Source: Candidatus Brocadia pituitae
GTDB taxonomy: Bacteria > Planctomycetota > Brocadiia > Brocadiales > Brocadiaceae
DNA length: 64,000 nucleotides
Assembly (NCBI GenBank): GCA_017347445.1
Contig: AP021856.1
Span: 2,798,613 to 2,862,612, forward strand
Direction of reading: 5' to 3'
Part shown: piece by piece, positions 1 through 64,000 of the stretch
Layout: each line of letters begins with the position of its first letter
How positions within the stretch are numbered: position 1 is the stretch's first letter
The notes under the pieces: generated by a model
What the model was told of the DNA's origin: nothing
What the model saw: only the letters and a program-made list of their open reading frames with translations
Databases searched by the model: none
Made by a program: the position numbers and the translations under genes

Positions 1-3000
1 AAACGAAGCGGCAGATATAAAGCTGTCTGATTGTAATGATGCCTTCGTTATACCCATCAACAATGGTTTGGCGGTTGCTGGTTTTCCACCCTTTTCCATG
101 ATTTTTTTGTTTTCGTTCTTGAATCTAAATTTATCGACAATTTGTCCTGGCAAAAAGCTCGTATCACCGACATCATCAACTTTCACTTTCCTGAGCATTT
201 GTGCAATAATTATCTCTATATGCTTATCATCAATTGGTACATTCTGAGAACGATAGACATTTTGTACCTCTTTTAACATGTAGGTTTGCAACTCTTCCTC
301 GCCACTTATTCTTAAGATGTCCTGCAAAATAAGAGGGCCTTCCACCAGCGGACTACCCGCCTTAATACGGTCACCCCTATGGGTCTTTAAATGTTTTCCC
401 CTCGGCACAAGATGCTCTATTTCCATCCCCGTTTCACTCTTGACCAGTATTGTTCGTTTTCCTCTCCGCTTTTCACCAACCTCCACAATACCATCTATTT
501 CGCTCATCACGGCCGGATCTTTTGGTTTTCTAGCCTCAAATATTTCAGCTACTCTAGGCAATCCACCCGTGATATCTTCAGTTCTTGAAATTTCCCTCGG
601 TGTCTTTGCCAGCAATGTACCAGCAGTAACAGAGTCGCCTTCTTCAACCTCAATATGTGCCTTTTCCGGAATCGGATAGAGGCCTAATATTTTTCCCGTC
701 TCATCTTCGATAATAATCTGAGGGTGTAAATCCCCTTTATGCTCCATGATAACCTTCCTCTTCACTCCGGTAGAAACATCTGATTCATGCCGCATCGTCT
801 TCCCAAGCACAATATCTTCAAAACGGATTTTACCGGACATTTCGGTTAATATGGGTATCATATGGGGATCCCATCTCGATAATACTTGATGGGCAATCAC
901 CGTATCGTTTTCGCGAACTAATATTTCCGCCCCAAGTACTATGGTATGCTTATCAATTTGTCTCCCTTTAGAATCAATAAGCAAGATTTCACCATTTGCA
1001 TTAATGGCAACGTTTTTCCCTTGTGGATTTTTCACCACAGTCAAATTATTATATTTTATACTACCGCCGCGTTTTGCTTTTATTTCCGACTCTTCCACAG
1101 AACGAGTTGCGGTTCCTCCAATATGGAATGTCTTCATGGTAAGCTGCGTACCAGGTTCACCGATTGATTGCGCTGCTATAATCCCCACCGCCATACCCTC
1201 TTCCACCTGTTGTCCTCTTGACAAATCCATTCCATAGCAATTCTTGCACAATCCCAAAGACATTTCACAGGTTAACGGTGATCTGACTTTAATCTTCTCA
1301 TATCCTAAAGCTTCTATCCTCTTAGCCTTTTCTTCCGTGATTACTTCATTTTCTCTTACAATCACTTCGTCTTTTACCAAATCTACAATATTATTTCTTG
1401 CGACCCGCCCCGTAATTACTTTGCTGAGCGGCACTTCCACTTTTTCACCCCGATAAACTACACTCTTCGTAATACCATTAGTCGTGCCACAATCATCCGC
1501 CGTAATAACCACATTTTGAGCAACATCTGCTAATTTTCTCGTTAAATAACCAGAGTCAGCTGTTTTTAATGCTGTATCCGCCAATCCTTTTCGTGCACCA
1601 TGAGTGGAGCTAAAATATTCCAGAACACCTAACCCTTCCCTAAAATTCGCCTTTATCGGAGCTTCGATAATCTTACCGGAAGGTTTCGCCATCAAACCAC
1701 GCATGCCAGCTAACTGTCTTAGCTGCTGAGAACTACCCCTTGCACCAGATGATGACATCAAGTACACTGGGTTCAAGTATGCCTTTCCATCCCTCACATC
1801 GTTTTTCAGTTCACTCAACATCTCCTCAGCAACTCTTTCACCTGCATACGTCCATGTATCAATAATCTGATTATATCTTTCACCTTCCGTGATAATTCCC
1901 TTCCTATATAATTTTTGTATCTTCTCGATTTCTTCCTGCGTTTTATCAATAATTTCCTGCTTCTTTTCAGGCATCTTTATATCTGTTATCGCAAATGAAA
2001 GACCAGCCTTTGTACACTCCTTGAACCCTATCTCTTTAATATCATCTAACAAGGCGATTGTTTTTTCACGTCCAAGAAGTTTATAACAATCCTGAATTAT
2101 CCGGCTGATTCCTTTCAAATCGAGCGTATAATTATAAAACGGCATCCCCACAGGTAATATATTGTTAAAGATAACGCGGCCAACCGTAGTTTTGCATAAA
2201 CCATTCTTTGGTTCTTCAGTCCCCAGCTTATCCTTTATAATTTTTGTCTGCCTTATCCTTAACTCAATCTTCGTGTGCAAATGCACCCTTTTCAAAGCTA
2301 ATGCGTAGACAACCTCTTCAGGATCACTAAATTTTTTTGGCTTTTCTCCTGCAACATCCTGCAAACTCGTCGTAAGATACGAGCAACCAAGAACGATGTC
2401 CTGGGTCGGAGTTATAATGGGATCACCTGAGGCCGGAGAAAAAATGTTGTTTGTTGACAGCATCAAAGTAATAGCTTCGACCTGCGCCTCTATGGAAAGA
2501 GGGAGATGTACTGCCATCTGATCTCCATCAAAATCTGCATTGAAACCACGGCACACCAGAGGATGCAGCTTGATTGCATTTCCTTCTACCAGTATCGGTT
2601 CAAAAGCCTGAATACCCATCCTATGCAATGTAGGAGCCCTGTTAAGCAATACCGGATGTCTCTTTACCACCTCTTCAAGGATATCCCACACCTCATTATC
2701 TTTACGTCCCAACATCTTCTTTGCACTTTTGATTGTGTCTGCGAGTCCTAATTCTTTCAATCTCCGTATGATAAAAGGCTGAAACAATTCCAAGGCTATT
2801 TTTTTTGGCAAACCGCACTGATGCAATTTCAGCTCAGGTCCAACGACAATGACCGAACGCGCTGAATAATCAACCCTCTTTCCAAGCAAATTCTCCCGGA
2901 AACGCCCCTGCTTCCCCTTAATCATATCGGTTAATGACTTCAAAGGTCTGTTATTACTTCCTAACACAGGACGCTTTCCTCTGGTATTATCAAAGAGCGC

Positions 3001-3900
3001 ATCCACAGCTTGTTGCAACATCCTCTTTTCGTTTCTGATAATTACTTCCGGAGCATTTAGATCAATTAGCTTCTTTAAACGATTATTTCGATTAATAATC
3101 CTTCGGTAAAGATCATTTAAATCTGATGTAGCAAAGTTTCCACTCTCCAGCAGCACTAACGGCCTCAAATCAGGAGGTATAACCGGAACTACAGATAGAA
3201 CCATCCATTCAGGCTTGTTTCCAGAATCTCTAAACGCCTCAACAATTTCCAGTCTCTTAATTATCTCTTTTGCACGCTGCTTTGATTTTGTTTGATTGAG
3301 TTCCTCACGCAGTTCATTTGATAACGCTACCAAATCGAGTTTCTGCAACAATGCACGAATAGCCTCAGCGCCCATTCCGGCCTTAAATGATTGTTCTCCA
3401 TATTTTTCTTTCGTTGCTTTGAATTCTTCCTCACTGAGCATCTGGTATTCGTTTAAAGGTGTACTTCCCTGATCTATAACCACATAGTCCTGAAAATAAA
3501 TAATTCTTTCCAGCGAAGTAGTCTTCATGCCCAAAAGAGTACCTAAACGGGAGGGCATTGCCTTGAAGAACCAAATGTGCACAATCGGTGCGGCCAAACT
3601 GATGTGCCCCATCCGCTTTCTTCTTACGCGGGAGTGTGTAATTTTTACGCCACAACGGTCACAAATAATTCCCTTATGTTTTACGCCTTTATATTTCCCG
3701 CAAAAACATTCCCAATTTCGTTCCGGACCAAAAATACGCTCACAAAAGAGACCGTCTTTTTCAGCCCGATAAGTACGATAGTTAATCGTTTCAGGTTTTT
3801 TTACCTCTCCATAGGACCAGCTTCTGATATCCTCTGGGGATGCAAGAGATACTTTCACCGAACTATACTCGTTTATTTTATCGTACATGATGTCTGCCAT
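1..3900 (-). CDS. rpoC: DNA-directed RNA polymerase subunit beta' (3'-truncated by window)
   Basis: Largest subunit of RNA polymerase, carrying the catalytic centre. Reading leftward from an ATG at 3900, the frame stays open for 1300 codons to base 1 and ends inside the conserved [17 protein letters not shown] segment, so roughly the last 80-100 residues lie outside the window. The N-terminal zinc ribbon (CFC...CDRC, about residues 65-85) is present. The Mg-binding motif [12 protein letters not shown] is near residue 455 (bases about 2511-2549). The second zinc site (CGTTNG ... [11 protein letters not shown]) is also present. The gene starts 79 bp after rpoB, as expected for an rpoBC operon. 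No frameshift was seen. Identification is certain; only the C-terminus is missing. Confidence 0.98.
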
Positions 3901-3979
3901 GTTAGACCTATAAAAAAACTTTTATATGAGTTTAGGAATTACCGCAACAGCGACGCACAATTATTTAGAATCATTCATC

Positions 3980-6900
3980 TTATACTTTTAGGGCTTCCAT
4001 CTTATTCTTTTCCAACTTCAAGCTCAAACCTAATCCGGCAATTTCATTCGCAAGCACTTCAAATGATGCAGGCGTGCCCGCCTCCAATGTATTCTCACCC
4101 TTTACCATCGATTCATAAATCTTCGTTCTGCCCTCAACATCATCACTTTTCACCGTAAGTAGTTCCTGCAAGTTATGGGCTGCACCGTACGCCTCAAGCG
4201 CCCACACCTCCATTTCACCGAACCGTTGACCACCAAACCTTGCCTTACCACCTAAGGGTTGCTGAGTAATTAACGAGTAAGGCCCTGTCGCCCTTGCGTG
4301 TACTTTTTCATCCACTAAATGATGGAGCTTGAGCATATACATATAGCCTACCGTGACCTTCTGCTCAAAAGGTTCGCCTGTACGTCCGTCATACAAAACT
4401 GATTTGCCATCTTCCGGTAAACCAGCTTCCTTTAAAGTAGTCCTAATTTCCTCTTCTGTAGCACCCTCAAATATTGGAGTGACCGCCCGGAACCCCATTT
4501 TTTTTGCAGCCAATCCTAAATGAGTTTCCAAAATTTGTCCAACATTCATTCTTGAAGGTACACCCAATGGATTTAATAACATTTCTGCCCGCGTACCGTC
4601 AGCCAAAAACGGCATATCTTCCTCAGGGAGAATCTTCGAAATAACCCCCTTATTACCGTGCCTGCCGGCCATTTTATCACCAACCGACAGCTTTCTCTTT
4701 GTAGCAAGTGATATCTTTGCAAGTTCCAGGACCCCGGTAGGCAACTCGTCACCGCGTTTTAAATTGTTAATCTTTCTGTCCCTTTCGTCTTTCAGGAATT
4801 CCATCTTTTCGCAGTAGTCCTTGCTGATTTCTAATGCCTTTTCTTTTTTCTTCTTATTACTAAATTCAATATTTTCAATATCAAATCGTTCTTCTAGGAT
4901 CAGCACCGATTTTATCGGCATCCCACGTTCAACAGTATATATCTGTCCTGTCTGCATGTCCGCCATGGGTTCTTTAATCTCTTCATCTATGGCCTTGAGC
5001 ATCTTTATAAATTCTTTTGATATACTTTCGTCATATTTTAACTCAATCTCATTTATATCTTGTAAAATCTTTTGCCTTTTATCATCGGACAAATACGACT
5101 TCCTCGAAAACACCTGGGTGTTGATAACAATTCCTTCCATACCGGAGGGAACCTCCAACGATTCATTCTTAACGTCTTCTCCTGCCCTTCCAAAAATTGC
5201 ATGCAACAATTTTTCTTCAGGAGATAATTCACTCCGGCTCTTTGGTGCGATTTTCCCAACTAGAATATCTCCTGGCTTTACCTTAGTCCCAATTCTTATG
5301 ACTCCATTCTCATCAAGATTACTTAATGCCTTTTCTGACACATTAGGGATATCACGGGTAAACTCCTCTCTGCCAAGTTTGGTTTCCCGAATTTCTACTT
5401 CAAACTCATCTCTGTGGATGGAGGTAAAACGGTCGTCCTTCAATAATGCCTCACTAATGACAATAGCATCTTCAAAGTTGTATCCGTCCCACGTCATAAA
5501 AGCGACCAACACATTCTTCCCAAGACTGAGTTCTCCATGACACGTGGCGGCTCCATCCGCAATTACCTCTCCCCGCTTTACCCTTTGACCCTCAACGACT
5601 ATCGGTTTTTGGTTTAAACAGGTACCTTCATTCAAACCTACAAATTTTCTCAGCTTATACGTATCTCTGTCATCAATGGTAACCTCATTGGCTGTAACTT
5701 TTGTTACTGCTCCCGCATTCACAGCCTGGACAGTCATGCTTGAGTTTTGTGCTACAAACCGCTCCATTCCAGTGGCTATTATAGGTGGCTCAGTTCTGGC
5801 GAGGGGAACTGCCTGCCTTTGCATATTAGAGCCCATCAGCGCCCTGTTTGCATCACTATGCTCAAGAAAAGGTATTAAACTCGCAGAAACACCAACCAAC
5901 TGTTTTGGAGAAACATCCATGTAATTTATATCTTTAAAAGTTACCTGATGAAAGTCTCCATTATACCGGCAAAGTACACCCTCTTTTTCTACTTTATTTT
6001 TTCCCTTTATAAGTACGTCTGCAGGAGCAATTATCCTATTTTCTTCCTCATCTGCACGAAGATACGTTATTTTTTCACCAATTTTTCCTTTGTCGATGAT
6101 ACGATATGGAGTAATCAAAAACCCGTATTCATCGGTCGTTGCATAAATACTCAAAGAAGCAATTAGTCCTATATTTGTGCCCTCAGGCGTTTCTATAGGA
6201 CAAACCCTGCCATAATGTGACACATGAACGTCCCTGACCTCAAACCCTGCTCTTTTTCTGTTTAAACCGCCCGGTCCTAACGCACTCAACCTTCTTTCAT
6301 GTGTTAACTGGGCAAGCGGGTTCGTCTGATCCAATACTTGGGATAACTCACTCCTGCTGAAGAAGTAGTCAATGGCAGAAAATATAGCTTTTGAATTTAC
6401 CAGTGAACGCGGTGTTAATTGATCGGAATCTTTTACGCTTAACCTCTCCTGAACAGTTCTGCGCAATTTCAGAAAACCTTTCCGTAACTCTTCACCAGCC
6501 AATTCATCGATTGTCCGAAGACGTCTGTTCCCTAAATTGTCAATATCATCGATCGAAACACCTGATTCACCTTTCCTCAATTTCATTATGTACCGAATTG
6601 CCTCGACGTAATCTTCCTTTTGCAACGTCATCTCGGATTCATTAATATTGTGCCCCATTTTCCGGTTTAACCTGAATCTTCCAACGGCACCTAATCGATA
6701 CCTCTTTACATCAAAGAATTTATCATAAAACAACTGGCGGGCCTTTTCCACTTGCTGAGGATTACCAGGTCTAAACCGGGCATAAATTTTCAACAATGCA
6801 TCTTCGTGAGACTTTGTAAAATCGGACTCCAAAGAATTTAATATCAACGGATCGTCCGCCTTTTTAATAACCTCTATTTTTTTGATTTCCAAATCGGCAA

Positions 6901-7672
6901 GTGCCTTGATTGTGGTATCTGACATCTGACGTCCAGCTTCAAGCACGATCTCTCCGGTTTGTGGATTAACAATCTTCTCGACGGTATATCTGCCCCGTAG
7001 TTTCGCGGCCGAGGCAAAATCGGCAATCTTCACTGTCTCCGTCTCATAAAAGAGCCTGATAATATCCTCGTCATTAGTGTATTTTTCAGACAACGCCCTG
7101 AGGAAACATGTCGCTGGCAACTTGCCGCTCTGATCAATTTTTACCGTCAGAATATCTTTTTTTCCGACCTCTAACTCAATCCAACTCCCTCTTTCTGGAA
7201 TGATCCTACAGGAATGCAATCTCTTTTCAGCGTGGAATTCTTCGATAAAATCAATACCTGGCGAACGATGCAACTGTGTCACAATTACCCGTTCCGTACC
7301 ATTGATAATAAACTCACCTCCTCCAATCATAACGGGAATCTCGCCTACGTATACCTCCTCCTCGATGGGTTCCGCCTTGTTTAACCGCAACCAAATCCGA
7401 AATGGACAGCCGTAGGTTAAACGCAATTGCCTGCATTCGTCTTGGGTGTATCGCGGCTTTCCAAGCTCGTATTTAATATAATCTAAAGACAGTGTTCCGT
7501 CGTAATTACTTATCGGAAATATCTCACGCAGTATTGCTTCAACCCCCTGATTCTTTCTTTTGGAAGCAGGTACATCAGCTTGCAAAAAATTCCGGTAAGC
7601 CCGCGTTTGAATCTGTATGAGATTCTGAATCCCTACTACATCATCAACCTTACCATAATTTCGGATTTCCAT
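3980..7672 (-). CDS. rpoB: DNA-directed RNA polymerase subunit beta
   Basis: Second-largest RNA polymerase subunit, 1230 residues, within the usual bacterial range. The rifampicin-pocket region reads [18 protein letters not shown] followed by LSALGPGGL, so the residues equivalent to E. coli D516, H526 and S531 are the sensitive-type ones. The C-terminal block [20 protein letters not shown] is intact. The start [12 protein letters not shown] is a plausible short N-terminus and lies 38 bp after rplL. It belongs to the leftward rplKAJL-rpoBC operon and is followed by rpoC. The antisense open frames over this gene (for example 4821-5540) are shadows. Confidence 0.98.
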
Positions 7673-7710
7673 AATATCCCTATATTTTCAGACCAAAGAG
7701 AATGTAACCG

Positions 7711-8130
7711 TTATTTTATTTCAACCTTCGCGCCAGCAGCCTCAAGTGATTTTTTTATCTTCTCCGCTTCCTCTTTTGTCACTCCTTCCTTCACCGTTTT
7801 CGGAGCACCTTCAACAAGGTCTTTCGCCTCTTTTAATCCCAGATTTGTTTCAGCACGAACGGCCTTAATAACCTGGATCTTGTTTGCACCACCGTCCTTC
7901 AAAACCACATCGAATGAGGTTTTTTCTTCAGCAACGGCAGCCTTGCCTTCCGCCGCAACCGCAACGCCTGCTGGCATTGCTGCAACAGCGGCAGCGGAAA
8001 CACCAAATTTCTGCTCAAACGCCTTCACCAGCTGCGAAGCCTCCAACAAAGTCATGCCTGCAACCAAATCTAACACTTGCGCAATTTTGCCAGAAGGCTC
8101 AATTGCCTTTTCTTCACTAACCTGAGTCAT
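7711..8130 (-). CDS. rplL: 50S ribosomal protein L7/L12
   Basis: Stalk protein of the large ribosomal subunit that recruits translation GTPases. It has 139 residues with the three expected parts: an N-terminal dimerisation helix region, an Ala/Val-rich hinge (about residues 45-70, [24 protein letters not shown]), and the C-terminal factor-binding domain ([23 protein letters not shown] ... [15 protein letters not shown]). The family is usually 120-130 residues; the N-terminus here is slightly long. A GGAGGG-type ribosome binding site precedes the ATG. It lies between rplJ and rpoB, as in most bacteria. Confidence 0.97.
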
Positions 8131-8164
8131 TTTACCCTCCTACCTTTTAGGAATCCTGCAAAAA

Positions 8165-8692
8165 CTATACACTACTCTTTTCTTTCTGATCTTTAACTGA
8201 ATGAAATACCGTTACCAGTCCGCGTAAAACGGCTTGAAACGCACCCGCAACTCCTGCTAAAGGCGCATGGATACCCGTAATTATTTGCATACGAAGCACC
8301 GGCATCGATGGAACTTTTGCCAAGTTATTAATATCAGCAGGAGAAACTATCGCACCATCGACGAATCCACCTTTCAGAATAAAAAATGGCATTTTTTTCG
8401 ACCACTCAACAGTTTCCTTTGTCATCACCACCGCATCGTCCCCGCCTGTAACGATAACCGTAGGCCCTTTTAAGAGACCAACTATCCCGTGTACCCCAAC
8501 TCCCTTAAAGGCAATGCCAGCGAGCGAATTTTTCACAATCCCCATGGAGATATTCTTTTTCCGTAAATCTTTTCGCATCTGATCGAATTCTAATGCCTTA
8601 ATACCCTGATAACCAGCTACCAGATAATTACTGGTTATGCGATAGCTGGCAGCCATCTCTTTTACGATAGATTCTTTTAATTCATTAGCCAT
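8165..8692 (-). CDS. rplJ: 50S ribosomal protein L10
   Basis: L10 anchors L7/L12 dimers to the 23S rRNA. The 175 residues show the family pattern: N-terminal ELKESIVKEMAASYRITSNYLVAGYQGIKALEFDQMRKDLR, then KNSLAGIAF and GPTVIVTGGDDAV, and a C-terminal helix for L12 binding. It lies 34 bp upstream of rplL and 35 bp downstream of rplA, leaving little room for the long L10 leader used for autoregulation in E. coli. If autogenous control exists here it must use a smaller or different site. Confidence 0.96.
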   Translation of the reverse strand: MANELKESIVKEMAASYRITSNYLVAGYQGIKALEFDQMRKDLRKKNISMGIVKNSLAGIAFKGVGVHGIVGLLKGPTVIVTGGDDAVVMTKETVEWSKKMPFFILKGGFVDGAIVSPADINNLAKVPSMPVLRMQIITGIHAPLAGVAGAFQAVLRGLVTVFHSVKDQKEKSSV

Positions 8693-8727
8693 TGCTTTCC
8701 TTCAATCCCTTCACTTTGGTTCTCAAC

Positions 8728-9408
8728 TTAAACCTCTAACATTATGCCAGGGCTCATCGTTGAAGATACCGATACTTTTTCTACAAATATCCCTTTAGCC
8801 GAGGCTGGGCGAGAGTTAATAATATGCCTCACAAATGCGTTGATATTATCCTCAAGATCTCCCTCTGAAAAAGAAACCTTTCCAACAATACTGTGAACAT
8901 TTCCACCCGCATCAGTTCTGTATTCAATTTTCCCCGCCTTGAACTCTTTCACAGCCGTTCCAATATCATCAGTAACCGTACCAGATTTTGGAGAAGGCAT
9001 CTTGCCCTGCGGTCCAAGCACCCTTCCTAATTTACCAACGAATCTCATCATGTCAGAAGTTGCAATTGCCACGTCAAAGTCAGTCCATCCACCCTCCACC
9101 TTTTTCACGAGTTCTTCAGCGCCAACTTCGTCAGCACCTGCCTTTTTTGCTATCGCCGCCTTTTCACCTGCAGCAAAGACAATTACCTTCAGACTTCTGC
9201 CAATACCCCTAGGCAACGAAATAGAGCCTCGTACGAGTTGGTCTGACTGTTTCGGGTCAATACCCAGCTTCATAGCAACTTCTATACTTTCGTCAAATTT
9301 TGTCCGTTTAAAAGACTTCAGCAGCGCAACGGCCTCCTTTAACGAATATTTTTTCTCTGAGTCAACAATTTTTTTTGACTCTAAATATCTCTTACTTCTT
9401 TTTAACAT
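8728..9408 (-). CDS. rplA: 50S ribosomal protein L1
   Basis: L1 forms the mobile stalk at the E site and in many bacteria represses its own mRNA. The protein has 226 residues, normal for the family. Signature segments are the N-terminal RYLESKKIVDSEKKYSLKEAVALLK, the GRVLGPQGKMPSPKSGTV signature near residues 130-145, and the C-terminal GIFVEKVSVSSTMSPGIMLEV. The ATG is preceded by GAAAGGAAAG about 7 nt upstream. It follows rplK by 53 bp, a conserved pair. Confidence 0.97.
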   Translation of the reverse strand: MLKRSKRYLESKKIVDSEKKYSLKEAVALLKSFKRTKFDESIEVAMKLGIDPKQSDQLVRGSISLPRGIGRSLKVIVFAAGEKAAIAKKAGADEVGAEELVKKVEGGWTDFDVAIATSDMMRFVGKLGRVLGPQGKMPSPKSGTVTDDIGTAVKEFKAGKIEYRTDAGGNVHSIVGKVSFSEGDLEDNINAFVRHIINSRPASAKGIFVEKVSVSSTMSPGIMLEV

Positions 9409-9461
9409 CTGAGCGCTTTCCTTTCAAACAACCCGAAGGTCCTTTTTCGCAAAAAGATGGC

Positions 9462-9887
9462 TTAATCAACGACCTTGATCCCCATATTGCGGGCGGTTCC
9501 TTCTATTACCTTTGTAGCAGCATCCAAATCACCCGCATTCAAATCTGCCAGCTTTTTGCTTGCAATTTCCTTTAATTGCTGCCTGTTTATCTGTCCAACC
9601 TTTTGCTTGTTTGGCTCCGCAGAACCCTTCGCAACCCCAGCCAATTGTTTTATAAGCACGGACGCAGGCGGCGATTTCAAAATAAACGTAAATGTTTTAT
9701 CTTTAAAAACGGTAATTTCTACCGGCGTCAAAATCCCCTGCATATCTTTTGTCCTGTCATTAAACTGCTTAACAAACTGCCCGATATTTACCCCATGTTG
9801 GCCTAAAGCCGGACCCACCGGTGGCGCAGGTGTAGCCTGCCCCCCAGGACACTGCAATTTAATTTTTGTCAATATCTCTTTCGCCAT
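9462..9887 (-). CDS. rplK: 50S ribosomal protein L11
   Basis: L11 binds the GTPase-associated region of 23S rRNA. It has 141 residues, exactly the usual length. The N-terminal domain reads [37 protein letters not shown]; the C-terminal rRNA-binding domain includes [19 protein letters not shown] and [10 protein letters not shown]. It is the first ribosomal gene after nusG (15 bp gap), and rplA follows. Confidence 0.97.
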
Positions 9888-9902
9888 GTTCCGCTCCTGC
9901 TA

Positions 9903-10451
9903 TCAAATTGCCTCAACCTGCCAATATTCTAATTCGACGGGTGTTGCCCTGCCAAAAACCGTCAGCATCACTTTCACGCGACCACTAGCCGGCAGCACCT
10001 CTTCAATTATCCCATCATAATTCTCAAATGGACCTTCCTTTACCCTTACCTTTTCACCTTCATGAAACTCAATCTTCGCGCGCGGCTTTTCTTCTTTATG
10101 TTCTACCGCTGATAATAATTTTTCAACTTCGTAACTTGCCATAGGCACAGGCTTACTTTGTCCTCCAATAAAGTCACCAGCGCCTGGCGTTTCATGAACA
10201 AGGAACCGAACCTCTTTTGGTATTTGCCCCTGATCATCTACTTCAACCTCTGCCATGATATAGCCGGGATAAATTTTTCTTTCGGTAATTTTTTTCTTGC
10301 CGCCTTTGATCTCGGAAACCTTTTCACTGGGCACTAAGACCTTAGAAATCATTTCCTCTAAACCGCGGACTTTGATAAGTTCTACCAAATTATCCCTAAC
10401 TTTATCCTCTTTATTGCTCTGAACACGCAAAACAAACCATTGCTTGGGCAT
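9903..10451 (-). CDS. nusG: transcription termination/antitermination factor NusG
   Basis: Elongation factor that binds the RNA polymerase clamp and couples transcription to termination or translation. It has 182 residues. The NGN domain starts QWFVLRVQSNKEDKVRDNL, the YPGYIMAEV segment lies near residues 78-88, and the C-terminal KOW domain (HEGEKVRVKEGPFENYDGIIEEV) lies near residues 125-150. Position between secE and rplK is the standard one. The 190 bp to secE hold no recognisable gene. Confidence 0.96.
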   Translation of the reverse strand: MPKQWFVLRVQSNKEDKVRDNLVELIKVRGLEEMISKVLVPSEKVSEIKGGKKKITERKIYPGYIMAEVEVDDQGQIPKEVRFLVHETPGAGDFIGGQSKPVPMASYEVEKLLSAVEHKEEKPRAKIEFHEGEKVRVKEGPFENYDGIIEEVLPASGRVKVMLTVFGRATPVELEYWQVEAI

Positions 10452-10641
10452 GTAACGACCTATCGTTTAAAACCTCAATTAAGACATCTTATTACTGCCT
10501 ATTATTATAGGTACCAGCATTTATATCTTTACCAGGAAGGAATTAAAAGAGTTGATTATTCCGAGGGAGCTTTTCTATTCAACAGGAAAGCTACGCAGGA
10601 CACCATCCCCATTTTTTTCATCCAAGTTAGTAACATAAAAC

Positions 10642-11103
10642 TTAAAGCACGCCAATATATTTCATTATTACTGACACAAACCAATCAACACCCAATACAA
10701 ATATCCCTATTACAACAACCGAAACAAGGACAACCGCCGTAGAGCCAATCAATTCATACCTTGTCGGCCACGAGACCTTTTGGAGTTCCCCCTGGGTATC
10801 GATTAAAAACTCAACGGTCTTTTTGCCACTATTATCCAGAGGCCTTATCCCCGTTTCAAGACCCGCAACAAAGACGCAAATAATGAACCCTAAAAAAACA
10901 AAAAGTGCAAAAGCACACACTACTCCCCACGTCAAACCAATACCGACGAGAGGAATCTTTGCCCCTTCCGCAATAGATGGCATGCCTATCAACGCATTGT
11001 ATAACGAAACCGAGGCAAACAGAGCAAGGATGCCCAGAGCAATCCCTACGGTAATTCTGCTATATAACCCAAAACCTTTTCTATAAACTTCGAAAAACGA
11101 CAT
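10642..11103 (-). CDS. secE: preprotein translocase subunit SecE (long, three-segment form)
   Basis: SecE clamps the SecY channel of the general secretion translocon in the inner membrane. The conserved core lies at the C-terminus: TQGELQKVSWPTRYELIGST (about residues 108-128) followed by a single transmembrane helix. In contrast to the 60-70 residue SecE of many bacteria, this 153-residue protein has two further hydrophobic segments near residues 15-38 and 52-82, giving three predicted membrane helices as in E. coli. Position before nusG supports the assignment. Confidence 0.93.
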   Translation of the reverse strand: MSFFEVYRKGFGLYSRITVGIALGILALFASVSLYNALIGMPSIAEGAKIPLVGIGLTWGVVCAFALFVFLGFIICVFVAGLETGIRPLDNSGKKTVEFLIDTQGELQKVSWPTRYELIGSTAVVLVSVVVIGIFVLGVDWFVSVIMKYIGVL

Positions 11104-11121
11104 CTCAGATCTCTTAATATA

Positions 11122-11198
11122 TGGCAGGTCTGGAGGGACTCGAACCCCCAGCAGCCGGATTTGGAGTCCGGTGCTCTACCAATTAGAGCTACAGACCT
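11122..11198 (-). tRNA. tRNA-Trp (anticodon CCA)
   Basis: On the minus strand the sequence folds as a cloverleaf with acceptor AGGTCTG/CAGACCT, D arm with TAGCTC...GAGC, anticodon loop CTCCAAA (anticodon CCA) and a T arm with GGTTCGAGTCC. The discriminator is G and the 3' CCA is encoded. It lies between rpmG and secE, the conserved trpT-secE position. Confidence 0.97.
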
Positions 11199-11238
11199 TT
11201 ATTGTCAAAACAAGAAGTAAAATACACGAAAACCCAAT

Positions 11239-11388
11239 CTATTTCTTATATTCCTTGTGATCGGTGTGTTTTCTGCAATATCTGCAAAATTTTTTCAACT
11301 CCAGCTTTTCCGTTTGTTGTGTCTTTTTTGGCGTTCTATAATTCCTGTTCGAACACTCTTTACATACCATGGTCACATATTCACGCAT
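11239..11388 (-). CDS. rpmG: 50S ribosomal protein L33
   Basis: A 49-codon gene between tuf and tRNA-Trp. It starts MREYVTMVCKECSNRNY and ends with LELKKFCRYCRKHTDHKEYKK. The four cysteines (CKEC and CRYC) form the zinc-binding C+ version of L33. L33 is a small large-subunit protein near the E-site tRNA. Length and neighbourhood match the family (rpmG-secE-nusG). Confidence 0.95.
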   Translation of the reverse strand: MREYVTMVCKECSNRNYRTPKKTQQTEKLELKKFCRYCRKHTDHKEYKK

Positions 11389-11405
11389 TGCACTTTCCCG
11401 AGTAT

Positions 11406-12608
11406 TTATTCAATAATTTTCGTAACAACCCCAGCTCCGACCGTCTTTCCGCCTTCCCGGATGGCAAACCGCAGACCCTCATCCATCGCTACCGCCGTCA
11501 GCAACTCCACATTCACCTTTACATTATCCCCAGGCATCACCATCTCCGCACCACCCGTCAAACTCACCACCCCAGTCACATCCGTCGTCCTAAAGTAAAA
11601 CTGCGGCCGATACCCGTTAAAAAACGGCGTATGCCTCCCCCCTTCTTCCTTCGTCAGAACATATGCCTCCGCCTCATACTTCTTATGCGGCGTTATGCTC
11701 CCAGGTTTCGCCAACACCTGCCCTCGCTCCAAATCCTCCTTCTCCACACCTCTCAACAACACCCCAAGGTTATCCCCAGCCTGGCCCTCATCCAGCGTCT
11801 TATTAAACATCTCCACCCCAGTCACCACAGACTTCTTCAAATCAGGCTTTATCCCAACAATATCCACCTCGTCTCCCACCTTCACCCTGCCACGCTCCAC
11901 CCTGCCAGTCCCCACCGTCCCCCTACCCTTTATGCTAAACACATCCTCTATTGACATCAAAAATGGCTTGTCTATTTCCCTCACCGGATCCGGAATATAC
12001 GTGTCCACCGCATCCATCAGCTTCAACACCGGACCACAATTCGCACACGACGCACTACCACATCCACACTCATTCGCCTTCAGCGCAGAACCACGTATCA
12101 CCGGTATCTCATCCCCGGGAAAATTATACTTGCTCAGCAACTCACGCACCTCCATCTCCACCAAATCCAGCAACTCCTTGTCCTCCAGCATATCCACCTT
12201 GTTCATAAACACCACTATCCTCGGCACACCCACCTGCCTCGCTAAAAGTATATGCTCCCGCGTCTGCGGCATCGGTCCATCAGGCGCACTCACCACCAAA
12301 ATCGCCCCATCCATCTGCGCCGCACCCGTTATCATGTTCTTCACATAATCCGCATGACCAGGACAATCCACATGCGCATAATGCCTCTTCTGCGTCTCGT
12401 ACTCCACGTGCGATATCGCTATCGTTATCCCACGCTCCCTCTCCTCGGGCGCCTTGTCAATCGAATCGTACGGCCTATCCTTTGCCAATCCCTGCTTCGA
12501 CAATACATGCGTTATTACCGACGTTAACGTCGTCTTCCCATGATCCACATGACCTATCGTCCCTACGTTCACATGCGGCTTCGTCCGCTTAAATATCTCT
12601 TTACCCAT
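11406..12608 (-). CDS. tuf: translation elongation factor Tu
   Basis: GTPase that delivers aminoacyl-tRNA to the ribosome, 400 residues. G1 is GHVDHGKT (19-26), G3 DCPGH (81-85), G4 NKVD (136-139) and G5 GSALK (173-177). Directly after G5 is a short insert with four cysteines at 181, 183, 188 and 191 (pattern CxCx4CxxC), which looks like a metal site and is absent from E. coli EF-Tu. Domains 2 and 3 are complete to [10 protein letters not shown]. The ATG follows a GGGGGAG site. tRNA-Thr(GGU) lies 68 bp upstream, reproducing the thrT-tufB arrangement. Confidence 0.98.
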
Positions 12609-12676
12609 GGTGGCAAACTCCCCCTATTTCACATCCATACCAATTTATCTGTTAATTCTAAAGCTTTTTATTTTTA

Positions 12677-12751
12677 TGGAGCTGCTGATGGGATTTGAAC
12701 CCATGACCTCGTCCTTACCAAGGACGTGCTCCACCACTGAGCTACAGCAGC
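12677..12751 (-). tRNA. tRNA-Thr (anticodon GGT)
   Basis: Minus-strand cloverleaf with acceptor GCTGCTG/CAGCAGC, anticodon stem CGTCC/GGACG with loop TTGGTAA (anticodon GGT), a T arm with GGTTCAAATCC, discriminator T and an encoded CCA. It immediately precedes tuf. Confidence 0.97.
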
Positions 12752-12902
12752 AAATATGTTCTTGAGATTCAGAATATCAGGATGCCGTCTCTTTCTAGTT
12801 GCTGAACATAACCGCAGAATTGGTGAATTATAGCAATTAAAAAATAAATGTCAACCACAAATATACTTAATTTTTAACATTTTCATGAAAAATAAAAATC
12901 AA

Positions 12903-12973
12903 AGCGGGCGATGGGAATCGAACCCACATGACTAGCTTGGAAGGCTAGGGCTCTACCATTGAGCTACGCCCGC
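12903..12973 (-). tRNA. tRNA-Gly (anticodon TCC)
   Basis: Minus-strand cloverleaf with acceptor GCGGGCG/CGCCCGC, anticodon stem CTAGC/GCTAG with loop CTTCCAA (anticodon TCC) and a T loop with GGTTCGATTCC. Unlike its neighbours the 3' CCA is not encoded (the next bases read TTG), so CCA must be added by the nucleotidyltransferase. Confidence 0.97.
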
Positions 12974-13006
12974 AGAAACTCGAAAGATTGGTACGCTTTG
13001 CAAATA

Positions 13007-13091
13007 TGGTGGGTGGAGGAGGATTCGAACCTCCGAAGGCTATGCCAACAGATTTACAGTCTGTCCCCTTTGGCCACTCGGGAATCCACCC
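13007..13091 (-). tRNA. tRNA-Tyr (anticodon GTA)
   Basis: Minus-strand class II tRNA of 85 nt with a long variable arm. Acceptor GGGTGGA/TCCACCC, anticodon stem ACAGA/TCTGT with loop CTGTAAA (anticodon GTA), T arm with GGTTCGAATCC, discriminator A and encoded CCA. Confidence 0.97.
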
Positions 13092-13134
13092 TTTTTTTAA
13101 GCCCTTCTTAACCTGTGTCACAAAAAACACCTTA

Positions 13135-13209
13135 TGGAGCTAGCGGTGGGACTCGAACCCACAACCTGCGGTTTACAAAACCGCTGCTCCGCCGTTGAGC
13201 TACGCTAGC
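13135..13209 (-). tRNA. tRNA-Thr (anticodon TGT)
   Basis: Minus-strand cloverleaf with acceptor GCTAGCG/CGCTAGC, anticodon stem GCGGT/ACCGC with loop TTTGTAA (anticodon TGT), T arm with GGTTCGAGTCC, discriminator T and encoded CCA. It is the first tRNA of the Thr-Tyr-Gly-Thr cluster leading into tuf. Confidence 0.97.
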
Positions 13210-13223
13210 TCAGAAAACGCAAT

Positions 13224-13251
13224 ATGTTATCAAAACATTGTAATTATTCAA
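13224..13251 (-). promoter_or_regulatory. candidate sigma-70 promoter of the tRNA-tuf operon
   Basis: On the minus strand TTGAAT and TAACAT are separated by 16 bp. Transcription would start about 7 nt before tRNA-Thr(TGT). Both boxes match four of six consensus bases and the position fits, but no other support is available. Confidence 0.45.
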
Positions 13252-13270
13252 GAAAAATTTACTGTCGGAA

Positions 13271-14413
13271 TCAAATACTGGTAAGATACCCTTCATAATT
13301 TCTTTTGATCTCATCCATGCTATCGGTCCCAAATTTTTCCAAAAACGCCCTGGCGATTTCAAAGGCAACCATGGCTTCACACACAACAGCGGCGGCAGGA
13401 ACAGCGCACACATCAGATCGTTCGTATGTTGCGGTAATCGGTTCTTTTGTCAATAAATCCACAGACCGTAATGGCTTTTTCAACGTTGGAATAGGTTTCA
13501 TATATGCCCGCGCCACAATCGGTTCGCCATTACTGATACCGCCTTCTATCCCTCCGGCATTATTGGTTAACCTCTTGAATCCGCCCGTTAACAGCTTGTC
13601 CTGCCGGGGCTTCTCATAAAAAATTTCGTCATGTACCTCCGAACCAACTTTATTGGCAGCATTACAACCCAAACCCAGCTCTACCCCTTTAATGGCTTGG
13701 ACAGACATCAGGGCATAGGCAAGCCTTGCATCCAATTTCATATCCCACTGGGTATGGTTTCCTAATCCTACCGGCAACCCATAGGCAATCACCTCAATGA
13801 TCCCTCCAAGGGAATCGCCTTTTTCTGTCGTCTGTCTAATCTTTTCCATAATCTTGCCTTCGATATCCTGATCAATGCAATAGAGAGGACTTTTATCACG
13901 AATGGTCCTTGCGATATCAATATCTTTCTTATTGAGAAATTTATCCGATGTTATCCCCCCTATCCCCTGTACATAACCAAATACCCCTATTCCGAAGGAA
14001 GAAAGCAAAATCTTTGCTACCGCACCGGCAGCCACACGTGCGGCAGTTTCCCTTGCGCTTGCGCGTTCCAAAATATTACGTGCATCCTGTTCGTGATATT
14101 TGATCACACCAGATAAGTCCGCATGGCCTGGCCTGGGACGGGTAACCGCCGGCAACTCATCAATCTTATGATCGCGGTTTTTAATCATCAAACAAACTGG
14201 ACTCCCCAAGGTCGTATTTTTTCTGATTCCACAAAGAATTTCCACGCAATCATCCTCGATCTGCATCCTCCCGCCTCTTCCCATCCCCCCCTGCCTTCGC
14301 TTCAAATCCGCATTGATAACCGACGTATCAATAAATACTCCCGCTGGAAATCCTTCTATGATTGCAATCAGACATTTCCCGTGCGATTCACCGGCAGTTT
14401 TAAAATACAGCAT
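13271..14413 (-). CDS. aroC: chorismate synthase
   Basis: Last step of the shikimate pathway: 5-enolpyruvylshikimate-3-phosphate to chorismate, using reduced FMN. The ATG at 14413 (MLYFKTAGESHG) was chosen because GGAG lies 7 nt upstream; an upstream TTG at 14434 would add seven atypical residues. The protein has 380 residues. Family signatures are FKTAGESHGK at the N-terminus, RPRPGHADLSGVIKYHEQDARN, SARETAARVAAGA near residue 130, and GIEGGISNGEPI. It lies upstream of the tRNA cluster on the same strand, 61 bp away. No other aromatic pathway gene is adjacent. Confidence 0.96.
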   Translation of the reverse strand: MLYFKTAGESHGKCLIAIIEGFPAGVFIDTSVINADLKRRQGGMGRGGRMQIEDDCVEILCGIRKNTTLGSPVCLMIKNRDHKIDELPAVTRPRPGHADLSGVIKYHEQDARNILERASARETAARVAAGAVAKILLSSFGIGVFGYVQGIGGITSDKFLNKKDIDIARTIRDKSPLYCIDQDIEGKIMEKIRQTTEKGDSLGGIIEVIAYGLPVGLGNHTQWDMKLDARLAYALMSVQAIKGVELGLGCNAANKVGSEVHDEIFYEKPRQDKLLTGGFKRLTNNAGGIEGGISNGEPIVARAYMKPIPTLKKPLRSVDLLTKEPITATYERSDVCAVPAAAVVCEAMVAFEIARAFLEKFGTDSMDEIKRNYEGYLTSI

Positions 14414-14514
14414 CCATCGTCTCCAAAACAGCAAGCGTATTATTATTTCGTTGCCTAAAATAATTCAGATATGCTAGAATTGCTTAATTATATATTTAAC
14501 CCTGAAAAATAACA

Positions 14515-15792
14515 ATGCAAATCCTTCCTATGTACAAGCTCTTCATCAGTCTTCGATATTTACGCAGCAGGAAGATATCGTTTTTTGCCATTGCCGGAGT
14601 TGCCGTAGGAGTGATGACCCTGATCGTTGTATTGTCAGTAATGAACGGCTTTGATCAGGAACTCCGGAGCAGGATAAGAGGCACACTGGCACATATTATT
14701 ATTTTGAAAGGCGGTATGTATGGGCTTGAAGATCATCAACATGTCATTGAAAAAGTAAAGACCTTTGAACATGTCATTGCATGCGCACCCTATATAGAAG
14801 GACCAGCGCTTATTAAATTGAGAAACAGAAGGGAATTTGTCTATTTTAAAGGGATCGACCCTCATGCAGAGTCACGTGTGAGCGATTTTCAGTCATATAT
14901 CGCCCCCTTTGGGAATCGGCCGGAAGACCTGTTAATCACCCATGGAGAGAAAAAAACGGCCAGCATTTTCGGCGGTTCAGAATTACTCAGGCTTGGACCG
15001 GGTGAACCGGAAAAAGACCCTGCAAGCTTTATTCAAAACGGAGAACAGGTCGTGCTCGTCACCTTAAAAGAATGGGATAAGATAAGCGTAAAGGCATTTG
15101 AAGTTACCGGGAAATTCAGATCGGGCATGTACGACTTCGATAAAAATTACGTGTATATCCCCCTTCCGGTGGCACAGGAATTAACCGGCACAAAGGAAAA
15201 AGACGCCGTCTCCGGAATAAGCGTAAAGTTAGATGATTACCGCTATGCAAACGAGGTTCGGGATCAACTGCAGGCTGCGTTGGGTTTTGAATATTATGTA
15301 CAAACATGGGAAGACGCGAGAAAGACCTTTTTAACGGCGGTAATGATGGAAAGACGTGTGATGGCGCTCATTTTGTTCTTTATCCTTGTGGTTGCAGGAT
15401 TCAATATCCTTGCAATCCTCACCATGATTGTCCTTGAAAAATCCAAAGATATTGGCATCCTCAAGGCTCTTGGCACAACCACGCGGGGAATTATGGCCAT
15501 CTTCCTTTTACATGGTCTGCTTATTGGCAGTATGGGTGCATCTCTGGGAGTTGCAGCAGGACTGTCTATTGTGTTACGGATTAACTGGCTGGAAAACGTG
15601 CTTTACCATACTACGGGATGGAGGCCATTTCCGCCTGAGGTTTACTATTTTAATCAAATACCCACCGTAATAAGTCCGGTGAGCATTGCTATCACTGCGG
15701 TAATTGCTATCGTAAGCAGTGTGGTGTTTAGTCTCTACCCTGCATTGCGTGCTGCGCGGCTAGACCCGGTTGTAACCTTGCGCTATGAATAA
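14515..15792 (+). CDS. lipoprotein-releasing ABC transporter permease, LolC/LolE type
   Basis: FtsX/MacB-type membrane subunit, 425 residues, like those that extract lipoproteins from the inner membrane. The N-terminus LFISLRYLRSRKISFFAIAGVAVGVMTLIVVLSVMNGFDQELR is typical of LolC/LolE. One transmembrane helix lies near residues 22-44. A large periplasmic MacB-like domain follows, and three C-terminal helices lie at about 280-310, 325-350 and 385-410. The GILKALGTTTRGIMAIFLLHG cytoplasmic loop contacts the ATPase in this family. No lolD ATPase gene lies next to it. A second in-frame ATG (MYKLFISL) five codons in is an equally good start; neither has a clear ribosome binding site. Confidence 0.85.
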   Translation: MQILPMYKLFISLRYLRSRKISFFAIAGVAVGVMTLIVVLSVMNGFDQELRSRIRGTLAHIIILKGGMYGLEDHQHVIEKVKTFEHVIACAPYIEGPALIKLRNRREFVYFKGIDPHAESRVSDFQSYIAPFGNRPEDLLITHGEKKTASIFGGSELLRLGPGEPEKDPASFIQNGEQVVLVTLKEWDKISVKAFEVTGKFRSGMYDFDKNYVYIPLPVAQELTGTKEKDAVSGISVKLDDYRYANEVRDQLQAALGFEYYVQTWEDARKTFLTAVMMERRVMALILFFILVVAGFNILAILTMIVLEKSKDIGILKALGTTTRGIMAIFLLHGLLIGSMGASLGVAAGLSIVLRINWLENVLYHTTGWRPFPPEVYYFNQIPTVISPVSIAITAVIAIVSSVVFSLYPALRAARLDPVVTLRYE

Positions 15793-15905
15793 CCGGTAGC
15801 GTGCCCCTTCTGATAAAACCTATTGACAGGCTGTAAGATTGCTGGTACCATTTCCGTTTTATCCCTTCTTGGAAAAGGCCACAAACAGACTTCTGGCGTA
15901 GTCAT

Positions 15906-16730
15906 ATGGTAAATTATTACGACATTCTCGAAGTGCATTATGAAGTAAGTACTGAAGAACTAAAACGTTCGTTCAGAACCCTCATCAAAAAATACCACCC
16001 GGATATCCACGGACAAAACAAGCTTTGGGCCGAAACTAAAACAAAGACTATTATCCAGGCTTATAAAACACTTGCCAACTCAACATCACGTGAACACTAC
16101 AACAGACAATACAGACATCTTTTACAGACAAAGAACAGACAAATACCCCCCAAAAAAACTGCGACAACATCGGCCTCAGACGATGGTCTTCAGGGACACA
16201 TCCGCATCGTTTTCACCGACCTTTTAAACGGACGTTTCCAGCAAGCTATTAAAAATTATGAACGTCTATTAAAAGATTATGCCGGCATTGACTTTTTTCT
16301 ATTTTTCAATAAAAGGGACTATATTGACTGTAAATTTCTCCTGGCTGAGGCGTATGAGAAACTTGAGAAATACGATACGGCCATCAATCTTTACGAATTG
16401 ATCCTCGAACGGGGAAAGGGCGACACCCACCGCAATCACTTGCTCCACGAGATTAAAGAACGGATTAGAAACATCTATTGCCGCAACCTGGCACGTAATA
16501 CTACCCCGGAAAAGGCCCTGGGTTATTATGAAAAGGTACTACGACTAAATTTATATAAAAACGAAAACGCCTTTCTTTATAAAAAAATAGCTGAGTGTTA
16601 CCTCAAATTACATGAATATGAAAATGCCTTACAGCACCTCACTATTGCCCTGACGTTAAAGCCGAACCTTCAGGGCGCTCATAAACTCAAGATAAAACTC
16701 AAGCAACATATTCCAAACTTTGCCATATAG
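15906..16730 (+). CDS. DnaJ-domain protein with TPR repeats
   Basis: Membrane-free protein of 274 residues. Residues 3-70 form a J domain ([30 protein letters not shown]) with an intact HPD motif, so it should stimulate a DnaK-type ATPase. The Gly/Phe and zinc regions of true DnaJ are absent. The C-terminal half has TPR-like helices (for example [29 protein letters not shown] and [22 protein letters not shown]). It ends two bases before purC and is probably co-transcribed with it. Client and partner are unknown. Confidence 0.8.
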
Positions 16731-16732
16731 CC

Positions 16733-17638
16733 ATGAACAACAAAGCCACTCCTCTTCTTACAACAAATATTCCGGAACTCAAATTGTGTAACCGCGGAAA
16801 AGTTCGAGATATCTATGAAATAAATGACACCTTATTAATTATCACAACAGACCGTATCTCGGCCTTTGATGTTGTCCTACCCAGCGGCATCCCTTACAAA
16901 GGGCAGGTGCTTACCGGACTCTCTGAATTCTGGTTCAAATATACCTCCCGAATCATAGAAAACCACCTGATTACCACCCACATAGAACATATGGATAACC
17001 CTGTGGTATCACAGCACAAAGATATCCTGGCTGGCAGAACTATGCTGGTAAAGAAAGTTAAGGTTGTTCCTGTAGAATGTGTCGTTCGCGGTTACCTGGC
17101 TGGCTCTGGCTGGAAGGAATACCAAAAAACCCAAACCATTTGCGGCATAAAATTGCCGGCAGGTCTCAGGGAATCTGATCAACTCCCCGAGCCTATCTTT
17201 ACCCCATCCACAAAAGCGACTATTGGACACGACGAGAATATCACTTTTTCGCAGGTTACCGATATGGTCGGCAAAGAACTCGCCGAAGAATTGAAAGAAA
17301 AAAGCATGAAACTGTATCTCCTTGCCCGCGATTATGCCCTTGACCGGGACATCATCATCTGCGATACCAAGTTTGAATGGGGCATTACGGAGAATAATAC
17401 AACGATACTCATCGATGAAGCGCTCACACCGGATTCATCCCGTTTTTGGCCGAGGGATGGTTATGCATCAGGAAAACCACAACAATCTTACGACAAACAA
17501 TTTATCCGTGATTACCTCGAGAGCATTCATTGGAACAAGAAACCGCCGGCACCGGCCCTCCCACCTGAAATCGTCCAAAAGACCTCTGAAAAATACCTGA
17601 GCGCGTACAAAGCACTTACTGGTAAAAGCCTGATATAG
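16733..17638 (+). CDS. purC: phosphoribosylaminoimidazole-succinocarboxamide synthase (SAICAR synthetase)
   Basis: Purine biosynthesis: ligates CAIR and aspartate with ATP. The 301 residues match the yeast-like longer form of PurC. Motifs are [36 protein letters not shown] (nucleotide and substrate binding, residues 21-56), [25 protein letters not shown] and [13 protein letters not shown]. It starts two bases after the DnaJ-TPR gene. Confidence 0.96.
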
Positions 17639-17721
17639 CATATTCACCAGATGCCTTATACGATATGTGCGATTTACGGCCTGAGAGACTCTAAAATTCA
17701 ACAGCCTCCATTCTTTACTCA

Positions 17722-17750
17722 TTGACACAACTCCACATAAACGATAGAAT
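17722..17750 (+). promoter_or_regulatory. sigma-70 promoter upstream of the suhB-like gene
   Basis: A perfect -35 TTGACA and a -10 TAGAAT (five of six) are separated by 17 bp, the optimal spacing. The start point would be near 17757, about 24 nt before the small open frame at 17781. Confidence 0.7.
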
Positions 17751-17780
17751 CTTTTTACTGAAAAATTGGAGTGAAAAAAA

Positions 17781-17876
17781 ATGAAAGAGGCGTTACGATA
17801 TTTACAGAATGGCGGCAAAAGAATTTATAAAGAAATTCAAATGTTGAAACTTTATCAGGATTATGAACACGGGTAA
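17781..17876 (+). CDS. 31-codon small open frame overlapping the inositol monophosphatase start
   Basis: Encodes a basic 31-residue peptide starting MKEALRYLQNGGKRIYKEIQ. It has GGAG 9 nt before the ATG and sits just downstream of a strong promoter. Its last 14 nt overlap the start of the next gene, which suggests translational coupling or a leader peptide. It could also be the stub of a longer lost gene. No function is assigned. Confidence 0.4.
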   Translation: MKEALRYLQNGGKRIYKEIQMLKLYQDYEHG

Positions 17877-18666
17877 TTTGAATAATTATTTAACTGTTGC
17901 GCGAGAGGCCGCTCTTCAAGCAGGGATAATTTTAAAAGAGCACTTCGGACAGATATGCCCCTCCATGATTAACGAAAAAGCCACAAACGATTACGTGACC
18001 GTTGTCGACAGAAAGTCTGAAGACATTATTAAAGAGTATATCAAATCGCACTTCCAGAACCATGACATCATAGCAGAAGAATCTCCGGAAGAACGGCATT
18101 CCTCCCCTTTTTTATGGATCATCGACCCCCTAGACGGCACCATGAATTATATTCACGGTCTGCCGAGTTTCGCCGTCTCTATTGCTTTGGTGATTGAAGG
18201 GAGTTTGGCAATGGGTCTTATCTACGAACCCCTGAGAGAAAATATCTATTCTGCAATACGGGGACACGGCTCTTTTAAGAATGACAGACGTATTCATGTC
18301 TCCTCTTCTGAAACCTTGAGCACCGCCCTGATTGCAACGGGTTTTCCTTTCAGGATAAAGAGCGTTATTGATTCCTATCTCCGGGTATTTAAAGATCTTT
18401 TTATGCGGGCAACTGGCATCAGAAGAGGCGGATCGGCCTGTCTCGACCTTGCGTATACAGCAGAAGGCATCTTTGGCGGTTTTTTCGAATGTGCCCTCTC
18501 ACCATGGGACATAGCTGCGGGTGCACTTCTGGTAGAAGAAGCCGGCGGTGTGGTCACAGACTTCGAAGGTAAAAACCAGTATTTAAAAACCGGAAATATC
18601 ATTGCTGGTACCAAGGGAGTTCAGCGCGAGATGTTAAAGATTATCCAGGCAACGTTTCGGAATTAA
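17863..18666 (+). CDS. suhB: inositol monophosphatase family protein (SuhB type)
   Basis: Mg-dependent, Li-sensitive phosphatase acting on myo-inositol-1-phosphate or related sugar phosphates. It has 267 residues. Metal-binding motifs are complete: EES (about residues 74-76), DPLDGTMNY (about 88-96) and SPWDIAAGALLVEEAGG near residue 218. Residues 39-50 (ATNDYVTVVDRKSE) are the usual substrate lid. The symbol rests on family only; substrate cannot be told from sequence. The start overlaps the 31-codon frame upstream. Confidence 0.9.
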   Translation: MNTGNLNNYLTVAREAALQAGIILKEHFGQICPSMINEKATNDYVTVVDRKSEDIIKEYIKSHFQNHDIIAEESPEERHSSPFLWIIDPLDGTMNYIHGLPSFAVSIALVIEGSLAMGLIYEPLRENIYSAIRGHGSFKNDRRIHVSSSETLSTALIATGFPFRIKSVIDSYLRVFKDLFMRATGIRRGGSACLDLAYTAEGIFGGFFECALSPWDIAAGALLVEEAGGVVTDFEGKNQYLKTGNIIAGTKGVQREMLKIIQATFRN

Positions 18667-18875
18667 CAGACACTTTCTTTAAGTCTATCATCTCCCCACG
18701 AAATATAAAAATCTCACAAGATTGCGGTTATTCACATAATGAATCATGACAAGAATAAGCATGACAATACACGGATGTAGCATTTCATATACAGACGCCC
18801 AATTTATCCAATGCCTCATGGGTAAGGAAGTTTTTCGACAACTGGAAGGAATCGTTGAAGTAACAACGGTTATAA

Positions 18876-19076
18876 CCTTACGAGAAGTTCGCAGAAATGA
18901 TCGAGAAGCACTGGGCTGGTATTGCAGCTTACAACAGACTTGCAAACAAAGCCTTATTAGACTTTATCGAAGGTTTTAACAACGAGATTCGGCTAATCCA
19001 GAAGAGGGCGTATGGCTTGAGTGATGAGGCATATCTTCGGCTGAAAATTCTTACTTGTATGCTGAAGGAGATATAA
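18876..19076 (+). pseudogene. C-terminal relic of an ISL3-family transposase
   Basis: After an in-frame stop at 18873-18875, the frame reads PYEKFAEMIEKHWAGIAAYN and continues to FNNEIRLIQKRAYGLSDEAYLRLKILTCMLKEI, then stops. This resembles the last 60 or so residues of ISL3-type transposases (FNNKIR...RRAYG...YLRLKI). The catalytic part is missing. The rest of the gene-free stretch 18667-19296 holds only a short unrecognised frame (18746-18979) and sequence that looks like IS flank. Confidence 0.6.
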
Positions 19077-19296
19077 CGCTGCTCAATTTTATCCACTCAC
19101 TTACCTGGAGACCTTAAAACATATCAGGCATGGCTTGAAATGTCTTGATAAATTTTAAAATTTGGCCGAAATTACTTGCAAATTTTATTGGCAGAGGTAA
19201 TATATCCTCAAATAGAGGTCAATTTGTTGTGTTCATTGACCAACCGCTATAGTACAGAAACATTTAACTTCCATCTTTTTCCGGAGGAAGAGTGCC

Positions 19297-20169
19297 ATGA
19301 TGACCAGAAAATCTCAAAAATTTAATTGCATTGTAGTCGTAGCGTTATTTGTTGTTATACTACAGCTTCTAAGCGGTAACATAGGTCTTGGCGAAGAAAA
19401 TGAATACAAGCATTCTAAGCAAACGGAAAGATTTAAAAAAAGCACTTTTTCCCGATTTCAAGCGGGTCTTCATCATTCGCTAGGCGAATTGGAAGGAAAA
19501 TCAGATAACCTTGAGGCCATGAACCAAAACCTCGAAGGAAGGGTCAATATGCTTGCTTCTGAAAAGGACAAATTGAGTAAGGCGCATGCACAAATGAGAG
19601 TAAAGCAATCTACCTTAGAAAAAGAACAGGCCAGACTAAAGAAAAAGGCGACATCTCTTGAAGTAGCCTATAAAAAGTTAGCCAGCAAGACATCTGTTGC
19701 AAAGGCTCCAAAGAAAACAAAACCGGTTGCTCAAAAAAAATCAGGGACAAAAACGACACAAAAGAAAACGAGCGCTGCAAAAAAAAGTGCCGTCAAAACG
19801 GCAGCAGCAAAAAAACCAGGAAAGAAGACAACCCTGAATAAGAAGACAGAGACTCGGAGTGGAAAGATAGAGACCGCATCTTCTTTATCCCCGTATCAGC
19901 AAAGAGTGACTGAAGTGAAAAAGCCTGAAGAAAAAGTCGTAACGGCCGATGTATTAGACATCAAAAAGATCAACGAGAAGGGGGTTGAATATGGAAGGAA
20001 GGGGATGTATGACGCGGCAATACAAGAATTTCAGAGGGTTGCAGCCTTAGAACCTAATATGCCAAATATTCACTACAACTTAGGTCTCGCTTACAAAAAA
20101 AAGGGGATGCAGGCAGAGGCCGACAGAGAATTTGCTGAATATGAACGATTAAAAGGGCAAAACAATTAA
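19297..20169 (+). CDS. exported coiled-coil protein with lysine-rich segment and C-terminal TPR
   Basis: Unrecognised 290-residue protein with a good GGAGGAAGAGTGCC site before the ATG. An N-terminal signal or anchor helix (about residues 12-30) is followed by a coiled coil (about 55-130, LEGKSDNLEAMNQNLEGRVNMLASEKDKL). A very basic Lys/Ala/Thr segment follows (about 135-195, AKAPKKTKPVAQKK ... KKTSAAKKSAVKTAAAKK), similar in composition to histone H1 tails or cell-wall binding tails. It ends with a TPR unit (KGMYDAAIQEFQRVAALEPNMPNIHYNLGLAYKKKGM). It may be an envelope protein binding polyanions; this is inference. Confidence 0.7.
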   Translation: MMTRKSQKFNCIVVVALFVVILQLLSGNIGLGEENEYKHSKQTERFKKSTFSRFQAGLHHSLGELEGKSDNLEAMNQNLEGRVNMLASEKDKLSKAHAQMRVKQSTLEKEQARLKKKATSLEVAYKKLASKTSVAKAPKKTKPVAQKKSGTKTTQKKTSAAKKSAVKTAAAKKPGKKTTLNKKTETRSGKIETASSLSPYQQRVTEVKKPEEKVVTADVLDIKKINEKGVEYGRKGMYDAAIQEFQRVAALEPNMPNIHYNLGLAYKKKGMQAEADREFAEYERLKGQNN

Positions 20170-20262
20170 CAAACTCCAGAAAGCCTTAATCCAGAAAAAA
20201 AGCTGCAAATAGCATAATCCTGCATATCGATAAGAATTTCCCGCCATGTATGATAGCATTAC

Positions 20263-20715
20263 TTATCGTTGCATGAGTATTTCTATCTGTCGTATGTTAT
20301 CGTCCAAAACGGTCTCGTCTGGCAATTTTTCCACTTCCGCCTTAATAATATAAGTACCCTCTTTTAATCCTTCGGTATTCCAGGTATAGGTAATTTTCTG
20401 GGAAGACAGTGGGGCGAGTGTTTCAGCTTCTCTGCCGATTTGCTGTTTTGATGTTGGGCATGTCACCGTCAAGATGGTTGTTGCCTTTGTCGCCTTCTCG
20501 TTACCAACAACAACTTCAATATTGACCTTTCTGCCAATGGAAGCCCGTAGCGGTGCATCCAGCGATACAATGGTTACGCCAGCTACTACGGTTTCTGCCT
20601 TTTTCTTTTCTGCTGATGGACTACAATACGATGTTTTCATTGAAAACAATACCCCTATGAAAAGAATGAATAGACACATCATCGTCCTATCTTTTACAAA
20701 GCGTTTCACCTTCAT
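20263..20715 (-). CDS. secreted CARDB-like protein
   Basis: 150 residues with a signal peptide (about residues 10-32, MMCLFILFIGVLFSMKTSYC). A single beta-sandwich follows (SLDAPLRASIGRKVNIEVVVGNEKATKATTILTVTCPT ... EGTYIIKAEVEKLPDETVLDDNIRQIEI). The pattern matches CARDB-type domains found in surface and adhesion proteins. A cysteine at the end of the hydrophobic stretch could make it a lipoprotein, but no strict lipobox is seen. It is convergent with the preceding TPR protein gene. Confidence 0.65.
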   Translation of the reverse strand: MKVKRFVKDRTMMCLFILFIGVLFSMKTSYCSPSAEKKKAETVVAGVTIVSLDAPLRASIGRKVNIEVVVGNEKATKATTILTVTCPTSKQQIGREAETLAPLSSQKITYTWNTEGLKEGTYIIKAEVEKLPDETVLDDNIRQIEILMQR

Positions 20716-21040
20716 TAAACATCCTCCTCATGAAAAATTTATTATAATGACGATCGATTCCATACTATCTAGAGAACGCAGGACAAACTTGCTTACGATA
20801 AATCAATGAACCGTTTATGGTCGCAGCACAAAATGCTTGGGCTATTATCATGCCCACCTTTAAGGCACACCAAGGCGATAAGCACCTGCATGTTTCCACG
20901 GACATGGCAGGGATTAAAATCAGTGGCCAAGGGCAATAGGTAGCCAATTTTTTATCATTGTTTGGCTGATACATAGTTGTTTTTATTAAAAAAGGCACTC
21001 GTCATGAAAGTACACACATGATACCGCTTTTTTTAATTTT
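20716..21040. other. gene-poor stretch upstream of the CARDB-like gene
   Basis: No convincing gene. A minus-strand frame (20765-20998) has no ribosome binding site and no family resemblance. A plus-strand run of about 45 codons (near 20803-20940, including NAWAIIMPTFKAHQGDKHLHV) is open but lacks a start, and may be the scar of a lost gene. Confidence 0.3.
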
Positions 21041-21068
21041 ACTATATCACGTTATTTAATATTGTCAA
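21041..21068 (-). promoter_or_regulatory. candidate sigma-70 promoter
   Basis: On the minus strand a perfect TTGACA (21063-21068) and TATAGT (21041-21046) are 16 bp apart. It points leftward toward the CARDB-like gene, whose start is about 320 nt downstream. Confidence 0.45.
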
Positions 21069-21105
21069 GATAATCGGCTGACAGCGTTTTTAAACGAGCG
21101 ACCCA

Positions 21106-21350
21106 TTAAAGTTTTTCTATGATGACACATGGCTTAAGGATTATGGGTTCGCTGTTCACGTCAAGTCCATAGCCACTTTTAATTTCCGCCGTGGTTGTGC
21201 CATGGCGAAGCATAGTGCCAAGGTGCTTCCGTAATGTCCGTCTTGTATAAATACAGCCCCATTCCTGGCAATCCCAATTTCATTCATCGCACCGGATTTT
21301 CTGCATCTGTGAAGCGCCTGCAACCGTTATCAATTGGCCAATGTCTAGTA
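21106..21350 (-). pseudogene. decayed imidazolonepropionase-like (hutI) fragment
   Basis: Three pieces in successive minus-strand frames resemble parts of HutI: IGQLITVAGASQ (N-terminus), MNEIGIARNGAVFIQDGHYG (next segment), and LGTMLRHGTTTAEIKSGYGLDVNSE. The last matches the conserved GTTTVEVKSGYGL block of imidazolonepropionase. Frameshifts and an internal deletion separate them, so this is a relic of a histidine-degradation gene. No other hut gene is seen nearby. Confidence 0.55.
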
Positions 21351-21357
21351 TAAAGAG

Positions 21358-21969
21358 CTAGGGGAATCGGTTCTTGGTTTTCTTTAGTCCGATATTATTA
21401 TGAAGGAAGTATTTCTGGTATTCTTCAGGGGTGTTCAGGTTTGTCAGGGATGGCGTAGTTCCTCCAAGTCCTTTCAATTCCTGCTCATGAACGATCCGCA
21501 CCTTCACCTCTGCAAAAAAATCGATGATTCTCAGTTTCCCCTCATCAAGGCACCGGCGGATCGGTTGAATGCAATTCCTTGAATAAAAGGCATGGAGAGG
21601 CTCCAGTCCGCGGCTTGTCTGTGGTACCACGACATCATAGTCATCGATCTGTTCTTTGAGGTGGAGGATCACGTTCTCATACACAAAGGGCATATCACAG
21701 GCAACCACAAAGGCATGGTGGCTAGAAGCACGTATCAAACCGGCACAGATACCACCGAGCGGTCCCTTATCTGGCATGATATCGGACACAACAGGCAAAT
21801 TCAGATGGCTGTAAATGTCTGCATCATTGGCAGAAATAATGATTTCGTCAAAGATTGTTTTCAACCGGGCAATTTGGTGTTCGATAAATGTTTTCTTGTC
21901 ATACGGAAGAAAGGCCTTATTAAAACCCATCCTCCGGCTTTTTCCGCCCGCAAGAATAATCGCTGTCAC
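21358..21969 (-). CDS. mobA: molybdenum cofactor guanylyltransferase
   Basis: Transfers GMP to molybdopterin to make the guanine dinucleotide form. The GTG at 21969 was chosen because it puts the nucleotide-binding motif LAGGKSRRMG at residues 6-15, as in the family, and a purine-rich GGGCGGGGG lies upstream; an in-frame TTG at 22020 would add 17 residues. Other motifs are LPVVSDIMPDKGPLGGICAGL and VACDMPF. The C-terminal NLNTPEEYQKY matches MobA ends. No other molybdenum-cofactor gene is adjacent. Confidence 0.88.
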   Translation of the reverse strand: MTAIILAGGKSRRMGFNKAFLPYDKKTFIEHQIARLKTIFDEIIISANDADIYSHLNLPVVSDIMPDKGPLGGICAGLIRASSHHAFVVACDMPFVYENVILHLKEQIDDYDVVVPQTSRGLEPLHAFYSRNCIQPIRRCLDEGKLRIIDFFAEVKVRIVHEQELKGLGGTTPSLTNLNTPEEYQKYFLHNNIGLKKTKNRFP

Positions 21970-22483
21970 TTGATATTTCCCCCGCCCTGGAAAGAAAACA
22001 ACCTGGTATTTCGTCAACAAAGGCGAATAAACGTTTAGCCTGTTTCAGTCACGTATTGGCCTTCTAAATCGTGTCTCCGCCGTTTCCTGAAGCGCTTTAT
22101 GTGCAATCTCATAAGGCAGTAAGCCGCAACCAGGTCATCCTTGATAAAGCATGTTATATTGGAGAAAGTAGTTGGGCTTTAAACAAAAGAACTATATTTT
22201 TTCTTGAATTGAACAGGAAAAGTACGTTAATAAAATTCATTTCAAAGAAAGAAGTATAGCCGTGAAAGATATTAAGCCAGAGAAAGAAAAGAAAATCAAT
22301 AAGAAAAGCCTGATAGTAACGTTAGCCGAACTTACGCAAAAAGTGTAGACGGGGCTGTACTTTTGCATAGTGAGCAAATCGTAAGTGGTTGAATAATAAG
22401 GGTCGAGAATTTTTGCCGTCGATGTAGTGTATGAATAGTGAGGGTTGTGCCGACATTTTCGTCTTCTCTGGTATAATTATGGT
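21970..22483. other. intergenic stretch between mobA and the transposase relic
   Basis: No supported gene. A 62-codon frame (22071-22259) lacks a ribosome binding site and family features. A 28-codon Lys-rich frame starting GTG at 22261 is too short to judge. The last 150 bp probably belong to the left end of the adjacent insertion sequence. Confidence 0.3.
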
Positions 22484-23248
22484 ATGTATATCAGAGATGC
22501 ATACAAAAAGAGAGGTGATAAGAAATATTCCTGTCTGGTCCTGGTTGAGACCATAAGGATAAAGAAAGGTCCACGACAGAAGACCATTCTTACGTTGGGC
22601 AATATCGATGTGCCGAGAGAGCAGTGGGCGCTGCTGACAGAAATGCTCAGGCGGAGGCTTTCGGGACAGCGGAGCATGTTCCCGGATGAGCCGGAAGGGC
22701 TGCAAGCGGTGACGGAATCGATTGTAGCGCAACTCAGGCGAAAGGGGAAGCTCAAGGCAGCACGGGAAGAAGGAAGTCCAGAGGAAGACGAAGGAAAGTA
22801 CGACGGGACCTATTTGTTGAGGACGAACCGGAAGGATTTAACCAAGCAGGAGATATGGAGTCTTTACATCATGTTGACGAGAGTAGAGAGGGCGTTCAGG
22901 GATCTCAAGAGCAATCTCGGTTTGCGGCCGATCTATCATCAGAAGGAACACCGGGTAGATGCACACCTATTTATCTCAGTACTTGCATACCATCTCTTGC
23001 ATGCAATTGAGCACACCTTGAAAGAGAAGGGAGAAACAAGAAGTTGGAATACCATAAAACAACTCTTACAGACGCATCAGGTAGTAACCGTAGTCCTGCC
23101 CGATGCAGATGGTATCCATGTACACCATGTTCGGGTAGCAACCGAAGTGGAGGCAGCACAAGGGGAGATATACAAAAAACTCGGAATTGATCCACAGGCG
23201 ATAACAAGGAAGCGGATAACCTTCAAAAAAGCAGCTTTTGTTCAGTAA
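22484..23248 (+). pseudogene. internally deleted IS1634-type (IS4 superfamily) transposase
   Basis: The frame from ATG 22484 joins an intact N-terminus (MYIRDAYKKRGDKKYSCLVL and VETIRIKKGPRQKTILTLGN) to a C-terminal segment (YLLRTNRKDLTKQEIWSLYI, VERAFRDLKSNLGLRPIYHQ). The C-terminal segment carries the last catalytic Glu. Full-length IS1634-type transposases have well over 500 residues; this product has 254. The centre with the first two catalytic Asp residues appears to be missing, apparently without loss of frame. The element should be transposition-defective. Confidence 0.7.
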
Positions 23249-23666
23249 AAATTGTGGGACATGTTAAGCGCCAGCGGGGGACAAAATGGTAGCCCCACTC
23301 AATGGGGAAAATACAGGGTAGGCAACCACTTTGAATTCCCTCGTTATTTGGAGACAAGCAATGTCGATACCAAACCAAGCATGAAATGTATCTCTCCTCA
23401 TACCCCTTGTATTTACAGGTTTTGCGCAGGTTCTGAATTTTTCTATATATCTGGCGAAAACTAAAAGTGTAACATCCTCTAGCTGAAAAACGGCGAAATA
23501 AAGAGCAAACAACCCGAGGAAATGTCGTTAAGGTTCGCTAAAATAAATATTTAGATGATGTAAAACAGACGATTCATACGATAAAATAAGGTGTAACAGA
23601 AGGTGTAACAGTGTAACATCGATTGATAGTATTAAAAGTTTTTCACAACCCCCCTAAAGCCCATGA
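23249..23666. other. gene-free stretch
   Basis: Right flank of the transposase relic followed by AT-rich DNA. Short frames at 23252-23464 and 23264-23512 show no family features or ribosome binding sites. I see no gene here. Confidence 0.4.
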
Positions 23667-23723
23667 GGTAGGTCAACCGTCCCGGTTGACATCATGATGA
23701 CAAGCGGGGATGCTTGTCCTACC
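23667..23723. repeat. 57-bp double-hairpin palindromic element
   Basis: Outer arms GGTAGG and CCTACC enclose two perfect small hairpins: GTCAACC/GGTTGAC and GACAAGC/GCTTGTC. This layout resembles REP/MITE-like dispersed palindromes and is built like the elements at 34962-35124 and 52184-52300. It lies 30 bp downstream of the regulator gene end and could also act as a transcription barrier. Confidence 0.6.
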
Positions 23724-23753
23724 GATAAAGGGGAATGGTGCGGCTTTGCCGCA

Positions 23754-25112
23754 TTATGGACAGGCGACCATGCTACTTTTCGGCTGAATGATTTGATACC
23801 TTTCCATCTTCCGGTAGAGGGTCATCCTGGACCAGTTGAGTTTTCTGGCCGACTCCGCCTTGTTCCACCTGGTAGATAAGAGAACGGCAAGCAAACGATC
23901 CTTTTCATCCTGAGAAAACATCCTCCCATCAATAACCCGGTTGCGGAATCTTTCCGGCAGGTCATGAAACATTATCCATGGGGAGTGAGTACTGACCATA
24001 ACTGCCTCCAAAAGGTTCTTCAGCTCCCGGATGTTACCAGGCCAATCATAGGCATGGAAAAACTCCAGGGTATCACCGGAAAACCCCCTGATATCACGCC
24101 CAAAACGACCGTTTAATTCACGTATGTAATGGTCAAGCAGTACCATGATATCCTCCTTCCGCTGTTTCAGCGGCGGTAAATGAATATTTGACACATTGAG
24201 CCGGTAATAGAGATCCTTCCTGAACCTGCCTTCTAATACCATCTCCTCCAGATTTTTATTGGTCGCGGCGACGATCCTGATGTCTAAGGGTATATTCCCC
24301 TTCCCACCTAACCGTTGTATCTCCTTGCTTTCGATGACCCGCAGGATCTTTGCCTGGTGGTAAAGGCTCATGTCTCCGATCTCATCGAGGAAGACGGTGC
24401 CACCCTCCGCCCGTTTCAGCTTGCCCTCCTTCGGGATATCCGCCCCGGTAAATGCCCCCCGTTCATAACCAAAGAGTTCGCTTTCCAGGAGGCTGTCAGG
24501 TATCGCAGTGCAGTTGATACAGACAAAGGGGTTCTTCTTTCTCGGACTGTTCTTGTGGATAAGTTCAGCCGTCAGTTCCTTCCCCGTGCCGGTTTCTCCG
24601 GTAATGAGCACATTGCTATCCGTCTGGGCCACCTTCCCAATGTATGTCTTAATCTCCCTCATCGGCAGGCAGTCACCTACGAATTTCTCTGCATCGGAAA
24701 TGGCATTCCGTGAGGTTTCCTGCATTCCAGCAGATGCGTGAAAAGAAAGTCCGGAAAGACACTTACGAATACTTGCAGCAAGCGCCTCAAACGAAACGGG
24801 CTGTTTAAAATAATCGTTCATCCCGGGTTTTAAGGCGGCAATGGCAATCTCTTCGGTGCCTTCGTGTGTGATCTGGATAAGGGGAATGGCACTATTCAAC
24901 CGATGGATCTCCTGTGCTATCTGCATACTATCCCGGCCACCAGCAAACGATCCAACGACGACAAGATGAATGACGCTGTATTGCATGATATCTAGGGCTT
25001 CTGTCTTGTTTGATGATGCAATGCCCTGATACCCTTGCTGCAGCAAAAACCGTTTCAGTTTTTCCCGGAACGCATCATTCCGTTCCACGATTAAAATTGT
25101 CGGTGTCTTCAT
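23754..25112 (-). CDS. sigma-54-dependent transcriptional activator with degenerate receiver domain
   Basis: NtrC-family enhancer-binding protein, 452 residues. Residues 5-118 fold as a response-regulator receiver, but the phospho-acceptor Asp position is Gly54 (LVVVGSFAGG) and the acidic pair reads E10-R11; the Lys (FKQPV, 103) and Thr82 are kept. The AAA+ domain follows with Walker A GETGTGKE (172-179), the sigma-54 contact loop GAFTGA (219-224) and Walker B VFLDEIGD (240-247). The C-terminus is a Fis-type helix-turn-helix (SARKLNWSRMTLYRKMERY). It should remodel sigma-54 holoenzyme but not be controlled by phosphorylation. The ATG has AAGGAG 9 nt upstream. Its leader carries a c-di-GMP riboswitch, a terminator and a sigma-54-like promoter. 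No kinase gene is adjacent. Confidence 0.9.
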   Translation of the reverse strand: MKTPTILIVERNDAFREKLKRFLLQQGYQGIASSNKTEALDIMQYSVIHLVVVGSFAGGRDSMQIAQEIHRLNSAIPLIQITHEGTEEIAIAALKPGMNDYFKQPVSFEALAASIRKCLSGLSFHASAGMQETSRNAISDAEKFVGDCLPMREIKTYIGKVAQTDSNVLITGETGTGKELTAELIHKNSPRKKNPFVCINCTAIPDSLLESELFGYERGAFTGADIPKEGKLKRAEGGTVFLDEIGDMSLYHQAKILRVIESKEIQRLGGKGNIPLDIRIVAATNKNLEEMVLEGRFRKDLYYRLNVSNIHLPPLKQRKEDIMVLLDHYIRELNGRFGRDIRGFSGDTLEFFHAYDWPGNIRELKNLLEAVMVSTHSPWIMFHDLPERFRNRVIDGRMFSQDEKDRLLAVLLSTRWNKAESARKLNWSRMTLYRKMERYQIIQPKSSMVACP

Positions 25113-25195
25113 TGACCGTCGCTCCTTTTTCCTTTTCTGAAATAACTGTCACCGTCATAACAAATTGTTTGAAAATAATCGTAAGCTACCATCAA

Positions 25196-25250
25196 ACAAA
25201 AAAAGCCTTACTGCAAAATGTTTATGGAAAACATTTTCGGCAGTAAGGCT
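25196..25250 (-). terminator. intrinsic terminator in the leader of the sigma-54 activator gene
   Basis: On the minus strand AGCCTTACTGC pairs with GCAGTAAGGCT-type arms around an inner AAAATGTTT/AAACATTTT stem, followed by seven U. It lies between the riboswitch and the gene, the expected place for an expression platform. An extra upstream copy of CCTTACTGC (complement of 25268-25276) could pair alternatively with the 3' arm. Confidence 0.85.
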
Positions 25251-25274
25251 GTCTTTTTCTGTCGGATGCAGTAA

Positions 25275-25365
25275 GGTTATCTTTAAAAACTACGTCCGTG
25301 TATGCTTAAAAGACCCTGTTACTTTGCGTCCCCCGATCACTCAGGGTTTGCTCTTATCGAAATGT
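25275..25365 (-). ncRNA. cyclic-di-GMP-I (GEMM) riboswitch, copy 1
   Basis: The minus-strand leader has the class I signature: GCAAACC, then a hairpin CCTGAGTGATCGGGG with a GNRA-type loop, then GGGACGCAAAG and AACAGGGTCTT. Known GEMM-I RNAs bind c-di-GMP with these conserved blocks. The 3' side (P3 and the closing strand of P1) is less canonical than in the copy at 56836. An intrinsic terminator follows, then the activator gene. Confidence 0.8.
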
Positions 25366-25380
25366 ATCTGATGTGAAAAT

Positions 25381-25398
25381 TAACAAAAGAAATGCCGG
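25381..25398 (-). promoter_or_regulatory. sigma-54-like promoter of the activator gene
   Basis: The minus strand reads CGGCATTTCTTTTGTTA, with GG and GT separated by exactly 10 bp as in -24/-12 elements (consensus TGGCAC-N5-TTGC). The predicted start, near 25371, falls a few bases before the riboswitch. Two other riboswitch leaders in the window have the same element at the same place. The -12 GC is GT in all three. Confidence 0.65.
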
Positions 25399-25519
25399 AA
25401 TTTGTATAAATGAAATTTTTTTTCTGTAATTACTTCACTACGCATTAAATTTCAATTACTTATGAACAGATGGAAACAGAGGTGAACAGTGGATGGGTTT
25501 TTCAAACAACGCAAAAAAG

Positions 25520-25567
25520 TGTGACATGGCACACAAGTGTGACGTGACAAAAGTGTGCCGTGTCACA
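25520..25567. promoter_or_regulatory. three palindromic activator sites (upstream activating sequence)
   Basis: Sites start at 25520 (TGTGACATGGCACA), 25538 (TGTGACGTGACAAA) and 25554 (TGTGCCGTGTCACA, inverted version of the first), spaced 18 and 16 bp. They lie about 120-170 bp upstream of the sigma-54-like promoter, the normal range for enhancer sites. The locus at 36143-36190 repeats the same three sites with identical spacing. They are likely bound by the adjacent activator, which is inference. Confidence 0.65.
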
Positions 25568-25764
25568 CTTTTTGATAGAAGATTTGAAATGAATAACTGT
25601 GCTTCTGGACAATGGGTGGCTTAAAACAACGGTCTCACGGCAATACCTGCCTAAAAATAACTATTTTTGAGCGCGAATTGCAAAAGTCGGGTTAGGGTAC
25701 GAATCAGGTACGAAGCGGAAAACACCTTATTGTTGTATGTTATTGAAGATTTAGCGGTTGCATC

Positions 25765-26664
25765 TTATTTCAAAACTTTTCTTACAAATCCACCCTGTGC
25801 ATCAAGTCTTTTTTTTGCCTCAGGGTAATCAATTCCGAGTTTCTGCATAACTATGGCAATCTTTGCATTTCCAAAAGCCAAGTCCAGCAGTTTTTTTGCA
25901 TCTTCCCGGTTGATACCGGTAACCGTCATAATGATGCGTTCTGCACGGTCTGTAAGCTTTACATTGGTAGCCCTGAGATCGACCATAAGGTTCTCATAGA
26001 CCTTGCCAGTCTTAATCATAGAAGTTGTGGTCAGCATGTTTAATATGAGCTTCGTAGCTGTGCCAGCCTTCATACGGGTAGAACCGGTTATGACTTCAGG
26101 ACCTGTGATTGGCCTGATGATGATGTCAACCTCAAAATGAGGTAGGGTCTCTTTATTGCAGCAGAGGAAGATTGTTTTTGCATTCCGCTTTTTTGCCTCA
26201 AAGAGGGCTCCCATCACATAAGGAGTTGTTCCGCCCGTAGTGATGCCTACAATAACGTCCTTATGGCTTACCCCTTTTTGCTGGATGTCTCTTGCTCCAT
26301 ATTCCGGAAAATCCTCGGCTCCCTCCACGGATTGAAATACCGCCTTTTCACCTCCGGCAATGATTCCCGTAATGAGAGCGGGATCGGTACCATAGGTAGG
26401 GGGACATTCTGTCGCATCAAGAATGCCCAGTCTTCCGCTAGTGCCGGCGCCAACATACATAAGCCGTCCGCCTTCCATGAAGGCAGTGACGATCAGGTCG
26501 GCCGCCTGTGCAATATGTTCCCGTTCCTTATACACTGCGGTAAAGACGCTTGCATCCTCTGCATTAATAATATCAACAATCTCCAGGGTAGTTTTGCAGT
26601 CGATATTGAAAGTACGCGGATTACGCTGCTCGGTAAGCAATTGTGAACGGTCTTGTATTTCCAT
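25765..26664 (-). CDS. murQ: N-acetylmuramic acid 6-phosphate etherase
   Basis: Cleaves the lactyl ether of MurNAc-6-P to GlcNAc-6-P and D-lactate in cell-wall recycling. From the ATG at 26664 (MEIQDRSQLLTEQRNP) the protein has 299 residues, normal for MurQ. The open frame extends to 26793, but the extra 43 residues are hydrophobic and atypical. A SIS domain carries GRLMYVGAGTSGRLGILDATECPPTYG. Further motifs are GITTGGTTPYV and STRMKAGTATKLILNML. The C-terminal NREDAKKLLDLAFGNAKIAIVM helical bundle is complete. No sugar phosphotransferase genes are adjacent. Confidence 0.93.
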   Translation of the reverse strand: MEIQDRSQLLTEQRNPRTFNIDCKTTLEIVDIINAEDASVFTAVYKEREHIAQAADLIVTAFMEGGRLMYVGAGTSGRLGILDATECPPTYGTDPALITGIIAGGEKAVFQSVEGAEDFPEYGARDIQQKGVSHKDVIVGITTGGTTPYVMGALFEAKKRNAKTIFLCCNKETLPHFEVDIIIRPITGPEVITGSTRMKAGTATKLILNMLTTTSMIKTGKVYENLMVDLRATNVKLTDRAERIIMTVTGINREDAKKLLDLAFGNAKIAIVMQKLGIDYPEAKKRLDAQGGFVRKVLK

Positions 26665-26984
26665 ATTATAGATGAGCATGTTAGCATTATCACAGAAGGT
26701 TGTCAAAAAATATTTGATGAATGAAAAAACATTCAAAAAAAGTCCCATATAAAAACCATGATAGAACCCAAAAGAATCAATGGCGGAAACCAATTATTCT
26801 TTATTTATTTTGATTTTCGACGGGTCTTTGTTAAATTAGCAGGAACACGGCACAGCCAGCGGTCGCTGGCGAGCTATGTGCGGGTATTATGTTGAGATAT
26901 TGTTTCTTTAATTGCATACCCGGTAATAAAAGTGAAAAATCAGATATTCATAAGATACTTATTTTCTTTGCAGGAGAGAAGCAT

Positions 26985-27434
26985 ATGATTTTTATCTGGA
27001 TACCTTTATTATTCGTTGTATTATCTTTTCAAGTATTTGCTGGTGATGTAATTATTACCGTGGATAGATTTCATCATAATAATAACGCACCTGTGCGCTT
27101 TTCTCTGTGTGACAGCGAAGAATGTCACATGAAAAGAGACAAGGGATATGTGAATATTGATGCAGAATTGATTAAGAAGACGGATAATTTGAGGAAATAC
27201 AGGATTAACAATGTCACCCCGGGAGAGTACTCGCTTTCTGCATATCATGACCTCAATAACAGCGGAAAATTAGAACGCAGCGGCATTCTGGGGATACCTC
27301 AGGAGCCTATAGGTTTTTCAAGGTTAGACGTACAAAAAGTACGACGCCATCCGCGATGGGGGGAGGTTAAATTTCACGTTGGTGAAAACGACACATCAGT
27401 CACCGTACACCTTGTAGATAAATTTGGATTATAA
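26985..27434 (+). CDS. exported DUF2141-family protein
   Basis: 149 residues from an ATG with AGGAG 8 nt upstream; the frame extends farther upstream without a site. The signal peptide is MIFIWIPLLFVVLSFQVFA. The domain shows the DUF2141 pattern: a beta-sandwich with APVRFSLCDSEE, then NNVTPGEYSLSAYHDLNNSGKLERSGILGIPQEPIGFS, then WGEVKFHV...SVTVHL. Function of the family is unknown; members are periplasmic or outer-membrane associated. Confidence 0.75.
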   Translation: MIFIWIPLLFVVLSFQVFAGDVIITVDRFHHNNNAPVRFSLCDSEECHMKRDKGYVNIDAELIKKTDNLRKYRINNVTPGEYSLSAYHDLNNSGKLERSGILGIPQEPIGFSRLDVQKVRRHPRWGEVKFHVGENDTSVTVHLVDKFGL

Positions 27435-27546
27435 ATTCCTTTTCATTATGGAAATAAAAAATATGAGCTAAGACTTGTCAAATGGGTTGTTTTAGACAGA
27501 AAGGGAATGCATATGTCTTCATTGCACCGACATACAAGTCTTCATA

Positions 27547-27592
27547 CCTCATACCCTGCAATCCAGGCAGATAACTGATTGCAGGGCTGAGG
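27547..27592. terminator. bidirectional hairpin between convergent genes
   Basis: CCTC..CCCTGCAATC and GATTGCAGGG..GAGG form a long hairpin midway between the DUF2141 gene and the repeat-protein gene, which converge here. No strong U tract follows on either side, so termination strength is uncertain. Confidence 0.5.
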
Positions 27593-27607
27593 TAATACTT
27601 CTAGCAG

Positions 27608-28141
27608 TTAAGATAATTCTGCAAACTTTCCTTCTTTTTCTTTTTCCTTATCTTTACCTTCATCTTCCGACATGACCGTGCCAGCAAATGCGGTCGTTAT
27701 TGCGCCAGTCATCAATTCTCCTGACTTTCCTTCTTTGTCCTTGCTCTTATCTTTGTCTTCTGACATGACCGTGCCGGCAAATGCAGTCGTTACTGCGCCA
27801 GTCATCAACTTCCCAGACTTCTCTTCCTTGTCCTTGCCTTTGCCTTTGCCTTCATCTTCCGACATGACCGTGCCAGAGAATGCTGTCTTTATTGCACCAG
27901 ACATCAATTCTCCTGACTTTCCTTCTTTGTCCTTGCTCTTGTCTTTGTCTTCTGACATGACCGTGCCGGCAAATGCAGTCGTTACTGCGCCAGTCATCAA
28001 CTTCCCAGACTTCTCTTCCTTGTCCTTGTCCTTGTCTTTATCTTCTGCCCTGACAGGACTGACAAGCGCACTATTTACAACACCAACACTAAACACCAAC
28101 GCCCCTACAACAGTAAGACTACAACCTAACCTCTTTAACAT
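27608..28141 (-). CDS. exported tandem-repeat protein (charged linker / GAVTTAFAGTVM repeats)
   Basis: The ATG at 28141 was chosen because GGAGGAGAAGGAA precedes it; the open frame extends upstream without a site. The product has 177 residues. A signal peptide (MLKRLGCSLTVVGALVFSVG, cleavage near VRA-ED) is followed by four repeats of 31-33 residues. Each repeat is a Lys/Asp/Glu-rich linker (EDKDKSKDKEGKSG) joined to an apolar segment (ELMTGAITTAFAGTVM). A fifth, partial linker ends the protein. Repeats alternate between two DNA variants (1=3, 2=4), suggesting duplication of a two-repeat unit. No known family was recognised. Confidence 0.75.
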   Translation of the reverse strand: MLKRLGCSLTVVGALVFSVGVVNSALVSPVRAEDKDKDKDKEEKSGKLMTGAVTTAFAGTVMSEDKDKSKDKEGKSGELMSGAIKTAFSGTVMSEDEGKGKGKDKEEKSGKLMTGAVTTAFAGTVMSEDKDKSKDKEGKSGELMTGAITTAFAGTVMSEDEGKDKEKEKEGKFAELS

Positions 28142-28492
28142 TTCCTTCTCCTCCTCAAGATTTAGGAAATTTAGCCAGGCCGCCGAGAACACTCTCAGCA
28201 TAATCAGCTGGCTTTGTAAAGTTATATAACATGCAATTAACTCTTTGACAACAAAATCTTTTTGATTAATGAGTGTTACTCTTAACACAGTAAAATCGCA
28301 ATATCATGGTTGTTTTTTTTGCCTTTACACCATATGATATAAAAGATAACCCTTTATTAAAAGATGCGTTACCGATTATTTCAGGTTTTTTTCTGTCGAT
28401 TGCAGCCTGCTGCGAAGTGAATGGTTTCTCTACATTGCAGTTCAGTCAGGCCAACTATTTTTTAACAGCATATTTAGGAATGGAGCATGGCG

Positions 28493-29458
28493 ATGTTTTT
28501 CTGGTACCGGGTGCTTGACAGAGGAAATACTCTTACTTTGTTCCACTATTTGAGTATTTGCTTCCTGTGTACGGGTCTCTGTTTTCAGGTAAATGCACAA
28601 ACCATGAAAACGCCGGTTCCTTTTCCGGAAAAAGGAAAGAACGGCAAAGGATGGCGTGAAGAATCAGTGATAACGGTAAAAGCCGAAGATATTGAACATG
28701 CGGTGATAAAAGAAGATGAAGTAAAGGAACAGGTTGGCAAAGCTATCGATGAGATAAAATCCTTTATGGTAAGTTTAGAACAGGAGGAAAAGGCTATCGC
28801 TCTCTCTCACGATAGACTCCAGCGGGAGAAAAATGATTATCAGGGCAGAAAAGGAAACCCAAAGTATTTAGAATTACTCGAGAAAGAAATTGAAGCTATG
28901 AAGGAAAAGAGAGACATTGATAATGAACTGATTGAAACATATAATGACCGTATTAGTGCTCTCCATGATCAGGTAAAAGTGTATTCTGATCAGGTTGTGC
29001 ACCTAATGTCAATCTTTTTGCTTGGTGATATTATTTCAATAACACCTCATGATGCAATCCCGGCGATTCTAAAGGAGATTGATTTTGCGCGAGAGAAGAT
29101 TACTGAAATACAGGAAGACGTCAAAGAAAAGTCATCTGTCGTTTCTTTTTTTACTAATCGGTTGAAGGAGATTGTTGATAAGGCATTTATTGATGACCAG
29201 AAACTTGTTAAGGATTTTAAATCAGAAAAAGAGGGTATGGGAGAAGATGAATTTACAAAAAAAACGCAGGTAAAATTTGATAGTATTGTAAAGTGGAAAC
29301 AGGCCGTAAACGGACAGCGAATTACGATATTTAAAACAAGACTGGGGACGTCAAAAATCCGATATGACGTTGGGTTGCAGACATGGAAAAATGCAGAAAT
29401 TCATACTGCATTTTTAGCCGAAAAGGTAAGATGCCTTGAAGAAAAGCGGAAAGAGTAG
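28493..29458 (+). CDS. exported coiled-coil protein of unknown function
   Basis: About 321 residues. Two in-frame ATGs lie at 28487 and 28493; GGAG is 7 nt before the second. An N-terminal signal peptide (HYLSICFLCTGLCFQVNA) leads to a long, charged helical region (about residues 75-230) with heptad-like EEKAIALSHDRLQREKNDYQ and KEIEAMKEKRDIDNELIETYNDRIS. The overall look is like periplasmic helical domains, but no family was recognised. Confidence 0.6.
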   Translation: MFFWYRVLDRGNTLTLFHYLSICFLCTGLCFQVNAQTMKTPVPFPEKGKNGKGWREESVITVKAEDIEHAVIKEDEVKEQVGKAIDEIKSFMVSLEQEEKAIALSHDRLQREKNDYQGRKGNPKYLELLEKEIEAMKEKRDIDNELIETYNDRISALHDQVKVYSDQVVHLMSIFLLGDIISITPHDAIPAILKEIDFAREKITEIQEDVKEKSSVVSFFTNRLKEIVDKAFIDDQKLVKDFKSEKEGMGEDEFTKKTQVKFDSIVKWKQAVNGQRITIFKTRLGTSKIRYDVGLQTWKNAEIHTAFLAEKVRCLEEKRKE

Positions 29459-29626
29459 AAAATTAAGCTCTTTCATAAAGTAGCGTTGCTATTACATTTT
29501 TACTCGACAAATTTCGAAAAATATTTTAGTATTAATGCATTGATCATATTCACTCTATCGAACTTCTGAGAGGAAATTCATTCAGCGTTTGCAAAACGGC
29601 TGCATTTTAACATAACCAATATACCA

Positions 29627-30457
29627 ATGACAGAACATAACACCAACATAGATAAAAACATCAAATTCGTCGAACCGGGAAGGATGCTGTCTCCGCAGAG
29701 ACCGATGAATACCTGGAAGCATATGATTGTCCATGTATGCATCTTATTTTTAGTCATCGTGCTGGTCATGGTTTATTTTTCCTCAACAGGCTCGCCCCAA
29801 GCCGGACTCCTGGAGGTTGGTATATCTGCTTTTATCTTTGTGGCTCTGTTTCATCTCGTTATGAAATTTTTCCCTTTTGTTTCCAAGATCATTACCTCTG
29901 TAATCGCAATCGGCTTTGGGATTGCGCTAATCTTCGTAAATTATCACTATTTAAAAGTTGTGAAAACAGATGCTACGCTGAGACAACTCCTGGTAGGAGA
30001 CCTGCTCGTTCATAAGATTGTAAAGACTATCCAAAAAGAACCGATCTCTGTGTTAACGAAAAAAGAAATACCTCAGGCAGCTCCGGAAACCAAACCTGAA
30101 CAACTGCCACCAGCAGTGTCGCTAGATCAACTAGCAACTACCATCGCAGAGCCAATGACATCTGACATGCATTCAGAAACGTTGCAGCTAACACCTTTAG
30201 AGCACGTCATCAAAACGAAAACACTCTTCTTCAATGAAAAACATGCATCTGGTTTGGATGGGGGCAATACACCGGGAAAAATTCTTCCTTTTATAGTAAA
30301 AACCCACGAGCCGGTAATACAGGATGTTGCAGAAAAAAACGATATGAGCTGTGCTATACTTCTTGGGGTTATGCAAGATGCACCCAGCGCGAAACTTAAA
30401 GAACCAAAGATTCAATCGCCTCTATCGGAAAAGGCCGCATCGATTCCCATAGAATAA
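29627..30457 (+). CDS. membrane protein of unknown function
   Basis: 276 residues with two or three transmembrane helices in the N-terminal half (about 33-53, 63-82, 87-107). A Pro/Glu-rich, probably extracytoplasmic, tail begins near residue 145. No conserved motif was recognised and no ribosome binding site is evident, so the start is tentative. It is followed 177 bp later by the TPR-protein gene. Confidence 0.5.
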   Translation: MTEHNTNIDKNIKFVEPGRMLSPQRPMNTWKHMIVHVCILFLVIVLVMVYFSSTGSPQAGLLEVGISAFIFVALFHLVMKFFPFVSKIITSVIAIGFGIALIFVNYHYLKVVKTDATLRQLLVGDLLVHKIVKTIQKEPISVLTKKEIPQAAPETKPEQLPPAVSLDQLATTIAEPMTSDMHSETLQLTPLEHVIKTKTLFFNEKHASGLDGGNTPGKILPFIVKTHEPVIQDVAEKNDMSCAILLGVMQDAPSAKLKEPKIQSPLSEKAASIPIE

Positions 30458-30634
30458 TTGTGTAAACGTGTCTAAGAACGCAAGAGCAGCCCATTATTTT
30501 CATTCATAGGAATTTCCATTTTATTTAAGCGGGTTTCCGGGCGGTACGGATTTCGTTGTAAGCGCCCGGTCGAACGACAAATATTGTTTGTCTGTATCTG
30601 TGCCCGGCTGATTGTATTCAAAAGGAGTAAGGTT

Positions 30635-31372
30635 ATGAGGATAAGAATGTTTATAGGTATCGTACTGATGGTGTTTACCTTAGGAAATGCGAGTTATCCC
30701 CAGAATCAGGGAAAAGACGACTCTTTGGACGCCGCAATAAAGTCATTTCTGCAGGCGGTAGAAAAAAATCCCAATTACGCTGAGGCACATTATAATCTCG
30801 GTATTTTATACAACGAAAAAGGAATGGCAGAAGAGGCCCTTGCCGAATACAAAAAGACATTAGAAATTGAACCCAATTTTGCAAAAGCACACAACAACCT
30901 TGGCGTAATTTATTATGAGACAGGCCAATTCGACGAAGCTATCGAATGCTTTAAGAGGGCACTTGCCGTCTCTCCGCAGTATATTGAGGCACAGTATAAT
31001 TTAGGAATCGTGTATTATGACAAGAAACAATATGCAGATGCCGTGGCTGCGTTTAAAAAGACTGTAGAGCTTAACCCGAAATTTGAAAAGGGATATTATA
31101 ATTTAGGCGTGACCTATGCCGCCATGGAATCCCTGGATGAATCGCTTGCTGCCTTTAAAAAAACCGTGACCATTAACCCGCAATTCTCAGATGCTTACTA
31201 CAATATGGGGGTAGTTTACACCAGGAAGGACCAGCTTGACGAGGCTGTTAAATCCATACAAAAAGCCCTGGAACTCAACCCAAACGACGATAAATATCAT
31301 TTCGCCCTGGGGGTAATCTATCAGGCAAAGCGGAAGGCAAAGGTATCCGGCGGGAAGCTGGAAAAACCCTAA
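30635..31372 (+). CDS. exported TPR-repeat protein
   Basis: 245 residues from the ATG with AAGGAG 7 nt upstream. The N-terminal signal peptide is MRIRMFIGIVLMVFTLGNAS. Six TPR units of 34 residues follow (for example NPNYAEAHYNLGILYNEKGMAEEALAEYKKTLEIEPN), covering nearly the whole mature protein. Such proteins usually scaffold envelope complexes; partner unknown. Confidence 0.85.
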   Translation: MRIRMFIGIVLMVFTLGNASYPQNQGKDDSLDAAIKSFLQAVEKNPNYAEAHYNLGILYNEKGMAEEALAEYKKTLEIEPNFAKAHNNLGVIYYETGQFDEAIECFKRALAVSPQYIEAQYNLGIVYYDKKQYADAVAAFKKTVELNPKFEKGYYNLGVTYAAMESLDESLAAFKKTVTINPQFSDAYYNMGVVYTRKDQLDEAVKSIQKALELNPNDDKYHFALGVIYQAKRKAKVSGGKLEKP

Positions 31373-31452
31373 CAGTCTCCCCTTTAAAATATTTTTGCTC
31401 AACGTGTCAAAATATTTTTTATTAGATACTAATGTATGAATGAAATTGCCTT

Positions 31453-32473
31453 TTATTTTCTCTTTCTTTTCATCTCAATCGCAATCTCTTTCTCTTCCCC
31501 TTCTTCAAGCGTTACCGTCTCCTTGGCGTTTTTATACCTCTTTTTGCTTCCCGTGATTTTGTACGTATCCGCCTCTAAACCTGCAAATTCAAAGAACCCT
31601 ACTGCATCGGAGAGTGCCTTTTTTATAATCTTTGTCTCTACTCCTTTTGCCTTTACCTTTGCAGATTCAATGGGATTGCCCCCGGTATCTGCTACAAAGC
31701 CGGATATCTTACCCTTTACACCTTGAGTGGGTGTAGGTGTTGGTGTTGGTGTCGGTGACGGAATCAACGTTGGCGTAGGTGTTACCGTTGTCGTCGCGGT
31801 AGGTGTTGCAGTAGGTGTTGCGGTTGGTAACGGTGTAGGGGTTACAGATACAATCAAGTTTAAATATTTGACCTGTACGGGGGCGCTTTTACCCTCATCG
31901 GTCCCGTCTCCCAATTTACCGGAGCCATTACTTCCCCACGTCCAGGCCGTGCCATCTGACTTCACGGCCATGGTATGATTCCAACCAGCATCAACAGCAG
32001 TGACATTACTAAGTTCACCACTTACCTGCACAGGGATATTACTATCAACTGTTGTCTCATTTCCTAATTGACCACTCATATTCCATCCCCACGCCCAAAC
32101 CATGTCATCTGATTTCTGAATGACATTATGGCCGTGTCCACCTGCAATGGCAGTGACACCACTGAGGCCACTCACCTGCACAGGGACAGTACTCCAATTA
32201 ACAGTTGTCCCATCTCCTAATGCACCCCAAGAATTCGATCCCCATGTCCAGACCTTACCGTCTGACTTCAGGGCAACGGTATGTTCCCCTCCACCTGCAA
32301 TGGCGGTAACGTTGCTCAGTCCTATCGCCTGCACTACACCGTCCGTATCACCAAAGCTCCCGTTTCCCAATTGACCAACATGATTACTTCCCCATCCCCA
32401 GACCGTACCGTCTGACTTCAGGGTTATTATGTGCAGCCCTCCGGCGGCAATGGCGACGACGCTATCAAATCCA
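31453..32473 (-). pseudogene. 3' part of an RCC1-repeat surface protein gene split by an IS
   Basis: Continues the frame broken by the insertion sequence at 32478-33770. It encodes SGFDSVVAIAAGGLHIITLK and four or five more RCC1-type repeats (SDGKVWTWGSNSWGALGDGT). A Thr/Pro linker (PTATPTATPTATTTVTPT) follows. The C-terminal carboxypeptidase-regulatory-like beta domain includes GKISGFVADTGGNPIESAKV and FFEFAGLEADTYKITGSKKR. Joined to 33775-34303 it restores ...PTQVSGFDS..., exactly the repeat consensus QVSGL. The full protein was probably a secreted beta-propeller. Confidence 0.85.
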
Positions 32474-32477
32474 CTTA

Positions 32478-33770
32478 GTAGTCGTCAATAAATTAAATTT
32501 ACAATTAGGTATTTTTGCTTGGTTGAATTCGATAGTTCCATTCGCCATGAAATTTATCTGGAACGAGATTAATTTTCGCCATTTCCACGTCATTAACTTT
32601 GCATCCTATTGGGTATTTCCGTCTATCAAGACGACATACCACCGCCAGCCCCTTGGCCGTTGTCGTTCCAGCAATCAGGCGGACAACCGTTTCATAATCT
32701 CGCAGCGGTTCACCCCGCCAGTTGGACGAAATGAACGAGAAGAGGCGATGCTCTACCTTGTTCCACTTGCTCGTTCCCGGGGGAAAGTGACACACGGAAA
32801 TAGGAATGTCGATCTCGTCCGCCATTTTCTGTAGTTCTCGTTTCCATAGGCGCAATCGATAACCATTACTCCCCCCACTATCGGCCGTAATCAATAGTTC
32901 GGTCACCTTGGGGTATAACGTGCGGCCCTCGTGTCGCCACCACCCCCGAAGGGACGCAACCGCAAAGACGGCTGTATCGTGATCCGTACCTACGTTAACA
33001 AATCCACGATTCAATCCCAGATCATAAATGCCATACGGATAGGCCCGAGGGATGGATGGTTTCGGAAAGTCATGTCCGTTGACGCGGAGAGCATTCTTCG
33101 CTTTTCTCCATTGCCTGCCCTTGTTGTCGAAGTTACCAATCAACTCCTTTTTCTTCGTATCGACCGAAACAACAGGGTTCACGCAGGCCATCGCCTTGCG
33201 TACTTTTTTGTTGATGTACCGGAACTGCTTATCACGATCAGGATGGTCACTCCCCTCCTCTGTCTTTCGGTTCCCTTGAAGGCTATAACCCGTGGAGCGA
33301 AGTAATTGCGCGACCTTCTCGTGACTAATCAGGCATCCCTGACGGGTAAGCTCTTTTGCGAGCACGCGGGTACTTTTGCAGGTCCAGCGCAATGGCGATT
33401 CTGGATCCCCTCGGATCGATGGCTCAATCAATTCCTCCATCATGGCAGGCAAATCTGGTTTCGCAGAGACAAGACTCTGCCTTCCCGCCCCTTTGCGTCG
33501 TATCCTGATAACCGATGGCGACTCGTCCTCATTGGCTAGCTCGCGAATACCTTTGGTAATCGTCACGCGCGACAGTCCACAGGCACGACTCACCAAAGAA
33601 CCCCCCCCGCGTCCAAGCTGTTTTGCTTCTGCCGCGGCAAGAACCCGGCGTGAACGCTCGTTCAAATAAGGCCATACGTACAACAATTTCTCTTTTAAAC
33701 CCGCCTCGGTTGTCATACATAATAGTATAGCTTATCCTATATATTTGTAAAGTTAATATATTGACATTTC
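32478..33770 (-). mobile_element. ISAzo13-family insertion sequence
   Basis: About 1293 bp. The terminal inverted repeats begin GTCAATAWATTAA and extend about 21 bp with two mismatches (32484-32504 and 33745-33765). The tetranucleotide CTTA flanks both sides (32474-32477, 33771-33774) and is the probable target duplication. Exact ends are uncertain by one or two bases. Removal with one target copy restores the host RCC1 frame, so insertion is evolutionarily recent. Confidence 0.8.
32505..33716 (-). CDS. ISAzo13-family (Rhodopirellula-type DDE) transposase
   Basis: 403 residues. The N-terminal half has a helix-turn-helix (GGSLVSRACGLSRVTITKGI). The DDE core shows VSVDTKKKELIG (first Asp), LLITADSGGSNGYRLR (second Asp) and GTSKWNKVEHRLFSFIS (Glu). 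This is the pattern of the Rhodopirellula transposase family. The frame is complete, so the element may still be active. Confidence 0.9.
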   Translation of the reverse strand: MTTEAGLKEKLLYVWPYLNERSRRVLAAAEAKQLGRGGGSLVSRACGLSRVTITKGIRELANEDESPSVIRIRRKGAGRQSLVSAKPDLPAMMEELIEPSIRGDPESPLRWTCKSTRVLAKELTRQGCLISHEKVAQLLRSTGYSLQGNRKTEEGSDHPDRDKQFRYINKKVRKAMACVNPVVSVDTKKKELIGNFDNKGRQWRKAKNALRVNGHDFPKPSIPRAYPYGIYDLGLNRGFVNVGTDHDTAVFAVASLRGWWRHEGRTLYPKVTELLITADSGGSNGYRLRLWKRELQKMADEIDIPISVCHFPPGTSKWNKVEHRLFSFISSNWRGEPLRDYETVVRLIAGTTTAKGLAVVCRLDRRKYPIGCKVNDVEMAKINLVPDKFHGEWNYRIQPSKNT

Positions 33771-33774
33771 CTTA

Positions 33775-34303
33775 CCTGGGTGGGGATATTATCATAGGGG
33801 AAATCGTCGATCCAACCCCACTCCCAGACTGTGCCATCTGATCGCAGTGCCGTGGTAAACCACCATCCGGCTGCAATGGCAGCAACATCGTTGAGCCCAC
33901 TTACCTGCACAGGGGTATTTCTATCAGTGTTTGTCCCGTCTCCCAATTGTCCATATTTATTTTCTCCCCATGCCCAGACCGTACCATCTGACTTCAGGGC
34001 AACGTTATGCTCCGATCCGGCTGCAATAGCAATAACGTCACTGAGCCCAACTACCTGCACACGGTAATTACTATAATTATTTGTCCCATCTCCCAATTGA
34101 CCCCAAAAATTCGATCCCCATGCCCAGACTGTACCATCTGACTTCAGGGCGATGGTGTGGAAAGCTCCACCGGAGATTTTGGGGGTTACCGATGCGGACG
34201 CTGTCCCGATGACAGTCAATGCCACAAACAACGAAAACAAAATTACGAGATACCCAAAATAACTAAATCTGCGATACGTAGAATCGAAAGATATGTTACG
34301 CAT
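33775..34303 (-). pseudogene. 5' part of the RCC1-repeat surface protein gene
   Basis: The ATG at 34303 has GGAGG 10 nt upstream; the frame extends upstream to 34477 without a site. A signal peptide (FGYLVILFSLFVALTVIGTASA) is followed by three RCC1-type repeats (ALKSDGTVWAWGSNFWGQLGDGTN). The frame then runs into the IS at 33770 and stops at 33737. It pairs with the 3' part at 31453-32473. Confidence 0.85.
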
Positions 34304-34473
34304 GATCTTACAACCTCCTCTCTTTTGTTTGAGTGTCTCGCAAGGCTTGGAAATCCTTGTAAATAGCTGTGATATCTTCGGCAAAACCCTAACCCGAATC
34401 AATCGGAATGCGTAGCGCGGGTGGTTTATCCCCCGCACAACGCCTGTTGGAGGTCTGGTGCGGTTGGGCCACC

Positions 34474-34700
34474 TCATCCCCCACTTAATGTTGGATGCTC
34501 AATCGCACCGATGTCGTAATCCGACCCATCTCCAGTTCCACCTGCCCCCAGTCCATCACCATCCCGTAGCCTTGTCGTACCAGTTATGTCATCCAGAACC
34601 GAGCCGAATGAAGTACCTGAGGTATTCCATCCCTGTATCTATGGCTGGAGACCCAGGCTGCAAGGCATAATTACCAGGCGGCTTATCTACCCCTTGAATT
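34474..34700 (-). pseudogene. C-terminal relic of a parallel beta-helix surface protein
   Basis: Two minus-strand frames joined by one frameshift read VDKPPGNYALQPGSPAIDTG and then DDITGTTRLRDGDG ... GSDYDIGAIEHPTLSGG before a stop. The YxLQxGSPAIDxG and DIGAxE motifs mark the C-terminal end of secreted right-handed beta-helix proteins. The body is missing; the remaining piece sits directly behind a decayed riboswitch leader. Confidence 0.6.
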
Positions 34701-34719
34701 GCGAAGTTCGGGCTAAGAA

Positions 34720-34772
34720 TACTCTGTCCACGCTTCGCCTAATCACTCAGGGTTTGCCTTTATCGAATGTAT
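34720..34772 (-). ncRNA. decayed cyclic-di-GMP-I riboswitch, copy 3
   Basis: On the minus strand GGCAAACC and the hairpin CCTGAGTGATTAGG match the other copies, as does the upstream ATACATTCGATAAAGG. The next block, GGGACGCAAAG, is replaced by unrelated sequence and no terminator follows. It is a truncated remnant leading into the beta-helix relic. Confidence 0.6.
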
Positions 34773-34787
34773 CTGTTATATGGAAAC

Positions 34788-34804
34788 TGACAAAAAAGAT
34801 GCCA
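34788..34804 (-). promoter_or_regulatory. sigma-54-like promoter of the decayed cassette
   Basis: The minus strand reads TGGCATCTTTTTTGTCA, the best match of the three to TGGCAY-N5-TTG, with GG and GT 10 bp apart. It stands at the same distance from the riboswitch core as in the two intact cassettes. The palindromic sites seen upstream in those cassettes are absent here. Confidence 0.55.
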
Positions 34805-34961
34805 TATTCTATATGCAAGGTCATACCACAAGAGATCGTTATCCCCCCAACCCGAACAAGTCAGAAAAGACAAATACAGAAATACGAGTTTACGAGGTAT
34901 ACTCAAGAGGCTCACAATTTGTGATTTACAAACTTGATACCGGGTCGCCATAATCTAACGA

Positions 34962-35124
34962 GGTGGCACGGACAAGCTGTGCTTGTCCGTGTTTTTGCAT
35001 CCCTGCTTACTTCCTTGTGCTTGCGCGGTTTGCCTTGTAATGTCTATCCACGTGTTAAAATGAATACTTCGTACACAATGTCGTGCAAGTCCAGCACGGA
35101 CAAACGGAGTTTGTCCGTGCCACC
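34962..35124. repeat. 163-bp MITE-like palindromic element
   Basis: Perfect 14-bp terminal inverted repeats GGTGGCACGGACAA. Each end also folds on itself (CACGGACAAGC/GCTTGTCCGTG and GCACGGACAAAC/GTTTGTCCGTGC-type hairpins). No coding capacity. It sits where the upstream activating sites of the decayed cassette would be expected. Confidence 0.65.
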
Positions 35125-35168
35125 CTGTTACCAATTGAAAATTCATCTTCTATGAATATCCTGAGTAT

Positions 35169-35201
35169 AACCCTGTCAGGATTTTAAACCCTGACAGGGT
35201 T
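35169..35201. terminator. hairpin downstream of the small secreted-protein gene
   Basis: AACCCTGTCAGG and CCTGACAGGGTT pair around a 7-nt loop, 50 bp past the stop of the gene at 35253. No U tract is present; the AACCCTG palindrome recurs at 47704-47718, so it may be a dispersed repeat instead. Confidence 0.4.
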
Positions 35202-35252
35202 CATGATATTCAAAATCTTTGCTAAAATTGACAAAATTATCTTTTGAAGACA

Positions 35253-35690
35253 CTAAATGTCTGGATCGCCAATGAAAATTGAGCTCTTGCCAGTCTCGTT
35301 GTCGAATATTTCCATGGTGGAACGAATGCCACTGGCCTCATTAATTCGTGTTTCCGGATTATCTGTTTTTCTTACCCTCGTGCGGAGTTGAAACCGCTCC
35401 CCTTGAAGGAGTTCGCGGGTATTTGCGTTGAAATCCAAAAACGCCGACTGGCCCGGTCTCAGACTTATACTTGCCTCCTCACTTATTATGCGGCCCTCGT
35501 TGTCGAAAAACGTCAATACGACAGGGGTGGGAAGAATCTCTGGATCGCCGATGGTGTTGACCACATTGATGCGGACGGTTTGACCGGCAGCGATACCAAC
35601 CATGCCAAAGTTAGATGTCCTACTAGCCGCCCACACTGGACTCGCGATTCCAAAGGCCAGAAGTACAGCTAAAATTACTTGTTTGTTCAT
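35253..35690 (-). CDS. small secreted protein under c-di-GMP riboswitch control
   Basis: 145 residues with a classical signal peptide (MNKQVILAVLLAFGIASPVWA) and an AGGAG site. The mature part is all-beta in appearance (SNFGMVGIAAGQTVRINVVN ... PVVLTFFDNEGRIISEEASISLRPGQSAFLDFNAN). The family is not recognised. The leader carries a sigma-54-like promoter, a GEMM riboswitch and a terminator nearly identical to those of the sigma-54 activator gene, so both should respond to the same signals. A matrix or surface role is inference from that context. Confidence 0.75.
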   Translation of the reverse strand: MNKQVILAVLLAFGIASPVWAASRTSNFGMVGIAAGQTVRINVVNTIGDPEILPTPVVLTFFDNEGRIISEEASISLRPGQSAFLDFNANTRELLQGERFQLRTRVRKTDNPETRINEASGIRSTMEIFDNETGKSSIFIGDPDI

Positions 35691-35830
35691 AGCTTTGCTC
35701 CTTTCATCGACTTTCGGCAGCCGATAGCTGCCTAATTACTGAAATAAATTACAATTACGGATAACTTATTATACGGCCATTTGGGTAAATTATAATAAAC
35801 TCATTTGCTACCTCCTTTCTTCTCATAAAA

Positions 35831-35884
35831 ACAAAAAAGCCTTACTGTAAAGATTTTTCATTAAACATCTTCGGCAGTAAGGCT
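35831..35884 (-). terminator. intrinsic terminator in the leader of the secreted-protein gene
   Basis: The minus strand reads AGCCTTACTGCCGAAGATGT, a short loop, then ATCTTTACAGTAAGGCTTTTTT. The outer stem and U tract are almost the same as at 25196-25250 and 56967-57020. Confidence 0.85.
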
Positions 35885-35985
35885 ATCTTTTTCAAAGCCG
35901 TTTGAACGGTTTAAGCGGTTCAAAAGACTCGCAAGACCCTGTTACTTTGCGTCCCCTGATCACTCAGGGTTTACCATTTATCGAA
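35885..35985 (-). ncRNA. cyclic-di-GMP-I (GEMM) riboswitch, copy 2
   Basis: Minus-strand blocks GTAAACC, the hairpin CCTGAGTGATCAGGGG with GNRA-like loop, GGGACGCAAAG, AACAGGGTCTT and a second hairpin TTGAAC/GTTCAA. The order matches class I c-di-GMP aptamers. It is followed directly by the terminator and then the small secreted-protein gene. Confidence 0.8.
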
Positions 35986-36006
35986 ATGTATCTGTTATAA
36001 GGGAAC

Positions 36007-36023
36007 TAACAAAATAGATACCA
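36007..36023 (-). promoter_or_regulatory. sigma-54-like promoter of the secreted-protein gene
   Basis: The minus strand reads TGGTATCTATTTTGTTA, with GG and GT 10 bp apart. A start near 35996 places the riboswitch at the very 5' end of the RNA, as in copy 1. Confidence 0.6.
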
Positions 36024-36142
36024 GGACTTGAGTAAAGGAAAATATTTTCTGTGGTTATTTCACTACGCCGTGAATCTCAATTACTTATGAACATATGAAA
36101 AAGATAAAATAACAATTTGGTTTTTCAAACTAAACAAAAAGG

Positions 36143-36190
36143 TGTGACATGGCACGCAAGTGTGACGCTACATAAATGTGCCATGTCACG
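36143..36190. promoter_or_regulatory. three palindromic activator sites, second locus
   Basis: TGTGACATGGCACG at 36143, TGTGACGCTACATA at 36161 and TGTGCCATGTCACG at 36177. Spacings of 18 and 16 bp equal those at 25520-25567, and the set starts 120 bp upstream of the -24 element (123 bp at the other locus). Confidence 0.65.
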
Positions 36191-36419
36191 CTTTTTGAGA
36201 AGCCCTACTTCCGGATTATACAATCTGTTGCAGAGAACATACGGCAAGCATTTGATCCGTTATCCGGACCAACACAATGGTTGATATCGTGGGCAGATTC
36301 AGTTCCGGCAAGCGTGACATTTCAAGGAAACACGACACATACCTTGCAGGGGCATTCGGTAAATGGGAATTTGCTGATACATCGGCATTTTTTGCACAGC
36401 TCTACAGGGACGATGCCAA

Positions 36420-36608
36420 TCACACAGGGATATGATCTATACATGCCTTCCCTTCTATCACATTCACCCCTTTGTACTCACTTAACCGCTGCAAGATTTC
36501 TCCAATCTCCTTTCTTCGCTTGCCATATTATATCCTTCGCCGTTTCTTAGGTACCCATACCACATGACACTTGAACTCCCACACAGTATGTGATAAACTC
36601 TTTTTCAT
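36420..36608 (-). pseudogene. N-terminal relic of an IS200/IS605 TnpA transposase
   Basis: The minus strand reads MKKSLSHTVWEFKCHVVWVP, then KKRRRI with an in-frame stop, then RKEIGEILQRLSEYKGVNVI and a terminal stop. This matches the first 60 residues of Y1 transposases. The HUH motif has decayed (CIDHI) and the rest is missing. A 52-codon plus-strand frame just beside it (36277-36435, ending AFFAQLYRDDANHTGI) was not recognised. Confidence 0.75.
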
Positions 36609-36818
36609 CTTAGCCTCCTTCTGTCATGGGGCAACATTTCAAGCATTACCATTCGCACTTTACAGGAGGAAACTTCTTTTGTAAATACCGCAGCGTAGCT
36701 TTTGCTATTCTCACCCGCATAGCGGCTGGTTTAGACCGTGAATCAGTATTGTGTTTTTTTTGTTTTGGTTGTGACCACATAGCTTAAAAGGAATGGTACA
36801 GATTAAGGAGCCTTATGA

Positions 36819-39800
36819 ATGCCTCTTGATGAAATTTGTCTCCCGGATGAACCCCTCTGGTACAAGGATGTCATTATCTATGAGCTTCATGTACGGGCAT
36901 TCTACGATAGCAATGCTGATGGGATTGGAGATTTTGAGGGGCTTATAGAGAAGCTGGATTATCTGGAGAATCTTGGCATAACCGCCATATGGCTTCTCCC
37001 CTTTTATCCGTCACCGCTTAAAGATGATGGATACGATATTGCAAATTATTTCGGCATCCACCCTGATTATGGATTATTGCGGGATTTTAAGGAGTTTATC
37101 AGGGAAGCACACAGAAGGGGCATACGGATTATTACCGAGCTTGTATTGAATCATACCTCGGAGCGGCACCCTTGGTTTCAGATGGCAAGGAAGGCAAAAC
37201 CCGGTTCTGCATTGCGGAATTTTTATGTCTGGAGTGACTCGCCTGAAAGATATAAAGAAGTAAGGGTCATTTTTAAAGACTTCGAATTATCCAACTGGAC
37301 ATGGGACCCCGAGGTAAAGGCTTATTACTGGCATCGTTTTTTCTCACATCAGCCCGACTTGAATTACGATAATCCGCTGGTGCGGAAGAAGATCCTGAGG
37401 GTGATTAATTATTGGCTGGATATGGGCGTCGATGGATTCCGCTTAGATGCCGTACCCTATCTCTTTGAAAGGGAGGGCACAAATTGTGAAAGTTTGCCGG
37501 AGACCCACTCATTCTTAAAGGAACTCAGGGCATACCTTGATCATAAGGCTAAAAACAGGATGCTTCTTGCGGAGGCAAACCAATGGCCGGAGGATGCGGT
37601 AACTTACTTTGGAAACGGAGACGAGTGTCACATGGCATTCCATTTCCCCCTCATGCCCAGGTTATTCATGGCAATCTGGACCGAGGACAGATTTCCCATA
37701 ATTGATATCCTTGAACAAACGCCGTCAATTCCAGATACGTGTCATTGGGCATTTTTTCTAAGAAACCATGATGAACTTACCCTTGAGATGGTAAGTGATG
37801 AAGAAAAAGATTATATGTACCGGGTCTATGCGAAAGACCCGGTGGCAAGGATCAATCTCGGCATACGGAGACGCCTTGCCCCCCTGCTCGGAAATAACCG
37901 GAGAAAGGTGGAAATCATGAATATCCTGCTTTTCTCTCTCCCGGGCACTCCCATTGTCTATTACGGCGACGAAATTGGAATGGGAGATAATTACCATCTT
38001 GGCGACAGGAACGGCGTGAGGACACCCATGCAATGGAATATCGACAGAAACGCCGGTTTTTCCCGTGCAAATCCCCAAAAACTCTATCTCCCGCTTATTA
38101 TCGACCCGGAATATCATTACGAAGCCGTTAACGTTGAAAATCAGGAAAAGAATCAGGCTTCGCTGCTCTGGTGGATGCGAAGAGTTATCGCCATGAGGAA
38201 GCGTTTTAAGGCATTTGGAAGGGGAACTATTGAATTTCTATTTCCCGACAATCCAAAGGTGCTCGCATTTATCCGGCAGTATCAGGATGAGGTCGTCCTT
38301 GCCGTTATTAATCTCTCGCGTTTTTCGCAGGCAGTTGAACTCGATCTCTCAAAATTCGCCGGATTTCAGCCAGAAGACATCTTTAGCGGAAATAAATTCC
38401 CTCCCATAAAAGACACCCCCTATCTCCTTACCCTTGGCCATTATGATTATTTCTGGTTTGTCCTGAAAAAAGAAGAGAAAACCGCACCATTTCGCAAAAT
38501 ACGAAACATTCCTCATATCAGTGGAAACTGGAAAACAATCTTTACGGGAAAAACGAAAGAACTGCTGGAAAGGGAAATCTTGCCTCCTTATATGAAAATA
38601 TGCAGATACTTTGGCGGTACTATGCAGGAAATACGGGAAGTAAAAATTGCCGAACATATCAAAATCAAAGAAAACGCATGCGATGTACAGCTTCTTTTTC
38701 TGGAAATAAAATATACTACAGGATTATCAGATACCTGCCTGCTTCCCCTTTCTCTTTCATCCGGTGATAAGGCTGAAAGTATTGTCATAGAAAACCCACA
38801 TGCGGTTGTTGCACACTTCAGGTATGACAATGCCGAAGGAATTATTTATGACAGCATCTATGACGATGCATTCCGGAAACATCTTCTGGGAATGTTTGTC
38901 AGACGGCATGCGTTCCATGGACTTCATGGTGAGCTTATTACCACTGCGGGGAAGACGATAAAAAAACGTACCGGCAATGATCTCTTTTCGTTGAAATCCC
39001 ACGTTACTAAAGGGGAACAAAATAACTCATCCATCCTTTATGGCAAAGAACTCATTTGTAAACTTTACCGGCGCCTTGACGAAGGGATAAATCCTGAATT
39101 GGAAATTTGCAAGTTCCTTACTGATAAGATCTCTTTTCGCCACGTCCCCCCGCTTCTGGGAGCAATCGAATACAAGAGGCACGGAGGTGGATCCATAACT
39201 CTCGGTATGCTTCAGGCCTTTGTTCCGAATGAAGGCGATGCATGGACATACACCCTGGATTGGATAGGAAGATACACAGGTAGAATCATTGCCAGAAAAA
39301 ATGAAATTCAGGGAATGTCCCCTCTCCGCCCTTCCCTTTTCGATCCTGCCATTCAAGAAATACCCACACTCATTCAGGAATTGATAGGCGGCATCTACCT
39401 TGAGATGGTATCCCTCCTGGGAAAAAGGACTGCCGAACTTCATTTAGCACTTGCATCCGAAACGGAGGATCCAAATTTTGCACCAGAACCTTTTACCACA
39501 TCCTATCAACGGTCACTCTATCAGTCCATGCAGTCCCATACAAAAAGGATTTTTACGCTCCTCAGAAAAAACATGAAAAATATCCCTGATCATCTGAAAG
39601 GACTGACGAACAACATCCTCAATCTTGAAAAGGAAATCACGGATCGTTTCAAAGCCCTTTTCGCAAGGAAGATATCAGCAACGAAGATAAGGATCCACGG
39701 AGATTACCACCTGGGACAGGTCCTGTTCACGGGAAATGATTTTGTTATTGTTGACTTTGAAGGAGAACTTGCAAGAAATTTAAGCGAAAGAAGATTAAAG

Positions 39801-40151
39801 CGATCACCTTTAAGAGATGTGGCAGGGATGATTCGTTCCTTTCATTACGCCACCCATGCTGTCCTTTTAAACGATACCCGCACGAAATCAGAAGATATCC
39901 CGATGCTGGAACCCTGGATAGATTTATGGTACCGTTACGTGGGCGGCGTCTTTTTACGGTCATACCTTGAAACGGCAGGAAATGCACCTTTTGTCCCAAA
40001 GAACAGGGAAGAGCTTGACATTATGCTCAGGGCATATCTCCTGGAAAAAGCAGTTTATGAGATTGGACATGAAATAAATAATCGCCCGGTATGGGTCATA
40101 ATACCATTCAAGGGGATTCAACACCTGCTTGAGACCAAGCAAATCGTTTGA
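36819..40151 (+). CDS. treS: trehalose synthase / maltokinase fusion protein
   Basis: 1110 residues in two enzymes. Residues 1 to about 560 are a GH13 trehalose synthase (maltose to trehalose isomerase) with nucleophile D210 (DGFRLDAVPYL), acid/base E252 (AEANQ) and D318 (RNHDE). Residues about 600-1110 are a maltokinase with the kinase-like motif IRIHGDYHLGQVL and IVDFEGE. The fusion is known in actinobacteria and many Gram-negatives, where it turns trehalose into maltose-1-phosphate for the GlgE glycogen route. AAGGAG lies 8 nt before the ATG. It heads an operon with glgB 18 bp downstream. No glgE gene is in the window. Confidence 0.95.
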   Translation: MPLDEICLPDEPLWYKDVIIYELHVRAFYDSNADGIGDFEGLIEKLDYLENLGITAIWLLPFYPSPLKDDGYDIANYFGIHPDYGLLRDFKEFIREAHRRGIRIITELVLNHTSERHPWFQMARKAKPGSALRNFYVWSDSPERYKEVRVIFKDFELSNWTWDPEVKAYYWHRFFSHQPDLNYDNPLVRKKILRVINYWLDMGVDGFRLDAVPYLFEREGTNCESLPETHSFLKELRAYLDHKAKNRMLLAEANQWPEDAVTYFGNGDECHMAFHFPLMPRLFMAIWTEDRFPIIDILEQTPSIPDTCHWAFFLRNHDELTLEMVSDEEKDYMYRVYAKDPVARINLGIRRRLAPLLGNNRRKVEIMNILLFSLPGTPIVYYGDEIGMGDNYHLGDRNGVRTPMQWNIDRNAGFSRANPQKLYLPLIIDPEYHYEAVNVENQEKNQASLLWWMRRVIAMRKRFKAFGRGTIEFLFPDNPKVLAFIRQYQDEVVLAVINLSRFSQAVELDLSKFAGFQPEDIFSGNKFPPIKDTPYLLTLGHYDYFWFVLKKEEKTAPFRKIRNIPHISGNWKTIFTGKTKELLEREILPPYMKICRYFGGTMQEIREVKIAEHIKIKENACDVQLLFLEIKYTTGLSDTCLLPLSLSSGDKAESIVIENPHAVVAHFRYDNAEGIIYDSIYDDAFRKHLLGMFVRRHAFHGLHGELITTAGKTIKKRTGNDLFSLKSHVTKGEQNNSSILYGKELICKLYRRLDEGINPELEICKFLTDKISFRHVPPLLGAIEYKRHGGGSITLGMLQAFVPNEGDAWTYTLDWIGRYTGRIIARKNEIQGMSPLRPSLFDPAIQEIPTLIQELIGGIYLEMVSLLGKRTAELHLALASETEDPNFAPEPFTTSYQRSLYQSMQSHTKRIFTLLRKNMKNIPDHLKGLTNNILNLEKEITDRFKALFARKISATKIRIHGDYHLGQVLFTGNDFVIVDFEGELARNLSERRLKRSPLRDVAGMIRSFHYATHAVLLNDTRTKSEDIPMLEPWIDLWYRYVGGVFLRSYLETAGNAPFVPKNREELDIMLRAYLLEKAVYEIGHEINNRPVWVIIPFKGIQHLLETKQIV

Positions 40152-40169
40152 GATGAAAGAGAGAAATGT

Positions 40170-42083
40170 ATGAATACCATAAGCCTCTTTACCGATCATG
40201 ATATCTACCTCTTTAAAGAAGGGAACCATTTTCAGCTTTACAATAAACTTGGCTCCCGTAGGATAGTACATGGTGAAGTCACCGGTGTCTATTTTGCCGT
40301 GTGGGCGCCGAATGCGGAAAGGGTCTCGGTTGTTGGAGACTTTAACCAATGGAATAAAACATCTCACCCGTTAACACCACGAAAAGACGAGTCCGGTATC
40401 TGGGAAGGATTTATTAAAGACATTGAAAACGGGATGGTTTATAAATATCACATCGTTTCCCGCTACCAAAACTATACAGCGGATAAAGGCGATCCCTTCG
40501 CCCTGCGATGGGAAACCCCTCCCAAAACTGCATCGCTGGTGTGGGATCTGAAGTATGCATGGAATGACCATGCATGGATGAACACCCGCCACAAAGCCAA
40601 TTCGCTGGAGGCGCCATTTGCTATTTACGAAATCCATCTTGGTTCCTGGAAACGGGTTCCTGAAGAGGGAAACCGGTATCTTACCTATAAAGAAATGGCT
40701 CACCATCTTGGCGATTATCTGAAGGAGATGGGATTTACCCATGTTGAGCTGTTGCCGATTACCGAGCATCCCTTTTATGGTTCGTGGGGATATCAGACGG
40801 TGGGATACTTTGCGCCCACCAGCAGGTACGGGAATCCTCAGGATTTTATGTATTTCGTTGATTATCTGCATCAATGTGGAATCGGGGTTATTCTTGACTG
40901 GGTGCCTTCCCATTTTCCCGCCGATGAGTATGGCCTTGTCTATTTTGACGGCACACACCTCTATGAACATGCAGACCCAAAAAAAGGCTTTCATCCGGAC
41001 TGGAAGAGCTACATTTTTAATTATGGCAGAAATGAAGTAAGGAATTTTCTTATCAGCAGCGCCTTCCTTTGGCTTGATAAATACCATATCGACGGGCTCA
41101 GGGTAGATGCCGTAGCATCGATGCTCTATCTCGACTATTCAAGAAAAGAGGGAGAATGGATACCCAACCAATACGGCAGCAGGGAAAATTTAGAGGCGAT
41201 TGCGTTCATAAAAAGATTTAACGAGGCTGTTTATGAGGCCTACCCCAGTATTCAAACGATAGCTGAAGAATCAACCGCATGGCCTATGGTGTCCAAACCA
41301 ACGTATGTCGGCGGTCTCGGATTTGGCATGAAATGGAATATGGGATGGATGAATGATACCCTGGCATATTTTACCAAAGACCCGCTTTATCGAAAGTACT
41401 ATAACAACCAACTTACCTTTAGCATTATGTACGCATTCTCCGAAAACTTTGTCCTGCCCTTTTCCCATGATGAGGTTGTCCATGGGAAAGGATCTTTAGT
41501 GGGAAAAATGCCGGGTGACGAGTGGCAGCGGTATGCAAATCTCAGGCTCCTCCTTGGATATATGTACGGACATCCCGGGAAAAAACTCCTTTTTATGGGA
41601 GATGAATTTGCCCAGGTGAAGGAATGGCACCATGACGAGAGCCTGGAATGGCATGTCTTACAATATCCTTTTCACGCAGGCGTCCAAAGATGGGTCAAGG
41701 ATTTAAATCACCTTTATAGAAGCGAGCCTGCATTATACGAACGTGATTTTTCTTTCGACGGATTTGAGTGGATCGACTTTCACGATTGGGAATGCAACGT
41801 TATCAGCTTCATCAGAAAGGGAAAGTCACCGGATGATGTCATCCTTGTAGCAGGGAACTTTACCCCCGTACCGCGGCATAATTACCGGGTGGGTATCCCT
41901 CAGGGCGGCTTTTGGAAGGAAGCGCTTAACAGCGATGCAACTGTCTATGGTGGCAGCGGGCAGGGAAATTCTGGCGGCGTGGATGCTTCACCAATACCCG
42001 TTCATGGGCGGGCATATTCCCTTTCTCTGACCTTGCCTCCCTTAGGAATTCTTATCCTGAAGCATGAAGGTGGCATTCGCTGA
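40170..42083 (+). CDS. glgB: 1,4-alpha-glucan branching enzyme
   Basis: Makes alpha-1,6 branches in glycogen. 637 residues: N-terminal CBM48 ([24 protein letters not shown]), GH13 barrel with nucleophile Asp in [20 protein letters not shown] and acid/base Glu in TIAEEST, then [13 protein letters not shown] and a C-terminal all-beta domain. Length matches the short GlgB type that lacks the extra N1 domain. It overlaps the next start by one base (TGATG). Confidence 0.96.
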
Positions 42084-44524
42084 TGGATAGATTTATCTGC
42101 ATACACGGACATTTCTATCAACCACCGCGGGAAAATCCATGGCTGGAGGCCATCGAATTACAGGATTCTGCCTTGCCATACCATGATTGGAACGAAAGGA
42201 TTACCGCTGAATGTTACTCCCGCAATGCTGCATCGCGCATTCTGGACGGAGAAGGACGTATCAGAGAGATCGTCAGTAATTACGCACGAATAAGTTTTAA
42301 TTTCGGTCCTACCCTCCTTTCCTGGATGGAGAAATATGCACCTGATATATACCGGGCCATACTCGATGCAGACAGAAAAAGTATGGAATGGCGCTCCGGT
42401 CATGGAAACGCAATTGCGCAGGTATATAATCACGTAATCATGCCCCTGGCAAATACCCGTGACAAGCGCACTCAAATCCTCTGGGGTATAAGAGATTTTG
42501 AGCATAGATTCCGGCGTTTTCCGGAAGGCATGTGGCTTTCAGAAACAGCAGTTGACCGGGAGACACTGAATATTATGGCAGAATACGGCATAAAATTTAC
42601 CATCCTTGCCCCGCATCAGGCGTCCAGGGTAAGGAAGGTTGGTGCAGATAAATGGAAAGATGTAAGCGAAGGACGCATTGATCCTACAAGGGCTTATGTA
42701 TGTAAATTATCATCTGACAAAACCATAAATATCTTCTTTTACGACGGGCCTATATCCCGTGCCGTGGCATTTGAAAAGTTACTGACCCGGGGAGAAGATT
42801 TTGCCAGTCGACTGTTAAGTGGTTTTTCTGATAAACGGCAATGGTCTCAGCTTCTCCATATTGCAACTGATGGGGAGTCATATGGACATCATCACCGGTT
42901 TGGAGACATGTCCCTTGCCTTTGCCCTTAATGATATAGAGTCCCGGGGACTTGCAAGACTGACAAATTATGGCGAATATCTGGAGAAACACCCACCAATG
43001 CATGAAGTGGAAATATTTCCTCATTCATCCTGGAGTTGTATGCATGGTATAGAACGATGGAAGGGCAACTGCGGATGTAACTCTGGTGGGCATCCTGAAT
43101 GGAACCAGAAATGGCGTACTCCACTCCGTGATGCTTTTGACTGGCTGAGAGACCAGATGGTGATAAAATACGAACAAAAGGCAAAGAAATATCTAAAAGA
43201 CCCCTGGCAGGCAAGGGACGAATATATCACCCTTTACCTTGACCGTTCAGAAGTTCAGGTAAACAAGTTTTTTGAACGGTATGCCGTAAAGACCCTCAGT
43301 GCCAAGGAAATCATCTTCGTGCTTGAATTACTCGAAATCCAAAGAAACACCCTCCTGATGTACACGAGCTGCGGCTGGTTTTTTGACGAGCTTTCAGGAA
43401 TTGAAACCATTCAGATCATGCAATACGCCGGAAGGGCAATTCAACTGTCAGAAAAAGTATTTGGTTACAGTATAGAAAATGTCTTTTTAGATAAACTTGC
43501 TCAGGCAAAAAGTAATATCGTTGCACAGAAAGACGGGGCGCACATTTACGGTAAATTTATTAAGCCAGCCATGATCGACGTCAAAAAGGTCGGGGTACAC
43601 TATGCCGTGAGTTCGATCTTCGAGGATTACCCGGAAAACACCAGGATTTATTGCTATACGGTTACCAGAGAAGATTATCACCGGGAAGATGCAGGAAAAA
43701 TAAAAATCGCTGTAGGACGGGCTTCTATCAGGTCTGAAATAATCAGGGAAACCGAACGTTTATGCTTCTGTGTGTTGCATCTCGACAATCATGATTTTAT
43801 CGGTGGAGTGCATACCTTTCTCGCAGATGATACGTATGCATCAATGAAAAATGAGGTCATGACATTATTTGAAAAGGGTGCTTTTTCTGATTTGATAAGG
43901 GTGATGGATAAACACTTTGGTATGCACAACTATTCACTCAAACATCTTTTCAAGGACGAACAACGGAAGATCGTCAATCAGGTCATCAGCTCAATCATCG
44001 AGGAATTTGAAGAGACCTATCGCCGTATGTATGAGAATAATCGCATTTTGATGGGTTTTTTACAGGAAACAGGCATGCCCATACCACGAGTATTTTATAC
44101 CGCTGCTGAGTTTACCCTGAACCAGGATTTAAAAAAGGCTTGCGAAGAAGAAAAGGATCCGCGCAGGACACAAATCATCCTGCTTGACATAAAAAAATGG
44201 AATATCCCCATTCATGCGACAGATCATGAATTCGCAATACGCCGCCGGATCGAAATGTTAATGGATGAATTGCGGAAGCATCCAACTGGTTTTTCCCTGC
44301 TTCAAAAGATAGAGAGAAAGCTGCAGCTCTTCCCTGCGTTGCCTTTCACGATCGATCTCTGGCATGTACAAAATGTTTATTACGATATGGCAAAAACAAC
44401 GTATAAGGAATTTCTGATCAAGGCAAAAGCTGGTGATACAGACGCAGCCCATTGGACAGAAAAGTTCAAACAGATTGGACACAGATTGTCTTTTAATATA
44501 GCAGCAGTGATGCCTGAAGCTTAA
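42083..44524 (+). CDS. glycoside hydrolase family 57 / DUF3536 protein
   Basis: 813 residues. The N-terminal GH57 barrel begins RFICIHGHFYQPPRENPWLE and contains GMWLSETAVDRETLNIMAEYGIKF, with the likely nucleophile Glu, and DGESYGHHHRFGDM, with a likely catalytic Asp. The C-terminal half is DUF3536. GH57 enzymes include alpha-amylases, 4-alpha-glucanotransferases and branching enzymes; the context with glgB, treS-mak and malQ supports an alpha-glucan substrate. Exact activity is not readable from sequence. Translation is coupled to glgB by a one-base overlap. Confidence 0.88.
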   Translation: MDRFICIHGHFYQPPRENPWLEAIELQDSALPYHDWNERITAECYSRNAASRILDGEGRIREIVSNYARISFNFGPTLLSWMEKYAPDIYRAILDADRKSMEWRSGHGNAIAQVYNHVIMPLANTRDKRTQILWGIRDFEHRFRRFPEGMWLSETAVDRETLNIMAEYGIKFTILAPHQASRVRKVGADKWKDVSEGRIDPTRAYVCKLSSDKTINIFFYDGPISRAVAFEKLLTRGEDFASRLLSGFSDKRQWSQLLHIATDGESYGHHHRFGDMSLAFALNDIESRGLARLTNYGEYLEKHPPMHEVEIFPHSSWSCMHGIERWKGNCGCNSGGHPEWNQKWRTPLRDAFDWLRDQMVIKYEQKAKKYLKDPWQARDEYITLYLDRSEVQVNKFFERYAVKTLSAKEIIFVLELLEIQRNTLLMYTSCGWFFDELSGIETIQIMQYAGRAIQLSEKVFGYSIENVFLDKLAQAKSNIVAQKDGAHIYGKFIKPAMIDVKKVGVHYAVSSIFEDYPENTRIYCYTVTREDYHREDAGKIKIAVGRASIRSEIIRETERLCFCVLHLDNHDFIGGVHTFLADDTYASMKNEVMTLFEKGAFSDLIRVMDKHFGMHNYSLKHLFKDEQRKIVNQVISSIIEEFEETYRRMYENNRILMGFLQETGMPIPRVFYTAAEFTLNQDLKKACEEEKDPRRTQIILLDIKKWNIPIHATDHEFAIRRRIEMLMDELRKHPTGFSLLQKIERKLQLFPALPFTIDLWHVQNVYYDMAKTTYKEFLIKAKAGDTDAAHWTEKFKQIGHRLSFNIAAVMPEA

Positions 44525-44546
44525 GAGTATCATTTTCATGCACGAG

Positions 44547-45689
44547 TGTATACTTGCAAAAATAAGTTAAATATAGTAGACTCCTTTTATTTCTATATGA
44601 AGGAGGTCTGCCATGCCAAGAAAAGCACCAATACCTTGTTGTTCGGAGCAAGATCGGCAGATTCTTGCCGAATGGGCTAATAGTCGGAGTGCAGAGTGGA
44701 GGCTTGTTGGACGAGCTAAAATCATGAACATGCTGCTTGCCGGAGAGCAGGTGAATAAGGTGGCCACAGCCCTTGGGACATCCCAGAAAACTGTTATTGA
44801 GTGGCGTGGTCGCTTTAGTACAAACGGGATCAAAGGCTTGTACGATCTGCCTCGTTCCGGCAAACCTGCGAAATATGATAAGGAGTTTCGCAATCAGGTT
44901 TTGAAGACATTGGAGCTTGAGCCGCCAAAAGGACAGGCAAGTTGGGATGGTCCCTCCCTTGCAAAGCATTTGGGGGCATCAGACGATGCCATCTGGCGTA
45001 TTCTTCGAAAGGAAGGCATTTGCCTTGCGCGGCAAAGAAGCTGGTGTGTGAGTACTGACCCGGAATTTACGACCAAGGCGGCTGATATCGTAGGTTTATA
45101 CCTGTCCCCGCCAGAGAATGCCATAGTGATTTCTGTTGACGAAAAGCCAAGTATACAAGCTTTAGAGCGAACCAAAGGCTATGTATGTACAAGCAACAGA
45201 AAAATCGTACATGGTCTTAAAAGTACCTATAAGCGTCATGGGACGCTGAACCTGTTTGCAGCTCTCAACGTGGCAACAGGAACTATTCATACGCAAACAA
45301 CAGAATTAAAAAGACGAGTGGAATTTCTGGCATTCATGGATCAACTGCTTTTGGATTTACCGGATAGCGACAAGAAGGAAATCCATGTTATTCTCGACAA
45401 CTACTGTATTCACAAGCGAAACGGGGAATGGTTGGCAGCACACCCGAATGTTAAATTCCATTTTACACCTACTTCTGCAAGTTGGCTCAATCAGGTGGAA
45501 ATATGGTTTGGTATTCTTTCGAGAAAAGCTTTGAAGAACGCCAGCTTTAAAAGTGTTGAGCAATTGAGGTGTGCAATCGAGGCATTCATCGAAGCTTATC
45601 AACCGAATGCAAAACCTTTCGTGTGGCGTAAGAGAGAGGTTAAGGGTTCGCAATTAAGAAATACTATAATGAATTTATGCAATTAAGCA
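44547..45689 (+). mobile_element. IS630-family insertion sequence, copy 1
   Basis: 1143 bp, ends TGTATACTTGC...GCAATTAAGCA with imperfect inverted repeats (TGYWTAMTTGCAWAAAT). CGAG is repeated on both sides (44543-44546 and 45690-45693). It is identical to the copy at 58600-59742 except for one silent base (45590 C versus 59643 A). It lies between the GH57 gene and malQ. The right target copy contributes to the malQ ribosome binding site. Confidence 0.9.
44613..45686 (+). CDS. IS630-family transposase, copy 1
   Basis: 357 residues. N-terminal helix-turn-helix domains (KVATALGTSQKTVIEWRGRF; GPSLAKHLGASDDAIWRIL) precede the DDE core: VISVDEKPSIQALERT (first Asp), IHVILDNYCIHKR (second Asp) and TSASWLNQVEIWFGILSRK (Glu). 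The frame is intact with an AAGGAGG site. It is probably functional, given two almost identical copies in the window. Confidence 0.93.
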   Translation: MPRKAPIPCCSEQDRQILAEWANSRSAEWRLVGRAKIMNMLLAGEQVNKVATALGTSQKTVIEWRGRFSTNGIKGLYDLPRSGKPAKYDKEFRNQVLKTLELEPPKGQASWDGPSLAKHLGASDDAIWRILRKEGICLARQRSWCVSTDPEFTTKAADIVGLYLSPPENAIVISVDEKPSIQALERTKGYVCTSNRKIVHGLKSTYKRHGTLNLFAALNVATGTIHTQTTELKRRVEFLAFMDQLLLDLPDSDKKEIHVILDNYCIHKRNGEWLAAHPNVKFHFTPTSASWLNQVEIWFGILSRKALKNASFKSVEQLRCAIEAFIEAYQPNAKPFVWRKREVKGSQLRNTIMNLCN

Positions 45690-45700
45690 CGAGGAACTGA

Positions 45701-47197
45701 ATGAACAGAAGATGCGGCATACTACTTCATATCACCTCTCTTCCCTCTCCTCATGGTGTGGGAGATTTTGGTGAAGCGGCTTACCGGTTTGTGGATTTTC
45801 TTGCCGAAACCAGGCAGTCTCTGTGGCAAATCCTCCCCTTAAATCCCACTTCTACCGTATACGGAAATAGCCCTTACAGCAGTAATTCAGCCTATGCGGG
45901 AAATCAGAACATGATAAGTCTTGATCTCCTGATACAAGACGGTATCCTCTCAGAATCTGATATGAAAGACCATCCAACCTTTCCTAACGATAGGATCGAT
46001 TATCATATCATTACTTCCTTTAAAGAAAATGCCCTTCGTGTAGCATATAAAAACACCCGCCCTACGCTGGGAAAAAACCAGGAATTCGAAGAATTTTGTA
46101 ACGAAAATGCGCATTGGCTTGAGGATTATACCCTCTTTATAACCCTGAAGGAGAGCTTTCATGGAGCTGCCTGGCACGAATGGCCTGAAGGTTTACGGCA
46201 CAGGAAAGAAGACGCTATGGGGGAGTGGAGAAAAAAAGAGAAGGATCGGATTCTGATGGAAAAGTTTTTTCAATTCCTTTTTTTCAGGCAGTGGTTTTCT
46301 CTGAAAAAATATTGTAATGCAAAAAACATACAGATCATTGGCGATGTTCCTATCTATGTCACAGATGATAGCGCAGAAGTGTGGGCGAAACCCGAAATAT
46401 TTAAGATGGATGATACCAGTAAACCACGGTTCGTCGCCGGAGTTCCGCCTGATTATTTCAGTACAACAGGACAACGGTGGGGAAACCCGGTTTATAACTG
46501 GGACATTCTCAAAGCTACGGGTTACTCGTGGTGGCTGAGGCGCATAGAGTATAATCTGAAACTGTACGATATTGTCAGGCTCGACCACTTCAGAGGTTTT
46601 GTTTCATACTGGGAAATTCCGTCCAGTGAAAAAACAGCCATACATGGGAAATGGGTAGATGCACCGGTAAAGGATTTCTTTAACATCCTGTACCGGCATT
46701 TTCCAAGCCTTCCCATTATTGCCGAAGACCTCGGGACGATAACCCCGGACGTAAGAGAAATTATAACTATGTATGGAATCCCGGGCATGAAAGTGCTCCT
46801 CTTTGCCTTTGGAGATGATTTGCCCATTAACCCATACATCCCGCATAACTATACCCACCAGTGCATTGTATACACGGGAACCCATGATAACAACACCGTG
46901 AAAGGCTGGTTTAAAAGAGAGGCAAGCATAGAAGACAAAAAAAGAATTCACACATACCTGGGCAAGGAAGTTACGGAAGGCACGATTCACCGCGAAATGA
47001 TCCGGCTGGCGATGATGTCTGTTGCAAATATGGTGGTGATACCTATGCAAGATGTGCTTGGTCTGGGGGAAGAATCGAGGATGAACTTGCCGGCGACTTC
47101 GGAAAATAACTGGAGATGGAGACTCTTACCGGAACAAATTACCCCCGCCCTCGTACAAGAGCTAACGGAAGCAACGGTCATATACGGCAGAGGGTGA
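45701..47197 (+). CDS. malQ: 4-alpha-glucanotransferase (amylomaltase)
   Basis: GH77 disproportionating enzyme that rearranges malto-oligosaccharides. 498 residues, normal length. Motifs are GILLHITSLPSPHGVGDFG, YGNSPYSSNSAYAGN, the nucleophile Asp in IVRLDHFRGF, the acid/base Glu in PIIAEDLG, and YTGTHDNNTVKGW. AGGA lies 5 nt before the ATG. It was probably the last gene of the treS-glgB-GH57 operon before the IS630 element entered. Confidence 0.95.
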   Translation: MNRRCGILLHITSLPSPHGVGDFGEAAYRFVDFLAETRQSLWQILPLNPTSTVYGNSPYSSNSAYAGNQNMISLDLLIQDGILSESDMKDHPTFPNDRIDYHIITSFKENALRVAYKNTRPTLGKNQEFEEFCNENAHWLEDYTLFITLKESFHGAAWHEWPEGLRHRKEDAMGEWRKKEKDRILMEKFFQFLFFRQWFSLKKYCNAKNIQIIGDVPIYVTDDSAEVWAKPEIFKMDDTSKPRFVAGVPPDYFSTTGQRWGNPVYNWDILKATGYSWWLRRIEYNLKLYDIVRLDHFRGFVSYWEIPSSEKTAIHGKWVDAPVKDFFNILYRHFPSLPIIAEDLGTITPDVREIITMYGIPGMKVLLFAFGDDLPINPYIPHNYTHQCIVYTGTHDNNTVKGWFKREASIEDKKRIHTYLGKEVTEGTIHREMIRLAMMSVANMVVIPMQDVLGLGEESRMNLPATSENNWRWRLLPEQITPALVQELTEATVIYGRG

Positions 47198-47270
47198 GGT
47201 GCCAAGCCTTCATTATTCAACGAAGAATATTTTTTGAATACTTCGACTTCTTCCCTGAATTTATTTTCTT

Positions 47271-47419
47271 GTAACAATTTAGTTTTTTGAAAAAGTAGGG
47301 GCAAAGCATTTGCCCGCTTGGGTATGGACGTGTTTGTGCCAATTACAGCAAATGCTTCGCCCCTACACGGCATGGTAAACATCGCTATTATTGGAGTTTT
47401 CAAAAAACTAAATTGTTAC
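47271..47419. repeat. 149-bp MITE with perfect 23-bp terminal inverted repeats
   Basis: Ends are GTAACAATTTAGTTTTTTGA plus AAA and the exact complement. A second, inner pair (GTAGGGGC..AAGCATTTGC and GCAAATGCTT.CGCCCCTAC) makes nearly the whole element a hairpin. ATTTTCTT/ATTTTCTC flanks may be an 8-bp target duplication. No coding capacity. It lies 74 bp past malQ. Confidence 0.8.
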
Positions 47420-47966
47420 ATTTTCTCTTTTTTTCATGTTTTCAGCTCTCTTAAGAGCATCACTTCCTGTTGTCCTTTGTATGCCAAAATACCTCCCCAT
47501 TTCTGTATTCTTCGCATTATCCATGATTTTTGATACCTATACTGAGGAATCTCTTCATCGGGTTTTCATCCCTGTAACATCCTCCTTATTTGTGCTACGA
47601 ACATTTCACTACCGGGGAGAACTTCAGTTACCACAACAAACCGGAAAAGACAAAATCCCTGTCTGCCCGACGGGCAGCTGAGGCACGAAGTTCATGAGTC
47701 AACCCTGTCAGGGTTAACTTCTGCCGGTCTTTATCATAGGAAAATTATGGACTGTTAGTTGACCTCTCTCTTTCCCGGTCAAATGCAACCATTCGTCAAT
47801 GAATATTTTGCTAAATAACACCTATTCCAAACACTGTGTAGCAAGAATATTGTATGAAGAAATGATGGCCTTTGATAATTTAAAACGTGCATCTTATGGT
47901 AAATTTTATTATAGTAAAAAATTGTGAAACTTAAGGTATTTATTTTTTTGAAATAAGGATTTATAC
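47420..47966. other. gene-free stretch upstream of the aminotransferase
   Basis: No supported gene. It contains small palindromes (CTGCCCG/CGGGCAG near 47665 and AACCCTG/CAGGGTT near 47704) that look like dispersed repeats. The AT-rich last 150 bp may hold the aminotransferase promoter, which I could not pinpoint. Confidence 0.35.
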
Positions 47967-49214
47967 ATGATGCATAAGATGCCTAATGAGGTTTCCGGGG
48001 GCCAGCTAACTGCTGCGAAACTGATTGAGTTAACGGAAAAATATATCATGGAAACCTATAACCCCTTGCCGGTTGTTCTGGTTCGGGGCAAAGGACCCTG
48101 GGTTTGGGACATCGAAGGCAGAAAGTATCTTGATATGCTCAGCTGTTATTCAGCTCTTTCCCACGGCCACTGCCATCCCAGGATTCTAAAAGTGTTAACT
48201 CAGCAGGCAAAGACCCTGGCTAATATTTCCAGGGCTTTTTACAATGACCAGATGGGACTTTTTTGCAAAGAGTTAGCCGAATTCGCCGGTTTCCCTAAAG
48301 TTTTGCCGATGAATACCGGCGCCGAGGCGGTTGAAAAAGCAATTAAAATTGTCAGGAAATGGGGCTATACCGTCAAAGGTATAGCCAGAAACCGGTCCAA
48401 AATTATTGTTTGTGAAAATAATTTTCATGGCCGGACAATCACTATTATCAGTTTTTCTTCTGAACCTCTGTATAAAGAAAATTTCGGACCGCACACGCCC
48501 GGATTTGAAATTATCCCTTACGGTGATTTGCAAGCCCTAAAGAATGCCATTGATGAAAATACCGTTGGTTTTTTGATTGAACCTATTCAGGGAGAGGGTG
48601 GAGTGATAATTCCACCCGAAGGCTATTTGAAGGGCGCCAAAGAAATCTGCCAGAAGAACAACGTGCTTTTTATGCTCGACGAAATTCAGACCGGTCTTGG
48701 CAGATGCGGCAAGCGTTTTGCCTACGAATATGAAGATGCCAAACCCGATGTTTTGACATTAGGAAAAGCACTGGGTGCGGGGCCTTGCATTATTTCAGCC
48801 GTTCTCTGTGGCGAGAAAGTTGACGATGTCTTAATGCCGGGAGAGGATGGCAGCACATTTTCCGGCTCTCCGCTTTCTTGTGCCGTAGCCAGGGAGGGAC
48901 TGAAGGTTTTGATTGAAGAAGGACTGGTCGAGAATTCCTATGAACTGGGAAATTATTTTATGGCAAAACTGCAGGAAATAGAAACTCCTTTTGTTAAAGA
49001 TATTCGGGGCAAAGGGCTCTTTATCGCTTTGGAAATCAAGCCAGAACATGGTGACGCGAGATTCTTATGCGAAAAATTGTGGAAAGAGGGCTTGCTTTGC
49101 AAGGAAACTCATTTTACGAATATTCGCATTGCTCCACCCCTGATTATCAAGAAAGGGGAGATTGACTGGGCGATAAAGCGAATTAAGAAAGTCTTACAGG
49201 CGCCGCAGGACTAA
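47967..49214 (+). CDS. class III aminotransferase, ornithine aminotransferase-like
   Basis: PLP enzyme of 415 residues. Most like ornithine-oxo-acid transaminase (YNPLPVVLVRGKGPWVWDIEGRKYLDMLSCYSALSHGHCHP). The cofactor lysine is in DVLTLGKALGAG and the PLP-binding Asp in FMLDEIQTGLGRCG. EPIQGEGGVIIPPEGYL and GSTFSGSPLSCAVA are class III signatures; the latter is usually GSTFGGNP. AAGGA lies 7 nt before the ATG. Acetylornithine or another omega-amine substrate cannot be excluded. Confidence 0.82.
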   Translation: MMHKMPNEVSGGQLTAAKLIELTEKYIMETYNPLPVVLVRGKGPWVWDIEGRKYLDMLSCYSALSHGHCHPRILKVLTQQAKTLANISRAFYNDQMGLFCKELAEFAGFPKVLPMNTGAEAVEKAIKIVRKWGYTVKGIARNRSKIIVCENNFHGRTITIISFSSEPLYKENFGPHTPGFEIIPYGDLQALKNAIDENTVGFLIEPIQGEGGVIIPPEGYLKGAKEICQKNNVLFMLDEIQTGLGRCGKRFAYEYEDAKPDVLTLGKALGAGPCIISAVLCGEKVDDVLMPGEDGSTFSGSPLSCAVAREGLKVLIEEGLVENSYELGNYFMAKLQEIETPFVKDIRGKGLFIALEIKPEHGDARFLCEKLWKEGLLCKETHFTNIRIAPPLIIKKGEIDWAIKRIKKVLQAPQD

Positions 49215-49337
49215 GAAGTTTGACAAAAGCATCCTAATGGGTGATATTCCATTGCGATGGCAAGTCATGGACCCGTAATGAAGGCCACATTCCTTACAGA
49301 TTAAGCAGTATTTGAGGTAACGACAGGAAAAACATCT

Positions 49338-49502
49338 ATGCAGTATGCAGTAGGAGATTACGGTACTATCATGTATTATAATGGTAATAACTGGACAAGA
49401 CAGATACGCAATACTAATTCTCTCTTGCAAGGTATTTGGGGTAATAAAAAGAATAACGTATCTGTTATCAGAAATAATACAGGAAGGCACTATCAAAAAT
49501 AA
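49338..49502 (+). pseudogene. fragment of a YCF48/BNR-type beta-propeller repeat
   Basis: A 54-codon frame reads MQYAVGDYGTIMYYNGNNWT and LLQGIWGNKKNNVSVIRNN, which is one blade of a secreted VGxxGTIxHYDGxxW...LxGIWG propeller. It lacks a signal peptide and further blades. The following 80 bp, in another frame, end HPAKYVFVYEPDKKDKVHEH. The stretch 49215-49604 is otherwise empty. Confidence 0.5.
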
Positions 49503-49604
49503 CAGAGGTAAGCATCCCGCCAAATACGTTTTCGTGTATGAACCCGATAAAAAAGATAAAGTTCACGAGCATCCTGCACTATAGATAGAGGATAGTATTC
49601 AAAC

Positions 49605-50801
49605 ATGGAAGTTGCTGAATTTTTCTTAAAGTTTTTAATAATTTTGATCTCGGCAAAGTTTTTTGCTGAGATGTTTGCTTATTTACACCTGCCTGGAGTA
49701 TTGGGGGAGGTTACTGCCGGTATAATTTTGGGGCCGAGTCTACTAGGGTTCGTAAAGGTTGATGCCATCTTCTATCTGCTTGCAGAAATAGGCATTTTAT
49801 TCCTTCTCTTTGAAGTTGGACTCGAAACGGACGTGGGACAGGTTGTAAAGGTAGGCGTCCAATCATTTTTAGTAGCTATTACAGGCGTCTTACTTCCTGC
49901 AGCCGCCGGTTTCTGCATAAGCAACTATATTTTTCATTTGTCGCTGATGGTTTCCCTTTTTATTGGAGGGACAATTGTTGCAACAAGTATTGGAATAACG
50001 GTACGGGTGCTTGTTGACATAAAAAAACACCAGACAAAAACCGCGAAGATTGTTCTCGGCGCAGCGATTCTTGACGATATTATCGGTGTTGTTATCTTAG
50101 CCATACTCTATGACTTTGCTGTAAAAGGGTCTGTTAGTGTTTATGATACTGCAAAGGTACTGGGATTTATTGCCGCTTTTTTATTGATTGCTCCGGTAAT
50201 TACGAAACTTCTTACCCCTCTTATTGCTAAGGCATCATTAAAGAGCAGGACACAAGGAACAATACCGACAATCATGGTTTCCCTGATCCTTGCGATGGCC
50301 TTTATTTCACATAAAATTGGCGCACCGGGAATTCTTGGATCTTTTGCGGCAGGTATTGCGCTTGCACGACGGTTTTTCCTGCCTCTGGGTTCAACGATAG
50401 ATCATTACAGCCCAGGTCTGGCTGAAAAGATAGAAGAAAATATGAAACCTATTATTAATCTTTTTGTCCCGGTATTCTTCGTGGTGGTGGGGGCATCCAT
50501 TAATCTAAAGGCCATTGATCTCAAGTCTGTAACATTTTGGCAGATGGCTGGTTTCTTGACGTCTGCGGCTATTATCACAAAGATGATCAGTGGAATATGG
50601 GTTAAGGGTAGCTTAATGACAAAACTTTCTACGGGCATCGCTATGGTTCCCAGGGGGGAAGTGGGATTAATATTTGCGGAAGTAGGAAAAAAGAGCGGCA
50701 TATTTAATGATTTAGTTTATGCAATCATTGTTTTCCTTGTAGCATTAACGACATTAGTTGCGCCTGTTTTATTAAGGTTTGTTATGAAGGGTGAAGAATG
50801 A
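49605..50801 (+). CDS. CPA2-family cation/proton antiporter
   Basis: Membrane protein of 398 residues with about 12 hydrophobic helices, related to KefB/GerN/NapA. LPGVLGEVTAGIILGPSLLGF and LLFEVGLETD are the N-terminal family blocks. The ion-binding Asp pair is in GAAILDDIIGVVIL. GAPGILGSFAAGIALARRFF and MVPRGEVGLIFAEVG follow. There is no C-terminal TrkA-N domain. It probably exchanges Na+ or K+ for H+; the ion cannot be told from sequence. Confidence 0.87.
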   Translation: MEVAEFFLKFLIILISAKFFAEMFAYLHLPGVLGEVTAGIILGPSLLGFVKVDAIFYLLAEIGILFLLFEVGLETDVGQVVKVGVQSFLVAITGVLLPAAAGFCISNYIFHLSLMVSLFIGGTIVATSIGITVRVLVDIKKHQTKTAKIVLGAAILDDIIGVVILAILYDFAVKGSVSVYDTAKVLGFIAAFLLIAPVITKLLTPLIAKASLKSRTQGTIPTIMVSLILAMAFISHKIGAPGILGSFAAGIALARRFFLPLGSTIDHYSPGLAEKIEENMKPIINLFVPVFFVVVGASINLKAIDLKSVTFWQMAGFLTSAAIITKMISGIWVKGSLMTKLSTGIAMVPRGEVGLIFAEVGKKSGIFNDLVYAIIVFLVALTTLVAPVLLRFVMKGEE

Positions 50802-50861
50802 ATTGGTACCAGCTTCATATATTGGATATACGTAGGAATATAAGGCAGAACAGGGAGTGCA

Positions 50862-50969
50862 GGCGACCAGGCTGGTCGCTCTACATGGGTCAAAAAGACT
50901 GAAATTCCCGTACATTTAGTTAGGCTTTCGGTGACTTTCCCCCCGTTTACGGGGAGATTAAGGAGGTTG
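50862..50969. repeat. inverted-repeat element A upstream of the M50 protease gene
   Basis: About 108 bp whose reverse complement matches 52184-52300 at most positions: GCGACCAGGCTGG, CTACATGGGTCAAAAAGA, TGAAATTCC, AGTTAGG and the CCCCGTTTACGGGG type end. Its right edge supplies the AGGAGG used by the following gene. Confidence 0.7.
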
Positions 50970-50973
50970 TAAA

Positions 50974-52086
50974 ATGAACAATACGTTGACTCAGGGAACA
51001 TGGAAAATTGCGACGGTCATGGGAATACCCTTACGGGTGCATTTCTCGTGGTTTATCGTCTTTGGTTTGATAACGTGGTCATTGTCTACTCGTTATTTCC
51101 CGAAGGCAGCGCCAGACCTTCCAGCAGCCGCTTATTGGATTAAAGGCACACTGGCGTCTCTGCTGCTTTTTGCTTCCGTCTCCTTCCATGAGCTTTCCCA
51201 TTCGTATATCGCCAGAAAATATCATGTTTCTATTACCAGCATTACTCTGTTCATCTTTGGAGGCGTTGCACAAATGAAAGGTGAACCGCCCCATCCAAAG
51301 GCGGAGTTCAGAATCGCCATCGCCGGACCCATTTCGAGTTTTCTCTTATCTGCCGTTTTCTTTCTGATGGCAATAAATTTCACCGGTGGACTCGTTGCGC
51401 TTTTTTCTTACCTTGCGCGAATTAATTTTATCCTTGGTGCTTTTAACCTCATTCCAGGCTTTCCCATGGATGGAGGAAGGATACTCAGGGCAGCGCTATG
51501 GAGCAGGACAAAGGATTTTTTTTATGCTACCCAAAAGGCCTCTGTTTTCGGGCAACGAATCGCCTTATTCTTTCTCTTTTTTGGTTTATTTTTGATTTTT
51601 TCTGGTTCCTCCGGTGGATTGTGGATGTTGCTTATCGGATGGTTCCTTTACATGGCAGCTCAGTCTAGCCAACAACAGGCGAACCTTCATGAGGCACTCT
51701 CAGCGATCAAGGTCAAAAATGTCATGGCGATGAATATTGTAACTGTTGATCCATCACTTCCTATCGATGAAGCGGTAGATAAATATTTTCTGAGATATGG
51801 ATACGGCGGTTTTCCTGTTGTGGATGAAGGAAAATTTCTTGGCATTATAACCCTTAAAGAGATCAAAGATGTTCCACGGACAGATTGGAAGAAGGTAAAG
51901 ATTTCAGATATTCTGATTCCTCATAATAAAAAATGGGAAGTAACTCCCGATTCTGACGCCATGCGGGCACTTGAGTTAATGATTAAAGAGGACAAAGGGA
52001 GGATCATCGTCATGAAAAATGGCATGCTAACCGGTCTCATTACACGAAATGGCATTGCACGATATTTACAGATAAAAAGCAGATAA
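50974..52086 (+). CDS. site-2-type M50 metalloprotease with CBS domains
   Basis: 370 residues. Intramembrane zinc protease with HELSH at 72-76 and the third ligand D166 in NLIPGFPMDGGR (158-169). Six or so membrane helices lie in residues 1-230. Two CBS domains (about 245-370, VKNVMAMNIVTVDPSLPIDEAVDKYFLRYG; ISDILIPHNKKWEV) form a nucleotide-sensing module as in the Rip/FtsH-like S2P subgroup. A perfect AGGAGG is 7 nt before the ATG. Substrate is unknown. The gene is bracketed by elements A and B. Confidence 0.92.
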   Translation: MNNTLTQGTWKIATVMGIPLRVHFSWFIVFGLITWSLSTRYFPKAAPDLPAAAYWIKGTLASLLLFASVSFHELSHSYIARKYHVSITSITLFIFGGVAQMKGEPPHPKAEFRIAIAGPISSFLLSAVFFLMAINFTGGLVALFSYLARINFILGAFNLIPGFPMDGGRILRAALWSRTKDFFYATQKASVFGQRIALFFLFFGLFLIFSGSSGGLWMLLIGWFLYMAAQSSQQQANLHEALSAIKVKNVMAMNIVTVDPSLPIDEAVDKYFLRYGYGGFPVVDEGKFLGIITLKEIKDVPRTDWKKVKISDILIPHNKKWEVTPDSDAMRALELMIKEDKGRIIVMKNGMLTGLITRNGIARYLQIKSR

Positions 52087-52183
52087 CCATACCTTTTGCA
52101 AAAAGACGAACTTTCTGATAGCATCTTTTGTAATCCGGTCTATCTGACCACACAAAGTTCAAGTATAGGAATTTCAATTCCCC

Positions 52184-52300
52184 TCCATAATCCCCCAGTT
52201 TACGGGGGGAAACGGGGGGCGTCGTCGAAGACCTAACTAAAATATACAGGAATTTCAATCTTTTTGACCCATGTAGGGCGGCCAGCCTGGTCGCCCTACA
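52184..52300. repeat. inverted-repeat element B downstream of the M50 protease gene
   Basis: Inverted partner of 50862-50969. Its outer end is a hairpin, GTAGGGCGGCCAG/CTGGTCGCCCTAC. With element A it brackets only the protease gene. A second CCCCCAGTTTACGGGGGG hairpin lies at its inner end. Confidence 0.7.
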
Positions 52301-52404
52301 ATGAGAGAAACTTAAAGTCGCTGCCACAGACAGCCTAATTACATTTACTGTGGCTCCTGAGTGTTTTATATTATACAAATCTCTTACCTTTCAGTAAACA
52401 CACC

Positions 52405-53451
52405 ATGGAATGGATTATAGTAATCGTATTAGTCTTTTTTAATGGCATATTTTCATGTATGGAGATGGCATTTGCTTCTGCCAATGTGCCCCTTTTACGA
52501 GATATGGCCTCTAAAGGTAATACCTCTGCAAAATTATTTATCCTTCTTAAGGAACGCCCGGAAAGGACATTTGCCGTTATTCAGGTTGGAATCACCCTGG
52601 TTGGAATATCATCTGCTGCAGTGGGGGGTGCAGAAGTTGCGTCATCCCTTCTTCCCTACCTGAAGAAATTGCTCCACGTCTCAGGCACATCGGCGGAAAT
52701 CCTTGCAATCGTGCTTTTCGTCATTCCACTTACCCTGTTTACCGTGGTAATTGGAGAACTTGTACCCAAAGCTATTGCAATCCGTTATCCCGAAGAGGTG
52801 TCTTTGTTCTCCAGTCGCTTGTTACTTCTTACGACAAAGATCGCGTCGCCTTTAGTTCATATCCTTGAAAAATTAACAATAAAATTTCTCTTCCTTATAG
52901 GGATTCGTCTCACTCCTTCTTCTGAAGAAACGGTTTCAGAACTGTCCCTGAAATCATTGCATCCATTTCACCGGGATTACCTGGTAAATTTATTTGCCCT
53001 GCATTTTAAGAGGGCATCTGAAGTTATGCTTCCCTTTCACAAGGTTATTACCATTCGTAGCTCTATGAGTAAAGAGGAAATATTAAAAACTATTATTGCC
53101 TGCGGACATACAAGGATTCCTGTCGTATCTGATGGAGCAGAACCACAAATAGTGGGTATCCTTCACACAAAAGAATTTGTTGCTATGATGGACACCAAAA
53201 CAGAATTTTCTATAAACGGCTTACTCCGAAAACCATATTTTGTTGATGTGAATGAATCCATCGTCAGGATACTCAAAAGTTTTCAGGGGAATCGAATTCA
53301 CATGGCAATTGTACGTCAAGGTACCCAGTCGCTCGGCATTATAACCCTGGAGGATATTTTAGAAGAAGTTGTGGGTGAAATTTACGATGAAGACGATGAT
53401 GGAATAGTAAAAAGGGCATGGAGTCAACGAACCAGCTCAAGAAGGTATTAG
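52405..53451 (+). CDS. CNNM (DUF21) / CBS-pair membrane protein
   Basis: 348 residues. The N-terminal DUF21 domain (about 1-185) has FFNGIFSCMEMAFASANVPLL, the IQVGITLVGISSAAVGG segment and VIGELVPKAIAIRYPE, typical of CNNM/CorC-type magnesium or cobalt transport proteins. A CBS pair follows (about 200-335, EVMLPFHKVITIRSSMSKEE ... LGIITLEDILEEVVGEIYDE). The CorC_HlyC C-terminal domain present in many relatives is missing; the protein ends soon after the acidic tail. Transport role is inferred from family. Confidence 0.88.
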   Translation: MEWIIVIVLVFFNGIFSCMEMAFASANVPLLRDMASKGNTSAKLFILLKERPERTFAVIQVGITLVGISSAAVGGAEVASSLLPYLKKLLHVSGTSAEILAIVLFVIPLTLFTVVIGELVPKAIAIRYPEEVSLFSSRLLLLTTKIASPLVHILEKLTIKFLFLIGIRLTPSSEETVSELSLKSLHPFHRDYLVNLFALHFKRASEVMLPFHKVITIRSSMSKEEILKTIIACGHTRIPVVSDGAEPQIVGILHTKEFVAMMDTKTEFSINGLLRKPYFVDVNESIVRILKSFQGNRIHMAIVRQGTQSLGIITLEDILEEVVGEIYDEDDDGIVKRAWSQRTSSRRY

Positions 53452-53482
53452 ACATAGACAAAAAACCAATTTTGTCTGTGTC
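53451..53482 (+). terminator. hairpin at the end of the CNNM gene
   Basis: GACATAGACAAAA and TTTTGTCTGTGTC pair across a 6-nt loop immediately after the stop codon. No long U tract follows, so efficiency is uncertain. Confidence 0.5.
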
Positions 53483-53916
53483 GTGATTGCACTTTATTAT
53501 ATCTTTACTCTTATTGTATCTCACTGTTTTTTCAATTTAACACCTTTGCCTCTCCCCCCTTATACTGAAAAACATCTTTCAATTCTCATCATAACCTTAC
53601 CAATTACCCTTGACATCTGTTATATCACGAAATAACATGTTATTGGCCATAGAAGAAAGACTCCTGTTAAGCACAACATAATGATAAGATTCGATACTTA
53701 ATTTAACACGAACTACTCAGCACCTGACAAAGGCATTCCATGAGGAAGTAGATGATCATTTCGATCTTTGTAAAAAACGGGCAAAGAACCCTTAAAATCA
53801 TATAAGAGCAGTTTTAATATCCGTATATTCCCGGCGAAACACAGGAAAGCAGTTGCGTAGGCTATCAGGAGAGGATTATCGCTAAACCAGTTTGTACAAA
53901 AAGCCATAGGAAAAGA
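53483..53916. other. gene-free stretch upstream of glmM
   Basis: No supported gene; a 64-codon minus frame at 53713-53907 has no ribosome binding site or family features. The glmM promoter is presumably here but was not identified. Confidence 0.35.
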
Positions 53917-55290
53917 ATGGGCAAAGAAAAATTAGCTATGAAAAAATTATTCGGAACAGACGGCATACGAGGTATAGCAAATAGATTCCCCATGACGCCT
54001 GAACTTGTGGTGAACATAGGGAAGGCCACGGCTCATGCATTCAAGGAAAAATACGGGAAGACGCGGCCTAAGCTCATTATAGGCAGAGATACCAGGCTGA
54101 GTGGCTGTATGATAGAAAATGCACTTACGTCAGGGATCTTATCCGTAGGCGCTGACGTCTTCCTTGTCGGTCATATACCAACACCTGCTGTTGCTCACTT
54201 GACAAAATCGCTAAATGTTGATGCAGGTGTGGTAATTAGCGCTTCACATAATCCTGCCGCAGATAATGGAATAAAGATTTTTAATGGCGATGGCTATAAG
54301 TTGCCGGATAATGTCGAAGAAGAAATTGAGAGATACATCCCAACAGAAAAAGTAAAGACTGAACAGATAACGGGAAGTTTTATAGGCAATGTCCATAGCG
54401 TTGACGATGCAAAAGGAAGGTATATAGAATTTGCAAAGGCCTCGGTAAAAGGACTGAGTCTGCATGGATTCAAAATCGTCTTAGATTGCGCCAATGGCGC
54501 CGCATATAATACAGCGCCACCGGTATTCAGAGAATTAGGCGCAGAAGTTATTGTGCTCAACGATAAACCAAACGGACTGAACATAAACCTGAATTGCGGG
54601 GCGCTGCATCCTGAAGATATGATAGAAGTGGTGAAAAAAGAGCGGGCGGATATTGGGATAGCGTTGGACGGTGATGCTGACCGGGTCATCGTTTGTGATG
54701 AAAGAGGAAACAGTGTTGATGGCGACCACATCATTGCCATATGCGCTATTTACCTGAAAGAGAAAGGCGTATTAACAAAAAATTGCGTTGTCACCACAAT
54801 TATGACGAACAAAGGGTTTGACATTGCTATGGATAAAAGGAATATCCATGTTGTTAAGACAAAGGTCGGGGACAGGTATGTTATTGATGAAATGCGAAAA
54901 AAAGGATACGTATTGGGTGGAGAACAGTCCGGGCATATCATATTCTCAGATTATACAACAACCGGCGACGGAATAATCTCTGCGCTGCAATTGCTACGAA
55001 TCATGAAGGAGAAAGACGAAAAATTAAGTAATTTAAAGGCATGTATGGAATCCCTGCCTCAAGTGCTTCTTAACGTTAAGGTAAAAGAAAAGAGAGACAT
55101 AGATACCCTGGAAGTAAAGAAACTTATCGGGAGAACAGAAGAGAAATTGGGAAAAAAGGGAAGGGTGCTCGTCAGATATTCTGGAACGGAGAATTTGTGC
55201 AGGGTCATGATTGAAGGCAAAAATAAAAAAGAGATTCAAAAAATGGCGAATGAAATTGCCCGGGAAATTAAAGAGGAGATCGGGGTTTAG
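53917..55290 (+). CDS. glmM: phosphoglucosamine mutase
   Basis: Converts glucosamine-6-P to glucosamine-1-P for UDP-GlcNAc synthesis. 457 residues with the N-terminal KKLFGTDGIRGIANRFPMTPEL, the phospho-serine S110 in VVISASHNPAADNGIKIFN, the metal loop DGDADR and the sugar loop LGGEQSGH. The C-terminal RYSGTENLCRVMIEG phosphate-binding loop is complete. The ATG at 53917 has AGGA 5 nt upstream; a second ATG at 53938 (MKKLFGTDG) is the more usual N-terminus for the family. It is 3 bp from the next gene. Confidence 0.94.
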   Translation: MGKEKLAMKKLFGTDGIRGIANRFPMTPELVVNIGKATAHAFKEKYGKTRPKLIIGRDTRLSGCMIENALTSGILSVGADVFLVGHIPTPAVAHLTKSLNVDAGVVISASHNPAADNGIKIFNGDGYKLPDNVEEEIERYIPTEKVKTEQITGSFIGNVHSVDDAKGRYIEFAKASVKGLSLHGFKIVLDCANGAAYNTAPPVFRELGAEVIVLNDKPNGLNINLNCGALHPEDMIEVVKKERADIGIALDGDADRVIVCDERGNSVDGDHIIAICAIYLKEKGVLTKNCVVTTIMTNKGFDIAMDKRNIHVVKTKVGDRYVIDEMRKKGYVLGGEQSGHIIFSDYTTTGDGIISALQLLRIMKEKDEKLSNLKACMESLPQVLLNVKVKEKRDIDTLEVKKLIGRTEEKLGKKGRVLVRYSGTENLCRVMIEGKNKKEIQKMANEIAREIKEEIGV

Positions 55291-55293
55291 ACT

Positions 55294-56481
55294 ATGACAC
55301 AAGCGGTAATATTGGCAGCGGGAAAAAGCACAAGGACATGGCCACTGACGTTAACGAAACCGAAACCATTGCTGAAAGTAATGAACAAGGAGATACTCAG
55401 GCATAATCTGGATGCGTTGCAGGGTTTGGTGAGCGAGGTGATTGTAATCGTAGGATTTAAAAAGGAGCTGATCATAGACGCAATCGGTCCTAAATATGGA
55501 AAATTAAGCATCCAGTATGCAGAACAAAAATCACAGTTAGGCACAGGACATGCCCTGAAATGTGTTGAAGATCTAATTCAAAATAAATTTATCGTTTTAG
55601 GTGGTGACGACATCTTTTCCCGAAAGGACATACAAGCATGCATAAGGCATAAATACGCTGTATTGGGATGTAAGGTTGAAAATCCGGGCCGATTCGGTGT
55701 CTTTGTTTTAGCAGGGAAAGAGGTAAGAAAGGTCGTTGAAAAGCCCCAGACATATGTGTCGGATATTGCGAATACGGGATTATATGTGTTTGATAAAGAT
55801 GTCTTCAAATTTAAGCTGAAAAAAAGTCCACGGGGAGAATATGAAATCATTGACTATATCAATGCGCTTGTTGCAGACGAGAACGTAGTATGTGAAACGG
55901 TAAGGGGGCATTGGTTGTCGGTGGGATACCCATGGGATTTAATTCAGGTAAATAATGTTTTGGTCTCTGAACTAAAGGATGAAATCAAGGGAAAAATAGA
56001 GAAGAACGTTACCGTAAAAGGAAAGATACATGTAGGAAAAGGGACGGTAATCTTATCGGGAACGTATATAGACGGGAACGTTGTTATTGGCGAAAACTGC
56101 ACCATAGGGCCCAACTGTTTTTTACGAGGGAATACCTCTATCGGAAACGATTGCCATATTGGACAGGCGGTTGAGATAAAAAATAGTATCATCATGGATA
56201 AAGCAAAAGTCCCCCATCTTTCTTATGTTGGGGATAGCGTTGTTGGGGAAAATAGTAATCTGGGTGCAGGAACGATAACGGCTAATTTACGGCACGACAA
56301 TAAAAATGTAAAATCCGAAGTGAAAGGCGAATTGGTTGATACCGGCAGGAGGAAGTTTGGTGCTATAATCGCAGATGATGTGCATACAGGAATAAATACT
56401 ACCATCTATCCCGGGAGAAAGATTTGGCCAGGCGTAGGCACAGGGCCTGGCGAGATCGTTGATAAAGATAAGAAGGGTTAA
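55294..56481 (+). CDS. bifunctional sugar-1-phosphate nucleotidylyltransferase/acetyltransferase (GlmU-like)
   Basis: 395 residues. The N-terminal nucleotidyltransferase has the motif LAAGKSTRTWPLTLTKPKPLL and later NPGRFGVF and GEYEIIDYINAL. The C-terminal half is a left-handed beta-helix of hexapeptide repeats (ITVKG-type: GKIHVGKGTVILSGTYIDGN, GENCTIGPNCFLRGNTSIGNDCHIG). The architecture is nearer the archaeal/RmlA-like bifunctional enzymes than E. coli GlmU, whose motif is LAAGKGTRM. Adjacent to glmM (3-bp gap), it most likely acetylates and uridylylates GlcN-1-P to UDP-GlcNAc. Confidence 0.85.
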   Translation: MTQAVILAAGKSTRTWPLTLTKPKPLLKVMNKEILRHNLDALQGLVSEVIVIVGFKKELIIDAIGPKYGKLSIQYAEQKSQLGTGHALKCVEDLIQNKFIVLGGDDIFSRKDIQACIRHKYAVLGCKVENPGRFGVFVLAGKEVRKVVEKPQTYVSDIANTGLYVFDKDVFKFKLKKSPRGEYEIIDYINALVADENVVCETVRGHWLSVGYPWDLIQVNNVLVSELKDEIKGKIEKNVTVKGKIHVGKGTVILSGTYIDGNVVIGENCTIGPNCFLRGNTSIGNDCHIGQAVEIKNSIIMDKAKVPHLSYVGDSVVGENSNLGAGTITANLRHDNKNVKSEVKGELVDTGRRKFGAIIADDVHTGINTTIYPGRKIWPGVGTGPGEIVDKDKKG

Positions 56482-56700
56482 ATATCGTGAACAACAAATG
56501 TAATCTGCCCTTGCGAGGAGCAGGGCAACGAAGTAATTTCATCCGTGGGATTGCCTTGCTATCGTTCACAATGACAAGTTATTCCGTGTAAGTCCCCATT
56601 AATAAAGGGGGATTCAGGGGGTTGTTCTTATTCTGGAAACTTTACAACCCCCGCGCCCCCTTTTCTAAGGGGGATTTTTTGCTTCTACCTCCCCAAAAAC
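56482..56700. repeat. dispersed-repeat-like palindromes downstream of the GlmU-like gene
   Basis: No gene. The first part (GCGAGGAGCAGGGCAACGAA ... GGATTGCCTTGC) resembles the imperfect-palindrome repeats common between genes. The second has AAAGGGGGATTCAGGGGGTTGT facing ACAACCCCC and CCCCCTTTTC/TAAGGGGGA followed by six T, which may terminate glmM-glmU transcription. Confidence 0.5.
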
Positions 56701-56771
56701 CGCTCAAATAAAATGAAAATTCCTATACAATCGAGTTAGAGTATTACCGTATAAAATTTTTTATTTTTTTG

Positions 56772-56799
56772 TTGACAGGATTTTTTTCCTTGCTATATT
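56772..56799 (+). promoter_or_regulatory. sigma-70 promoter of the surface-protein operon
   Basis: A perfect TTGACA and TATATT (five of six) are 16 bp apart, with a start expected near 56806. That is about 30 nt before the riboswitch. No sigma-54-like element is present, in contrast to the other riboswitch leaders. Confidence 0.75.
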
Positions 56800-56835
56800 G
56801 TTCAACTATAGCCATTCGAAACGCTTAAAAAACAA

Positions 56836-56922
56836 AAACTGTCGAAAAGGGCAAACCCGGAGTGATCCGGGGACGCAAAGGAAAGGGTCTTTCAACGTAC
56901 AGGGAAGTACGGGGACAGTTGC
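56836..56922 (+). ncRNA. cyclic-di-GMP-I (GEMM) riboswitch, copy 4
   Basis: The most canonical copy. P1 AACTGTC/GACAGTT closes the aptamer. GGGCAAACC leads to the P2 hairpin CCCGGA-GTGA-TCCGGG with a GNRA loop, then GGGACGCAAAG and AAGGGTCTTT. A second hairpin GTAC/GTAC and GGGGACAG follow. These blocks match c-di-GMP class I riboswitches of the Geobacter-like type. An intrinsic terminator begins 45 nt downstream. Confidence 0.88.
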
Positions 56923-56966
56923 GAAAAGTCCTTTAACTGCATTAAGGAAGTATTTTAGAAAAGATA

Positions 56967-57020
56967 GCCTTACTGCCGAAGATGTTTTTCAAGAAACATT
57001 TTTGCAGTAAGGCTTTTTTT
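56967..57020 (+). terminator. intrinsic terminator / expression platform
   Basis: GCCTTACTGC pairs with GCAGTAAGGC around an inner ATGTTT/AAACAT stem, followed by seven T. Nearly the same hairpin closes the leaders at 25196-25250 and 35831-35884. The next gene starts 106 nt downstream, so read-through is the regulated step. Confidence 0.9.
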
Positions 57021-57125
57021 GTTTTATGGAATCAAAAAGGAGGATAAAGATTTTGAGGTAAGAATACTTCCGTGAACGAACCAACAGTGGAAGGTAATAT
57101 TTACTCAAAAAAGGAGAAGAAAATA

Positions 57126-57737
57126 ATGAAAAGCTGTCATGTTTTATTTTGCACAATTCCCTTTTACATCATGACCTTTAGTTACATGGAGATTTTCACA
57201 GAACAACAAGCTTTATCAGGTAATGTTGCAGAGCAGGAAACTACCATTGAACAAGTTTTAGAAGAGGTTCAAAAAGGACTAATTAATGCGCAGCAGGAAA
57301 TCAAAAATATGGGTATGCCTCAGTTAGAATCGGTCAAACTAACCTTACAAACTGCTATGAGCAAAAAAAGCGGGGCAAAATTAAAAGTATTTATCTTTTC
57401 TTTTGGACAAGAATGGGAAAAGGAACGATCCCAGGAATTGGCGCTAACCCTCAAACCACCGTTGCCCCCTTTTCCATTAGAAGAACCCATTCCTTATAAG
57501 GTGACGCTTGCAGACAAACTGTCAGAAGCGATTGTCAGCGTAGCCAAAGGCGTTCAAAAAGCCCGTACGTCAGAACAACCTTTAGAAATTGAACAATTCA
57601 CTGCCGAGTTCAACTTTATCGTCCAGACTGAAATTGGCGGTAAAGTTGCTTTTGAAATTTCGCCAATTACAGCTGAGACGGAAGGCGATCTTAAGAAAAA
57701 AGCGATACACAAAATTGCCGTTACATTCAAACGATAG
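57126..57737 (+). CDS. exported protein with two trypco2-like domains
   Basis: 203 residues from the ATG with AAGGAG 9 nt upstream; a longer frame from 57072 lacks a site. A hydrophobic N-terminus (MKSCHVLFCTIPFYIMTFSY) looks like a signal peptide. Two similar domains follow, about residues 38-115 and 127-203. Each has a helix (TIEQVLEEVQKGLINAQQEI; LADKLSEAIVSVAKGVQKAR) followed by beta strands ending in LALTLKPP or KIAVTFKR. This is the layout of the trypsin-co-occurring domain 2 family. Family function is poorly known; export would be unusual. It is the first gene behind riboswitch copy 4. Confidence 0.6.
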   Translation: MKSCHVLFCTIPFYIMTFSYMEIFTEQQALSGNVAEQETTIEQVLEEVQKGLINAQQEIKNMGMPQLESVKLTLQTAMSKKSGAKLKVFIFSFGQEWEKERSQELALTLKPPLPPFPLEEPIPYKVTLADKLSEAIVSVAKGVQKARTSEQPLEIEQFTAEFNFIVQTEIGGKVAFEISPITAETEGDLKKKAIHKIAVTFKR

Positions 57738-57767
57738 GATCTAAACCATATTTGAAAGGGAAAAATT

Positions 57768-58599
57768 ATGGATATCTTTAATAAACGGATAAAGAAAAAT
57801 GTGTGGTTAAATTTTATCCTATTCAGAAAATACACAATCTTAATATCTGGAATCTTATCTTTATGCTCATGGACCACTTTGATGCAAAAATGTTATGCAC
57901 AGTATTATTCTTCTCTATCTGCTACAGATCAATTTTATGCCGGTCGTTTTAGTAACTTTGAAAACCGTCAAATAGGTATTGCGAACCCACAAAATTATGA
58001 TGCTTTTTTAGATATCAATGGTTTTAAAAATAGAACAGGTTCCTCAGGTCTTTTAGCAGCTGTTAACCCCCTTCAAAATCTCCTCAACGTATGTAGCGGA
58101 AAGCAAGACCAGTATACTTTACAACCTATGAACGATGGATGGAACCAATTTAATGGCCAACAACCCTATCCTTATTCTGTGAATAACCGCTTATATGGAC
58201 AAAGCAATAACAACTATTTAAATTCAAGCCCAGGTATGTCTTCACAAAACACTATACAACCATCCATTTATGGTCAAAATCCATTTTTTCAGTTTGTAGC
58301 TTCTGCATTTTTAAAAATGTGTGCCAATTTTTTTGCACCAAAGACAACGACATCTAATTTTAATTCTTTAAAGGCAGAAACGCAATTGAAAGTTGGTATG
58401 CAATCCATGGGTATAAGTAACAGCACGGGAGACAATGAAACATTTGAGTCCCGTTTTCAAGAAGTAAAAAAACAACAACTCGATTTTTATTATAATGATA
58501 ATGATCTCCATAACTTGCGTGTTGAAGCCAATCAGAAAACCTTATACTATCTGTATACAGACCCGCTCTATCTTTATTGGAGCTACAGATATAAACTAG
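57768..58599 (+). pseudogene. 5' part of a giant surface protein gene split by IS630
   Basis: Begins with an AAGGG site and a signal peptide (YTILISGILSLCSWTTLMQK, cleavage near CYA-Q). An Asn/Gln/Tyr-rich region follows (NQFNGQQPYPYSVNNRLYGQSNNNYLNSS). The frame enters the IS at 58600 and ends at 58733. Joining it to 59747 after removal of the IS and one CTAG gives KLAAQILFETRPIFPSF in one frame. The reconstructed gene has 1619 codons. Without excision only a 277-residue secreted stub plus IS-encoded residues is made. Confidence 0.85.
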
Positions 58600-59742
58600 T
58601 GTATACTTGCAAAAATAAGTTAAATATAGTAGACTCCTTTTATTTCTATATGAAGGAGGTCTGCCATGCCAAGAAAAGCACCAATACCTTGTTGTTCGGA
58701 GCAAGATCGGCAGATTCTTGCCGAATGGGCTAATAGTCGGAGTGCAGAGTGGAGGCTTGTTGGACGAGCTAAAATCATGAACATGCTGCTTGCCGGAGAG
58801 CAGGTGAATAAGGTGGCCACAGCCCTTGGGACATCCCAGAAAACTGTTATTGAGTGGCGTGGTCGCTTTAGTACAAACGGGATCAAAGGCTTGTACGATC
58901 TGCCTCGTTCCGGCAAACCTGCGAAATATGATAAGGAGTTTCGCAATCAGGTTTTGAAGACATTGGAGCTTGAGCCGCCAAAAGGACAGGCAAGTTGGGA
59001 TGGTCCCTCCCTTGCAAAGCATTTGGGGGCATCAGACGATGCCATCTGGCGTATTCTTCGAAAGGAAGGCATTTGCCTTGCGCGGCAAAGAAGCTGGTGT
59101 GTGAGTACTGACCCGGAATTTACGACCAAGGCGGCTGATATCGTAGGTTTATACCTGTCCCCGCCAGAGAATGCCATAGTGATTTCTGTTGACGAAAAGC
59201 CAAGTATACAAGCTTTAGAGCGAACCAAAGGCTATGTATGTACAAGCAACAGAAAAATCGTACATGGTCTTAAAAGTACCTATAAGCGTCATGGGACGCT
59301 GAACCTGTTTGCAGCTCTCAACGTGGCAACAGGAACTATTCATACGCAAACAACAGAATTAAAAAGACGAGTGGAATTTCTGGCATTCATGGATCAACTG
59401 CTTTTGGATTTACCGGATAGCGACAAGAAGGAAATCCATGTTATTCTCGACAACTACTGTATTCACAAGCGAAACGGGGAATGGTTGGCAGCACACCCGA
59501 ATGTTAAATTCCATTTTACACCTACTTCTGCAAGTTGGCTCAATCAGGTGGAAATATGGTTTGGTATTCTTTCGAGAAAAGCTTTGAAGAACGCCAGCTT
59601 TAAAAGTGTTGAGCAATTGAGGTGTGCAATCGAGGCATTCATAGAAGCTTATCAACCGAATGCAAAACCTTTCGTGTGGCGTAAGAGAGAGGTTAAGGGT
59701 TCGCAATTAAGAAATACTATAATGAATTTATGCAATTAAGCA
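58600..59742 (+). mobile_element. IS630-family insertion sequence, copy 2
   Basis: 1143 bp, same ends as copy 1, flanked by CTAG at 58596-58599 and 59743-59746. CTAG is the known preferred target of IS630. It differs from copy 1 at a single silent position (59643). It lies inside the giant surface-protein gene in the same orientation. Confidence 0.93.
58666..59739 (+). CDS. IS630-family transposase, copy 2
   Basis: Encodes the same 357-residue protein as the copy at 44613-45686, with intact DDE residues (VDEKPS, LDNYC, NQVEIW). Near identity of the two copies points to very recent transposition. Confidence 0.93.
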   Translation: MPRKAPIPCCSEQDRQILAEWANSRSAEWRLVGRAKIMNMLLAGEQVNKVATALGTSQKTVIEWRGRFSTNGIKGLYDLPRSGKPAKYDKEFRNQVLKTLELEPPKGQASWDGPSLAKHLGASDDAIWRILRKEGICLARQRSWCVSTDPEFTTKAADIVGLYLSPPENAIVISVDEKPSIQALERTKGYVCTSNRKIVHGLKSTYKRHGTLNLFAALNVATGTIHTQTTELKRRVEFLAFMDQLLLDLPDSDKKEIHVILDNYCIHKRNGEWLAAHPNVKFHFTPTSASWLNQVEIWFGILSRKALKNASFKSVEQLRCAIEAFIEAYQPNAKPFVWRKREVKGSQLRNTIMNLCN

Positions 59743-60852
59743 CTAGCAGCTCAGATTTTATTCGAAACCCGTCCTATCTTTCCATCCTTTGAAAGTTTGT
59801 CTTATGAAATTTCTTCATGGACTACTCCTCCCAATGATACCGAAACTTTAAAAGAACGTTTTAACAAACGATTATTACTGATGTATTATAATGCCTTATT
59901 GTGTCAGGAAATACAAGTTTACTATACAACTTATCCTGACGAAAAATATGCCTTCGATTTGGTTAACTCGACCCTTGCCCAGATAACGAAGCAAGTAAGG
60001 GAAAGTGAGGATGCAACTTCATGGTCATCTGACTGGCAAAGTAGGTTTAAATCTACTCATGATAATTCTGAAGGCTTTGCTAATGTGACGGAGGCATTTG
60101 AACAACTCATGGACGATTTTCCTGCATTCAAAGAATACTCACAACTGAATGAGAATGTGTCCGATTTATTAGTAACGTTCGAAGACATCCCATCAGTTAA
60201 GGAAATTATCGACATGACCAACGCTAATTTTTCTAATCCAAGTATCTATCAAAAAGCCTCAGAATACTATTACGATTATAAAGAAGAATGTAATGACCTG
60301 TTGAGTATTACAGATGCTATGGTTGAGATAGAGCGTTTCTACGAACAGTTAAACGGATTATTGAATGAGGATGAAACCTACCAGCTACTTCAGGCAACTC
60401 AATATTTAGCAGTAGCATTATTAGAAGATTATCAGAAAACTGTACATGATACAGTTTATAACTGTTATGCATACTATGGTGATTGGTGTGATCCTTATAG
60501 TAACCAAGAGATTCTTGATTTGGTATATAGTAACGAAACCCTTGATCTGATAAATGCTGTCGGTGAATTTTACGAACTCTATGATCTATTCTGGTATAAC
60601 TTTTATAACAGTCAAGAGTATCTAAACCTGGAAGCGGAGGCAATGGAAAAAATACAAATAGCCATAAATCCAGTGCTTCCTGAACTAGAAAATCTCCAGG
60701 AACAATACACAAATAATATAAACAACATTCCGGGAATGAAAGAGCTTAATGAGGCTATGAATGATGTTGTACTCGACATTCGAAGTGAATCTTCTGAGCT
60801 TGACCAAAAATTAAACCGGATGACTCAACTCGCTAAGGATTTGTACTATAAC

Positions 60853-61798
60853 CCCACTCCACCTACCGTTGCTTCCACAAGCCCGGCAAGCGGAGCTACA
60901 AATGTGGCGGTTGGCAGCAACATCACGGCCACATTCAGCGAGGCGATGAATGCTTCGACCATTACAACATCAACGTTTAAGCTGAACAATGGGGCAACGG
61001 GCACCGTAAGTTACAATAGCGCAACCAGAACGGCCACCTTCGACCCATCAACAAACCTGAATTACTCGACTACGTATACGGCAACGATGACCACCGGTGC
61101 GAAGGACAGTGCGGGCAACCCAATGACGTCAAACTACACATGGAGCTTTACCACAGCGCCATTACCCGATACCACACCGCCCACGGTAACCTCCACAAAC
61201 CCGATAAACGGCGCTACAAATGTGGCGGTAAGCAGCAACATCACGGCCACATTCAGCGAGGCGATGAATGCTTCGACCATTACAACATCAACGTTTAAGC
61301 TGAACAATGGGGCAACGGGCACCGTAAGTTACAATAGCGCAACCAGAACGGCCACCTTTGACCCATCAGCAAACCTGAATTACTCGACTACGTATACGGC
61401 AACGATGACCACCGGTGCGAAGGACAGTGCGGGCAACCCGATGACGTCAAACTACACATGGAGCTTTACCACAGCGCTATTACCCGATACCACACCGCCC
61501 ACGGTAACCTCCACAAACCCGATAAACGGCGCTACGAATGTGGCAGTAAGCAGCAACATCACGGCCACATTCAGCGAGGCGATGAATGCTTCGACCATTA
61601 CAACATCAACGTTTAAGCTGAACAATGGGGCAACGGGCACCGTAAGTTACAATAGCGCAACCAGAACGGCCACCTTTGACCCATCAGCAAACCTGAATTA
61701 CTCGACTACGTATACGGCAACGATAACTACGGGTGCAAAAGATGCAGCGGGTAACCCACTGACAGCCAATTACCAATGGAGTTTTACTACGGGTGCCT
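60853..61798 (+). repeat. three direct repeats of about 318 bp
   Basis: Units start near 60853, 61169 and 61487 and encode the three Ig-like domains. The second and third are almost identical at the DNA level; the first differs mainly at its start. Such identity favours recombination that changes repeat number. Confidence 0.85.
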
Positions 61799-63320
61799 CT
61801 GGAACTGATCTATTTACTGCATACAATGACCTTTCATGGTCTGCAGGGCAGGTAAATGACAAGATCACGCTCTACACAACAGGGCAAGGCGGGCTGCTGA
61901 AGGATTACCTTACCGGTGTGAACACCCCGGTTACCCTGACCGTTGCTGGCGGATATGTAGTTTCTGGCACTCTGGCTCAAGGCAGTAACGCAAATACCGG
62001 CACGGATGCTTATAATATCTTCAGTGGCATCGTGAACAGTGTGGGGCTTATCAGTTACAGTGCGACGAATCTTACCTTCACTTTTACCGGTCTTGATCCT
62101 GACCTGAACTATGAATTTGTCCTCTTCGGGAACCGCAATGATGCTCCCTATAACAACCGAAGCACGACAACCACCATATCTGACGTTACCGCTTTCACCA
62201 ACGCAAGCACACCCGGGACGGCTTTTTCAGGAGCAACTGATCCTGCGGTAACCATAGTGAATGGCGATAATACCGCCAACGGGCACGTTGCACGTTTCAC
62301 CAACATCCACCCAGGTGCGGATGGAGATATACTGATTACTGTCTCGTCTCCAACCGGCAAGTTCTATGCTAATGCACTGATGCTGAGGGCAACGCAGTCA
62401 TCAGACACAACGACGCCAGAGGTGAGCGCTACGAATCCTGTCAATAATGCCACCGGGGTGCCGGTAAATAGCGTGGTAAAGGCAACATTTAATGAGGCGA
62501 TGGACGCAGACAGCATAACACCGTCTACCTTTCTGGTAAGTGATGGGATCACCAATATAGGTGGTACGGTAAGCTATAGTGGTGTGACGGCCACGTTTAC
62601 CCCGTCGGGTCCGCTAGCGCAATCCACTAAGTATACGGCAACGATAACTACGGGTGCAAAAGATGCAGCGGGTAATCCACTGACAGCCAATTACCAATGG
62701 AGTTTTACTACGGGTGCCTCTGGAACTGATCTATTTACTGCATACAATGACCTTGCATGGTCTGCGGGGCAGGTGAATAACAAGATCACGCTCTACACAA
62801 CAGGGCAAGGCGGGCTGCTGAAGGATTACCTTACCGGTGCAAATACCCCGGTTACCCTGACCATTGCTGGCGGATATGTAGCTTCTGGCACTCTGACTCA
62901 AGGCAGTAACGCAAATACCGGCACGGATGCTTATAATATCTTCAATGGCATCGTGAACAGTGTGGGGCTTATCAGTTACAGTGCGACGAATCTTACCTTC
63001 ACTTTTACCGGTCTTGATCCTGACTTAAACTATGAATTTGTACTCTTCGGGAACCGCAATAATGCTTCCTATAACAACCGAAGTACGAAAACCGCCATAT
63101 CTGATGTTAGGGCTTTCACAAACGTAAGCACACCCGGGACGGCTTTTTCAGGAGCCACTGATCCTGCGGTAACGATAGTGAATGGCGATAATACCGCCAA
63201 CGGGTACGTTGCACGTTTCACCAATATCATACCTGGTGCAGATGGCGATATGCTGATTACCGTCTCGTCTCCATCCGGCGGGTTCTATGCTAATGCATTG
63301 ATGCTGAGGGCAACGCAGTC
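61724..63320 (+). repeat. two direct copies of an extended module of about 680 bp
   Basis: 61724-62405 and 62640-63320 both run from the ACTACGGGTGCAAAAGATGC block through GGGCAACGCAGTCATC, with scattered, mostly third-position changes. They encode the large module following the Ig-like domains and are separated by one divergent Ig-like domain. Confidence 0.8.
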
Positions 63321-64000
63321 ATCGGAAACAACGGCAACGACAGTGAGTACAACGGATGTGGCAAGCAATAGTAACAATGGCGTTCTTGTCGATGATTCTG
63401 TCCGGACAACGGGTAAAATCGATGATATCCATAAGACCCCGGAAACAGGTATTACCCTAAAATCCTTTCGTGCAAAAGCCGGTCGTGACGGCAGGATAAC
63501 CTTGCATTGGGAAACTCCCTCTGAGACTGACACGGCAGGCTTTAACCTCTATCGTTCCCGACACAAGAGCGGGAGATACACAAAGGTCAACAATGTGCTC
63601 ATTAATAGCAGGGATATAAATCAATCCGGCGAAAGATACACTTTTACAGATGAACCTGATTCCGGCAGATCACACTATTACAAGCTGGAACATGTTAACG
63701 CCTATGGTGACAATGCCTTGTATTACCCTATCAAAGCGAGGATGAAGTCTCCCAGGAAAAGCGTGCCTTGAAGTATGGAATACCTGAGTGGTTAAAAATA
63801 CCATCTCTGCAAGCCCAAGTTCTCGTGGAGAAGTTTGTACCTATACGCATACCATGGAGCAATCCGTATGCGTAGAAAGATAGCGTATTTCCCGTGAGGG
63901 GTATGACGGAGTTACGAGGTACAGACGACCTTTTGGGGTGTATGAGAATGGCGTGTTAGTTCGTGCCAACTGCCCTTTCTCAGTGAAGCACTGACAATGT

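What the first reader, a model, noticed from the sequence alone, without database searches (positions are those of the whole stretch)
34474..34804. Third, decaying copy of the cassette in front of a beta-helix surface-protein relic
Seen: a sigma-54-like element (the best of the three), the first half of the GEMM aptamer at the conserved distance, no terminator, and directly behind it a frameshifted C-terminus with YALQPGSPAIDTG and DIGAIE motifs. A MITE occupies the place of the upstream sites. Inference: the cassette once drove another surface protein, so its regulon is surface/matrix proteins and loci are being lost.
Basis: partly seen in the sequence, partly recalled or inferred. Interest (0 to 1): 0.6.

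Follow-up and report, generated by a model that had tools for sequence, protein, structure and literature searches.

The report
Broken riboswitch leader of anammox bacterium
This is the wreck of a gene control region in an anammox bacterium, cut through by mobile DNA and fused to the last scrap of a surface-protein gene; the scrap is ordinary decay, but its intact relatives form a conserved switch family, apparently undescribed, in front of many surface-protein genes.

Summary
On the minus strand, 34804-34718 carries a sigma-54-like -24/-12 element and the decayed first half of a c-di-GMP-I (GEMM) aptamer, 85% identical over 75 bp to the intact leader at 35.9 kb (E 2e-15 genome-wide). There is no second half and no terminator. 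A 272-bp MITE (34898-35169) covers the place where intact leaders carry their enhancer site. The gene scrap behind the half-aptamer, its two reading frames joined for the search, scores above the NCBIfam cut-off for choice-of-anchor Q, a surface-protein C-terminus.
New here: the join is the outer 39 bp of an insertion sequence, so the likely history is IS insertion into the aptamer, then a deletion into the gene.
The host is a Brocadiaceae anammox bacterium. The intact leader (46-bp triple-dyad enhancer site, sigma-54 promoter about 120 nt on, c-di-GMP-I riboswitch, terminator) recurs about nine times here and in most congeners, mostly before secreted, surface or lipoprotein genes and before a sigma-54 activator. 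The surface-regulon inference is therefore supported, but by the intact copies. That this relic's gene was driven by this leader is plausible but unproven: no intact orthologue was found.

The parts
34898..35169 (.). MITE with inverted terminal repeats TATACTCAAGAGG/TCCTGAGTATA; covers the expected position of the enhancer site (about 34925-34970)
   Evidence: aligned full-length copies elsewhere in the genome; also in congeners
34842..34870 (-). Fragment of another dispersed intergenic repeat (TTTGTCTTTTCYGACTYGTTCGGGTTGGG) in what should be the native enhancer-promoter spacer
34790..34804 (-). Sigma-54-like promoter element TGGCATCTTTTTTGT (GG-N10-GT)
   Evidence: same place relative to the aptamer as in intact leaders
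34718..34767 (-). 5' half of a c-di-GMP-I aptamer, decayed after GATTAGG, ending at the position of GGGTCTT in intact copies
34678..34716 (-). Terminal 39 bp of an insertion sequence (about 2.0 kb, DDE transposase; TTAGCCCGACCTTCGCAATTC end), outer end towards the aptamer, inner end fused to the gene relic
34474..34675 (-). Relic of a choice-of-anchor Q C-terminus: GNYALQPGSPAIDTG in one frame, then DDITGTTRLRDGDGLGAGGTGDGSDYDIGAIEHPTLSGG and stop in another
35870..35985 (-). Nearest intact relative: c-di-GMP-I riboswitch with sigma-54 element (36023-36009) and triple-dyad enhancer site (36144-36189), before a 145-aa secreted protein (35690-35253)
25236..25362 (-). Second intact sigma-54-type cassette, before a 452-aa sigma-54 response regulator (25112-23754); enhancer site at 25521-25566

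Best explanation
The stretch is a dead member of a family of composite leaders in Brocadiaceae. An intact leader has a 46-bp triple-dyad enhancer site (GTGNCATGNCAC at both ends, a degenerate dyad between), a sigma-54 promoter about 120 nt downstream and, 30-70 nt after that, a c-di-GMP-I riboswitch whose 3' strand is shared with an intrinsic terminator. Inferred mechanism of intact copies: an unidentified sigma-54 activator starts transcription, and c-di-GMP binding keeps the terminator from forming, so the gene needs both keys. In this copy, by inference, an insertion sequence landed in the aptamer just after its first half, and a deletion from inside the IS into the downstream gene removed the second half, the terminator and most of a choice-of-anchor Q surface-protein gene. 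The gene tail then frameshifted, and a MITE plus another repeat fragment took the place of the enhancer and spacer. The remnant should bind no ligand, terminate nothing and not be activatable. Shown: anatomy, IS end, MITE, relic domain, family conservation. Inferred: order of events, that the relic was this leader's own gene, and the two-key logic.
For: 85% identity over 75 bp to the 35.9-kb leader, E 2e-15; five-leader alignment; IS end shared with copies forming a ~2.0-kb element with inverted ends and a DDE transposase; MITE copies; relic above the family cut-off once the two frames are joined; no terminator; conserved enhancer site in 19 of 59 relatives, no hit of the reversed control pattern in any; enhancer to sigma-54 mostly 108-134 nt, usually 117-126; RpoN present in the genome; downstream genes largely secreted or surface.
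Against: No intact orthologue to show that leader and gene belonged together; the junction carries IS sequence, so the gene tail could come from elsewhere. The -12 half is GT rather than GC, as in the two intact sigma-54 leaders of the window. The activator is unidentified: orthologues of the 452-aa regulator and the enhancer site do not co-occur perfectly. No expression data.
Confidence: 0.7

Rival explanations
1. Half-leader and gene relic were never one unit: two independent remnants brought together by IS- and MITE-mediated rearrangement in a repeat-rich graveyard.
For: An IS end lies exactly between them; MITE, a second repeat and other intergenic repeats surround them; the choice-of-anchor Q gene over the cut-off in the genus (G007) has no c-di-GMP-I riboswitch in the 9 kb read.
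Against: Same orientation, and a single IS insertion plus one deletion explains the order with fewer steps.
Confidence: 0.35
2. The half-leader is a partial tandem duplicate of the 35.9-kb leader that never had its own gene.
For: Its best match in the genome is the neighbour 1.2 kb away in the same orientation.
Against: 15% divergence over only 75 bp; a leader in another species (L160) and the 25-kb leader are nearly as close (81-83%); flanking sequence is not shared.
Confidence: 0.15
3. The surviving promoter still drives the RCC1-repeat surface-protein gene that starts at 34303.
For: The promoter points at it; an RCC1 surface protein has a full cassette in a congener (L179).
Against: No enhancer site is left, there are about 500 nt of debris between, and that gene is itself split by an ISAzo13-family transposase. 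A possible aptamer 3' remnant before the gene is not better than chance.
Confidence: 0.05

Closest known systems
c-di-GMP-I (GEMM) riboswitch, Rfam RF01051
   Same: The first half of the aptamer is here; about 45 full copies in the genome
   Different: No second half, no terminator, far below the gathering score
Sigma-54 promoters with an NtrC-type upstream activating site
   Same: GG-N10-GC/GT element; intact copies have a site about 120 nt upstream; RpoN present
   Different: Triple dyad with 17-bp pitch (GTGNCATGNCAC); in this copy the site is gone
PEP-CTERM upstream element with PrsR/PrsK and sigma-54 (Haft et al. 2006, PMC1569441)
   Same: Sigma-54 control of single surface-protein genes with long leaders; the 25-kb regulator matches TIGR02915 below its cut-off
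   Different: That enhancer motif ends in TTTACA and sits about 63 nt from the promoter; no riboswitch is reported in the passages read
Choice-of-anchor Q domain proteins, NCBIfam NF041518
   Same: C-terminal motifs SPAIDTG and DIGAIE; 30.3 bits when the two frames are joined
   Different: Frameshifted tail only
c-di-GMP riboswitches before surface or biofilm genes in Geobacter, Bacillus and Clostridioides
   Same: c-di-GMP riboswitch upstream of adhesion or biofilm genes (e.g. abstract of PMC7423583; PMC13194489)
   Different: No paired sigma-54 enhancer element in what I read; targeted searches found no report for anammox bacteria

Membership tests
c-di-GMP-I riboswitch (RF01051 / clan CL00126) | Score above the family gathering cut-off | tested here: not met
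   18.9 bits to RF03167 (cut-off 59), E 0.03
c-di-GMP-I riboswitch (RF01051 / clan CL00126) | 5' half with GGCAAACC and the first hairpin | tested here: met
   AAGGCAAACCCTGAGTGATTAGG; alignment
c-di-GMP-I riboswitch (RF01051 / clan CL00126) | 3' strand (AGCC..CTGCCGAA) closing the aptamer | tested here: not met
   Replaced by IS end; no significant remnant further down
Sigma-54-dependent promoter | -24 GG and -12 GC spaced by 10 | tested here: inconclusive
   GG-N10-GT, matrix score 7.8, shuffle p 0.026; intact sigma-54 leaders of the window share GT
Sigma-54-dependent promoter | Upstream activator site | tested here: not met
   Site pattern not found here; MITE at the expected place
Sigma-54-dependent promoter | RpoN encoded in the genome | tested here: met
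   PF04552, E 1e-60
Choice-of-anchor Q (NF041518) | Score above curated cut-off 25 | tested here: met
   30.3 bits for the two-frame composite only; 18.9 bits for the first frame alone
Choice-of-anchor Q (NF041518) | Intact secreted protein | tested here: not met
   Frameshifted tail of about 65 codons

The most novel reading that the evidence does not exclude
The remnant belongs to a conserved, apparently undescribed two-key regulon of anammox bacteria: a triple-dyad enhancer site plus sigma-54 promoter plus c-di-GMP-activated antitermination in front of surface, matrix and polysaccharide genes and of a sigma-54 activator itself, with the bare enhancer site also present in some Desulfuromonadales and Syntrophaceae genomes.
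Probability: 0.65. Interest if true: 0.6.

Novelty: new variant of a known kind. Interest (0 to 1): 0.38.

Why it matters
Anammox bacteria live as granules, and how they control their matrix proteins is, as far as I could find, largely open. The intact relatives of this wreck give a testable list of matrix genes under joint sigma-54 and c-di-GMP control. The wreck itself shows how such a locus can be lost to mobile elements.

Tried and rejected
A 3' aptamer remnant before the RCC1 gene (TGCCGAAGATAT): 52 of 400 Markov shuffles score as high, so chance. The PEP-CTERM box as the enhancer motif: different sequence. The 452-aa sigma-54 response regulator, or the PocR-type sigma-54 activator, as the sole activator: neither matches the distribution of the enhancer site across relatives. 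Intact orthologue search by DNA, relic protein and choice_anch_Q family: none found. Other half-aptamers in the genome: of the six extra near-matches, the four I inspected are full length; two were not inspected. Searches returned errors and gave nothing.

Full report
What is there. The window lies in a closed 4.08-Mb genome of a Brocadiaceae anammox bacterium (genomes with the same site pattern include several named Candidatus Brocadia; an RCC1 protein here also hits the anammox S-layer model). All parts of the finding are read on the minus strand. From 5' to 3': a MITE (35169-34898), a fragment of another dispersed repeat (34870-34842), a sigma-54-like element (34804-34790), the first half of a c-di-GMP-I aptamer (34767-34718), the end of an insertion sequence (34716-34678), and a frameshifted protein tail (34675-34474).

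Is it more than chance? The promoter and half-aptamer align over 75 bp at 85% to the intact leader 1.2 kb away (E 2e-15 in a whole-genome search), and to further leaders of the same type at 76-83%. Rfam gives only 18.9 bits because half the aptamer is missing. No terminator is found. The element is comparable to, not clearly better than, the other two (the matrix used frequencies from memory).

The relic. One frame reads GNYALQPGSPAIDTG, another DDITGTTRLRDGDGLGAGGTGDGSDYDIGAIEHPTLSGG and a stop. Joined only for a search, they score 30.3 bits against the choice-of-anchor Q model, above its cut-off of 25; singly they give 18.9 bits and nothing. The score above the cut-off therefore depends on joining the frames by hand. 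No choice-of-anchor Q gene was found elsewhere in this genome.

The junction. Positions 34716-34678 match the end of an insertion sequence present as several ~2.0-kb elements with inverted ends and a DDE transposase, and as solo ends. Its outer end faces the aptamer; its inner end is fused to the gene tail. The simplest history is insertion into the aptamer followed by a deletion running from inside the element into the gene. This is inference: the same IS sequence would also be expected if the tail came from elsewhere.

The upstream side. Intact leaders here and in congeners carry a 46-bp site, GTGNCATGNCAC-N22-GTGNCATGNCAC with a degenerate dyad in the middle. It occurs in 19 of 59 relatives (10 of the 11 genomes of the genus), while the reversed control pattern occurs in none. 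It ends usually 117-126 nt before the sigma-54 element, and the aptamer core begins 153-193 nt after it in most cases. At 34.8 kb the expected place (about 34925-34970) is occupied by the MITE. In named genomes the site pattern occurs in Brocadia, Jettenia, Loosdrechtia, Scalindua and in some deltaproteobacteria; the Sorangium hits look like GC-rich tandem repeats.

The regulon. Genes behind full cassettes include the 452-aa sigma-54 response regulator (also in G008, and in G006 behind the site with an aptamer further down), a 145-aa secreted protein, Kelch, SBBP and RCC1 repeat proteins, caspase-PEGA, autotransporter and IgGFc-binding-like proteins, a lipoprotein and a polysaccharide biosynthesis protein. 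Genes behind the enhancer and sigma-54 promoter without an obvious riboswitch include sensor (Cache/HAMP/PAS), PocR-type sigma-54 activator and LuxR-type genes. So 'surface/matrix regulon' is right in the main and incomplete. Gene starts were taken mechanically, as the longest reading frame near the leader, and secretion was judged by eye from the N-termini.

Mechanism of intact copies (inference). RpoN is encoded. The 3' strand of the aptamer, AGCCTTACTGC, can pair with GCAGTAAGGCT before the T-run, so ligand binding and terminator formation exclude each other, which predicts an ON switch. This is read from the sequences; the plain fold of one leader was not distinctive. The activator is not identified.

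What remains open. No orthologous locus was found, so I put the claim that this leader drove this gene at about 0.55-0.6. Literature searches found no report of the paired element in anammox bacteria, in a library that lacks most subscription journals.

Noticed in passing
window 31453-34303 (-): An RCC1-repeat surface-protein gene is split by an ISAzo13-family transposase (32505-33716): the N-terminal part starts at 34303, and the C-terminal part with a carboxypeptidase-regulatory-like domain lies at 32370-31453.
   Followed up: partly
G000 C1:521483, 2109712, 2366372, 2542256 (L150-L153): Four further triple-dyad sites with no c-di-GMP-I riboswitch listed; two have a sigma-54-like element at the usual distance, before a Cache/HAMP/PAS sensor and a 472-aa membrane protein.
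   Followed up: partly
L205, L216, L223, L227, L233, L235, L236, L241, L245: The triple-dyad site also occurs in Malonomonas, Desulfuromusa, Syntrophaceae, Desulfobacteraceae and other deltaproteobacteria, without a riboswitch found by a simple pattern; in Malonomonas a chemotaxis-receptor gene follows.
   Followed up: partly
G000 C1:329486-330013 (-): A broken relative (78% identity, several stop codons) of the 452-aa sigma-54 response regulator.
   Followed up: no
G000 C1:831000-839000 and 3049000-3050400: Clusters of c-di-GMP-I leaders with closely similar upstream sequences, some not listed by the family search; suggests repeated duplication of such leaders.
   Followed up: no

Follow-up and report, generated by a model that had tools for sequence, protein, structure and literature searches.

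Here we describe a gene, located at positions 57126 to 57737 on the forward strand of the 64,000-nt stretch of DNA that was analysed (the window), whose 203-aa product contains two Trypco2 domains and is probably exported, and which lies directly downstream of a predicted c-di-GMP-I riboswitch that was absent from the original prediction for this locus. Our preferred reading, which we hold tentatively and at somewhat less than even confidence, is that this protein assists a trypsin-like protease as an extracytoplasmic accessory and is encoded in a riboswitch-controlled operon for surface proteins. According to this proposal, high levels of c-di-GMP would most likely raise transcription of the Trypco2 gene, as the ligand-bound aptamer would take up a strand that otherwise forms the 5' arm of a terminator, and RNA polymerase would then read through into an operon in which the Trypco2 gene is followed by one encoding a protein with Ig-like repeats. 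The product, whose two Trypco2 domains go back to an ancient duplication, would be exported and would most likely act on a trypsin-like serine protease outside the cytoplasm, as its adaptor or regulator. The partner would in the closest relative be the protease encoded by the next gene, which also looks exported, while in the anammox host either a resident Deg-type protease would be used or the protein would be the orphan of a transferred pair.

The gene begins with an ATG that is preceded by a ribosome binding site (AAGGAG, 57111 to 57116), and the presence of two Trypco2 domains in its product, as originally predicted, was confirmed. The whole protein matches the Pfam Trypco2 profile (PF19631) in two stretches (60.9 bits, E 1.5e-16), and when the first 110 and the last 86 residues were scanned separately, so that each half had to exceed the curated cut-off of 24.2 bits alone, they reached 30.1 and 35.4 bits, respectively. 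Domain 1 corresponds to residues 41 to 110 (57246 to 57455) and domain 2 to residues 132 to 202 (57519 to 57731), both on the forward strand. The two domains had also been described as similar to each other; this holds in the sense that both match the family profile and not as a visible repeat identity, because a direct alignment of one half with the other was not significant (z 1.45, with 91 of 1000 shuffles equally good). A weak match of the protein to Trypco1 was also seen (E 0.082), and structure predictions, with pLDDT values of 37.7 and 43.0, were too low for use.

Residues 1 to 31 (57126 to 57218, forward strand) form a signal-like N-terminus as judged by hydropathy, with a candidate A-L-S cleavage site located by eye at residues 29 to 31. 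The signal-like start that had been claimed is present, with a 14-residue hydropathy peak of 1.76 at residue 6, and a homologue with the same layout peaks at 2.15; however, the strength of the signal is only moderate, as the protein ranks ninth among the 31 window genes compared and the cytosolic-looking product of 7711 to 8130 reaches 1.82. It is conceivable, if quite unlikely, that the protein acts at or inside the inner membrane, its N-terminus being a membrane anchor or no signal at all; hydropathy is only moderate, residue 22 is acidic and a long stretch precedes any cleavage site, all of which would allow this. However, the N-termini of the homologue and of two single-domain proteins from the same class, both described below, are more hydrophobic (2.15, 2.09 and 2.24), and export of the two-Trypco2 protein is what we consider probable.

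The closest relative is WP_302211163.1, annotated as a 'trypco2 family protein' and encoded on plasmid NZ_CP120686.1 of Tunicatimonas pelagia. In the search of the plasmid collection it was 37.4% identical over 93% of the query, and a direct comparison gave 38% identity over 190 residues. This homologue also contains two Trypco2 stretches, and its halves alone score 37.5 and 26.7 bits, both over the cut-off. Across the two proteins, corresponding domains align strongly, with z 27.0 for domain 1 and z 25.8 for domain 2, whereas the crosswise comparisons gave z values of 2.9 and 1.4; since the like-to-like matches are so much stronger, the duplication predates the divergence of the two lineages.

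The gene next to the Tunicatimonas Trypco2 gene, on its downstream side, encodes a trypsin-like protease (Trypsin_2, E 4.9e-13) with a GDSG motif. Its frame spans 7845 to 9419 of the plasmid and opens with an ATG at 7845, 8 bases past the Trypco2 stop codon, while the annotated start of the serine protease is a TTG at 7953, by which a hydrophobic N-terminus is dropped. The residues added from the ATG are signal-like, with a hydropathy of 1.79 that is about equal to that of the window protein, and the annotated start probably omits the signal sequence of the protease. The link to a protease is thus kept in this relative, probably outside the cytosol. Weak matches of the protease to the PADLOC models RT-Protease_XI (E 1e-6) and LmuA (E 2.4e-6) were taken to reflect the common trypsin domain. 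The two loci have in common the two Trypco2 domains, the 38% identity and the signal-like N-terminus of the product; the Tunicatimonas locus differs in its position on a plasmid of only 9,458 bases, in a gene for the superinfection exclusion protein SieB (E 3.2e-27) as second neighbour upstream of the Trypco2 gene, in the adjoining protease and in the lack of any Rfam match that reaches the gathering score.

In the main text of PMC7159879, Trypco2 (trypsin-co-occurring domain 2) is presented as a frequent neighbour of the trypsin-like peptidases that belong to MoxR-vWA/VMAP conflict systems, and both Trypco1 and Trypco2 are associated with trypsin-like peptidases; that main text uses neither the term 'signal peptide' nor the term 'secreted'. 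The publications found to name Trypco2 know Trypco domains by their gene neighbourhoods only, with no function assigned by experiment, and describe no exported form. The original prediction took Trypco2 domains to be usually cytosolic. Compared with Trypco2 as presented in PMC7159879, the protein described here is alike in that both halves exceed the family cut-off and in that the neighbour of its relative is a trypsin-like peptidase, and it differs in that one chain carries two domains and starts with a signal-like sequence, that no trypsin gene adjoins its own in this genome and that a riboswitch precedes it. MoxR ATPase or vWA genes were found neither among the eight neighbouring window ORFs nor among 7 of the 15 ORFs (at least 90 aa) in the 19 kb past the window. 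The proposed partnership with a protease derives from the neighbour of one relative together with the published association of Trypco domains and trypsin-like peptidases.

The host genome encodes two copies of HZS_alpha (hydrazine synthase alpha family), which points to an anammox bacterium. Five places in this genome match PF13365 (Trypsin_2), the nearest of them at a distance of about 31 kb from Trypco2, and no trypsin-like gene is present inside the 64,000-nt window. Three of the five places encode what we take to be Deg-type proteases. Because no trypsin-like protease is encoded near the host gene, the Trypco2 protein would have to work with a resident Deg-type protease or be an orphan. 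Even the best of the host's trypsin-like places is only weakly similar to the protease from Tunicatimonas (25.7%, E 1.3e-5). That the protein binds a protease is what we infer. We counted in favour of a protease accessory the scores of both halves over the Trypco2 cut-off, the patchy occurrence of the gene, the 38% identical relative, the protease adjoining it, the signal-like N-termini of the two single-domain proteins and the riboswitch with its overlapping terminator; counted against it were the lack of a protease in the window, the weak 25.7% match to the host protease, the single-domain loci without a protease and the moderate N-terminus.

The occurrence of Trypco2 genes is patchy. A search with the whole protein found it in 1 of 59 genomes, namely its own. 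The Trypco2 profile matched a single genome among 33 in the family, two among 75 in the class and, over the cut-off, one among 392 sampled in the phylum; in the control for these occurrence searches, 2 of 14 well-known genomes gave matches. Two matches in the phylum (E ≤ 0.001, below the cut-off) were rejected as Trypco2, their frames encoding what we presume to be a PilM-like protein and a response regulator. The second genome of the class, G049 (84% complete, 5% contamination), belongs to another family of the same order as the window host and contains two Trypco2 genes with one domain each, which score 27.1 and 27.3 bits and are located at 3358 to 3828 and 1916 to 2284 on contigs of 3.8 and 3.3 kb. 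Both products have the signal-like N-termini mentioned above; among the ORFs as read on either contig there was no protease, and the gene right before one of the Trypco2 genes is presumably ispG. By hydropathy, the products of all three Trypco2 genes found in the class look exported, in a sample of three in which contamination of G049 is possible.

Direct similarity of the whole protein revealed no relative outside the plasmid collection, in which the one from Tunicatimonas was found. Further tandem relatives were seen neither in genome contigs, whether with the protein or with a two-sequence alignment, nor in viral contigs or phages; the contig scans depend on matching short peptide patterns, and absence from them is weak evidence. 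On plasmids, the Tunicatimonas protein retrieved itself only and the two G049 proteins retrieved no tandem relatives. Profiles from PHROGs, NCBIfam and PADLOC gave no further lead on the tandem Trypco2 protein, and solved structures gave two chance-level matches with the protein (E 0.5 and 0.68) and none with the alignment.

We infer a horizontal origin for the Trypco2 gene. The gene could be a functionless orphan, left over from a protease-Trypco2 pair that was transferred and whose protease has since disappeared. This explanation, which we consider unlikely, would account for the single Trypco2-bearing genome in the family, for the missing protease beside the gene, for the broken neighbour gene, for the window's own ORFs after glmU being unmatched in the 16 to 19 kb beside the glmU of five relatives and for the Fic and type IIG restriction genes just past the window end. 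However, it fits poorly with an ORF that is intact and has a good ribosome binding site, with about 38% identity retained across phyla in both domains and with a riboswitch ahead of the gene that scores well over threshold.

A promoter-like site, TTGACA-16-TATATT, which agrees with the consensus at 11 of 12 positions and has a TG in front of its second hexamer, is found at 56772 to 56799 on the forward strand, in a scan that overall gave 8 sites against a shuffle mean of 7.2 and hence no excess. The predicted c-di-GMP-I riboswitch aptamer (RF01051) follows at 56840 to 56980 on the same strand with 55.7 bits, the gathering score being 35; the genome scan gave a shorter reading, 56840 to 56926, with 38.8 bits. 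A script identified a terminator hairpin, AGCCTTACTGC.../GCAGTAAGGCT, followed by a T run, at 56966 to 57024 on the forward strand, which is not reported by the simple terminator scan because that scan allows loops of 3 to 8 only. The 5' arm of the terminator (56966 to 56981) overlaps the 3' end of the aptamer by 15 bases, and the final bases of the aptamer, AGCCTTACTGCCGAA, are shared with the arm whose pairing partner is GCAGTAAGGCT, right before the T run; the region from 56830 to 57030 has a fold z of -5.79. Because of this overlap, the aptamer and the terminator would compete for one strand, and it follows that ligand binding should favour read-through, making the element a predicted ON switch.

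The arrangement recurs in the genome. With 150 of 419 candidates scored, the genome scan gave 45 aptamer matches, 44 of them over the gathering score. The best 30 aptamers, which do not include the window locus and two of which stand in tandem, were accompanied by a terminator hairpin in 25 cases (raw script count), and for the other five the script found none. In all 25 terminator-bearing loci, the 5' arm overlaps the 3' end of the aptamer in a nearly identical sequence, which is a repeated switch module. Furthermore, c-di-GMP-I riboswitches are very abundant: all 33 genomes of the family have them, and between at least 20 and at least 56 were counted per genome in the 11 genomes of the genus, with 94 candidates scored in each. 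The element described here resembles the c-di-GMP-I riboswitch class (RF01051) in having an aptamer over the gathering score and then a terminator hairpin, and differs in that the first downstream gene encodes a Trypco2 protein.

Two other c-di-GMP-I riboswitches lie in the window, at 25236 to 25362 and at 35870 to 35985, both on the reverse strand. Several ORFs downstream of c-di-GMP-I riboswitches begin with signal-like sequences, and one gene behind such a riboswitch (23754 to 25112, reverse strand) is response-regulator-like. We take its product to be a sigma-54-type response regulator, and c-di-GMP may in this way command a regulator as well.

Downstream of the Trypco2 gene, the original prediction had placed a giant adhesin. 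The next gene does encode an Ig-repeat protein; however, the 'giant' is a single gene of about 1,600 codons with four Ig-like domains, which in this assembly is split by a mobile element, a break that the prediction had not mentioned. The 5' piece (57768 to 58598) has a signal-like N-terminus with a hydropathy of 1.55, and the 3' piece (59744 to 63771) contains four Big_5 domains (4.2e-105, 4 stretches); both are on the forward strand and in the same frame. Between them, also on the forward strand, lies an IS630-family insertion sequence (58599 to 59743, ends good to a few bases) with its transposase at 58666 to 59739 (NF033545, 3.1e-69). The element stands between TA copies at 58597 to 58598 and 59744 to 59745, TA presumably being the IS630 target site, and frame arithmetic places the continuation of the ORF from 57768 after the second TA. 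The element is present in many copies: its end has 17 further matches in the host genome, and six of these copies, when compared with the one described here, were 99.0 to 99.9% identical to it, a sign of recent transposition. The ORF from 57768 gave 22 outside matches, all beginning at residue 246 or later and most at 265 or later; these were rejected as relatives of the exported protein because the IS630 element begins at about residue 277 and the matches fall in the part that overlaps its end.

The Ig-like gene starts 30 bases downstream of the Trypco2 gene on the same strand, no terminator-like site was found between them by a scan that sees short-loop hairpins only, and both products have signal-like starts (1.76 and 1.55); the two genes would be co-transcribed. 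In addition, both are unmatched in the same 58 other genomes, the 355 residues preceding the Ig-like domains in the second piece being found in 1 of 59. On these grounds it could be argued, close to the assembly or protection role suggested in the original prediction, that the Trypco2 protein serves the adjacent Ig-like protein as a chaperone, a protector from proteolysis or a retention factor within one riboswitch-controlled transcript, an explanation that we regard as rather unlikely. The Tunicatimonas relative, however, has no Ig-like neighbour, the Trypco2 ORF has remained open while the Ig-like gene was cut by IS630, and neither gene was found in the 58 relatives in which a co-occurrence of the two might have been seen.

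The LapD/LapG system exemplifies the control of surface adhesins by c-di-GMP. Our preferred reading, a protease accessory outside the cytoplasm, would likewise link c-di-GMP, a protease and an adhesin; unlike in LapD/LapG, an RNA would here mediate the effect of c-di-GMP and the protease would be trypsin-like, and no homology is claimed. A broader possibility, which we consider improbable, is that an extracytoplasmic branch of Trypco2 exists, in which an exported Trypco2 protein and an exported trypsin-like protease form a module, and that in the present host a c-di-GMP RNA switch controls the proteolysis of a surface protein. If true, an extracytoplasmic module commanded by c-di-GMP would follow the same logic as the Lap-type control of adhesins, with components that are unrelated. 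The two-gene unit of Trypco2 and protease on a small plasmid would be a compact system for testing the effect of the domain, and in the anammox host the Trypco2 locus would tie c-di-GMP to a surface-protein operon. Among the papers listed, titles and opening lines of abstracts described no c-di-GMP riboswitch or adhesin regulon in anammox bacteria or Planctomycetes; according to the review PMC11224092, the c-di-GMP level correlates with the amount of matrix in anammox sludge.

The surroundings of the operon vary. It is preceded by a glmU-type gene that is matched over its full length in most of the genus, and the ORFs beside glmU, as read, differ between the five relatives compared above. Past the Ig-like gene, immediately outside the window, a Fic-family gene (1424 to 2173 of that stretch; PADLOC SoFic model, 4.3e-85) is followed by a type IIG restriction-modification gene (2203 to 5175), as in a variable, defence-rich stretch.
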